From Nitrospinota bacterium (GTDB lineage: Bacteria > Nitrospirota > Nitrospiria > Nitrospirales > UBA8639): 40,002 nucleotides of DNA. Positions 1 through 40,002 of the stretch are shown here, one piece after another (the first letter of the stretch is position 1; every line of letters starts with the position of its first letter). Below the pieces are notes generated by a model, which was given only the letters and a program-made list of their open reading frames with translations, ran no database searches and was not told the DNA's origin. The stretch covers positions 1-40,002 of the forward strand of contig JACZVJ010000013.1 of the NCBI GenBank assembly GCA_022572725.1, given 5' to 3'. The translations under genes were made by a program, and so were the position numbers.

Positions 1-89
1 CGATTGCGATGGAGCAGGGGTTACGGTTTGCGGTGCGGGAGGGGGGACGGACAGTCGGAGCGGGGGTGGTGACGGAGATTGTGGAATAA
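1..89 (+). CDS. tuf: Elongation factor Tu, C-terminal end (partial)
   Basis: The first 89 bases read in frame to a TAA at 87-89. They encode the last residues of EF-Tu: the stretch LRFAVREGGRTVGAGVV followed by TEIVE matches the very conserved end of EF-Tu domain III. The protein delivers aminoacyl-tRNA to the ribosome as a GTP complex. The gene runs off the left edge. Its place directly before rpsJ is the usual str/S10 junction, so the str operon (rpsL-rpsG-fusA) probably lies upstream, which is inference. Confidence 0.93.
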   Translation, partial: IAMEQGLRFAVREGGRTVGAGVVTEIVE

Positions 90-101
90 GGGGGCACGCA
101 G

Positions 102-413
102 GTGAGTGTGGAACAGCGTATCCGTATCCGGTTAAAGGGGTTTGACTATCGGGTGCTCGACCAATCGGCAAGGGAGATCGTTGAGACGGTCAAGCTCACG
201 GGAGCGAGAATCGCCGGTCCTATACCGTTGCCGACACGAATTGAAAAAATTACGATTCAGCGGTCAACCCATACCGACAAGAAATCGAGAGAGCAATTTG
301 AGATTCGGACGCATCAACGATTACTGGACATTATGGAGCCGACGCCCGACACGATGGATGCCTTAATGAAGTTAAACCTGGCAGCCGGGGTGGATGTGGA
401 AATAAAGCTTTAA
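102..413 (+). CDS. rpsJ: 30S ribosomal protein S10
   Basis: This is a 103-residue protein of normal S10 length with the family signature [17 protein letters not shown] near the start and the [18 protein letters not shown] segment in the middle. S10 sits in the 30S head and also acts as NusE in antitermination complexes. The start is GTG at 102, with the purine-rich stretch AAGGGGG at 88-94 as ribosome-binding site; a second GTG at 108 is less well spaced. It is the first gene of the S10 block, 12 bases after tuf. Confidence 0.97.
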
Positions 414-464
414 GAACGGTGGGTCCCTGGACCAGTGTGTTGAAGGGAGATGGTGGAATTTTCG

Positions 465-1091
465 ATGGCGAGCGGATTGATCGGACGGAAATTGGGCATG
501 ACTCAAGTGTATGATGGAGATCGCCGGCTCCTTCCCGTGACCGTGATTGAGGCAGGTCCTTGTGGAGTGACCGCCATTAGGACACGGGAACGTAATGGCT
601 ACGATGCGGTCCAGTTGGGATTTGAAGAGGTCCAGGAACGGAAGCTCACCAAATCTCAGATCGGGCACCTACGGGCAACCGGTCAATCCCGGCTTTGGAG
701 ATTCCTTCAGGAATTTCGGAGTGTGAGGACGTGTCAGATAAAAGATATCCTGAAGGTCGATCTGTTTGAGAAAGGTGAATTCGTGCATGTGCAAGGGACC
801 TCAAAAGGCAAGGGCTTTCAGGGGGTCATGAAACGGCACAACTTTGGTGGGGGCCCTGCCTCCCATGGTTCAATGTTTCACCGGGCGCCGGGGTCCATAG
901 GGAGTAGCTCCTTTCCTTCAAGAGTATTGAAAAATAAAAAATTGCCTGGCCATATGGGAAACCGACGGGTCACCGTGAAGAAGCTCAGAGTGGTAGACGT
1001 CCGGGTCGAAGAAAACCTGCTGTTGGTTTCCGGTGCCATTCCAGGGCCAACAGGTGGCTTAGTTCTCATTCGCAAGCTTGCTGGGGGATAG
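465..1091 (+). CDS. rplC: 50S ribosomal protein L3
   Basis: The protein shows the L3 opening SGLIGRKLGMTQVY, the central VQGTSKGKGFQGVMKRH loop that reaches toward the peptidyl transferase centre, and the GHMGNRRVTVKKL motif. L3 is one of the first proteins to assemble on 23S rRNA. I chose ATG 465 (208 residues) because L3 proteins begin M-x-S/G-L-I-G-R-K, and because the in-frame ATG at 450 has its purine stretch only about 2 bases away. The 450 start would add five residues. Confidence 0.95.
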   Translation: MASGLIGRKLGMTQVYDGDRRLLPVTVIEAGPCGVTAIRTRERNGYDAVQLGFEEVQERKLTKSQIGHLRATGQSRLWRFLQEFRSVRTCQIKDILKVDLFEKGEFVHVQGTSKGKGFQGVMKRHNFGGGPASHGSMFHRAPGSIGSSSFPSRVLKNKKLPGHMGNRRVTVKKLRVVDVRVEENLLLVSGAIPGPTGGLVLIRKLAGG

Positions 1092-1097
1092 CCGAGG

Positions 1098-1721
1098 ATG
1101 CTCACGTTCGAAGTCCTTGATGAGCAAAAGCGTCGAGTTGACTCGATTGAGATCGGAACGGGCGTCTTTGATGTGGAGCCCTCTCCAGAGGTCGTACATT
1201 CCGCGGTGGTGATGCAACGGGCATCGACTCGTCAGGGAACCGCTTCTACCCTGGGTCGGGGCGAGGTCCGCGGCAGCGGGCGAAAGCCTTGGAAGCAGAA
1301 GCATACCGGGCGGGCCCGGGCGGGGTCGATTCGCTCACCCATTTGGCGGCATGGCGGCATCGTGTTTGGTCCTCGTCCGCGGAAATATGGGTTTTCCCTT
1401 CCCCAAAAAATGTATCGGGTGGCCTTACAGAGCGCGTTGGCTTCCAAAAGATCTTCGGGAGAATTGTTGGTCCTCTCGGGCCTGTCCCTCCCTGAAGCGA
1501 AAACCCGTCACCTGGTTAAAGTCCTGACTCAGTTGGGACTGACAGGAAAGACGCTGATTGTTGTTGGAGAAGAGTTCCCCGATGTGATGCGTGCGGCCCG
1601 GAACCTACGGGGTGTCAAAGTGGTTCATCCCCAAGAGCTAAATGTTTATGACATCCTATGGCATGATGCGTTGCTTGTGCTCAGGGACCAAATGCCCAAG
1701 ATTCAGGAATTGTGGTTGTGA
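1098..1721 (+). CDS. rplD: 50S ribosomal protein L4
   Basis: This 207-residue L4 contains the exit-tunnel loop region with RQGTASTLGRGEVRGSGRKPWKQK split over residues about 45-70, followed by GRARAGSIRSPIWRHGG and the VFGPRPRKY signature. L4 binds domain I of 23S rRNA and lines the exit tunnel. In enterobacteria it also represses its own operon, but no such leader is visible here. Its last codons overlap the start of rplW, which suggests translational coupling. Confidence 0.95.
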   Translation: MLTFEVLDEQKRRVDSIEIGTGVFDVEPSPEVVHSAVVMQRASTRQGTASTLGRGEVRGSGRKPWKQKHTGRARAGSIRSPIWRHGGIVFGPRPRKYGFSLPQKMYRVALQSALASKRSSGELLVLSGLSLPEAKTRHLVKVLTQLGLTGKTLIVVGEEFPDVMRAARNLRGVKVVHPQELNVYDILWHDALLVLRDQMPKIQELWL

Positions 1722-2011
1722 AACGCGACCCGTTTGATATTTTAATCAAACCGCTCCTGACCGAAAAAATTACTTCTCTTCAGGAGCATGCCAATCGGGT
1801 GGCCTTTGTCGTGCGGAGTGATGCGAATCGAATTGATATCCGGCGTGCTATTGAATCAGCGCTGAAAGTGAAGGTGAAGTCCGTGAATGTCATGAATGTG
1901 ATGGGGAAACGGAAACGCCAGGGGAAATTTGTTGGGAACCGACCAAGTTGGAAGAAAGCTATCGTGACCCTCAAGGAAGGCGAAAAACTCGAGTTGTATG
2001 AAAGTGCCTAG
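1718..2011 (+). CDS. rplW: 50S ribosomal protein L23
   Basis: This is a 97-residue L23 with the conserved opening DPFDILIKPLLTEK and the C-terminal KRKRQGKFVGNRPSWKKAIV segment. L23 lies at the tunnel exit, where trigger factor and SRP dock. The start is GTG at 1718, which shares bases with the rplD stop (GTGA) and has AGGA at 1705-1708 nine bases upstream. An in-frame GTG at 1712 is possible but too close to that site. Confidence 0.93.
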   Translation: MKRDPFDILIKPLLTEKITSLQEHANRVAFVVRSDANRIDIRRAIESALKVKVKSVNVMNVMGKRKRQGKFVGNRPSWKKAIVTLKEGEKLELYESA

Positions 2012-2079
2012 TCGGTAAAATTAATGGTCGGGAATCGACGGATAGGGTGGGAATGTAGGCGAAGAAGGGACGACCACGT

Positions 2080-2910
2080 ATGGGAATAAAGAAATACCGG
2101 CCCACTTCCCCTGGGCGGCGGGGCATGACGGCCGTGACCGGAGAAGAATTAACCCGTGAACGGCCAACAAAGAGCCTCACTGAATTTCATTCCCGGCCCG
2201 GTGGTCGAAATAATAATGGCCGTATTACCAGCCGGTATAAAGGGGGTGGCCATAAACGGCTTTTCCGACGGATTGACTTTAAGCGGGACAAAGCCGGAGT
2301 GCCCGCGAAGGTGGCTCGATTGGAATACGATCCCAACCGGTCGGCAAGAATTGCTTTATTGCATTACCTTGATGGGGAGAAACGGTATATTCTCGCACCC
2401 GTCGGGTTGGAGCTTGGGGCCATCCTCCAATCCGGACCTGGGTCTGAAATCATTCCGGGGAATGCTCTTCCCTTATCCGGAATTCCCTTGGGAACCACTA
2501 TTCATAATGTCGAAATGAAGCCTGGCAAAGGAGGGCAATTAGCGAGAAGTGCCGGTGCCTTTGCCCAGGTGATGGGGCGTGATGGCAAGTATGTGCAAGT
2601 TCGTCTCACCTCTGGGGAAATGCGTCGCATCCTGGGAACGTGCATGGCAACGGTGGGGCAGGTGGGAAATTTGGATCATGGGAATGTGACGATTGGGAAG
2701 GCTGGTCGGTCTCGATGGATGGGACGCCGTCCCCACGTGCGGGGAGTTGCGATGAATCCGGTTGACCACCCTCATGGGGGTGGTGAAGGAAAGGCTGGGC
2801 AAGGCAATCCCCACCCGGTATCTCCGTGGGGCCAGCCCACCAAAGGGTTTAAAACTCGGAAGAAGAAAAAGCCCTCGTCTCGGTACATCATTTCTCGTCG
2901 TAAAAAATAA
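2080..2910 (+). CDS. rplB: 50S ribosomal protein L2
   Basis: This is a 276-residue protein of standard L2 length. The N-terminal part has [14 protein letters not shown] and the [20 protein letters not shown] rRNA-binding segment. The C-terminal part has the invariant [17 protein letters not shown] loop with the histidine important for peptidyl transferase activity. The Lys/Arg-rich tail ends [14 protein letters not shown]. It lies between rplW and rpsS in canonical S10 order, with ATG at 2080 after a purine-rich AAGGGA. Confidence 0.97.
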
Positions 2911-2928
2911 AGGTGGTAGGGGGGTCCT

Positions 2929-3216
2929 ATGCCGCGGTCTGTTCATAAAGGTCCGTTTGTTGATACCCACTTGGCAAAGAAAGTGGAAAGGATGAATGAA
3001 ACTCGGGAGCACAAACTGATCAAGACCTGGTCGAGGAGATCGACTGTGGTGCCGGATATGATTGGCCTTACCTTTGCGGTCCACAATGGCAAGAAGTTCA
3101 TTCCAGTGTATATTACGGAAAACATGGTAGGCCATAAACTTGGCGAATTCTCTCCGACTCGTTTTTTCAAAGGCCACGGTCATGCGAGAACGGAAAAGTC
3201 GGTCGCTCTAAAATAG
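2929..3216 (+). CDS. rpsS: 30S ribosomal protein S19
   Basis: The 95-residue product begins [15 protein letters not shown] and carries the S19 signature [19 protein letters not shown] followed by [14 protein letters not shown]19 forms a complex with S13 in the 30S head and contacts tRNA and the intersubunit bridges. It starts at ATG 2929 after GGGGGGTCCT and lies 18 bases after rplB. Confidence 0.96.
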
Positions 3217-3285
3217 GCAAGAGGATCCCTTGTCCAGGTGGGGTAGGAGGCTGGGACCGGGGATAGGGGGTGGAGAGTGCCTGGG

Positions 3286-3633
3286 ATGTCTGAAGCCAAA
3301 GCGGTTTTGCGGTTTGTGAGGATGGCTCCACGAAAGGTGAGAATGGTGGTCGACCTTATTCGGGGGCGGGATGTTCCTGACGCTCTGAGTATCCTGAAGT
3401 ATCTCCCCCGGTCTGCAGCCAAAGTAGTTGACCAGCTTCTTCGCTCTTCTGTGGCCAATGCTGGCCAAAAGGAATTGGGAGGTCCGGAATCCCTCAGGAT
3501 CGTGCGCGCGTATGTTGATGGGGGGCCCACCCTCAAACGGTTCCGCGCCAGGTCCATGGGGAAGGCCAATTCCATAAAAAAAAGAACGAGCCACATTACA
3601 ATTGTGGTGGCACCTTCAGAAACTCCTTCCTAG
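3286..3633 (+). CDS. rplV: 50S ribosomal protein L22
   Basis: The product contains EAKAVLRFVRMAPRKVRMVVDLIRG broken over residues about 3-27 and the C-terminal loop region PTLKRFRARSMGKANSI, where L22 lines the exit tunnel. I take ATG 3286 (115 residues) because L22 homologues begin with a short M-x-A-K-A leader and GGAG lies at 3272-3275. A GTG at 3277 would add three residues and cannot be excluded. Confidence 0.94.
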   Translation: MSEAKAVLRFVRMAPRKVRMVVDLIRGRDVPDALSILKYLPRSAAKVVDQLLRSSVANAGQKELGGPESLRIVRAYVDGGPTLKRFRARSMGKANSIKKRTSHITIVVAPSETPS

Positions 3634-3702
3634 GGTTTTGTCCGGTCATGGGAGGGGTTAGGGTTACGTTTCTTGAAATCACAATTTAGGTAGGTTCAGT
3701 GT

Positions 3703-4368
3703 ATGGGGCATAAAACTCACCCCTTTGGCTTTCGTCTCGGGTATACCCGAACATGGAATTCTCGATGGTATGCCAAAAAAGATTTCGTGAAGCTCCTTCA
3801 TGAGGATATCCAAATTCGGAAGATTGTGAAATCCAGGCTTTATCATGCCGGGATTTCCCGAGTGGAAATCGAGCGGTCTGGAAATCAAGTAAAGGTGATT
3901 ATTCACACTGCCCGGCCGGGGATCATCATTGGGCGGAAAGGGGCGGAGGTGGATAAGCTGAAGGCTTTGCTAGAGCAGCAATATGGCCGGGAAGTCTATA
4001 TCACGGTTCAAGAGATCAAAAAACCTGAACTTGATGCGCAGCTGGTGGCTGAAAATATTGCCCTTCAGCTTGAAAAACGGGTGGCATTCCGTCGGGCAAT
4101 GAAACGAAGCGTGGCTGCGGCCCTCCGTCTTGGTGCCCAAGGTATTCGGGTGGCCTGTGCCGGCCGGCTTGGTGGAAATGAAATTGCTCGAACAGAGTGG
4201 TATCGCGAGGGACGCGTTCCTCTCCATACCCTCCGAGCGGATGTAGAATATGGATTTGCGGAAGCCCATACCCAGATGGGACAGATTGGTGTGAAAACCT
4301 GGATTTATAAAGGGGAAGCTGAATTACCCTCAGCGAAAAAGACCGAGCCGATGTTGAACCTTCTTTAA
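3703..4368 (+). CDS. rpsC: 30S ribosomal protein S3
   Basis: The 221-residue protein starts [16 protein letters not shown] and has the KH-domain motif [15 protein letters not shown] (residues about 74-88). The C-terminal S3 domain contains [21 protein letters not shown]3 forms part of the mRNA entry channel and its helicase activity. It stands in the usual rplV-rpsC-rplP order; 69 bases separate it from rplV. Confidence 0.96.
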
Positions 4369-4414
4369 CGTTGAGTGCGTTAAAGGGGGTGGATGATTCC
4401 CGAGGAGAAGTTCC

Positions 4415-4834
4415 GTGCTAGCTCCCAAGAAAGTGAAATATCGAAAAGTCCAAAAAGGGCGAATGCGGGGAAAGGCTTACCGCGGGGGTGAAGTGGCTTT
4501 CGGGGAGTTTGGACTCAAGGTGCTGGAACCCGGCCGAATCACGGCCAGACAGATCGAAGCTGCGCGTATTGCGATGACCCGTCATGTCAAACGGGGTGGG
4601 CGAATTTGGACCCGCATTTTTCCAGATAAACCTCTGACCAAAAAGCCTGCGGAAGTCCGTATGGGAAAAGGGAAAGGCAGTCCAGAATTGTGGGTAGCCG
4701 TGGTGAAACCGGGTCGTATTCTTTATGAGATGGACGATGTGACCCTAGCGGTGGCTAAAGAGGCGTTTCGGCTTGCCGGACATAAGTTGCCGCTCGCAAC
4801 GAGATTTGTGGTTCGTGGGGAGCTTCCCGGGTAA
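4415..4834 (+). CDS. rplP: 50S ribosomal protein L16
   Basis: This 139-residue protein opens with [11 protein letters not shown] and shows the L16/L10e features [22 protein letters not shown] and [18 protein letters not shown]16 organises the A-site region of the 50S subunit. The start is GTG at 4415, with GAGGAG at 4400-4405 nine bases upstream. Confidence 0.95.
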
Positions 4835-4847
4835 CAGGGGTCGTTTG

Positions 4848-5054
4848 GTGGACACCAAGGAGCTGAGAGTCATGGAACCGGTGGAACTCGCAGAGAAGGT
4901 TCGCCAACTCAAGCAGGAGCTTTTTCATCTGCGCTGTCAGCTTGCCATGGGTCGCATTGAAAATTCTATGCGGGTTCGTCAAGTGAGGCGTGATGTTGCT
5001 AGAACCAAAACCATTCTCAGGGAAAAAGAGTTGATGAAGCGCGGGGCCGAATAA
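4848..5054 (+). CDS. rpmC: 50S ribosomal protein L29
   Basis: This is a small 68-residue protein reading MDTKELRVMEPVELAEKV, then the L29 signature LKQELFHLRCQLAMGRIEN and an Arg/Lys-rich helix with RRDVARTKTILREKE. L29 sits at the exit tunnel beside L23. The start is GTG at 4848 with AGGGG seven bases upstream. The open frame reaches further into rplP, but that part does not resemble L29. Thirteen bases separate it from rplP. Confidence 0.92.
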   Translation: MDTKELRVMEPVELAEKVRQLKQELFHLRCQLAMGRIENSMRVRQVRRDVARTKTILREKELMKRGAE

Positions 5055-5069
5055 GGGCCTTCCAGAGGC

Positions 5070-5351
5070 ATGATGGCAGGAATGCGACAAGGACGACGAG
5101 TCTTTTACGGAAAAGTCGTTAGCGACAAGATGCATAAGACCGTGGTCGTTGCGGTCACAAGGTTGGTTTCCCATCCCTTGTATGGAAAGGTGCTTCGTCG
5201 CGTAACCAAGTTAAAGGCTCATGATGAAAATAATGAGTCGCGACTCGGGGACCGGGTCAAGATCGTCCATACCCGGCCCTTGAGTAAAGAAAAGTTTTGG
5301 CGTGTTGTGGAGATTATGGAACGAGGAGAAACAGCGCGGGAAAAAATGTAA
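5070..5351 (+). CDS. rpsQ: 30S ribosomal protein S17
   Basis: The 93-residue product has the S17 core [19 protein letters not shown] (OB-fold) and the C-terminal [20 protein letters not shown] motif. S17 is a primary 16S rRNA binding protein. The start region is ambiguous because ATGs occur at 5070, 5073 and 5082. AGAGG at 5064-5068 fits the second or third better than the first. Only about four N-terminal residues are affected. Confidence 0.95.
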
Positions 5352-5460
5352 ATCTTTAATTGGCCATCCCGCATACAGGCCGTCAGTGTTGCCCTGGCCC
5401 TTGGGGGATCACTGTGGAAACGGAACCCTGAGAAAATGATGAGCCCAGAGACCGAGAACG

Positions 5461-5829
5461 ATGATTCAGATCTATAGCTATTTGGATGTTGCTGACAATT
5501 CGGGAGCGAAGAGTGTTCGGTGTTTTCATGTTTTAGGGGGAACCGGACGTCGGTATGGTGGTTTGGGGGATATTATCGTGGTGTCGGTCCGGGAGTCGAT
5601 TCCTAAGGCTGCCGTCAAAAAAGGAGATGTCGTCAAAGCGGTGATTGTTCGTACCAAAAAAGGTTCCCGGCGGGAAGATGGGTCTTATATCAAGTTTGAT
5701 CGGAATGCCTGTGTCTTGGTGAATCCTCAGGGTGATCCCATAGGGACTCGTATTTTTGGTCCCGTGGCTCGGGAATTACGAAAAAAGAAATTCATGAAAA
5801 TTATTTCTCTCGCCCCCGAAGTCATTTAG
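5461..5829 (+). CDS. rplN: 50S ribosomal protein L14
   Basis: This is a 122-residue protein of exact L14 length with [17 protein letters not shown] and the [20 protein letters not shown] signature, ending in [20 protein letters not shown]14 contributes to intersubunit bridges. A 109-base gap separates it from rpsQ, one of the larger spacers in this block. I see no convincing promoter or terminator in that gap. Confidence 0.97.
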
Positions 5830-5865
5830 GTCGGAGCTGGAAAGAATGGGAAATCGCCCCCGAAC

Positions 5866-6198
5866 ATGAACAGGAAGACCAAAATAAAAAAAGGGGATAC
5901 CGTCATCGTGATTGCCGGGCGGGAACGGGGAAAGGTTGGAAAGGTACTGGTGGTCCGGCCTGTAGAACAGAAAATTACCGTGGAAAAATTGAACATTATT
6001 AAGCGACATACCAAACCGACCCCGAAAAATCGGCAGGGTGGCATTTTGGAACGCGAGTCGCCTTTCGCCATTTCCAATGTGATGCTGTATTCCGAAAGCC
6101 TCCAGCGGGCGTCGAGGGTCAGTCTCAAGGTGTTGGAAGGCGGCCGGAAGGTGAGGGTGCTCAAGAAAAGCCCCGAAGAAGTGTTGGATAAAGTGTGA
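5866..6198 (+). CDS. rplX: 50S ribosomal protein L24
   Basis: The 110-residue protein begins with [20 protein letters not shown], a KOW motif, and continues with [17 protein letters not shown], both typical of L24. L24 initiates 50S assembly by binding the 5' end of 23S rRNA. Its TGA stop overlaps the rplE start by one base (TGATG), so the two genes are probably translationally coupled. Confidence 0.96.
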
Positions 6199-6803
6199 TG
6201 AAAAAGAAAGTCACGCCAGGTCCAAAAGAACAAGGTGTGGAACCGTCATCCAAAGAGGGTTCCCCTGCCCGCTTGAAGGTGCTCTACCACCAGGAAGTCC
6301 TTCCCAGGATGATGAAGGAATTTTCCTTCCGCAATCCTATGCAGGTCCCTCGCTTGGAACGAATCGTGTTGAATGTGGGTATGGGTGAGGCTGTCCAGAA
6401 TGTGAAACTGCTTGATGGTGCGGTGGCGGAGCTCGCATTGATTACTGGGCAGAAACCAGTGGTCACCCGCGCGAAAAAAGCCATCGCTGGCTTTAAGCTT
6501 CGACAGGGAATGCCCATCGGGGCCAAAGTCACTCTCAGAAGCAGTCAAATGTATGAATTCCTGGATCGGCTTGTGAACGTGGCATTGCCTCGAATTCGCG
6601 ATTTCCGCGGGGTGTCTCCGAAAGCGTTTGATGGTCGCGGAAATTATACCTTGGGGCTCAAGGAGCAGCTCACCTTTCCGGAAATAAAGTATGATGATGT
6701 GGCGTCGATTCATGGAATGGATATTACGATTGTAACCAGCGCGAAAAGAAATGATGAGGCGAAGTCACTTTTAGGTCACCTGGGAATGCCCTTTGGGTCC
6801 TGA
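6198..6803 (+). CDS. rplE: 50S ribosomal protein L5 with N-terminal extension
   Basis: The core begins at [18 protein letters not shown] and contains [16 protein letters not shown], the [18 protein letters not shown] segment and the [16 protein letters not shown]-like motif (here [16 protein letters not shown]). L5 binds 5S rRNA and contacts P-site tRNA. Read from ATG 6198 it has about 24 extra, mostly polar residues before the usual L5 start. An in-frame GTG at 6237 would shorten the extension. ATG 6198 overlaps the rplX stop by one base, which favours it. A GTG at 6195 is also in frame. Confidence 0.94.
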
Positions 6804-6839
6804 GTGGGCACTGTCACGGCTGTCCTGTTGGAGTAGGGA

Positions 6840-7025
6840 ATGGCGCGGAAAGCATTAAAAATTAAGGCAGCAGCCTCACCCAAGTTTGCTGTCCGACGGT
6901 ACAATCGGTGCCCTCTCTGTGGACGGGTGAGGGGGTTTTTGCGGCGTTTTCACATGTGTAGAATTTGTTTTCGCTTTCATAGCCTTCGAGGCAATATTCC
7001 TGGGGTCACCAAATCAAGCTGGTAA
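6840..7025 (+). CDS. rpsZ: 30S ribosomal protein S14, zinc-binding type (type Z)
   Basis: This is a 61-residue short-form S14 with two Cys pairs, CPLC and CRIC, that form the zinc ribbon. The C-terminus [11 protein letters not shown] is diagnostic of the type Z form. S14 helps assemble the 30S head. The gene holds the usual rpsN position between rplE and rpsH. Presence of the C+ form means the ribosome here depends on zinc at this site; a zinc-free paralogue elsewhere cannot be judged. Confidence 0.96.
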
Positions 7026-7093
7026 AACTGTTGGATAGGAGTGGAGGCCACCGCCCTGTCCTTTATTTTCTATTTTATGTTGTGGTGTAACGG

Positions 7094-7498
7094 ATGAGCG
7101 CGACGGATCCTATTGCCGATCTCTTCACCCGCATCCTCAATTCGACAAAAAGAGGGCATGAGACGGTCATGATTCCAGCCTCCAGGTTTAAGGCCAATGT
7201 CTTAGGGGTGTTTCAAGCGGAAGGGTTTATCGGGGGCTACGAGGAGGTGACGGTTGATACACACCCTGCGTTCCAAGTGAAATTGCGATATCTCGGTGGG
7301 CGAGAGAAAAAGTCCCTGATTACAGGGATTCGACGGGTCAGTAAGCCAGGTCGCCGGGTTTATGTGGGGAAAACGGAAATACCCCGTGTGATGGGGGGGC
7401 TTGGGGTTGCCCTGCTCTCGACCTCCAAGGGAGTGGTGACGGATCGAGAAGCAAGAAAAAGTGGGGTCGGGGGCGAGGTGTTGGGTTTAATCTGGTAG
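7094..7498 (+). CDS. rpsH: 30S ribosomal protein S8
   Basis: The 134-residue protein begins MSATDPIADLFTRILNS, typical for S8, and ends with GVVTDREARKSGVGGEVLGLIW, covering the conserved S8 C-terminal motif (STxxGVxTDxEAR). S8 binds the central domain of 16S rRNA; in E. coli it also represses the spc operon. It lies 68 bases after rpsZ in canonical spc order. Confidence 0.96.
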   Translation: MSATDPIADLFTRILNSTKRGHETVMIPASRFKANVLGVFQAEGFIGGYEEVTVDTHPAFQVKLRYLGGREKKSLITGIRRVSKPGRRVYVGKTEIPRVMGGLGVALLSTSKGVVTDREARKSGVGGEVLGLIW

Positions 7499-7543
7499 CT
7501 GCATCTGAGTTCTTGGTGAGCCGGGAGCCTAAAGCGGGGAAGC

Positions 7544-8083
7544 ATGTCACGGATCGGACGAAAGCCCATTCCCATTACCTCTGGAGTTGAAGTGAAAGTG
7601 GTGGATCGGCATGTTTCCATTAAGGGTCCACTGGGGCAACTGGGGTGGGAGCTGGAGGAAGGAGTCCACGTTGTTGTCGAGAATGGGTCCGTCCAGGTTG
7701 AACGGTCAGAGGATTCGTCAACCCTGCGCGCACTCCATGGTTTGACCCGAGCTGAGCTGAGTAATCTGGTAGAAGGCGTCACGAAAGGATTTGAGCGGAC
7801 GCTCGAATTATCTGGGGTTGGGTATCGAGCTCAGGTTCAAGGGCAAACCTTGGTGTTGAATGTAGGATTTTCGCATCCTGTTTCAGTGACGGTTCCCACA
7901 GGCGTTCAGGCCACAGTGGAGAAACAAACTGTCATATCGCTTCGGGGAATCGATAAACGGCTCGTCACCCAGGTTGCGGCAACTATTCGAGGCATTCGTC
8001 CACCGGAGGTGTACAAGCTAAAGGGAATTAAGTATTCAGGGGAAACCTTGATTAAGAAAGCTGGCAAGGCTGGGAAGAAGTAG
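7544..8083 (+). CDS. rplF: 50S ribosomal protein L6
   Basis: This is a 179-residue L6 with MSRIGRKPIPI at the start and two duplicated L6 domains. The hallmark sits near residues 155-165: the sequence RGIRPPEVYKLKGIKY contains the RxPEPYKGKGI-like L6 signature. It binds 23S rRNA near the sarcin-ricin loop. ATG 7544 follows an AGCGGGGAAG purine stretch. Confidence 0.96.
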   Translation: MSRIGRKPIPITSGVEVKVVDRHVSIKGPLGQLGWELEEGVHVVVENGSVQVERSEDSSTLRALHGLTRAELSNLVEGVTKGFERTLELSGVGYRAQVQGQTLVLNVGFSHPVSVTVPTGVQATVEKQTVISLRGIDKRLVTQVAATIRGIRPPEVYKLKGIKYSGETLIKKAGKAGKK

Positions 8084-8092
8084 AGGGGGTGA

Positions 8093-8458
8093 GTGGGCCA
8101 GTTTAGCAAACGTCGAAGATTTGAACGGCGAAAAGTCCGTGTAAGGAAAAGGGTTCAGGGGACGTTAAACCGTCCGCGACTCAATGTGTCTCGAAGTAAT
8201 GCTCATATTTATGCCCAGATTATTGATGATACGCTTGGTCGGACTCTCGCTTCTGCTTCCTCTCTGGACCCAGGCCTTCGCAGCCAGTTGAAGTCTGGGA
8301 GTACCAGAGAGGCTGCCAAGGCTGTGGGACAGTTGTTGGCGGAGAGAGCAAAGGTGGTTCACATCTCGACCGTTGTCTTTGATCGGGGTGGTCGCCTCTA
8401 CCATGGACGGGTGAAGGCTTTAGCTGAAGCCTCACGCGGTGGAGGTCTTCAATTTTAG
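8093..8458 (+). CDS. rplR: 50S ribosomal protein L18
   Basis: The product (121 residues) has [21 protein letters not shown] split over residues about 11-31, the [12 protein letters not shown] strand and [20 protein letters not shown] near the end. All are L18 hallmarks. L18 binds 5S rRNA. The start is GTG at 8093, ten bases after the rplF stop, with AGAGGGGG just upstream. Confidence 0.95.
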
Positions 8459-8478
8459 TCGAGGAGGAGTAAGGGCAG

Positions 8479-8976
8479 GTGCGGGCCAATCCAGAAGAGC
8501 TGAGCTTAAAAGATAAGCTGGTAACCATTAATCGGGTAGCCAAAGTGGTCAAGGGAGGGAAACGGTTTTCCTTTTGTGCGCTTGTGGTGGTGGGAGACGG
8601 TCAGGGTTGGGTCGGGGTGGGAAAAGGGAAAGCGACCGAGGTGCCTCCTGCGATTGCTAAGGCGGTCGGGCACGCGAAGAAGCACCTTATCTATGTTCCC
8701 CTCAAAAATGGAAGTATTCCTCACGACGTGCATGGATATTTCGGGGCGGAGCATGTTCTCATGAAGCCGGCGAGGGAAGGGACGGGGATCATCGCTGGGG
8801 GCGCTGTTCGGGCGATGCTGGAAGTCCTAGGTGCCCGCAATATCGTTGCCAAGACTTTAGGGCGAGGAAACCCCTTTAATGTCGTCCGTGCCACGCTTGA
8901 GGGTCTTACCCGATTGAAGGACCCCGGAGAGGTGAGGAAAATCCGCCAGATGGCTGTAGGTGAGGTGTCCTCATAG
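8479..8976 (+). CDS. rpsE: 30S ribosomal protein S5
   Basis: The 165-residue protein shows the S5 double-stranded-RNA-binding-like N domain ([30 protein letters not shown]) and the C domain with [18 protein letters not shown] and the conserved [20 protein letters not shown]5 acts in decoding fidelity beside S4. The start is GTG at 8479 after the GGAGGAGTAAGGG ribosome-binding stretch. Confidence 0.96.
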
Positions 8977-8999
8977 CAAAGGCAAAGCTGGGTAGGCAC

Positions 9000-9206
9000 G
9001 TGTCGACATTTCAAAAAACTCAAGAGGCTTCTTTAATATCCATCACCCTCAAGCATAGTCCTGTTGGGCGGCCCTACCGGCAAAGATTGGTCCTCAAGGG
9101 GCTGGGTCTTCGCCGGCTACATCAAACGGTGCAACGCCCCCAAACTCCTCAGGTCTTGGGACTCATTGATAAGGTGAAACACCTGGTCGAAGTCACCCCA
9201 GCATGA
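9000..9206 (+). CDS. rpmD: 50S ribosomal protein L30
   Basis: This 68-residue L30 has [31 protein letters not shown] and the terminal [13 protein letters not shown]. The N-terminus is about ten residues longer than the common form. It starts with GTG at 9000 after GGTAGG. Its stop overlaps the rplO start as ATGA (9203-9206). It occupies the normal site between rpsE and rplO. Confidence 0.93.
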
Positions 9207-9652
9207 AGCTCCACGACTTGAAGCCCCAAGCCGGGGCCAAAAAGAAAGCCAAGCGTGTTGGGAGAGGGCCAGGGTCTGGATTGGGAAAGACGGCTGGCAA
9301 GGGCCACAAGGGACTTTTGGCCCGATCGGGTAGACCCAATATGCAGGGTTTTGAGGGTGGTCAAATGCCATTGGCCCGCCGTTTGCCCAAACGGGGGTTT
9401 CATAATCCTTTCCACATCGATTACGCCATTGTCAATCTGAAATCACTCTCTTTGCTTGACGAGGTGCATGAAGTCACGCCCCAAGTATTGAGAGAAAAGG
9501 GACTTGTGAAAAAACGATCCCAGCCGGTCAAGATCCTGGGCAGTGGGGATCTTGAACGTCCCCTGGTGGTCCAAGCACATAAATTTAGCAAGTCGGCTCT
9601 TCAAAAGATCCAGCAAGCAGGCGGACAAGCCAAGGTCATCAGCCGTGCTTGA
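9203..9652 (+). CDS. rplO: 50S ribosomal protein L15
   Basis: This is a 149-residue L15 with a Gly/Lys-rich N-terminus ([34 protein letters not shown]) and the [18 protein letters not shown] motif. The globular C-domain ends with [10 protein letters not shown]. It is a late 50S assembly protein. Start and stop overlap its neighbours (rpmD by four bases, secY by eight), so rpmD-rplO-secY are likely coupled in translation. Confidence 0.96.
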
Positions 9653-10958
9653 ACGGCTCATCACGACCTTCCAAAACATTCTTAAAATCCCGGAGTTACG
9701 TAGCCGTGTATTCTTTACCATTGCCATGCTGGCGGTTTACCGGATTGGGGCCTTTATCCCGACTCCTGGAATCAACAATGAGGAATTGACGAAGTTCTTA
9801 CATGAACAGGGCGGTGCGTTGCTGGGATTCTTGGATATTTTTTCCGGGGGCGCCCTTTCCAGGCTCACGATTTTTGCCTTGGGCATCATGCCCTACATTA
9901 GCGCGTCGATTATCTTCCAGCTTCTTACAGTGGTCATTCCGCATTTGTCCAAATTAGCCAAGGAGGGTGAGCAAGGCCGAAAGAAGATTATTCAATATAC
10001 ACGGTACGGAACCATCGGCATTGCTTTGGTCCAGGGCTTTGGAATATCACTTGGCCTTGAGGGAATGAGAGGGGGGATTTTTGTTTTAGAGCCAGGGTGG
10101 CCCTTTCGATTGATGACAGTGATTACCCTCACTTCGGGGACCGCCTTTTTAATGTGGCTCGGGGAGCAAATCACGGAACGGGGAGTGGGAAATGGAATCT
10201 CGTTAATCATTTTTGCGGGGATTGTGGCAAGGCTTCCCAGTGCGGTGGCCCAAACGTTTGAAATGTATCGGATTGGGGAGTTAAGCTTAATATTTTTAAT
10301 TTTACTCGCCGTGGTTATGCTGGCGGTGGTCACTGCGATTGTGTTTTTGGAAAGTGGGAGGCGTAAAATCCCGGTGCAGTATGCGAAGCGGGTGATTGGA
10401 CGAAAAGTGTATGGAGGCCAAAGTACTCATATTCCTCTGAAGATCAACACCGCAGGGGTCATTCCACCAATTTTTGCTTCTTCCATTATCGCTTTCCCAG
10501 CAACGATTGCCGGGTTTATCCAGGTGGATTGGGTCCAATCTATTGGCGCTCAGTTGGCGCCTGGGTCGCTAGGCTATACACTGTTGTATGTGGGGATGAT
10601 CATCTTCTTTTGCTTTTTTTATACCGCGGTCGTGCTGAATCCAGTAGACATGTCCGACAATATGAAAAAATACGGGGGGTTTATTCCTGGGATTCGGCCT
10701 GGCCAACGTACGGCGGATTATATTTACAAAGTGTTGACCAGGATTACCTTCGTGGGAGCGCTCTATTTAGCCATTGTCTGTGTGATTCCTGAGCTGCTCA
10801 TTTACCGATTGAATGTGCCCTTTTACTTTGGAGGAACCTCGTTGTTGATTGTGATTGGCGTAGGCCTGGATACGGCACAGCAGATAGAGTCGCACATGCT
10901 GATGCGCAACTACGAAGGGTTCTTAGCCAAGGGCCGGCTCAAAGGCCGGAGCGGCTGA
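9645..10958 (+). CDS. secY: Protein translocase subunit SecY
   Basis: This 437-residue membrane protein has about ten hydrophobic segments, as expected for the SecYEG channel. Family features are the opening [36 protein letters not shown], the [15 protein letters not shown] segment of TM2, and [12 protein letters not shown]. The loop [11 protein letters not shown] is the cytosolic C4-type site for SecA/ribosome contact. The frame is open further upstream inside rplO, but GTG 9645 gives the normal SecY N-terminus and overlaps rplO by eight bases. Confidence 0.96.
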
Positions 10959-10964
10959 ACGTCC

Positions 10965-11612
10965 ATGAGGATGGTCTTTCTTGGGGCACCTGGGGTAGGA
11001 AAGGGTACTCAGGCCGAATTAGCCGCCCTGAAATTCGGGGTGCCGAAGATTTCCACGGGTGACCTCCTTCGAGCAGCCGTGGTGCAGGGGACCTCGCTTG
11101 GCCGGGAAGCCAAGGAGTATATGGATCGTGGCGATCTTGTGCCTGATCAAGTGGTGATTGGTTTAGTTGAAGAGAAAGTCGGTGCACCGGAGTGCACCAA
11201 GGGGTTTATCTTAGATGGTTTTCCCAGGACGGTGCCGCAGGCAGACCGATTGTCTGAGTTGTTGATGGCCAAGGGCCAATCGTTGGATAAGGTGGTCTGT
11301 TTTCTCATTCCCCGAGAGGAAGTGGTCCAGCGGCTGGGTGGAAGACGGGGTTGTTCTCGGTGTTCGGCTGTGTATCATGTCGAGTTTGTTCCACCGAAAA
11401 ACGATGGGGTTTGTGATGAATGTGGGAAGGAATTAGTTCAAAGAGATGATGACCGGGAGGAAACGGTCAGGTCTCGGCTTTCCGTGTATGAGGAGCAAAC
11501 GGCGCCACTCATTGAATATTACCGGGAGAAGAACCTCCTCTCTGAATTGAATGGCTCGGGGCCGGTCGATACCGTGCAGAAGCGCCTTGTCGCGTTGTTG
11601 TCCGGGCCTTGA
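10965..11612 (+). CDS. adk: Adenylate kinase, zinc-lid type
   Basis: The 215-residue enzyme catalyses ATP + AMP to 2 ADP in the cytoplasm. The P-loop reads GAPGVGKGTQ, with Val where Ala is more usual. The DGFPRTVPQA motif binds AMP. The long LID contains CSRC and CDEC, four Cys that coordinate zinc in adenylate kinases of many bacteria. It follows secY by six bases, as in many spc operons. Confidence 0.96.
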   Translation: MRMVFLGAPGVGKGTQAELAALKFGVPKISTGDLLRAAVVQGTSLGREAKEYMDRGDLVPDQVVIGLVEEKVGAPECTKGFILDGFPRTVPQADRLSELLMAKGQSLDKVVCFLIPREEVVQRLGGRRGCSRCSAVYHVEFVPPKNDGVCDECGKELVQRDDDREETVRSRLSVYEEQTAPLIEYYREKNLLSELNGSGPVDTVQKRLVALLSGP

Positions 11613-11618
11613 GAGTTC

Positions 11619-12368
11619 ATGATCGTTTTAAAAACCGCAGAAGAAATTGAGTTGATGGCCTTGGCGTCAAAGATCGTGGCCGAAGCTCAACAGGTTCTTC
11701 TGAAGGAAGTGAAGCCTGGAATTACAACCCTTTGGCTTGATACGGTTGCGGAAGAGTGCATTCGAGATCGGGGGGGAACCCCGGCCTTTAAAGGGTATCG
11801 GAATTATCCGAATACCCTATGCACGTCGGTGAATGAGGAGGTCGTTCACGGCATACCGTCTGGACGGATTTTAAAGGAAGGGGATATCATCGGTCTTGAC
11901 TTGGGGGCGATTGTTCATGGATTTTATGGCGACGGGGCGATCACCGTCCCAATAGGGCCTATTCCCCAGCCGGTGGCGACCTTGCTGCGAGTGACCGAGG
12001 AAGCCATGACAAGGGGAATCAAGCAGGCCGTGGTGGGGAACCGGCTTTCGGATATTTCCCATGCGATTCAGACCGGTGTTGAATCGTTCGGGTTTTCAGT
12101 GGTGAGAGATTTTGTGGGTCATGGCATTGGTCGCCAGTTACATGAAGAACCACAGGTTCCCAATTATGGGCGCCCAGGCCAAGGCCCACGACTCCAGGTA
12201 GGAATGGTATTGGCTATAGAACCCATGGTGAATATGGGAAGCCCTCACGTGAAAGTCCTGGAGGACCGATGGACTGCAGTGACGCAAGATGGAAGTCTCT
12301 CCGCGCACTTTGAACATACCGTTACAATCCAGCCCAGTGGGCCACCGCGGGTGTTAACGGCACTCTAA
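11619..12368 (+). CDS. map: Methionine aminopeptidase, type I
   Basis: The 249-residue enzyme removes N-terminal methionine from nascent proteins. The pita-bread fold residues are visible: two metal-binding Asp in GLDLGAIVHGFYGDGA, His in VGHGIGRQLHEEP, Glu in AIEPMVNMG and Glu in SAHFEHTVTI. The ATG at 11619 follows adk by six bases. The adk-map-infA order is conserved in many bacteria. Confidence 0.96.
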   Translation: MIVLKTAEEIELMALASKIVAEAQQVLLKEVKPGITTLWLDTVAEECIRDRGGTPAFKGYRNYPNTLCTSVNEEVVHGIPSGRILKEGDIIGLDLGAIVHGFYGDGAITVPIGPIPQPVATLLRVTEEAMTRGIKQAVVGNRLSDISHAIQTGVESFGFSVVRDFVGHGIGRQLHEEPQVPNYGRPGQGPRLQVGMVLAIEPMVNMGSPHVKVLEDRWTAVTQDGSLSAHFEHTVTIQPSGPPRVLTAL

Positions 12369-12423
12369 TCTAGTTGGTGTTGAGGAGAGCGAAGTCTCCT
12401 CCCATTGAGGTTAGTTGGGAATC

Positions 12424-12642
12424 ATGGGAAAGGAAGATGTCATAGAGGTTCAAGGGATTGTCAGGGAGACCTTGCCTAATGCCATGTTTCGGGTTCAATT
12501 AGACAGTGGACAGAAAATCCTTGCCCATATTTCCGGAAAGATGCGGATGCATTTCATTCGGATTCTTCCCGGGGATAAGGTGACCGTGGAGCTTTCCCCC
12601 TATGATTTGACCCGGGGGCGGATTACGTATCGTTTTAAGTGA
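12424..12642 (+). CDS. infA: Translation initiation factor IF-1
   Basis: This 72-residue S1/OB-fold protein begins [20 protein letters not shown] and ends [11 protein letters not shown], as in standard IF-1. It blocks the A site during initiation. I chose ATG 12424 because it gives the exact family length; an in-frame TTG at 12415 would add three residues. The 5' flank holds a perfect 7-bp hairpin at 12382-12401. Confidence 0.94.
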
Positions 12643-12657
12643 AGGAGAAAACCGGTT

Positions 12658-12771
12658 GTGAAGGTGAAATCATCGGTCAAGCCGATATGTTCGAAATGCA
12701 AAGTCTATCGCCGACGTGGTGTCGTCCGGGTTCGGTGCACGAACCCTCGGCATAAGCAGAGGCAAGGCTAG
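12658..12771 (+). CDS. rpmJ: 50S ribosomal protein L36, zinc-binding form
   Basis: This is a 37-codon gene translated by hand: [15 protein letters not shown], then [22 protein letters not shown]. The ligands CSKC, Cys27 and His32 make the zinc ribbon of the C+ form of L36. It starts with GTG at 12658, with AGGAGA at 12643-12648 nine bases upstream, and stops at TAG 12769-12771. It stands in the classic infA-rpmJ-rpsM order. Confidence 0.95.
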
Positions 12772-12793
12772 AGCCTCACGAAAGGTAATTTTT

Positions 12794-12818
12794 GGAAAGG
12801 CCGCAAGGTGGTCTTTTT
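12794..12818 (+). terminator. Possible intrinsic terminator or leader hairpin between rpmJ and rpsM
   Basis: GGAAAGGCC (12794-12802) can pair with GGTCTTTTT (12810-12818) through nine base pairs, three of them G-U, around a 7-base loop. A run of five T lies in the 3' arm. It could end part of the transcription after rpmJ or be part of an alpha-operon leader ahead of rpsM. It is seen as a pairing pattern only. Confidence 0.4.
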
Positions 12819-12869
12819 CCCTTCATGGGCAAGGTGAAGGGAAAGCAGGGATGTAACAGGGGGTAATTC

Positions 12870-13238
12870 ATGGCCCGTATTGCTGGTGTCGATCTTCCCG
12901 TTTCTAAACGCATTGATATTGGGTTGACCTATATTTATGGGATTGGCTATTGGAGTGCACGAAACATTCTCCAAAAAACCGGTATCGATGCTTCCGTTCG
13001 GGTCAAGGACCTTCTAGAGGAAGATATCGTCAAGCTGCGTGAAACCATCGACCGTGATTTTAAAGTAGAAGGGGACGTCCGGAGGGAAGTGTCCCTGAGT
13101 ATCAAGCGGCTCATTGATACGGGAACCTATCGTGGCTCCCGGCACCGGAGGGGCCTTCCGGTGCGCGGCCAACGGACCAAAACCAATAGCCGTACTCGTA
13201 AAGGCAAGCGGGCTTCTATTGGCCGCGCAAAAAAGTAA
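12870..13238 (+). CDS. rpsM: 30S ribosomal protein S13
   Basis: The 122-residue product begins [26 protein letters not shown] and ends with the basic tail [24 protein letters not shown] and [10 protein letters not shown]. The helix-two-turn-helix core and the tail that contacts P-site tRNA are both present. It starts at ATG 12870 and is the first gene of the alpha part of the block. Confidence 0.97.
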
Positions 13239-13284
13239 GGCCTATTCTCTGAGAAATAGGATTTCCTAAGAAAGGAGCCTGGCT

Positions 13285-13668
13285 TTGGGTGTCAAAAAAG
13301 GCAAAAAGAAGGAACGCAGAATGGTGCAAGCGGGTATCGCGCATATCCAAGCTTCCTTTAACAACACGCTGGTCACGATTACGGATATGAGTGGCAATAC
13401 AGTGGTTTGGTCGAGTGCTGGCAGCCTTGGATTCAAAGGGTCCAGAAAGAGCACCCCGTTTGCTGCCACGCGGGCCGGTGAAGCTGCCGGTCGAAAGGCC
13501 ATGGAGCAAGGAATGCGGTACATCGATGTGTATGTGAATGGACCGGGATCCGGGCGTGAATCAGCGGTCCGCGCCCTTCAGTCCGCAGGGCTTCGAGTCA
13601 ACCTCATCCGGGATGTGACACCCATTCCCCATAATGGATGCCGTCCTCCAAAGCGCAGACGGGTGTGA
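13285..13668 (+). CDS. rpsK: 30S ribosomal protein S11
   Basis: This 127-residue S11 contains [18 protein letters not shown], the [22 protein letters not shown] segment (in two pieces) and the C-terminal [18 protein letters not shown] signature. It starts with the rare codon TTG at 13285; AAGGAG at 13272-13277 is seven bases upstream and decides the start. S11 forms part of the 30S platform. Confidence 0.96.
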
Positions 13669-13751
13669 GTCCTGCGGTTGAAATAGGGTGAGGAGAATCT
13701 AGCAGCATTTTTAGCGATTACTGTTCCGACCAAACATAAGGGAGAAAGGAA

Positions 13752-14381
13752 GTGGCGAACTATAATGGGCCCGTCTGTCGACTATGTCGAAGGGAGGGAG
13801 TGAAACTGTTTCTCAAAGGTACTCGATGTATGACGGAGAAGTGCGCGGTGGAGCGTCGAGGGTACCCTCCTGGTCAGCATGGTCAGTCGCGAAAGCGTCG
13901 TGCTACCGATTACAGCGCTCAGCTTCGTGAGAAGCAAAAATTACGCCGTATGTACGGGATGCAAGAAAGACAATTTCGGGGGGTCTTTGAAAGGGCTGAG
14001 CGCCAAACAGGGGTGACGGGGGAAAACCTGTTAAGTCTCCTTGAACGGCGTCTGGATAATGTGGTCTATCGGCTGGGCTTTGCCTTCTCGCGAAAACAGG
14101 CGAGGCAGGTAGTCAATCATGGCCATGTTTTGGTCAATGGGAAAAAGACTGACGTGCCATCTTTTACTGTTTCTGTCGGGGATGTCATTGAAATGAAACA
14201 GCGGAGTCGTGAGCTGTTGGCCGTCAAATCCGCTCTGGAGGCCGTGGAGGGTAGGGGGACGGTCAGTTGGATCGAATTTGATCAGGCAGCTCTTCGGGGT
14301 ACTATACGGGCGCTTCCATCGAAGGAAGAGATAGGAGCCCCGGTGAATGAGCAAGTCGTGGTTGAGTTGTATTCTCGTTAA
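13752..14381 (+). CDS. rpsD: 30S ribosomal protein S4, zinc-binding form
   Basis: The 209-residue S4 has an N-terminal Cys set (CRLC, then Cys at about 26 and 31) that forms the zinc site of C+ S4. It then shows the S4 domain with LERRLDNVVYRLGFAFSRKQARQ and VNHGHVLVNGKKTDVPS. S4 is a primary 16S rRNA binder and, in E. coli, represses the alpha operon. The start is GTG 13752 after GGAGAAAGG. Confidence 0.96.
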   Translation: MANYNGPVCRLCRREGVKLFLKGTRCMTEKCAVERRGYPPGQHGQSRKRRATDYSAQLREKQKLRRMYGMQERQFRGVFERAERQTGVTGENLLSLLERRLDNVVYRLGFAFSRKQARQVVNHGHVLVNGKKTDVPSFTVSVGDVIEMKQRSRELLAVKSALEAVEGRGTVSWIEFDQAALRGTIRALPSKEEIGAPVNEQVVVELYSR

Positions 14382-14462
14382 GGACTTCTTGGTAAGGTCG
14401 GCCTTATTGGGATGCCCACTGGGTTTGGATCTACACATGAGGCATAAGGCGAAGGGGGTGCT

Positions 14463-15467
14463 ATGATTAAAGGAATGAAGGATTTTCAGCTGCCCATGCG
14501 GCTGGAGTTGGAGAAAGAAACAGCCTCCTCAACCTATGGCAAGTTTACCGCTGAGCCCTTTGAAAGGGGATTTGGGACGACAATCGGAAATTCTCTGCGG
14601 CGAGTTTTATTATCATCGCTCCCAGGTGCAGCCGTGACATCTGTCAAGATTGAGGGCGCGTATCATGAGTTTTCCACGCTACCTGGAGTGACGGAGGATG
14701 TCACCATTCTCATTCTGAACCTCAAGAATCTTCGGTTAACATTGCACACTGATAAGGCCAAGGCGGTCAGGTTGAAAAAGAAGGGGCCAGGTGAGGCCCG
14801 AGCTTCTGACATTCAACATGACGCAGATATCACCATTCTCAACCCTGATTTGCATATTGCCACCCTTGATAAAGATGGTCTCCTTGATATGGAATTGATC
14901 GTTAAACCTGGACGGGGATATGTCCCGTCGGAACGGAATAAGGAGGAAGGCCTTCCGATCGGCGTGATACCGATGGACTCGATTTTTTCCCCGATCAAAC
15001 GAGTGAATTTTCAAGTTGAGAATGCCCGGGTTGGTCGGGTCACCGATTACGACAAACTCATTCTGGAAGTTTGGACAGATGGTAGTACTTCTGCGCAAGA
15101 TGCGGTCATGGTCGCTGCGTCCATTCTACGAGACCATTTGGCTATTTGTATCCCGAGTGAAGAGTTGCGTGAGGCCAAGCAGGAAACCACCCCAGCGGAG
15201 GGCAAGGCGGAGCTGAACAAAAACCTGTACCGAAGCGTGAATGAACTGGAGTTGTCCGTGAGGGCGGCCAATTGCCTGAAAAATGCCAACATTAAGACGA
15301 TTGAGGATCTTGTTCAGAAAACCGAGATGGAAATGCTCAGAACGAAAAACTTCGGAAAAAAGTCCCTCAATGAGATCAAGGAAGTCTTGACCGAAATGGG
15401 TCTTGGCCTTGGACTCAAGGGGGACGCCTTAACACAAACCGGGGGTCAATCCCAAATGGATTCCTGA
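14463..15467 (+). CDS. rpoA: RNA polymerase alpha subunit
   Basis: This 334-residue subunit has both domains. The N-terminal dimerisation domain includes FERGFGTTIGNSLRRVLLSS, and the C-terminal domain (from about residue 255) includes LELSVRAANCLKNANI and TKNFGKKSLNEIKEVL. The C-domain binds UP elements and activators. ATG 14463 follows GAAGGGGGTGCT. Its place between rpsD and rplQ is canonical. Confidence 0.97.
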   Translation: MIKGMKDFQLPMRLELEKETASSTYGKFTAEPFERGFGTTIGNSLRRVLLSSLPGAAVTSVKIEGAYHEFSTLPGVTEDVTILILNLKNLRLTLHTDKAKAVRLKKKGPGEARASDIQHDADITILNPDLHIATLDKDGLLDMELIVKPGRGYVPSERNKEEGLPIGVIPMDSIFSPIKRVNFQVENARVGRVTDYDKLILEVWTDGSTSAQDAVMVAASILRDHLAICIPSEELREAKQETTPAEGKAELNKNLYRSVNELELSVRAANCLKNANIKTIEDLVQKTEMEMLRTKNFGKKSLNEIKEVLTEMGLGLGLKGDALTQTGGQSQMDS

Positions 15468-15488
15468 CCGAGGAGGGAGCAAACACCC

Positions 15489-15902
15489 GTGCGACACCGA
15501 AAAACAGGCCGATATTTAGGACGCAACACCAAACACCGGCGTGCCCTGTTCCGGAATCTGGTCACCTCCTTGCTTGAGCATGAGCGAATCGAGACGACGG
15601 AAGCCAAAGCCAAGGAAGTACGAGGATTCGCCGAGAGGATGATTACGTTAGGGAAGGCGGGAACCCTGAATGATCGGCGACGTGCTTTGAGTTTCATCAG
15701 AAAAAAGGAGGTTGTCTCTAAATTATTCGACGATGTCGCGGGCCGGTTTCATGCCCGTCAAGGTGGGTACACCCGAATCATTCCCACGCGGAGACGTCCA
15801 GGGGATGCAGCCGAAATGGTGGCGCTAGAGTTGGTTGAGCGGAGGGAATCCACTTCCCAGGAAAAACCAACGTCCCAACCTGCCAAGACCCAGGAAGAGT
15901 AA
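15489..15902 (+). CDS. rplQ: 50S ribosomal protein L17
   Basis: The product begins MRHRKTGRYLGRNTKHRRAL, the L17 hallmark, and includes VTSLLEHERIETTEAKAKEVR and the GGYTRIIPTRRRPGDAAEM region. At 137 residues it carries a polar tail of about 20 residues (TSQEKPTSQPAKTQEE) beyond the common length. The start is GTG at 15489. It is the last gene of the ribosomal block. Confidence 0.96.
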   Translation: MRHRKTGRYLGRNTKHRRALFRNLVTSLLEHERIETTEAKAKEVRGFAERMITLGKAGTLNDRRRALSFIRKKEVVSKLFDDVAGRFHARQGGYTRIIPTRRRPGDAAEMVALELVERRESTSQEKPTSQPAKTQEE

Positions 15903-15923
15903 GGTTTGGCGTTCCTTCTTTTT
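15892..15923 (+). terminator. Weak candidate terminator after rplQ
   Basis: AGGAA (15892-15896) can pair with TTCCT (15912-15916), and the 3' arm runs into TCTTTTT (15917-15923). The stem is short and the loop long (15 bases), so this is only a weak intrinsic-terminator candidate. Its position at the end of the ribosomal protein block is what makes it plausible. Confidence 0.25.
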
Positions 15924-16341
15924 CCCCTCTCGTAATTGGGAAGCGATCTGCCACAACGTGAGTCAAAGAGCTGATCTTCCTGATTTCCTACCCATTCTCA
16001 TTTCTTGAAAAATCCCTTACCTCCCTCCATTCCTGAGCCGGGCGGCACAGTAAGGGTGGGTGCGCCTGAAAAACCCGTCGGGGTGTAGGTCGCTGGCCCC
16101 TTCATAGGCCGCGAGAGAAGTTGGTATCTGCGCGAAGCCTGGTGCCACCTCGGCTGCTCAAGGCCAAAGGCGTGGGGCTAGCTCCCGGGCAGCCTGTCCA
16201 AAGTGTTGGCTCTTGTTAGGGCGCTTGAAAACGTGATCAGCCATTTTGGGATGTCTCCACTGGGCCACGGTTTGTTTACTTGAACTAGGTCGTGTGCTAT
16301 TCTTTTTTCATGTGCTCTGTTGGCCTGGAAAAGGTGGTGTG
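15924..16341. other. Intergenic region between rplQ and lptC
   Basis: About 420 bases without a supported gene. The middle part (about 16030-16200) is G+C rich and can form several local pairings. One is GGCTGC near 16151 with GCAGCC near 16190, enclosing a small GGGG/CTCC hairpin. I compared it by eye with RNase P, SRP, 6S and tmRNA landmarks and could not assign it. The 3' part carries a candidate promoter for lptC. Confidence 0.4.
16274..16302 (+). promoter_or_regulatory. Candidate sigma-70 promoter for the lptC-lptA-lptB-rpoN genes
   Basis: TTTACT (16274-16279) and TATTCT (16297-16302) are separated by 17 bases, each matching four of six consensus positions. It lies 40 bases upstream of the chosen lptC start, in the only sizeable gap before this gene group. 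The match is modest. Confidence 0.35.
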
Positions 16342-16914
16342 GTGCAAAAGCGGATACGTTTGATCCGAGGTGGGTTTGCCGGGATCGTTCTTGGTCTAGT
16401 TGCGTTCCTGGGTTACGTCGCTCTCCAACAGCACTCGGCCCGTCCTCCCTCCCCATCTGCCGCTCCTTACGATCTTGGGGAGGTTGATGTTGGAATTCAA
16501 GGATTTTCCTACCGGAAAACCCAATCGGGTATGGTCCAATGGCACGTGGAGGCTGAAAAGGCTCAAGTGTATGAATCTCAGCATCGAGCGATACTAGAGG
16601 AGGTTCAAGTACAATTATTCCGTGAGCAGGAGAGGGTGATGATACTCAGAGCGGATAAGGGGACGATCGATACCGACACCAACGATTTCAAATTGACTAA
16701 TCGGGAAGATGACATCGCCGTTCAGTTAGCGAACGGTTTTACCATTTTCACCTCCCAATTGAGCTGGGTTGATGCTCGGCAGGAAATTCGCACCACAGCC
16801 CCTGTCCGTATCCGTGGAAATGGTCTCACAATCACAGGAACGGGTCTGGTTGGGAATCTTGAAAAAGAGGAATTCACGATATTGGACGATGTACGGGTTG
16901 AGGTGCCATCCTAA
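16342..16914 (+). CDS. lptC: LPS export system protein LptC
   Basis: This 190-residue protein has one N-terminal membrane helix (about residues 10-27, AGIVLGLVAFLGYVAL) and a periplasmic OstA/LptC-type beta domain, e.g. VQWHVEAEKAQVYESQHRAIL and LRADKGTIDTDTNDFKLTN. LptC hands lipopolysaccharide from the inner-membrane LptBFG transporter to LptA. I chose GTG 16342 (AAGG seven bases upstream); the frame is open to 16246, but that part would place non-coding-like sequence before the membrane helix. It overlaps lptA by 26 bases. Confidence 0.85.
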   Translation: MQKRIRLIRGGFAGIVLGLVAFLGYVALQQHSARPPSPSAAPYDLGEVDVGIQGFSYRKTQSGMVQWHVEAEKAQVYESQHRAILEEVQVQLFREQERVMILRADKGTIDTDTNDFKLTNREDDIAVQLANGFTIFTSQLSWVDARQEIRTTAPVRIRGNGLTITGTGLVGNLEKEEFTILDDVRVEVPS

Positions 16915-17428
16915 GTCCCGTAGGATTTTTCGACTGGTCCTGACCTTGGCAGTCATGGCAGGGGTGGTCTTTGGCGGTGAAATATCGGCTACTGAGCTGG
17001 GCCAAACGACCATTACATCTAAGACCATGATCGCTCAGGGCAAGGCTCGAAAAGCGATTTTTGAGGGGAATGTGGTTCTCACACAGGGAGACTTGGTAGT
17101 TCGGGCGGATAGGATGGTGGTGTTCTTTAAGAAGCCGAATCACTCTGAGTCTAATTCGTCGAGCAGTTCTGCTTTAGGCAAGAAGATTGACCTGATAGAA
17201 GCTAAAGGGAAGGTCTTCATTGAGAAAGGCGACAGCAAAGTCACGTGTGGCCATGCCGTGTATTATTGGAATGAAGAGAAAATTGTGTTGACTGAATCTC
17301 CCGTGGCGTGGCAAGGAGGTACGCGTGTGAGTGGCCCACGAATGACCATGTATTTAAAAGACAACCGCAGTGTCGTTGAAGGAGGGTCCCGTGTGCTAAT
17401 TTTTCATGAAGAAGAGGGTGGTGGCTAG
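16889..17428 (+). CDS. lptA: LPS transport periplasmic protein LptA (OstA-like)
   Basis: This is a 179-residue exported protein. An Arg-rich n-region and the hydrophobic LVLTLAVMAGVVFGG stretch make a signal peptide, with likely cleavage after EISA. The mature part is an OstA fold: IAQGKARKAIFEGNVVLTQG, VVRADRMVVFF, IEAKGKVFIEKGDSKVTCG. LptA bridges the periplasm in LPS export. A Ser-rich insert (SNSSSSSALG) interrupts the domain. The start is uncertain: ATG 16889 or TTG 16898. It lies between lptC and lptB. Confidence 0.85.
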   Translation: MYGLRCHPKSRRIFRLVLTLAVMAGVVFGGEISATELGQTTITSKTMIAQGKARKAIFEGNVVLTQGDLVVRADRMVVFFKKPNHSESNSSSSSALGKKIDLIEAKGKVFIEKGDSKVTCGHAVYYWNEEKIVLTESPVAWQGGTRVSGPRMTMYLKDNRSVVEGGSRVLIFHEEEGGG

Positions 17429-17455
17429 TCTTCTCCCCCGGGCCCATTACCAACA

Positions 17456-18205
17456 ATGACAACCCCTTTGCCTCCGAAGATCCCTCATCGGGTTCTAGCC
17501 AAGGGGCTGAAGAAAAGTTTTAAAGGACGTGAAGTTGTTCAGGGAGTCACCATTGAGGTTCTAACCGGTGAGGTGGTCGGGCTCCTGGGGCCCAACGGGG
17601 CTGGAAAAACCACCATTTTTGATATGGTGGTGGGATTGCAAAAGCCCGATCATGGGCAGATTTTTTTGGACCGGGAGCCAATCACCCATCTCCCCATGTA
17701 TCAACGGGCCAGAATGGGAATTGGGTATCTTCCTCAAGAAGCCTCAATTTTTCGAGGACTTTCCGTTGAGGACAATATCTTGGCCGTTCTTGAAACGCTG
17801 AATCTTTCGAAACCGGAGCGGGAAGAACGGTTGGCGAGTCTCTTGAAAGAGCTTGGACTTGTTACCCTTCGAAAGAGCAAAGCCTTTACCCTTTCAGGGG
17901 GTGAGCGGCGGAGGTTGGAGATCACCCGAGCTCTGGCAACTGGGCCCCGGTTTTTGTTGCTGGATGAACCGTTCACTGGCATTGATCCCATTGCCTTGGA
18001 GGATATCCAACATATCATTAGGTCGCTGAAGCAAAAAAATATTGGCATCTTGATTACAGATCATAACGTGCAAGAAACGCTTTCCATCACGGACAGAGCC
18101 TACATCATTAATGAAGGCACGATTTTGGAATCGGGATCCCCGGAGGTCATCGTGAACAGTCCGAAGGCCAGGGCGATCTATTTAGGCGAGCGGTTTAGGT
18201 TGTAG
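17456..18205 (+). CDS. lptB: LPS export ABC transporter ATP-binding protein LptB
   Basis: This 249-residue ATPase has Walker [10 protein letters not shown], the signature [15 protein letters not shown], Walker [15 protein letters not shown] and the switch His in [12 protein letters not shown]. The LptB-specific C-terminal reading [20 protein letters not shown] is clear. It powers LPS extraction by LptFG from the inner membrane; lptF and lptG are not in this window. It follows lptA by 27 bases and precedes rpoN, as in many proteobacteria. Confidence 0.95.
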
Positions 18206-18233
18206 AGGAATACCGCGGACGCGGGACGAGCGT

Positions 18234-19772
18234 ATGGAATTACGGCTTGAACTTCGGCTCAGTCAGAAGTTGGTCATGACTCCCCAACTTCAACAGGCGA
18301 TTAAGCTACTCCAGTTGTCCCGGCTTGAGCTTCAACAGGTTCTCTCCCAACACCTCATGGAAAATCCGCTTTTGGAAGAGCTCTCTCCTGAAGTGGAGGA
18401 AGGGGATGTTTCACCAAGTGAAGACGGCACTCAGGAGAAGAGTGAAGACAGCACTCAGGAGAAGGAGGGAGTCTCACAGAGCGACGGAGACCCTCCCTTA
18501 GCAACTGGGGATGCCGGCCCGGCTGAATTTTCCGAACCGCTCTCACCGGAAGGGTGGGATACTTATTATGAAAGTGACTGGCGCTCCGGAGCTACAGAAC
18601 ACCCTGCTTCCCAGGAAGACGATTTTCCCTCCTACGAGCAGACTCTCACCAAGCCGGCTTCGCTTGAGGATCATCTTCTTTGGCAGTTGCGACTGTCTTC
18701 CCTCAATGGACGAGAGAGGTCCCTTGGTATGCTGGTGATCGGGAACCTGGATGAGGACGGTTACTTGAGAACACCATTACACGAAATTGCTGCGGATGCC
18801 CAAGTCCCTTTGGAGAAAGTGGAGTCTGTCTTAAACCATGTTCAGACCTTCGACCCACCTGGAGTTGGCGCTCGGGATCTTGTGGAGTGCCTGATGATTC
18901 AGCTCAGACACTTAGCGCAAGATCCCATTGGGGGTGGGGGGCCTTCTCATGGAAAGGTTCAAGGATCCTTGCTGGAATGCATTGTCACCAACCATCTCCG
19001 TGATCTTCAGAAAAAGCGGTATCAAAATATTGCCAGGGAATTGAGCGTGACCCTGGACGAGGTCTCTGAGGCGGTGCATATCATCGAGGGGCTTGAACCC
19101 AAACCTGGCCGACCCTATTCTTCCAATGAGAATCATAATATTGTGCCGGATGTGTCTGTCTTCAAGAATGAAGGCGAATGGGTGGTGCTTCTCAACGAAG
19201 ATGGTGTGCCTAAAGTACGCATCAGTCCCTATTACAAACGCATGATGGCAAACGAGAACCAGGACGGAGGCACCACCAAGGCCTATCTTGAAGATAAGCT
19301 TCGAGGAGCCCAATGGATTATACGGAGCATTGATCAGCGCAATAAGACCATCCTGAAAGTGGTCAAAAGCTTGGTGCAATTTCAAGAGCCCTTCCTGGAG
19401 AAGGGGATCCAATATTTGAGACCCTTGGTCTTGAGGCAGGTCGCTGAGGACGTTGGCATGCATGAATCCACCATCAGCCGCGTGACCACGAATAAATATA
19501 TGTATTGTCCCCAGGGCATGCTGGAACTGAAGTTTTTCTTCAATGCGGGGATCCAGCGCGTCGTGCCTGGGGCAGAAGACATGTCCTCACTCACCGTACG
19601 AGAAAACATCCGGGAAATGCTCGCTCGAGAAAATGCCGACCGGCCCCTCAAAGATCAAGAAATTGTCGCACGATTGAGAAACCGGGGGATTGTGATTGCT
19701 CGGCGAACGGTGGCCAAATATCGGGCAGAATTAAAAATTGCTCCTGCCAGTCAGCGAAAGCGAAATCCCTGA
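18234..19772 (+). CDS. rpoN: RNA polymerase sigma-54 factor
   Basis: The 512-residue protein has all regions. Region I is Gln/Leu-rich (QKLVMTPQLQQAIKLLQLSR), the target of enhancer-binding proteins. Region II is acidic (residues about 50-115). The core-binding region follows, with the helix-turn-helix (HESTISRVTTNKYM) and the C-terminal RpoN box ARRTVAKYRAEL that reads the -24 element. Region II contains a tandem 8-residue duplication. It sits next to lptB and rapZ; hpf and ptsN, often between rpoN and rapZ, are absent. Confidence 0.96.
   Translation: MELRLELRLSQKLVMTPQLQQAIKLLQLSRLELQQVLSQHLMENPLLEELSPEVEEGDVSPSEDGTQEKSEDSTQEKEGVSQSDGDPPLATGDAGPAEFSEPLSPEGWDTYYESDWRSGATEHPASQEDDFPSYEQTLTKPASLEDHLLWQLRLSSLNGRERSLGMLVIGNLDEDGYLRTPLHEIAADAQVPLEKVESVLNHVQTFDPPGVGARDLVECLMIQLRHLAQDPIGGGGPSHGKVQGSLLECIVTNHLRDLQKKRYQNIARELSVTLDEVSEAVHIIEGLEPKPGRPYSSNENHNIVPDVSVFKNEGEWVVLLNEDGVPKVRISPYYKRMMANENQDGGTTKAYLEDKLRGAQWIIRSIDQRNKTILKVVKSLVQFQEPFLEKGIQYLRPLVLRQVAEDVGMHESTISRVTTNKYMYCPQGMLELKFFFNAGIQRVVPGAEDMSSLTVRENIREMLARENADRPLKDQEIVARLRNRGIVIARRTVAKYRAELKIAPASQRKRNP
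18420..18467 (+). repeat. Tandem 24-bp repeat inside rpoN region II
   Basis: Two adjacent 24-base units (18420-18443 and 18444-18467) differ at only a few positions. They encode EDGTQEKS and EDSTQEKE in the acidic linker of sigma-54. The duplication is in frame and in a region known to vary in length, so it is probably neutral. Confidence 0.8.
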
Positions 19773-19914
19773 GTGTTTCTTGCCCATAGTTGTTTCTTTT
19801 CCTTTCCTCTTGGGGATATTCATGAAGGTCGGGATGTTGGCCTATGTGGCTGACCTCTGTTTCAAAGTTTCTCCCTCACCATAGCCCCATTGAAGCGATC
19901 GCCCCCTGCTCCGT

Positions 19915-20814
19915 GTGTGGAATGTGGAAAAGCTCGATGTAGATTCGACACTTCATTTTGTGATCATCAGCGGGGCCTCCGGGTCTGGTAAGACGCAGGC
20001 CTTGAAGTGTCTTGAGGATCTGGGATTTTTCTGTGTTGATAATCTCCCTCCAGCGCTATTTCCCAAGTTTACTGAATTGTGTGGGCAAAGTGGACGCGAG
20101 GTGCGAAATATCGCTCTTGGAATTGACATTCGGGAGAGGGGATTTTTTGGAGATCTCTTCACCAACCTCGAACGGTTGAAAGCCAGCGGCTACGCGGTAG
20201 ATTTGCTCTTTCTTGAAGCGTCGGATTCGGTTCTTACCCGTCGTTTTTCGGAATCACGACGACCCCATCCGCTTCTTCCTCAACAGCCTCTTTCCGAAGG
20301 TATTCGCCTTGAACGACAACAACTTCAGGAGCTGCGCTGCCGTGCCGACCGTATCCTGGATACCTCGGAATTGACAGTCCACGATCTTCGTGACTGGGTG
20401 AGCCGGCAGTATGGCAACTGGGATCAGAAGCGCCCCATGGGGATTTCCCTCCTGACATTTGGCTATAAGTATGGAGTGCCCTACGACGTGGATATGGTCT
20501 TTGATGTCCGCTTCTTGCGAAATCCGAATTTTGTGCCAGATTTACAACCCCTAAACGGTGAGGACGAGAAGGTTCAACGGTACGTTCTGGAGAGCAAGGA
20601 GAGTGAAACGTTTCTCCGGCACTTGAACGATCTCTTCTCTTTTATTTTTCCCTTGTTCGAAAGTGAGCGGCGTAGTTATCTGACCATTGCCATTGGCTGT
20701 ACCGGTGGGCGCCACCGTTCGGTGGCTATCTCGTCGCGATTGCGCCAAATGTGTGCTGCAATGGGGTATGAGGTCACCTGGCGGCATCGGGATATCCACC
20801 ACGCCCAAGAATGA
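19915..20814 (+). CDS. rapZ: RNase adapter protein RapZ / nucleotide-binding protein
   Basis: This 299-residue protein has P-loop GASGSGKT (about residues 20-27), followed by LKCLEDLGFFCVDNLPP, and the C-terminal domain motif GCTGGRHRSVAI. RapZ binds nucleotides. In E. coli it directs glmZ sRNA to RNase E; that role outside enterobacteria is not established. The GTG at 19915 is the longest start; GTG 19924 is an alternative. Neither has a good ribosome-binding site. A 142-base gap separates it from rpoN. Confidence 0.92.
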   Translation: MWNVEKLDVDSTLHFVIISGASGSGKTQALKCLEDLGFFCVDNLPPALFPKFTELCGQSGREVRNIALGIDIRERGFFGDLFTNLERLKASGYAVDLLFLEASDSVLTRRFSESRRPHPLLPQQPLSEGIRLERQQLQELRCRADRILDTSELTVHDLRDWVSRQYGNWDQKRPMGISLLTFGYKYGVPYDVDMVFDVRFLRNPNFVPDLQPLNGEDEKVQRYVLESKESETFLRHLNDLFSFIFPLFESERRSYLTIAIGCTGGRHRSVAISSRLRQMCAAMGYEVTWRHRDIHHAQE

Positions 20815-21106
20815 CCGGTTTCCTGGCCTGATTTCCAACACAGCCCTTTCCATCCTTGGAAACTGATCGCTGCTTCCTTGAATTTACTCAGCTATCCGAA
20901 TAAACCAACCCATTAAGAAAAGCGCAGGAAACATGCTTCTTGGCCACGATTTTCCCCGACCCCTCGCTTCTCAATTCCCCACGATTCTTCAACGGCTAAA
21001 AAGCGGTCCTAAGCCAGAATCACCACAATCTTTAAGAGGTTCCATAATCCTTTTGGATTGAAGGATAGACCTGCCTTAAGTTTCATATCTTCAGCTACCC
21101 CGTATA

Positions 21107-21124
21107 CCCCCTCGGAAGAGGGGG
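21107..21124. other. Perfect 7-bp hairpin with GGAA tetraloop
   Basis: CCCCCTC (21107-21113) and GAGGGGG (21118-21124) are exact complements around GGAA. No T-run follows on the + strand, so it does not look like a + strand terminator. It may be a structural element of the pilM leader or a leftover repeat. Confidence 0.5.
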
Positions 21125-21223
21125 GAAATCCACTGGTTGGAATGAAGAGGGCGAGTCTCTGGGGTAGAGTCTGGCCTTTTCCTGCTGACCGCAGCCTACG
21201 GGTAGATGTGAACCCGAGCGAGG

Positions 21224-21253
21224 TTGGGATAATTTGGTAAAATCCACTATAAT
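21224..21253 (+). promoter_or_regulatory. Candidate sigma-70 promoter for pilMNOP
   Basis: A perfect -10 TATAAT lies at 21248-21253, with TTGGGA at 21224-21229 as -35 and an 18-base spacer. It is 52 bases before the pilM ATG, where a promoter is expected after the long gap. The -35 is weak. I looked for the sigma-54 GG-N10-GC spacing nearby and did not find it. Confidence 0.5.
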
Positions 21254-21304
21254 TCTGTGGCGCTATTCCGTCATGCTTTGTGAATCACTGTAACGGTAGC
21301 TCCC

Positions 21305-22423
21305 ATGAAGGTTCCCGATACAAGCAAGTGGCGTGGTTGGTGGAAAGGCTGGTATGGTCTAATCCCGGCCAGGTTCATCGGGAAAACTGATCCTCTCGTG
21401 GGGCTGGATATTGGTTCTCGGGCCATTAAGCTGGTCCAGCTCGAACAACGGGATCAGGGTTATCGGTTACACCGGTGTGGGCTCAAACGGCTTTATCCGG
21501 GAATGCTGGATGGGGAGCGGTCTCCGAACAAGAGTGCCCTTGTGTCAGCCATCAAGGAGTTGTTTGAGGAGTGTGGGGTGAGGGTCACCCGCGTGGCTAT
21601 TTCCATCTCTGGTCCCTCCGTGATTATTAAGCGGATTCGAATTCCAATGATGGCCATGGAGGAAGTGGAGCAATACCTTGTATGGAATAGCCAACAATAC
21701 ATTCCTTATGATAGTGATGAACTATATCTGGATTTCCATGTGGTTCCCCAGGTCAACCCTGGACGGAAATCCACTCAATTGGATCTTTTCCTCGTTGCCG
21801 CGAAGAAAGACCTTGTCGAGCAAAGGAGAAAGCTTGTCGAGAATGCTGGCCTCGATCCCGTGGTCTGTGAAGTGGACAGTCTTGCCCTCACGAATATGTA
21901 TATCCTGACTGATTGTCCAAATTCACATCAAACCGTCTTGTTGGTCAACATCGGCGCCAGTGGGATGAATATGGCAGTGGTCAGAGGAGGGAAACCGGTT
22001 CTCATGCGGGATGCCTCCACTGGAGGTGATCGGTACAACGATCGGATTCGTTCAACGCTTCACTGTTCCGAGAAGAGAGCCGACCAGGTTCTTTTTTCGC
22101 AGGTGGAGGAAAGGGATTTTTTGCCTCTTTTAGCGGAGGTGCATGAGGAAATAGGAGGAGAGATTAAAAGAACAATAGAGTACTTGGCGGAAACCGAACC
22201 AGGTGGAACCATGGACAAGGTTCTTCTCTGCGGAGGGTATGCCAGGGCGCCTGGTTTGGTAGAAAGCCTTTCCCGCTTTTTGGGCTTGCCGGTGGAACAT
22301 ATCGATCCATTTCATGGCGTGGAAGTGGATGAGAGTGGTGTCGACCGGGACGCCTTGTATAACCTGGCTCCGCTAGCTGCTGTCGGTATGGGGTTGGCGT
22401 CCCGGCGGGCAGGTGACCGGTGA
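21305..22423 (+). CDS. pilM: Type IV pilus assembly protein PilM
   Basis: This is a 372-residue FtsA/actin-like ATPase of the cytoplasm. LVGLDIGSRAIKLVQLEQ gives phosphate-binding loop 1, VLLVNIGASGMNMAVVRGG the second, and VLLCGGYARAPGLVESLSRFLG the adenosine loop. PilM binds the N-terminus of PilN and links the cytoplasmic motor side to the PilNOP alignment complex. Its TGA overlaps the GTG of pilN. Confidence 0.93.
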   Translation: MKVPDTSKWRGWWKGWYGLIPARFIGKTDPLVGLDIGSRAIKLVQLEQRDQGYRLHRCGLKRLYPGMLDGERSPNKSALVSAIKELFEECGVRVTRVAISISGPSVIIKRIRIPMMAMEEVEQYLVWNSQQYIPYDSDELYLDFHVVPQVNPGRKSTQLDLFLVAAKKDLVEQRRKLVENAGLDPVVCEVDSLALTNMYILTDCPNSHQTVLLVNIGASGMNMAVVRGGKPVLMRDASTGGDRYNDRIRSTLHCSEKRADQVLFSQVEERDFLPLLAEVHEEIGGEIKRTIEYLAETEPGGTMDKVLLCGGYARAPGLVESLSRFLGLPVEHIDPFHGVEVDESGVDRDALYNLAPLAAVGMGLASRRAGDR

Positions 22424-22992
22424 TTACCATCAATTTGTTGAGAAACCAACGTGTCAATGAGCGTCGGCGGCAGCGAGGTCTGAGAATTCAGGCTTTGGCA
22501 AGTGTGGCGGTGGTTGCCTGCGCTCTTGGTGCCTGTGCCTATATGTGGGTGAGCTTGGATCGCGACCTTGACCATTGGAAAGTGGAAAAACGAGCCCACC
22601 AATCCCGGCTGGAAACCTTGACGAAGCGGGTCCTCCAAGCTGAAGCACTCGAGAAAGAAATCCGGGTTCTCATTGAAAAAAACAGAAAGATCAGGAAGCT
22701 GCTCGCGCAGCAGAAAAATCCGATCCGTCTCTTGGATCATGTCAGTCGAAGTTTGGACCCGCTTAATCTCTGGTTGGTGGACCTTCAAGCCGAGGGGAGT
22801 CGAGTGGCTCTTAATGGAGTTGCTGCCACAAGACAGGACATTCTTGAATTTACCAAAAATCTGGGAGGAACTGATTTTTTTCATGCTATCAAGATCGTCG
22901 AAACGCGTGAAGAAGCCAACCGACCTGGGCTCTACCGTTTTACAGTGACCATGGTGATGGAGGAGCCGACCTATGCCGGAACGCATTCTTGA
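22420..22992 (+). CDS. pilN: Type IV pilus assembly protein PilN
   Basis: This 190-residue bitopic inner-membrane protein starts MITINLLRNQRVNERRRQRG. The short INLL motif is the part that docks into PilM. A membrane helix follows (about 29-45, ASVAVVACALGACAYMWV), then a coiled coil and a periplasmic ferredoxin-like domain (LDHVSRSLDPLNLWLVDLQ). The start GTG 22420 overlaps the pilM stop; the 3' end overlaps pilO by 20 bases. Confidence 0.9.
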   Translation: MITINLLRNQRVNERRRQRGLRIQALASVAVVACALGACAYMWVSLDRDLDHWKVEKRAHQSRLETLTKRVLQAEALEKEIRVLIEKNRKIRKLLAQQKNPIRLLDHVSRSLDPLNLWLVDLQAEGSRVALNGVAATRQDILEFTKNLGGTDFFHAIKIVETREEANRPGLYRFTVTMVMEEPTYAGTHS

Positions 22993-23623
22993 ATGGTTTG
23001 AGGTTACCCCACCTTTTCAAAAATTCACTCTTATTGGAGTGATGGTGGGCCTGATAGGGGTCGGTTTCTATTTCTCAGTAGCGGAACCCAAAATTCGTGA
23101 TATCCAAGCGCTTCGGGGGGAGATGCAACAAATCGATCAACACTCTGAAGAGCAAGCCCCAAAAGTGGCTCGATTGGAGGAGCTCATTGTCCAAACAGAA
23201 CGGCTAGGATCGTTGATTCAAAGTCAAGAACGAATGCTGGGGCTTGATGTGGAGTCGAGCCAGTTGCTCCAGGGGGTGTCGGAAACGGCTCAAAGACTGG
23301 GGATTACCTTGACGCTGTGGAGACCCGGGGAGCCGCTGCAAGATCCTACCCAGCTATTTCTCCAGGTGCCAATTACCCTTCATGTAAAGGGTGGTTACCA
23401 CAGGATCGCATTGTTTCTTGAGGCGATACGACACCTCCCCAAAGTCTTAAGCGTCACCCGGTTGACCATGCGTGCTTCAAGGGGAGTACAGGGTCCTCTC
23501 GAAATTCAAGCTGCCTTCGAGTTGGTTGGGTACGAGCGCTCTGGTGAGGTTCGAGCTGCTGATAGGGGCTCCATGAACGGATCCATAGGGTTGGTTGGAA
23601 CAGAAAGAGAAGGGGTATCATGA
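22973..23623 (+). CDS. pilO: Type IV pilus assembly protein PilO
   Basis: This is a 216-residue protein with one N-terminal membrane helix (FTLIGVMVGLIGVGFYFSV, about 17-36), a coiled-coil segment and a periplasmic domain with VPITLHVKGGYHRIALFLEAIRHL. PilO pairs with PilN in the alignment subcomplex. It overlaps pilN by 20 bases and pilP by 4, so the four genes are surely one transcription unit. Confidence 0.9.
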   Translation: MPERILEWFEVTPPFQKFTLIGVMVGLIGVGFYFSVAEPKIRDIQALRGEMQQIDQHSEEQAPKVARLEELIVQTERLGSLIQSQERMLGLDVESSQLLQGVSETAQRLGITLTLWRPGEPLQDPTQLFLQVPITLHVKGGYHRIALFLEAIRHLPKVLSVTRLTMRASRGVQGPLEIQAAFELVGYERSGEVRAADRGSMNGSIGLVGTEREGVS

Positions 23624-24135
23624 CCCCACGGAAATCCCGCCCATCCCCAACAATTCGCATGGGGACGCTCGTTCTTCTAGGGGCACTATGGGGAGTGGTC
23701 GCAGCAGCTCCTGCCGAAGAAATTCCTCGTGCGGGAAGTGAAGGGCTTCCATCGGCAGGCCAACTTGAAGGGACATTCTCGCTTTTGGGCCTCGATCCGT
23801 ATCCGTATGATGCTGGAAACAGGCGTGATCCCTTTACGCCAATGTTTCCTTCTTCCTCTCAAGGAGGGATTCCGAAATCCCAATCAGTCCAATCCCAAAC
23901 ACTGGGATACGATTTTCAACTGCTTGGCATTATGTCGGGAAAGCATGGATATCATGCTCTAATCCAGATGGGTGATGGGCGTGGTGCCATCGTGGGGATC
24001 GGCGCTCGTATTGGCCCTGATCAGGGAAGGGTCAAAAAAATTACAGACCAGGCTGTGGTCATCGAAATTTTCTCCGAGAGAGAAGGCACAGATGTTCCCT
24101 TTCAAAGGGTGCTTCGCCTGCATTCTGGTGAATGA
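23620..24135 (+). CDS. pilP: Type IV pilus assembly protein PilP
   Basis: This 171-residue exported protein has a hydrophobic signal (about residues 15-30). Next come the low-complexity linker with the hallmark YDAGNRRDPF, and the beta-domain (FQLLGIMSGKHGYHALIQMG, IGARIGPDQGRVKKIT) that normally binds the secretin PilQ. No lipobox Cys is present at the signal cleavage region, unlike many PilP lipoproteins. No pilQ gene follows; the next gene is aroC. Confidence 0.87.
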   Translation: MTPRKSRPSPTIRMGTLVLLGALWGVVAAAPAEEIPRAGSEGLPSAGQLEGTFSLLGLDPYPYDAGNRRDPFTPMFPSSSQGGIPKSQSVQSQTLGYDFQLLGIMSGKHGYHALIQMGDGRGAIVGIGARIGPDQGRVKKITDQAVVIEIFSEREGTDVPFQRVLRLHSGE

Positions 24136-24331
24136 GGAGGAGAGCTCAGAACATTTGACCAATGTGGCGGTCCAATAGGGTTGAGGCGACATCATCGTTC
24201 ATGCAGGGTGAGGGAAAGAGGGGTCGGTGTGATAAGTCGCCACGCTTGTCTTTTCCAGATGGGGCAGTGATTTTTCCCCACGGTGGTAGGAGCAGCCTTA
24301 ATCGGTATCGTCTTTATTAGGGGATAGGCCC

Positions 24332-25492
24332 ATGTTGCGATATCTGAATGCAGGTGAATCTCATGGGCAATGTTTGATTGCCGTTCTGGAAGGGGTGCCG
24401 GCTGGCCTTCCGTTAACCGCGGAGATGGTTAATGTGGACCTCACGCGGCGGCAGGGGGGATATGGTCGGAGCGGACGCATGCGCATTGAAAAGGATCGGG
24501 TGGAGTTTAGCTGTGGGGTCCGAAAAGGGAAGACGATGGGAAATCCGATCGGGCTGGTGATTCGGAACAAAGACTGGGAAAATTGGAAGCACGTCATGGC
24601 AGTGGAGCCTGGGCCGGCTGTGACGGAAAAAGTAATCACGCGACCTCGCCCTGGCCATGCAGACCTGGTTGGAGCCATTAAGTATGGGCACCGGGATATT
24701 CGCAACGTCCTGGAAAAGGCCAGTGCGCGCGAGACCGCGATTCGGGTAGCGGTAGGGGCTGTGGCCAAAGCCTTGCTGGCGGAGTTCGATATTCGCATCG
24801 TGAGTTATACGATGGAAATCGGAGGGATCGTGGCTCCCAAGGTGGAGGATCCGTTATTGGCCTACGAACGGGCTGAAGATTCTCAAGTCCGATGTCCCGA
24901 TCCTGTTGCCGGCGAGAAAATGGTGGAGCAAATTCGTTTCGCAAAACACAAAGGAGATACGTTGGGTGGGATTTTCGAAGTGGTTGTGACGAACCTCCCT
25001 ATTGGTCTGGGAAGCTATGCCCAATGGGATCGTCGGCTTAGCGCTCGATTGGCCATGGCCGCGATGAGTATTCAAGCCATGAAGGGAGTTGAAATCGGGC
25101 TGGGGTTTGAGTCTGCCAGGAGGTTTGGCTCGGAAGTCCATGATGACATTTACCATGATGCGGAGGAAAAACGATTTGTTCGGAAAACGAACAATGCCGG
25201 GGGGTTGGAGGGGGGCATCACCAATGGTCAGCCAATTGTTGTCCGGGTGGCGATGAAGCCTATCGCGACTCTTTATAGTCCCAAGGACAGCGTGGACATT
25301 GAAACGAAGGAGCCCTTCGAGGCTACGGTGCAACGGTCGGACATTTGCACGGTCCCAGCGGCTGGTGTCGTGGGAGAGGCGGTCATTGCATTTGAAATGG
25401 CCAATGCGATGATCGAAAAATTTGGTGGGGACAGTCTTGATGAAATGAAACGGAATTTCGAGGCTTACCAAGCGTATGTGAAAGAATTTTAG
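24332..25492 (+). CDS. aroC: Chorismate synthase
   Basis: This 386-residue enzyme of the shikimate pathway makes chorismate from EPSP using reduced FMN. Family signatures are GESHGQCLIAVLEGVPAGL, the RRQGGYGRSGRM segment, RPRPGHADLVGAIKYGHRDIR (in two parts) and VRKTNNAGGLEGGITNGQ. The length is normal. ATG 24332 lies just after AGGGGATAGG. A 196-base gap without obvious features separates it from pilP. Confidence 0.96.
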   Translation: MLRYLNAGESHGQCLIAVLEGVPAGLPLTAEMVNVDLTRRQGGYGRSGRMRIEKDRVEFSCGVRKGKTMGNPIGLVIRNKDWENWKHVMAVEPGPAVTEKVITRPRPGHADLVGAIKYGHRDIRNVLEKASARETAIRVAVGAVAKALLAEFDIRIVSYTMEIGGIVAPKVEDPLLAYERAEDSQVRCPDPVAGEKMVEQIRFAKHKGDTLGGIFEVVVTNLPIGLGSYAQWDRRLSARLAMAAMSIQAMKGVEIGLGFESARRFGSEVHDDIYHDAEEKRFVRKTNNAGGLEGGITNGQPIVVRVAMKPIATLYSPKDSVDIETKEPFEATVQRSDICTVPAAGVVGEAVIAFEMANAMIEKFGGDSLDEMKRNFEAYQAYVKEF

Positions 25493-25619
25493 CTTGTTTC
25501 CGGCCCGTCCCCTTTTGAACCGGTTTCTCCTGCCTTCAATCCCTGCGAGTTTCTCTTCATGACGCTACGGAATTTGGGTTCAATCCAACGGAGGTTGGGT
25601 GTGGAAAGAGCCTTGAAAC

Positions 25620-26777
25620 ATGGCTAGGCCTGGAAGCACGGTGAGAGTTTCATTAGGAAAGCGGAGTTATGACGTTCTCATCCGTGATGGGGGTATTCGC
25701 CACCTCGGGAAATACCTCTGGGATCTGGGTTTCACGGGAAAGGTCGGGGTGGTGACGAACCCGATCGTTCATCGCCTATACGGGAGGAGAGTCGCCAAAT
25801 CGCTCAGGGAAGCCGGCTTTCAATCCCACTCGATCCTCATTCCCGATGGCGAACGGGCGAAAACCCTTCGGTGGGTGTCACGAATTCTTGATGAATTGGT
25901 GAGGGCTCGCTTTGAACGAGGGTCGGTTTTGGTGGCCTTCGGGGGAGGGGTGATCGGCGATATTACCGGGTTTGCAGCGGCCGTATATCTTCGTGGCATA
26001 CCTTTTGTTCAAGTCGCCACGACTTTAGTGGCTCAAGTGGATTCCAGCGTGGGAGGAAAAACCGGCATCAACCACCCCTTAGGGAAGAATCTGATTGGGG
26101 CATTTTACCAGCCCTGCCTAGTCCTGTTAGACACTGAAACACTGCGGACCTTGCCGGAACGGGAGTGGGTGGCGGGTCTCGCCGAGGTCATTAAATATGG
26201 GATGATCGCCGACGGGAAGTTTTTTGCCTATTTGGAGAATCACATGAGCGCGTTGCTTAAATTGGATGGCCCTGTCGTTCAGCATGTGATCAAGCGGTGT
26301 TGTGAAATTAAGGCCTCCGTCGTAGCCAAGGATGAGCGGGAGGTGGGGTTGCGGAGGATCCTGAACTACGGGCATACCATTGGGCATGCCTTGGAGTCGT
26401 TAGGGCAATACCGGAAATTCATTCATGGGGAAGCGGTGGGGGTGGGAATGGTGTGCGAGGCGGACCTGGCTCGTGACTTAGGCTATTGCTCGGAGGAGTT
26501 GGTCGGACGTCAACGCGAGTTGATACGCCGGGCGGGTCTTCCGGTAGAGTTGCCGTCGCTGAGATTTGGAGATCTCTGGTCAGCCATGCTTCATGACAAG
26601 AAAGTGGTGAAAGGGCAAGTTCATTGTGTCGTCCCTCGTACCGTGGGAAAAGTCGAGGTTGTCGCCTTAAGGCAGAGTTCCGTCAAACGATGGTTCCACG
26701 GTCGGAAGACTCCTGGGCCTGCTCAAGGGACAGCGGCTCGCCAAGCTTCTTTTTCGCTACTGAAGGTGAACCCATGA
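25620..26777 (+). CDS. aroB: 3-Dehydroquinate synthase
   Basis: The 385-residue enzyme makes dehydroquinate from DAHP using NAD and zinc. Motifs visible are IPDGERAKTL, VAFGGGVIGDITGFAAA, the long QVATTLVAQVDSSVGGKTGIN region, the metal ligands in AEVIKYGMI and NYGHTIGHALES, and FIHGEAVGVGM. The last about 25 residues after VEVVALRQ look like an added tail. Its TGA overlaps the next gene's ATG (ATGA). Confidence 0.95.
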   Translation: MARPGSTVRVSLGKRSYDVLIRDGGIRHLGKYLWDLGFTGKVGVVTNPIVHRLYGRRVAKSLREAGFQSHSILIPDGERAKTLRWVSRILDELVRARFERGSVLVAFGGGVIGDITGFAAAVYLRGIPFVQVATTLVAQVDSSVGGKTGINHPLGKNLIGAFYQPCLVLLDTETLRTLPEREWVAGLAEVIKYGMIADGKFFAYLENHMSALLKLDGPVVQHVIKRCCEIKASVVAKDEREVGLRRILNYGHTIGHALESLGQYRKFIHGEAVGVGMVCEADLARDLGYCSEELVGRQRELIRRAGLPVELPSLRFGDLWSAMLHDKKVVKGQVHCVVPRTVGKVEVVALRQSSVKRWFHGRKTPGPAQGTAARQASFSLLKVNP

Positions 26778-28027
26778 CTCCTACCGTGGAACCGCGAGGT
26801 CGGACCCCTAAAGATATTCTGACCGTTTTGCGCGAACGAACGCGCGAGGTGGGAGTTTTGCATCGCATCAGTGAATCAATCAGCAGTACCCTTGATCTTG
26901 AGGCCGTGCTGAAACACATTGTCGAAGTGGTGGTTGAGGTGACCAGGGCGGATTCATGTCTTCTGTACTTGGTCTCGACCAATCGAGATGAATTAGTCCT
27001 CCGGGCCTCCAAGAACCCTCACCCAAACCTGATCGGGAGGATTTTACTTGGGCTGGGAGAAGGGATCACAGGGTGGGTGGCGCAGGAGCGGGTTCGGGTG
27101 GTCATTCCAAGGAATGCCAGCGATGACCCACGGTTTAAATTCTTCCACAAACTGCCGGAAGACCGATATCAAGCTTTTGTCTCGGTCCCGATTGTGACTA
27201 AGGGAGACGTCGTTGGGGTGATCAATGTTCAACATAAACGGGCCAAGCGCTACCGGGAAGCGGAACTGGCTCTCTTGTCCACCATAGCCCATCAGGTGGG
27301 GGGAGCCATTGAAAATGCCTGGCTCTATGAAGAGATGAGACGCCAAGCCCTACAACTTGACACCCTGTCGCAGGTCTCGGAAACAGTGGCCTCCAACCGG
27401 TTAATCGAGGAAGTCTTGCAGCTAATCGTGACCATGACGGCCCAGATGATGAACTCCAAAATTTGCTCCATTATGTTGGTGGATGAGGCGACGGGGGAAC
27501 TACGGATTGCGGCGACGCAAAGCCTGAGCGAAGCCTATCGACGAAAACCTCCCCTGAAGATCGGCCAAAGCATGAGTGGCCGAGCGGTAAGGAGCCAGCG
27601 GCCGATTTTCGTTCCAGAGGTCACGAAAGAGCGGGGATACTGTTACCAGGATTTAGCCAAAAAGGAGGGGTTGTGTTCCCTCTTATCCGTGCCCATGATG
27701 AGTAAACAGAGGGCCATTGGGGTGATCAATACCTACACCTCCACGCTGCACGTATTTGGTCCCGAGGAAATAAAAATTATGCAGGCCATTGCGAATCAAG
27801 CCGCCGTCGCCATTGAGCATACCCGGTTGATGGAGAAATCGTTTGAAATGCAAGAGGCTCTGACTGTTCGGAAATTAGTCGAGCGGGCCAAAGGCTATAT
27901 CATGCAATCCCGGAACCTTTCCGAAGCCGAGGCCTTTCGGGTGATGCAGCGGCAAAGCATGAATAGGCGGAAATCCATGCGAGAAATTGCAGAAGCTATC
28001 ATTCTCGCAGAAGAATTAAAGGGGTAG
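26774..28027 (+). CDS. GAF-GAF-ANTAR RNA-binding regulator
   Basis: This is a 417-residue soluble protein. The first GAF domain is at about residues 40-185 (SCLLYLVSTNRDELVLRAS, GEGITGWVAQ, VGVINVQHK). The second is at about 205-350 (SIMLVDEATGELRIAA, IGQSMSGRAVRSQRPI, IGVINTYTS). An ANTAR domain fills the last 60 residues (LVERAKGYIMQSRNLSEAEA, then MREIAEAII). ANTAR domains bind paired hexaloop RNA hairpins and prevent termination; GAF domains sense small ligands or redox state. ATG 26774 overlaps the aroB stop, so it is translated with aroB. Its target is unknown; nadE and glnD downstream are candidates only by position. Confidence 0.9.
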   Translation: MTPTVEPRGRTPKDILTVLRERTREVGVLHRISESISSTLDLEAVLKHIVEVVVEVTRADSCLLYLVSTNRDELVLRASKNPHPNLIGRILLGLGEGITGWVAQERVRVVIPRNASDDPRFKFFHKLPEDRYQAFVSVPIVTKGDVVGVINVQHKRAKRYREAELALLSTIAHQVGGAIENAWLYEEMRRQALQLDTLSQVSETVASNRLIEEVLQLIVTMTAQMMNSKICSIMLVDEATGELRIAATQSLSEAYRRKPPLKIGQSMSGRAVRSQRPIFVPEVTKERGYCYQDLAKKEGLCSLLSVPMMSKQRAIGVINTYTSTLHVFGPEEIKIMQAIANQAAVAIEHTRLMEKSFEMQEALTVRKLVERAKGYIMQSRNLSEAEAFRVMQRQSMNRRKSMREIAEAIILAEELKG

Positions 28028-28385
28028 TTCTGGCAAAGGCTCAAGGCTCTTTCCCTTCCACACCCGATCGATTCTCTTTCCTCATGAATTGGTAAAAGGC
28101 CGGAATGGTCACCATACCCTCACATCAGCCTTGGTTGCCAAAAGTCAGTGTTGAGAAGCGGATGGGTGCCTCAGAGGCGGATGACCTGGCTGTGTTGTCT
28201 GGCAAGAGTGGTGGGTACTACGTGGAAATGGTGAGGACCGAGGGCCATCGTTTCCTTAACATATTCTCTCTTCCCGACGGTGGTTGAGTTTAGGCCCACG
28301 GGATCCTTGGCGAGAGAGAAGGGGGCTCCTTCGAAGCCTGTTTGCAGAGGGAAAGGGTCGTGGGGTGGATTGGAAAGCGTTAACC

Positions 28386-28415
28386 TTGACAGGTCGCCGA
28401 CATCGCTGTTACAAG
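28386..28415 (+). promoter_or_regulatory. Candidate sigma-70 promoter for nadE
   Basis: A perfect -35 TTGACA (28386-28391) is followed after 18 bases by TACAAG (28410-28415), a four-of-six -10. It lies about 110 bases ahead of the chosen nadE start. Confidence 0.45.
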
Positions 28416-28433
28416 CTATTTTACTGAGGTAGG

Positions 28434-28451
28434 GGAGACGACGAAGTCTCC
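28434..28451 (+). promoter_or_regulatory. Leader hairpin with hexaloop upstream of nadE
   Basis: GGAGAC (28434-28439) and GTCTCC (28446-28451) are exact complements around the loop GACGAA. It sits between the candidate promoter and nadE. A very similar hairpin precedes infA. A hexaloop is what ANTAR proteins recognise, but the loop lacks the A at position 1 of their consensus. Confidence 0.45.
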
Positions 28452-28527
28452 ACTCTTGTGAACCTGTAGCGCGGAGTTGGACAAGGGCGTCCTTGATCCC
28501 ATGGGGGGAAGGGCGTTTTTTTTTGAG

Positions 28528-30321
28528 ATGCGGTTCTGTCGTATTGCCATGGTGCAAATGAATCCAACCGTGGGAGATTTGGATGGAAACGTCCGGGCGA
28601 TGAAGGGGTGGGTCAAAGAAGCTCGTCGGGCGCGGGCCGATGTGGTCGTGTTCCCGGAAATGGCCATCACGGGATACCCACCGGAGGATTTGGTCCTGAG
28701 GGCCAGTTTTCTTAAGGATACACGACAGGCGTTGAACCGCTTGATCAAGGCATGTCGAGGGATCACTGCGGTGATAGGGTTTATTGAAGAAGGAATCCCA
28801 ACAGGACGGGGACCCTCGACTCCCTTCATTGTCCCGTCCGGGCCTCACGAGATCTTTAATGCCGCGGCCATTGTGCACGACGCCCGGTTGGTTTCCACTT
28901 ACTCAAAAATGATCCTCCCCAATTATGGGGTGTTTGATGAGAGCCGATACTTTCGCCCTGGCACAATCATTCCAGTTTTTGTGGTCAATGGGATTGTGAT
29001 GGGTGTCAACATTTGTGAAGACGTTTGGTATCCAGAGGGTCCCACCCGTCATCAAACTCTGTTTGGAGGTGCGGAGCTGATTGTAAATATCAATGCTTCC
29101 CCCTTCCACATGGGTAAAAGCCGTTTTCGTGAACAAATGCTGGCCACGCGAGCGCGAGAGAACGAAGTGATTTTGAGCTATACCAACATGGTGGGTGGTC
29201 AGGATGAGTTGGTGTTCGATGGCAATAGTCTCCTGTTGGATCAGAGGGGGGAAATTATCCTTCGGGCCAAAGCCTTTGAAGAGGACTTGCTGGTGGCTGA
29301 TCTCAACCTGGATGCGGTGGTGCGTGGTCGGTCCCGACAGCCAAAGTATTTGCAAGGCCGGATGGGAATGTTTGCAAAGGTAAAACAAGTGGTGATTTCC
29401 AAATCCCATCGTGCCAAGGTCCGACGTCCTATGATGTCCGGAGGATCTTCCCCTTTGGATTCCTTAGAAGAAGTCTATCGCGCCCTTGTGGTGGGTGTTC
29501 GAGACTATGTCAGGAAAAACCGATTCCACAAAGTCCTCGTGGGTCTGAGTGGCGGAATTGACTCCGCGCTCACCGTGGTGGTTGCCACAGATGCCCTTGG
29601 TCCTTCGAATGTGTTGGGGGTCTTCATGCCATCGCCATTTACCTCACGGGAAAGTCGGGAGGATGCGGTGGCCCTGATGAATGGATTGGGAGTTCAGTTA
29701 CTCAAGATTCCGATTACAGGTCTGTGGAAAGGTTATTTAAGGGTCCTCTCTCAGATCTTTAAAGAAACTGACCCAGATACGACTGAGGAGAACCTCCAGG
29801 CCAGGATCCGTGGGAACATCCTGATGGCGTTGTCCAATAAGTTTGGGCACCTGGTTCTCACGACTGGGAACAAAAGCGAAATGAGCGTCGGATACGCCAC
29901 CCTCTATGGAGATATGGCCGGGGGATTCGCCGTGATTAAAGATGTCTCGAAAACTCTCGTGTATGATCTGGCCCGGCTTCGAAACCGTCAATCCGAGTCC
30001 GGGGAGGGGAGGGAAGTCATTCCCAAGCGAATCATTGACCGTGCACCCACTGCCGAACTTAAACCAAGCCAAACCGATCAGGATACCTTACCTCCGTATG
30101 GAGTATTGGATCCGATTTTGGAGGCCTATGTCGAAGAGGATCGGTCGCTGGAGGAAATTCTCCAAATGGGGTTCACCTATGGAACCGTGAAACGGGTCGT
30201 GGCCATGGTTGACCGAAGCGAGTATAAACGCCGACAAGCTCCGATCGGGATCAAAATTACGCCGCGGGCCTTGGGGAAGGATCGCCGAATGCCCATTACC
30301 AACCGTTATTTGAAAGTTTAA
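28528..30321 (+). CDS. nadE: Glutamine-dependent NAD(+) synthetase
   Basis: This 597-residue two-domain enzyme makes NAD from deamido-NAD, ATP and glutamine. The N-terminal nitrilase-type glutaminase has the triad Glu44 (VFPEMAITGYPPEDL), Lys127 (SKMILPNYGVFDESRYF) and Cys163 (GVNICEDVWYPEG). The C-terminal synthetase has the PP-loop SGGIDSALT (about residue 340), the TTGNKSEMSVGYATLYGDMAGG motif (in two parts) and PTAELKPSQTDQD. ATG 28528 gives the normal N-terminus MRFCRIAMVQMNPTVGDL. Starts at 28477 and 28501 are also open. Confidence 0.95.
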   Translation: MRFCRIAMVQMNPTVGDLDGNVRAMKGWVKEARRARADVVVFPEMAITGYPPEDLVLRASFLKDTRQALNRLIKACRGITAVIGFIEEGIPTGRGPSTPFIVPSGPHEIFNAAAIVHDARLVSTYSKMILPNYGVFDESRYFRPGTIIPVFVVNGIVMGVNICEDVWYPEGPTRHQTLFGGAELIVNINASPFHMGKSRFREQMLATRARENEVILSYTNMVGGQDELVFDGNSLLLDQRGEIILRAKAFEEDLLVADLNLDAVVRGRSRQPKYLQGRMGMFAKVKQVVISKSHRAKVRRPMMSGGSSPLDSLEEVYRALVVGVRDYVRKNRFHKVLVGLSGGIDSALTVVVATDALGPSNVLGVFMPSPFTSRESREDAVALMNGLGVQLLKIPITGLWKGYLRVLSQIFKETDPDTTEENLQARIRGNILMALSNKFGHLVLTTGNKSEMSVGYATLYGDMAGGFAVIKDVSKTLVYDLARLRNRQSESGEGREVIPKRIIDRAPTAELKPSQTDQDTLPPYGVLDPILEAYVEEDRSLEEILQMGFTYGTVKRVVAMVDRSEYKRRQAPIGIKITPRALGKDRRMPITNRYLKV

Positions 30322-30421
30322 TTGGTCCTTGAAGTCCTGGTGAGAGGGGTTTTGGTGCTGTTTATGGATGACCGATAAGGAAGAGAAGGAAGATTTGTTT
30401 AAGTAGTAGGGAGTGGGGTCA

Positions 30422-33139
30422 ATGGAATACGCTGTGACACCGGAGGGGGCGGTCTCTAAGCCGGCTGATCCTGAAACGGCGACAGCCCAGGCGGTGATTC
30501 GGGAACGTCGTGAAGGCCTCCATCGCCGCCTATTGAATGGGGCATCAGGGTCGGAGGTTGTCTCAAGCTTTACGGATCTGGTGGATGCAGTCCTGATCGG
30601 GCGGTATCGAAACGTCGTTCGCCGACAGGGCACGGAGGCTGCAGTGGGTATGCAACACTGCTGCCTGGTGGCGGTTGGTGGATATGGTCGTCGGGAACTG
30701 GCGCCGTATTCTGACATCGACATCATGGTGTTATACCATGCCCGAGGGGAAAAGGTTGTTTCCTCCCTGTCTGCCCAGGTGTTTCATCACTTGTGGGATT
30801 TGGGGTTTCAGGTCGGGCACAGTGTACGGTCAATCCAAGACTGCTTCACGGTTGCCGAGGGCGATCTTTCATCCAGAACCGCTTTGATGGAATCCCGTTT
30901 TTTGGCTGGCAGTGCGGCGGTTTTTCAGGAGTTTCAACGGCGGTTTTTCCGACGGATGCTGGGGCGGCGAACGGAGAGTTTTGTTAAGGACAAGGTGGGG
31001 GAGCGCAACCGGGAGTATGCCAAGTTTGGGGAAACGATTTATTTACTTGAACCCAATATTAAAAAAACTAAAGGGGGCCTTCGCGACATTCATTTACTTC
31101 AATGGGTTGGGATGGCCAGATACCAAGCCGCGACGGTGCAAGAGTTGGCCAACCGGGGCCTTCTGGCGCACCAGGATTATCTGGCGTTGGTGGAGGCTCG
31201 GGAGTTTCTCTGGCGTGTGCGAGCGTTGCTCCATTTGGAGGCTGGCCGAGCCCAAGAGATCCTTACCTTCGAAGAACAGGTTCGGTTGGCTGAGCTATAC
31301 GGGTTTCAAAATCAACCACATCTCCTGGCCGTTGAACAGTTCATGCAACAGTACTATCAACATACAACTGGGATTTACGACCGATGCGTCAGGTTCGTGG
31401 ATCGATCGCGGAGGGTCTCCTGGTGGAACGGGCTGGCAACATGGTGGCCTTCTCAACTCCATGATGGGTATTTTCGGGTTTCGGGAGGCCGGCTGACCAT
31501 TCCTGCAGATAAGCTTGTTCAGGTGCTGGATGATCCGGAGGTGCTCCTTCGCCTGTTTAGACTCGCCCAAGAGCAACACCTTATCATTGAGGGCCTGGCA
31601 TTAGAGGAAATCCATCGGCACATGGAAAGTGTGTCCGATGAGGTATTTCGAACCCCAGAAGTGAATCGAATGTTTCGGCAGATCCTGTCCGGACCTGACT
31701 CAGTTGCCGAAACGTTGGAGCTTATGCATCAGGTTCGTATTTTGGAAAAGCTTGTTCCGGCCTTTGCTCGAGTTCGTGGCCTGATGCAGTTCAACCAGTA
31801 CCATAAGTATACCGTGGATGAACACAGCCTCCTGGCGGTGAGGGAGGTGGAACGATTGGGGAAAGGGCCCGGTCTCTTCGGACAGGTTTATCGGGAAATT
31901 CGTCATAAAGATCTCTTACACCTCGCGTTGCTTTTGCATGATGTGGGCAAGGGTCTTCCTGAAGATCATAGTGAGGTGGGGAAGGTTATTGCCCAGGGGA
32001 TGGCAGAACGATTGGATTTGGATATGCAAGAGGGACACGCCCTGGAATTTTTGGTCCACTACCATCTCCTTATGTCCCATGTCGCCTTTCGACGGGACCC
32101 CTTTGATGAAAAGGTCATTTTAACCTTTGCCCGGGCTGTCGGCACGCCGGAGATCTTACGGAAGCTGTTTCTTTTAACTGCGGCGGATATTGCAGCCGTG
32201 GGTCCTGATACTCTGACCAAATGGAAGGAGGCCCTGTTGACTGAACTGTATTGCCGAACATTACCGGAAGTGTCGGGTGGCCGGGAATCGGTTGGAACAT
32301 CTGCAGATGTGAAACGAATAGCCACCGAGGTGGCAAACCTTCTGCCTGGGTTTTCCTCAGATGGGAGAGAAGCCGACCGGAACCAAGGGGAGTGGAATCT
32401 AGACTGGATTGAACGGCAACTCAAGCAATTCTCACTTCGCTATCTTTCCGGAACGACTCCGGAACGTATTGCCGCACATCTGCAGGCAGTTAGCCGATTA
32501 GAGTCCGGGAGCCCCATTGTCGAGTCGACGTTTAACCAGGAATGGAATGTCTGCGAATACACCCTTGTGACGTTGGATGATATCAGACCAGGACTTTTTA
32601 TGAATGTCACGGGGGTGTTGGCTGCGAAGGGTTTGCAAGTGCTTGATGCGCAAATCACCACGCGGGAGGACGGGATCGTCGTCGATACTTTTTATGTGTG
32701 TGACCCTGATTTTACAGGTCCTCCCCCAGCGGAACGATTAGACAGCGTCGGCCGTACGATCCGGAGTGTGTTAAGAGGCGAAACCTCAGTTTCTGACCTC
32801 ATGCAGGGGAGTCGGCGTGTCACGTTTGGTCGTCAGTTGCCTCTTAACCAGGATCCAACCGAGGTCCAAATCGACAATGAAACCTCTGACAACTTCACTA
32901 TTATCGATGTTTTTGCTCATGATCGCCAAGGGCTTCTATACGTCATGGCCCGGTCTTTGTTTAACCTCGGGGTGTCGGTTCATGCAGCTCGGATCGCCAC
33001 GCGGTTGGATCAAGTCGTTGACGTGTTTTATGTGACCGGATCAAATGGATCGAAGATTGAAGATTCCTCAGCCTGTGAGGAAATTCGGAGAACCTTACAG
33101 GTGGATGTCGATGGTTTTTTAACGACCGGTAGTAGGTAA
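30422..33139 (+). CDS. glnD: Bifunctional uridylyltransferase/uridylyl-removing enzyme GlnD
   Basis: This is a 905-residue sensor of glutamine that modifies PII proteins. The nucleotidyltransferase motif GGYGRRELAPYSDIDIMVLY is at about residue 83. Next comes the GlnD linker domain (LEPNIKKTKGGLRDIHLLQW), then the HD hydrolase with LHDVGKGLPEDHSEVG (about 505). Two C-terminal ACT domains start near 713 (RPGLFMNVTGVLAAKGLQV) and 826 (DRQGLLYVMARSLFNLGVSV). All key residues are present. ATG 30422 has GGGAG eight bases upstream; GTG 30413 is an alternative. Confidence 0.95.
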   Translation: MEYAVTPEGAVSKPADPETATAQAVIRERREGLHRRLLNGASGSEVVSSFTDLVDAVLIGRYRNVVRRQGTEAAVGMQHCCLVAVGGYGRRELAPYSDIDIMVLYHARGEKVVSSLSAQVFHHLWDLGFQVGHSVRSIQDCFTVAEGDLSSRTALMESRFLAGSAAVFQEFQRRFFRRMLGRRTESFVKDKVGERNREYAKFGETIYLLEPNIKKTKGGLRDIHLLQWVGMARYQAATVQELANRGLLAHQDYLALVEAREFLWRVRALLHLEAGRAQEILTFEEQVRLAELYGFQNQPHLLAVEQFMQQYYQHTTGIYDRCVRFVDRSRRVSWWNGLATWWPSQLHDGYFRVSGGRLTIPADKLVQVLDDPEVLLRLFRLAQEQHLIIEGLALEEIHRHMESVSDEVFRTPEVNRMFRQILSGPDSVAETLELMHQVRILEKLVPAFARVRGLMQFNQYHKYTVDEHSLLAVREVERLGKGPGLFGQVYREIRHKDLLHLALLLHDVGKGLPEDHSEVGKVIAQGMAERLDLDMQEGHALEFLVHYHLLMSHVAFRRDPFDEKVILTFARAVGTPEILRKLFLLTAADIAAVGPDTLTKWKEALLTELYCRTLPEVSGGRESVGTSADVKRIATEVANLLPGFSSDGREADRNQGEWNLDWIERQLKQFSLRYLSGTTPERIAAHLQAVSRLESGSPIVESTFNQEWNVCEYTLVTLDDIRPGLFMNVTGVLAAKGLQVLDAQITTREDGIVVDTFYVCDPDFTGPPPAERLDSVGRTIRSVLRGETSVSDLMQGSRRVTFGRQLPLNQDPTEVQIDNETSDNFTIIDVFAHDRQGLLYVMARSLFNLGVSVHAARIATRLDQVVDVFYVTGSNGSKIEDSSACEEIRRTLQVDVDGFLTTGSR

Positions 33140-33523
33140 GGCCACACCCCAAGCATGAGCCAACCACCCTTTCCGTCTGTCCCTCCCGGCCTGGCCTCGG
33201 AAAAATTCAGGGCTCTTTTGAAGGGTGATTGGCAGGTTTTTTGACGAACCCCGACCTTTGGCCGCCAAGCATTGCTCCAACTTGATCGAACCGGTCCCCA
33301 GCATTGGCGGGGTGGGGCCCGTAAACCGGGATCGGTCTTTTCCCACCTGACCAAAAGCTCGCTGATAATCGGTTTTGTCTCTCTCGAACTCTCCGAGTTG
33401 GGCTCCGGGCTTGGCCCAGCGGTTGGGTTGGGAACAGCCGGAGATAAAAAATCCAACAACCAGACGGAGGGGCAACAGTTCCAAATTCAACTTTTGATTT
33501 CTTCGTGGAACCTTGACAAACAA
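33119..33523 (-). CDS. Small putative lipoprotein, possibly degenerate
   Basis: Read on the - strand, the frame shows a basic n-region, the hydrophobic LVVGFFISG and a lipobox Cys (SGC, residue 30 from this start). Then comes the pattern W-x-KPG-x5-EF-x-RD and near the end EQCLAAKG. This resembles small exported lipoproteins I have seen with paired Cys, where the second motif reads C-x-AKGW. Here one expected Cys is Tyr (TDYQRA) and the Trp is Arg. No ATG exists in frame; TTG 33523, 33490 or 33571 are possible. The 3' end overlaps glnD by 21 bases on the other strand. The final about 45 residues look non-native. Confidence 0.5.
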   Translation of the reverse strand: MFVKVPRRNQKLNLELLPLRLVVGFFISGCSQPNRWAKPGAQLGEFERDKTDYQRAFGQVGKDRSRFTGPTPPMLGTGSIKLEQCLAAKGRGSSKNLPITLQKSPEFFRGQAGRDRRKGWLAHAWGVALPTTGR

Positions 33524-33643
33524 GCTTCCCGGCAGTGGTATGTGATGGAAGGGAAAGAGGCTGAAAGTCAAATTTAGGGGGCCGCTTAGGCCTTTTGCCG
33601 TGTTTTCTCGGAAAAGGAATAGAAGGAAACCTCCAAGACGTTC

Positions 33644-34156
33644 CTATTCAGTGCCCCCTCTCATCATGAGAGGATGGTTCAAAAACCACATCTCGTACAA
33701 GGGAATGACGAACATCACCAGAAAGCTCATGACCATGAGGAGGTCTCCCGTCAACAACGTCACCACAAATAAGGGTGAAACATAGGTAATGAGCCAGGGG
33801 GAGGCCACGTCCAGCGTTACCCCGAGAAACGAGGCCCAGGCGATGAGGACTTTTACCGTGGGGCTGGCCATGGTGAGATAGAGCACATGCACCATGATAA
33901 GAAACACCACCGGCATCGTAAACAAATGAAAATGGGTTACTTCAGCTAACTGGCCAAACGACATGGGCTCCCCAAAATTGGCATCAGAGCCGCGGTAATG
34001 AGCGGCAATTCCTTTGGGTGTAAGATCCGTCATGCTGTGAGCCCAAAAAAACGAAAAGACAAATCCAGCTAACATGAGGAGAAGGAACCAGGTGTATACC
34101 AACCGGATGTGGCGGTCAGTGTCTCGCAGGCGAAACCGGGTGTTGAAATTCCGCAT
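33644..34156 (-). CDS. Predicted four-helix inner-membrane protein with conserved-looking histidines
   Basis: I do not recognise the family. The 170 residues give four hydrophobic segments: about 17-39 (LVYTWFLLLMLAGFVFSFFW), 76-97, 101-123 and 126-153. Histidines lie at helix ends or inside helices: H16, H40, H75, H77 (THFHLF), H90 and H161. That layout would suit b-type heme binding in a small cytochrome-b-like bundle, but it is not proof. The gene follows the FMN-binding protein by 17 bases on the - strand and is probably its membrane electron partner. Confidence 0.75.
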   Translation of the reverse strand: MRNFNTRFRLRDTDRHIRLVYTWFLLLMLAGFVFSFFWAHSMTDLTPKGIAAHYRGSDANFGEPMSFGQLAEVTHFHLFTMPVVFLIMVHVLYLTMASPTVKVLIAWASFLGVTLDVASPWLITYVSPLFVVTLLTGDLLMVMSFLVMFVIPLYEMWFLNHPLMMRGGTE

Positions 34157-34173
34157 CCGATTTCCGTGCAGGC

Positions 34174-34935
34174 TTAAAGCCCTAAAAGGGATTCAAAAAA
34201 CCCCTTTTCACTGCTCCCATTTGCCATGATATGACTGCCCAGACCCAGGGGCTTGAGGTAAAACTCATTGACCAGCACGAGGGCGCGTTTGACGCCGGCG
34301 CTTGCGGAACGGACTGACATAGTCGCACCGGTGATATTAATGATGTCCCTGTTGATCCGGATCGGATCCTGAACGGTTTTTCCCTCGTATTGGTAATTGA
34401 AACGCTTTCTGACGATTTCATTACCGCGCGACTCACGGTAGACGAGCACTTCAAAATTTGTGACCTGGCCCGTCCTGTCAATCCCCACCATATAGGTGAT
34501 CGGCCGGTATTTGCCAATGGTATTTTGGATAATGGCGTACCCATCGGTCTTGCCATTGGTCTCGCCAAGGAAGACTTCAAAAGAGTCTTCTGGAAACTCC
34601 CATCCGATGTACGAGATCACCAAGGCTTTCTGCTCAGGGGTGAGTCGGATGACCTCCATCCGAATCCGCTCCGAGTCCGGAAACATGAGCTTGGCAGCTT
34701 GCTCCTCCGTGAGATACACTTCGATGTGTCCGATGTCTTCCTGAGTGAGCCATCGCTTCACTTCATCATCCCAGATGAGTTCGGGCTCCTCCTCTCTTTC
34801 CTCCCTTTCTTCTCTTTCCTCAGTTTCTTCACGGTCTTCGGAGGCCAGTAGAGAGGGAACGGGAAGAAAGACCAGCAGGAATAAGATCCCAATGGTCAGA
34901 CTCAAGGCCTCCGTCAAAAGCCTTCTGGTTAACAT
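34174..34935 (-). CDS. Exported FMN-binding (flavinylated) protein
   Basis: The 253-residue product has an N-terminal signal/anchor (about 10-31) and a Glu/Arg repeat (residues 33-50). Next is a segment starting TEEQAAKLMFPDSERI, and then an FMN_bind domain with GYAIIQNTIGKYRPITYMVGI and D-x4-ITGAT (D197 to T205). In RnfG/NqrC-type proteins ApbE joins FMN by a phosphoester to the last Thr/Ser of this motif, here Thr205, outside the cytoplasm. ApbE lies close by at 37851. It overlaps the upstream lipoprotein gene by 7 bases. Likely role: electron carrier between membrane and periplasmic or outer-membrane partner. Confidence 0.88.
   Translation of the reverse strand: MLTRRLLTEALSLTIGILFLLVFLPVPSLLASEDREETEEREEREEREEEPELIWDDEVKRWLTQEDIGHIEVYLTEEQAAKLMFPDSERIRMEVIRLTPEQKALVISYIGWEFPEDSFEVFLGETNGKTDGYAIIQNTIGKYRPITYMVGIDRTGQVTNFEVLVYRESRGNEIVRKRFNYQYEGKTVQDPIRINRDIINITGATMSVRSASAGVKRALVLVNEFYLKPLGLGSHIMANGSSEKGFFESLLGL
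34786..34830 (-). repeat. Purine-rich 9-bp repeat coding Glu-Glu-Arg units
   Basis: On the - strand, three to four imperfect 9-base units of the type GAGGAAAGA encode EER triplets just after the signal peptide of the FMN-binding protein. The tract could act as a charged spacer. Slipped-strand length variation in frame would be possible. Confidence 0.65.
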
Positions 34936-35372
34936 CCTCTGTTTTTCAACCTCTTCTCAATCCGTTCGGCTAATCGAGCTTCCTCATCTTGGTGGGGGGG
35001 GACCCGACGCCATTCTCGGTATCGCACCCCCATGGGGGACCATGTTTCCCGGAACTGTTGGACCGCCACCGAAGCTCCCTGGGCCTGTGGTTCCACATCG
35101 ACGATGAACCGGACTCGTTCTTTGTTGACATCTCGTTGGAACGCACCGGCTTTTGTTGTTGCTTGCACCGTGAGCCAGGATGTTTCGATGACGCCCTTGG
35201 CATCGTCAACGTGGTCTAAGTCGAACTCCTCAAGCGAAGCCAAGGCCACACTCCAGGCCTGGTCAAACGGGCAGTGGGTAGTCACCTTAGGGGAACCCAA
35301 AAACCCGATGCACCCTGCGTAAACACCGGCGGTCAAGATCAAAAGACTCATTCGCCACAGATGAGGGGTCAT
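34929..35372 (-). CDS. Putative lipoprotein, function unknown
   Basis: This is a 147-residue protein with a short signal and lipobox VYAGC (Cys21). The mature part reads CPFDQAWSVALASLEEFDL, then VIETSWLTVQATTKAG and VRFIVDVEPQAQGASVAVQQ. The pattern of a 'conversion of each residue pair into an alpha/beta sandwich' resembles BamC/NlpB-like lipoprotein domains, but I would not name it. It lies between the porin and the FMN-binding protein, overlapping the latter by 7 bases, so it is in the same operon. It could tether or organise the complex in the periplasm. Confidence 0.75.
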   Translation of the reverse strand: MTPHLWRMSLLILTAGVYAGCIGFLGSPKVTTHCPFDQAWSVALASLEEFDLDHVDDAKGVIETSWLTVQATTKAGAFQRDVNKERVRFIVDVEPQAQGASVAVQQFRETWSPMGVRYREWRRVPPHQDEEARLAERIEKRLKNRGC

Positions 35373-35534
35373 ACAAAATCAATTTTTTCCGGTCAGCCTG
35401 AAAGGCTACCCAAAAGCCGTATGATTCAATGACCATGGAACAGCTTGTCCAAGCACTTCCTGGAAAATCCGCCTCCCTTCACCCTTCCCACTTGGAAGAA
35501 GAAGGAGGAGGGGGAAAAGCAGGGCATTGGAATT

Positions 35535-37043
35535 TTAGAAATAGGTAGCCACAGAGAACTGCCACCCATTGTTCCGGCCCGGATTATCGGATGGAGCCTC
35601 GGTATCCGTCGATCCGGCCTCCTCGTCATTGAAGGTGTAGCCGATCTTGAACACGGTGTCCTCGATTGGTCTGAAGTTGCCTCCTAGAGTCAGCCGCTTG
35701 AAATCTGAACGGTTGATGGAGCTATCGGTATTGGTGTCCGCCTCTCCATAACGAATGACGGCCGTGAAGGTCGAGGCGTCCGTAAAGTGCGTTGGGGCCA
35801 TCCGTTTCAGAAACGCGGGCATGAAATGATAATTCCCCTGCACGTAAAAGCCGGCCATATTGCGCGGTGGGGTGCCAGCGGTAGTTGGTCCAGACGGACC
35901 ATCTCCATCTGGGTCGAATGTTCCAGTAATTCCAGCTGCTGAGGGGGCCCCATCTCCACCTTCAATGTGCGCCCATGCTGATTCACCGATAATTTCAAAC
36001 GGTCCGCGCTGGAGGGACCAATCCACGGCCGTGATGGTCAAGTCCTTGTCGCCGGCGTCGTCCCATTTCCCGTGGTGAATAGAACCCCCTATTTCCACTC
36101 CGAGGAACGGGCTCACTGCAACACGGGCCAGGATCGACTTGCTTTGGTTGTTATCCGTCTTCTGGCTTCCCTTGGATTTACTCACCCCGTCCGCCTCTGA
36201 GAACAATTCTTTTGTTTCTCCGTCAAACCCATTGACAACATAAACCTCGTAATCCACTTTCGACAGACGGGTAGGGTAAAAGGTTCCGTACAATCCAAGC
36301 CCGGATTCGGACAAGGTGGACGGAATGATGAACCTGCTAACCAGGGGCCGGTGCGTGAGGTCATTGAGGGGAGAGTCATGGAGCAGGTTAAAGCGGCCGA
36401 GCGGACTCAAAAGGATTCCGGCGCGAAAGTTCACCCAGTCCTCGATCAAGTAGTCGAATGTAGCGAACTCGACCTTGACCTCTCCATCGCCCTGGTTGTT
36501 GTCCGTCCCCCCGTGTTCGAATTCAATTTCCGCGGCGACCTGAATGCGGTCCGTGACATTCGAGTAGATAAAGGGGATAAATCGCACCTGATCGAACTCG
36601 AGCCCCTCGGAGCAATCCTTGGCCGAGCCGTTACAATCCGTCACCTCAAAGTCCATGTAGCCGCCTAAGACGGCCTTGGGAGATTTGACGAACGGTTTGG
36701 CGTAAATCGTCCTACCGCCTAGCAGGGTTCCGCCTCCTGTGAAGGCCTCAGGACCAGGTTTATCCGATGACGGAGGAAATGGAGTCAGGCCTCCACTCTT
36801 CCTCATTTCTTCCATTCTCATTTCTTTAATCATTTTTTGAATGGCTTCTCGCTGCTCCGGAGTAAATTCGTCATTCCCGTCTGCCCAAGCCCCGGTTTGC
36901 AGAAGGGCTGTCAGGACCACAAGAGCCCCCAGAAAAAACCATTTTCTCCTCGGACCTCCTCCAACAAGTTGATTGGAGACTCGGGGGTCCTCTGGAGTAC
37001 TACTAGGATTCAGATGGTCCTCGATTATTGGAGCCTCAACCAA
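35535..37043 (-). CDS. Outer-membrane beta-barrel porin-like protein
   Basis: The 502-residue product has a signal peptide with n-region RRK, core FFLGALVVLTALL and likely cleavage after TGAWA. A short Met/Glu-rich helix follows (IQKMIKEMRMEEMRK), then alternating amphipathic strands to a terminal aromatic (VATYF), the mark of barrel insertion. The overall look is of phosphate-selective-porin-like or general porins; the substrate is unknown. The start is uncertain: TTG 37043 has AGGAGG ten bases upstream, while ATG 37154 lacks a ribosome site and lies inside another frame. It is the first large gene of the - strand module. Confidence 0.8.
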   Translation of the reverse strand: MVEAPIIEDHLNPSSTPEDPRVSNQLVGGGPRRKWFFLGALVVLTALLQTGAWADGNDEFTPEQREAIQKMIKEMRMEEMRKSGGLTPFPPSSDKPGPEAFTGGGTLLGGRTIYAKPFVKSPKAVLGGYMDFEVTDCNGSAKDCSEGLEFDQVRFIPFIYSNVTDRIQVAAEIEFEHGGTDNNQGDGEVKVEFATFDYLIEDWVNFRAGILLSPLGRFNLLHDSPLNDLTHRPLVSRFIIPSTLSESGLGLYGTFYPTRLSKVDYEVYVVNGFDGETKELFSEADGVSKSKGSQKTDNNQSKSILARVAVSPFLGVEIGGSIHHGKWDDAGDKDLTITAVDWSLQRGPFEIIGESAWAHIEGGDGAPSAAGITGTFDPDGDGPSGPTTAGTPPRNMAGFYVQGNYHFMPAFLKRMAPTHFTDASTFTAVIRYGEADTNTDSSINRSDFKRLTLGGNFRPIEDTVFKIGYTFNDEEAGSTDTEAPSDNPGRNNGWQFSVATYF

Positions 37044-37116
37044 TTGTAGGTTGCCTCCTACTGTAAATTGGATTAGCTCCTCGGTTTTCCAAAAATTCTT
37101 TGTCCCCTTTGACCTC

Positions 37117-37291
37117 CTAATTGGCAGGGCAGGGCTGTATAGTCCCTGCAGCATGCTCGATACTTGTAGAGGGAATAGAGATGATCCGCTTGCAACGATT
37201 GCATTTCAGTTCTACCCCCTTCGCGGCGGAGTTTTGTCACTAGTTGGCCGCAGTGGCACCGGGCCTCATTGTATTGAGGTTGGGGTGGCAT
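37117..37291 (-). pseudogene. Com-like zinc-ribbon small protein, frameshifted
   Basis: From ATG 37291 the - strand reads MPPQPQYNEARCHCGQLVTK and LRREG. If one G of the five-G run at 37215-37219 is skipped, it continues VELKCNRCKRIISIPSTSIE, then HAAGTIQPCPAN to a TAG at 37119-37117. The joined product has CHCG...CNRC, the two-knuckle pattern of Com-type (Mu Com-like) zinc ribbons. As the sequence stands the frame is broken. It may be a pseudogene, an assembly error or a +1 frameshift site. It sits in the leader of the porin operon. Confidence 0.55.
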
Positions 37292-37312
37292 ATTTTCATC
37301 ATGGAAAATGAG

Positions 37313-37335
37313 TATTATTTTCGTTTAAAATAATA
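37313..37335. promoter_or_regulatory. Perfect 9-bp inverted repeat (operator-like)
   Basis: TATTATTTT (37313-37321) and AAAATAATA (37327-37335) are exact complements separated by CGTTT. It lies just downstream of the - strand promoter and close to the Fur-like box, in A+T-rich DNA unlike the neighbourhood. It could be a second regulator site. Confidence 0.6.
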
Positions 37336-37342
37336 TGATTTT

Positions 37343-37361
37343 GAGAACCATTCTTATTATC
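37343..37361 (-). promoter_or_regulatory. Fur-box-like operator
   Basis: On the - strand the 19 bases read GATAATAAGAATGGTTCTC. Compared with the classical 19-bp Fur consensus GATAATGATAATCATTATC, 14 positions match, with the first hexamer perfect. It overlaps the -10 element of the - strand promoter, so bound Fur would block transcription of the porin/flavoprotein genes when iron is plentiful. Binding is inferred. Confidence 0.6.
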
Positions 37362-37383
37362 TTAAAAACCCCATTTTTGTCAA
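37356..37383 (-). promoter_or_regulatory. Sigma-70 promoter for the porin/FMN-binding operon
   Basis: The - strand carries a perfect -35 TTGACA (37383-37378), a 16-base spacer and -10 GATAAT (37361-37356, five of six). The start of transcription would be near 37348, giving a leader of about 300 bases to the porin start that contains the Com-like ORF. It is the best promoter match I saw in the window. Confidence 0.65.
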
Positions 37384-37850
37384 CCCCCTAGGAATGAATT
37401 TTTCCTGAACTTGCACCCAAAGGCCCTTCGCAAAAACCATGGTTAGGCTCGAAGAAGTAGAGTTTGGAAATGCTCAACACCCTCTTGTTTATAACAGGAA
37501 TGGTGTGGCGACCTTCTAGAATTCCAGTGAGGGAGTACCTCACGGTTGAACAAGGAGTGGCCCGTGTAAATCGGGGTTGAAAGGATCAATTGGGGTCATG
37601 AGGAATTTAACCCCACTTTTTTGCTACCTTGTGATGATTGTGAGACGTTTGGTGCCGGTGACTCCTTTGGCTCACAGGCAATGGAAGCGCACCAGAGGAG
37701 ATGCAACTTTGAAATCCTCTAGTTTCATAGGCTTGGCACTCGTCCCGAATGCCTGCTATTTTTATCGGCAATGAGGAAGTTCCTGTTTTCTTTAGGGCTA
37801 TTGTTGAGACGCGTACCCCTTGTTAGGCCTACACCTGTTCTAGGTGGACA
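37384..37850. other. Leader/intergenic region upstream of apbE
   Basis: About 470 bases without a supported gene. It holds a perfect 6-bp hairpin (GTGAGG/CCTCAC, 37527-37543), a terminator-like hairpin at 37591-37622, and further stems such as AGAGGA/TCCTCT near 37693-37720. The region may encode a small RNA or a regulated apbE leader. A 65-codon frame at 37577-37774 has no recognisable content and starts before the terminator. Confidence 0.45.
37591..37622 (+). terminator. Rho-independent terminator-like hairpin
   Basis: TGGGGT (37591-37596) pairs with ACCCCA (37610-37615) and is followed by C and six T (37617-37622). This is a good + strand intrinsic terminator shape, although the loop is 13 bases. 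No gene ends just before it, so it would end a short untranslated transcript or act as an attenuator 230 bases ahead of apbE. Confidence 0.5.
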
Positions 37851-38864
37851 ATGAATAGAAACCTTGTAGTCACAATCTTAATGGTTTTTTGTTGTCTGGA
37901 GTTGATGCTGGGGTGCACCTTAAGCACTCATACGGTAAGGCGAAGTCAGATGCTTATGGGCACGCTGGTGTGGGTTACGGCAGTCGCACCGGATGAGGAG
38001 CGTGCTCAAACAGCGACGGCGGCGGGTTTTGCCGAGATTCGGCGTGTGGAGGAATTGCTGAGCACCTGGATTCCCACTAGCGAGCTATCTCAGGTGAATG
38101 CCGCTGCTGGCAGTTCACCGGTGAAGGTTAGTCCAGAAACGATGGAGGTTCTGGAGCGCTCGCTGGAGATGGCGCGACTGACCGCGGGGGGATTTAATAT
38201 TGCCATTGGTCCGGCTGTGGCGGCCTGGAATGCGAGCGAGAAAGGTCGCATACCCTCAGATGAGGAATTGAATAGCCTCCGATCCTTAATCGATCTTTCC
38301 AAGGTTCATTTGGACAAGGACAAGGGTACGGTCTTTTTGGCCCTTCCTGGGATGCAAATCGATGTCGGGGGAATCGGAAAGGGCTATGCAGCGGATTTAG
38401 CGGCGGCAGTGATGCAGGCAGCGGGTGCCTCTGCCGGGGTGGTGGCCATCTCGGGGGACATCAAAACTTTCGGACGACTGCCGGATGGCCAACGGTTTCG
38501 GTTTGGAATCCAGCACCCCCGAAAGGAGCAAGGGGAACTGATTGCCAGTTTAGCGTTGGAAAACGAGGCCGTTTCAACGGCAGGTGATTACCAGCGGTTT
38601 TTTATAAAGGATGGGATTCGTTACCACCATATTCTGGATCCCACGACTCTTCAGCCGGCACGCTTGTCTCAGAGTGTCACGATTGTGGCCCCTGAAGGTA
38701 CGATGGCGGATGGCTTGGATACTGGGATTTTTGTTATGGGTGCTGAGAAGGGCCTGGCTTTGATTGAGCGGCTTCCCGGTGTGGAGGGTCTTATCATCGG
38801 GAGGGATGGGGAAATCTTCGTCTCTTCAGGCCTCCAAGGCCGTTTGGAATTTGAGCTGAATTGA
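37851..38864 (+). CDS. apbE: FAD:protein FMN transferase ApbE (lipoprotein)
   Basis: The 337-residue enzyme moves FMN from FAD to Thr/Ser of target proteins in the periplasm. It has a lipoprotein signal with lipobox LMLGC (Cys22). ApbE motifs in order are SQMLMGTLVWV, the DVGGIGKGYAADL flavin/Mg motif, VAISGDIKTFG, the AVSTAGDYQRFF and YHHILDPTTLQPA segments, and GTMADGLDTGIFVMGAEKG with the metal-binding Asp. AGGTGG lies three bases before ATG 37851. Its natural target is the TGAT protein encoded at 34174-34935 on the other strand. Confidence 0.94.
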   Translation: MNRNLVVTILMVFCCLELMLGCTLSTHTVRRSQMLMGTLVWVTAVAPDEERAQTATAAGFAEIRRVEELLSTWIPTSELSQVNAAAGSSPVKVSPETMEVLERSLEMARLTAGGFNIAIGPAVAAWNASEKGRIPSDEELNSLRSLIDLSKVHLDKDKGTVFLALPGMQIDVGGIGKGYAADLAAAVMQAAGASAGVVAISGDIKTFGRLPDGQRFRFGIQHPRKEQGELIASLALENEAVSTAGDYQRFFIKDGIRYHHILDPTTLQPARLSQSVTIVAPEGTMADGLDTGIFVMGAEKGLALIERLPGVEGLIIGRDGEIFVSSGLQGRLEFELN

Positions 38865-38885
38865 TACAAGGCTGAAAATCTTTAC

Positions 38886-39569
38886 CTAATCTTGGTCTTT
38901 TCCCTTTCCGTGTGGGGAAGACCCTCCGGAGTGTCCTTTCATTCTCTCTCCCCCGTGGGCCTTCATGCGCTCATGGACAGCCTTCATTCGTTTCCGTTGT
39001 TCGTCTGTGAGAACCCCTTGGGCATCCCGGCGTGTTTTGATGGAGGCCATATAAAGATCCGCCCGGAGTGCGTGGACAGTTTTCAGTTTGGATTCAATGT
39101 CAGTGAGGCTTGCCTTATCGTCTCGCAGTAATTCATGGAGGTCAAGACTGGCTAACTCCACTTCGGCGTTCAATTTGATTTGGGTTTTTTTGAAAGAGGT
39201 TTGAAGGGCCCGAAGTTGGTTTTCCTGCTCCTCGGTAATACTCATCCCCTCTTTGAATTTTAGAATGTGCTGAATGAATTTGCTGGCGCTTTGATGAGGT
39301 CCGGAATGGCCGGTTCCATGGCTTCGAGAGCCTACCCCGGAATGCCCGGAATATCCTTTACTAGGGTGGCCGCCATGGGAGGAAGAGCCCTGATGGGGAG
39401 AGCCATGCCCCATAAGTCTCTTTCCGTGCTGCCCAAATTCTCCATCTGACTTTCCCGGTTTGTAGTCTTTGGAATCAGCCCATCCTGGTATCGTCATGAT
39501 CAACAGGATTGCACTTCCGAATAAGAATGCGGAAAGCCACGAAAAGGATGGGGGGGTGTGAAGCCTCAT
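38886..39569 (-). CDS. Spy/CpxP-type LTXXQ periplasmic protein with His-rich region
   Basis: This 227-residue protein has a signal peptide (core LFGSAILLIMTIPG, cleavage near GWA). A Ser/Gly/His-rich stretch follows (residues about 50-95, many HG, HS and HP pairs). A helical domain comes next, with GMSITEEQENQLRAL and QGVLTDEQRKRMKAVHERMK, holding the LTxxQ motif. Family members (Spy, CpxP, ZraP) are chaperones or metal/stress sensors in the periplasm. The His-rich part suggests binding of Zn, Cu, Ni or Co. The start ATG 39569 has a strong AAAGGAGG seven bases away. It converges on apbE. Confidence 0.85.
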   Translation of the reverse strand: MRLHTPPSFSWLSAFLFGSAILLIMTIPGWADSKDYKPGKSDGEFGQHGKRLMGHGSPHQGSSSHGGHPSKGYSGHSGVGSRSHGTGHSGPHQSASKFIQHILKFKEGMSITEEQENQLRALQTSFKKTQIKLNAEVELASLDLHELLRDDKASLTDIESKLKTVHALRADLYMASIKTRRDAQGVLTDEQRKRMKAVHERMKAHGGERMKGHSGGSSPHGKGKDQD

Positions 39570-39722
39570 GCCAAATCCTCCTTTCAGGATCGATGGGAAT
39601 GTTCCCGGACAGGATTCTTGATGAATCCGAACGGAGTTGAATCATGACTTATTATAAAGCCATCATGCCCGAGAAGCTAATCCGAGCGAGTGAGGCCAAG
39701 GTGAGTGAATCTTCTCAGGCGG

Positions 39723-40002
39723 TCAAGACCTGGATTTTTCGAATAACACCGTATGGGTGGCAGTGAGGTTCAACTCCACCGCGGCATCGATGGGGTAGAC
39801 CGTGGTTGAGTGTTCACTGCAGTGGACAGTATGGCCGGAGGCGAGGCGAATGGTGTAAAGGTTTTCTGACCCTCGAAACTGCCTTGATTCAATACGGGCT
39901 GTCCCCTTGCCTGTCGACCTTATCTGAACGTCATCCGGGCGGACCATGCCCAGGACTTGGGGGTCCCCTTGGTACTCCACCGCTTTAGGGAATTCCCCAA
40001 TC
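39723..40002 (-). CDS. ABC transporter ATP-binding protein, C-terminal TOBE domain (partial)
   Basis: The frame is open to the right edge on the - strand. The visible part reads LGEFPKAVEYQGDPQVLGMV, then RPDDVQIRSTGKGTARIESR, and ends TVLFEKSRS. The RPxDV-Q element followed by a small beta-barrel is the C-terminal TOBE domain of ATPases of the Fe3+/spermidine/sulfate importer group. The nucleotide-binding domain lies outside the window, so the substrate cannot be told. Proximity to the Fur-like site makes ferric iron an attractive guess only. Confidence 0.75.
   Translation of the reverse strand, partial: IGEFPKAVEYQGDPQVLGMVRPDDVQIRSTGKGTARIESRQFRGSENLYTIRLASGHTVHCSEHSTTVYPIDAAVELNLTATHTVLFEKSRS

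Follow-up and report, generated by a model that had tools for sequence, protein, structure and literature searches.

A four-helix membrane protein of Nitrospirota encoded with ApbE and an FMN_bind protein: a candidate electron-transfer partner at an iron-associated locus

Genes and features of the locus

The window, which is the whole stretch of 40,002 nucleotides analyzed here, contains a gene for a membrane protein with four helices (4TM protein) that closes a conserved operon comprising the genes for a zinc-ribbon protein, a porin, a lipoprotein, an FMN_bind protein and the 4TM protein itself (Table 1). The reading frame is a real gene, well above chance, since it is matched across many Nitrospirota loci and genomes. 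In Nitrospirales the gene order is nearly always porin, lipoprotein, FMN_bind, 4TM, with apbE encoded divergently. A His/Gly-rich periplasmic LTXXQ (Spy/CpxP-like) protein is encoded between FbpC and apbE (38886-39569, minus strand) and is conserved in many relatives.

Table 1. Positions of genes, codons and Fur-box-like sites in the window
Feature	Position	Strand	Remarks
4TM membrane protein	33644..34156	-	ATG start, 170 aa
D116 codon, helix 3, near-invariant	33809..33811	-	alignment of homologues
H90 codon, helix 2, cytoplasmic end (predicted side)	33887..33889	-	alignment of homologues
H75-F76-H77 codons, helix 2, periplasmic part (predicted side)	33926..33934	-	alignment of homologues
Y54 codon, short periplasmic helix (predicted side), invariant	33995..33997	-	alignment of homologues
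FMN_bind (RnfG/NqrC-like) periplasmic protein	34174..34935	-	PF04205, E 2.8e-8
Small lipoprotein, NlpB/DapX-like (below cut-off)	34929..35372	-	profile search and conserved neighbourhood
Outer-membrane porin, weak Porin_O_P match	35535..37154	-	true start probably downstream of 37154
Small zinc-ribbon gene, Com-like CxCG..CxxC	37117..37291	-	frame-broken near 37215-37225
Second Fur-box-like site GAAAATGAGTATTATTTTC, 14/19	37304..37322	+	best site of the scan in the window, p 0.018
Fur-box-like site GATAATAAGAATGGTTCTC	37343..37361	-	matched by eye to Nitrospira orthologue site GATATTAATAATCGTTCTC
ApbE flavin transferase	37851..38864	+	PF02424, E 1.1e-82
FbpC-type ferric ABC ATPase, C-terminal piece (TOBE-like)	39723..40001	-	cut by contig end at 40002

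In 63 of 73 related loci the zinc-ribbon gene is intact and separates the porin gene from the Fur-like site; intact copies (for instance L053 5072-5146, L117 and L119) follow the pattern RCxCGxLxAK...KCKRCKR. The protein has no Pfam match above the cut-off, its likeness to phage Com being sub-threshold, and is possibly a regulator of the operon.

Flavinylation genes

The first-pass annotation had placed the 4TM gene beside a flavoprotein gene, and the profile searches agree: the FMN_bind gene stops 17 nt before the 4TM start, and apbE belongs to the same cluster. The FMN_bind protein carries a TGAT flavinylation motif (Thr205, codon 34321-34323), so that the cluster combines ApbE with an FMN_bind substrate bearing [ST]GA[ST], the gene criterion for an ApbE-flavinylated system. 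Profile searches found a single FMN_bind protein and a single ApbE in the genome, both encoded at this locus. The [ST]GATMS stretch is invariant in the FMN_bind partners, [ST]GAT being present in essentially every locus.

The FMN_bind gene is located directly upstream of the 4TM gene, at a distance of -22 to 125 nt, in 67 of the 73 loci of the order with enough upstream sequence, and it is the next gene upstream in the remaining ones with available sequence. In Nitrospiria relatives (L114, L116, L117, L124-L126) the 4TM gene follows an ApbE-FMN_bind fusion, and a cupredoxin gene may come next. Genome-wide profile searches detected no PepSY_TM, Ferric_reduct or NqrB/RnfD protein in this genome, and DUF4405 gave a single match below the cut-off, away from the 4TM locus. 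These gene neighbourhoods support the assignment of the 4TM protein as a membrane partner of a flavinylated protein, as had been suggested.

Iron context

Relatives of the locus hold a full-length FbpC gene at the position of the fragment at the contig end. The operon adjoins ferric ABC transporters of the FbpB/FbpC type: genes of the FbpC/AfuB type are located upstream in the same layout throughout the order, and FbpC, AfuB or Fur was found in 33 of the 44 loci having at least 7 kb of upstream sequence. In more distant relatives, Fur, FTR1 or Fbp genes lie on either side of the locus, and one related locus (L053) adds ExbB, ExbD and TonB. Pfam searches confirmed the identities of ABC/TOBE, permease, ExbB, ExbD, TonB, FTR1 and FUR, and a profile scan for P19 (PF10634) gave no match among six proteins of the window and ten from related loci. 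Related loci repeatedly have a 19-base Fur-box-like site in the interval separating apbE from the porin gene; it reached p<=0.05 in 35 of the 52 loci when compared with shuffled sequence, and most Nitrospira carry one near-identical form of it.

Structure and distribution of the 4TM family

The 4TM protein had been described as a four-helix membrane protein, and both the translation and an AlphaFold2 model based on 38 homologues confirmed this. The model is confident and helical (mean pLDDT 88.8, pTM 0.81), with four long helices at residues 15-43, 67-93, 99-125 and 128-157 and a short helix at 47-55. In the translation, the HFHLF stretch corresponds to residues 75-79 and VHVLYL to residues 89-94; further histidines are H16 and H40. 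We infer that the N-terminus is located inside and loop 1 in the periplasm, because the N-terminus is rich in arginine and longer relatives carry a CxxCH insert within loop 1. On this topology, H75 and H77 would lie on the periplasmic side of helix 2 and H90 on its cytoplasmic side.

Apart from the cytochrome c insert in the longer branch, neither the 4TM protein nor its homologues gave a meaningful sequence match in Pfam, NCBIfam or the PDB. The first-pass annotation could not place the protein in the PepSY, DUF4405 or MsrQ type families, and hmmscan bears this out: PepSY_TM (PF03929) and DUF4405 (PF14358) were unmatched by the protein and its 25 aligned homologues, and the MsrQ/ferric reductase transmembrane family (PF01794) by the protein and its homologues. 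A Foldseek search of the PDB with the model yielded no convincing match (best E 2.6), and no known electron-transfer fold was recovered with Foldseek or VIA-align. The top VIA-align hits, PsbQ-like four-helix bundles (Z 8.1), were rejected since the arrangement is generic. A literature search found no published description of the family. Judged by sequence, the 4TM protein is thus a new family of membrane partners and falls into none of the described classes.

Eighty loci on other Nitrospirota contigs encode proteins with 70-86% identity to the 4TM protein, and a match was present in 153 of 396 sampled Nitrospirota genomes. Most sampled Nitrospirales genomes carry a homologue (57-86% identity); identity drops to about 30% within the class and to 20-35% elsewhere in Nitrospirota. 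Outside the phylum, plasmid searches returned a single relative, a degenerate fragment next to Ni-Fe hydrogenase genes on a Sulfurovum plasmid (L134 4890-5216).

A branch of 236-271 aa contains the CxxCH (cytochrome c) insert in loop 1. This sister branch includes L111, L112, L118, L122, L146, L150 and others. At L112 the insert-bearing 4TM gene is followed by a cytochrome c gene and by one for an outer-membrane protein with CxxCH. At L122 (3928-5849) a short 4TM paralogue, a motif-less FMN_bind-like protein and a cytochrome c-insert 4TM protein are encoded in one operon, which comes after a heavy-metal P-type ATPase gene. Other membrane proteins were noted as well: widespread proteins of 132-198 aa with the motif HSHLNMLGW, which resemble a single arc of four helices in haem-copper oxidase subunit I (L190-L209), and COX1-like proteins of 430-450 aa in Nitrospirales with three HxH-type repeats, HTHAALVGG, HIHLNILGF and YTHMALIGF (L137-L139).

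Conserved residues

None of the 122 distinct full-length homologues departs from H75 or H77; residue counts exclude one truncated Sulfurovum fragment. Y54 is likewise invariant, and D116, W121 and W157 are nearly so. The distribution of H90 follows the partner protein. Together with H75 and H77 it is present in 102 of 102 distinct homologues with an adjacent FMN partner bearing [ST]GA[ST], and also in five more whose partner could not be scored because of a contig edge, a broken gene or a missed ORF. All 16 relatives that have a cytochrome c insert or a motif-less partner lack it; these comprise 14 cytochrome c-insert sequences without a flavin partner and those beside the motif-less FMN_bind-like protein. 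The association of H90 with the flavin partner is a correlation, not a proof, and may reflect a single ancient split between clades. At the level of a single residue, it predicts which members are flavin-linked and which carry the cytochrome c insert.

Histidines of both helix 1 and helix 2 had been proposed as haem ligands. For helix 2 the conservation stands, with no loss of H75 or H77 in any homologue nor of H90 in flavin-linked members, and the haem itself is putative. H16 and H40 are ruled out as ligands because they are not conserved: 21 of the 88 orthologues within the order have Q in place of H16, and beyond the order neither residue is conserved. Helix 2 is the sole helix with invariant histidines. 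A bis-His haem within one monomer is unsupported and unlikely for this reason; a haem would require a dimer, or else the site would be non-haem.

Proposed function

We propose, with a probability of about 0.5, that the 4TM protein belongs to a Fur-linked iron-assimilation system, in which it would be the electron-transfer partner, in the inner membrane, of a periplasmic protein carrying covalent flavin. The adjacent FMN_bind protein would receive its FMN from ApbE. Electrons drawn either from the quinol pool of the membrane or from the cytoplasmic side would be passed by the 4TM protein to this FMN, through a site that combines Y54 and D116 with the HxH at the periplasmic end of helix 2. The FMN would in turn reduce ferric iron or one of its chelates in the periplasm, supplying the adjacent transporter. 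The direction of electron flow, iron as the acceptor and the identity of the cofactor are predictions here: the protein probably feeds the flavin of its partner with electrons, possibly through a haem on the invariant histidines. The sister branch speaks for a redox role, since its members carry their own c-type haem in loop 1, on the same membrane side, in place of the flavin partner. A point against this proposal is that Fbp transporters import iron in the ferric form and have no obvious need for its prior reduction. Nitrospirota include the main nitrite oxidisers, with a high iron demand.

The 4TM core could plausibly bind haem. H90, close to the cytoplasmic face, would be an additional site that flavin-linked members alone require, and together with H75/H77 it could give a transmembrane path with two sites, the simplest form being haem b between the protomers of a dimer. 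The fully specified version is tentative and, taken as a whole, somewhat unlikely: a homodimeric four-helix cytochrome with its ligands on one helix only (HxH and H90) would serve as a haem wire that links a flavinylated iron reductase to the quinol pool or the cytoplasm as its electron source, and the sister branch would have swapped the flavin partner for a c-type haem.

Alternative explanations

The main rival, which we regard as unlikely, is a quinol site without haem. Here the periplasmic cluster of HxH, D116 and Y54 would bind and deprotonate menaquinol, the docked FMN would be reduced directly, and H90 would have a structural or proton role. Such a site would agree with the invariant polar cluster, which the modelled helix positions put in one leaflet, with the single His-bearing helix and with an FMN partner on the same membrane side; direct transfer from quinol to flavin would, however, be unusual in the periplasm. 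The cytochrome c-insert relatives, which keep the HxH without H90, are compatible with either model. The same polar residues could instead conduct or hold iron. His, Asp and Tyr are good iron ligands, and in the iron-gene context HxH, D116 and E/Y residues might form a channel or chaperone for Fe2+/Fe3+ freed by the flavin protein. We consider this distinctly improbable: a dedicated Fbp or FTR1 transporter already adjoins, the cytochrome c-insert relatives indicate redox chemistry, and the FMN-linked H90 would be left unexplained.

Strict gene adjacency would also be expected of a cofactor-free protein that anchors the FMN protein or ApbE or helps to assemble either, yet the invariance of His and Asp within the membrane exceeds what an anchor needs, and the cytochrome c-insert branch occurs without a flavin partner, making such a role very unlikely. 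The faintest chance is given to a distant, single-arc relationship with haem-copper oxidase subunit I, in which an HxH on helix X binds two haems. VTHFHLFTMPVVF of the 4TM protein resembles, in motif and position, the oxidase motif VAHFHYVLSMGAVF; HSHLNMLGW occurs in 135-aa Nitrospirota proteins, and a chain of the mycobacterial respiratory supercomplex appeared as a low-ranking fold match (VIA-align Z 5.1). Profile-profile comparison with the COX1-like proteins was not significant (P 0.019, uncorrected), and the alignment to the small HxH proteins was misregistered (P 0.048), so that the likeness of HFH to helix X is a lead only. DUF2871, considered as a relative on account of the HxH motif, was dropped as the profile comparison was not significant.

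Comparison with known systems

The combination of ApbE, FMN_bind, iron genes and Fur is a known kind of system (PMC8238504). PepSY-like and MsrQ-like flavinylation-linked cytochromes are, like the 4TM protein, encoded with ApbE/FMN_bind and often linked to iron uptake and Fur (eLife 2021, PMC8238504; mSystems 2024, PMC11334425). Their haem sites use two conserved histidines each, whereas all invariant histidines of the 4TM protein are located in one helix and the sequences do not match. DUF4405 is also a small membrane protein encoded near apbE (PMC11334425), from which the 4TM protein differs in having no Pfam match to that family. The FMN_bind partner shares similarity with RnfG and an SGAT-type motif with NqrC/RnfG, but the membrane core of Nqr/Rnf, NqrB/RnfD, is absent from this genome. 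The P19/FTR1 iron assimilation clusters with FMN_bind (PMC8238504) are similar in that FMN_bind and FTR1 occur together in some 4TM relatives; in contrast to them, the 4TM loci have no P19 among the scanned neighbours, mostly an Fbp ABC transporter, a dedicated membrane partner and a porin.

For the small membrane protein FezC, haem sites formed by homodimerization were proposed from a model (PMC11334425), which is a published precedent for reading the 4TM protein as a haem-binding dimer. Flavinylation surveys found clusters without a recognised membrane electron donor (PMC8238504). If our proposal is true, the 4TM family supplies this donor for the flavinylation clusters of Nitrospirota and makes the donor question directly testable.
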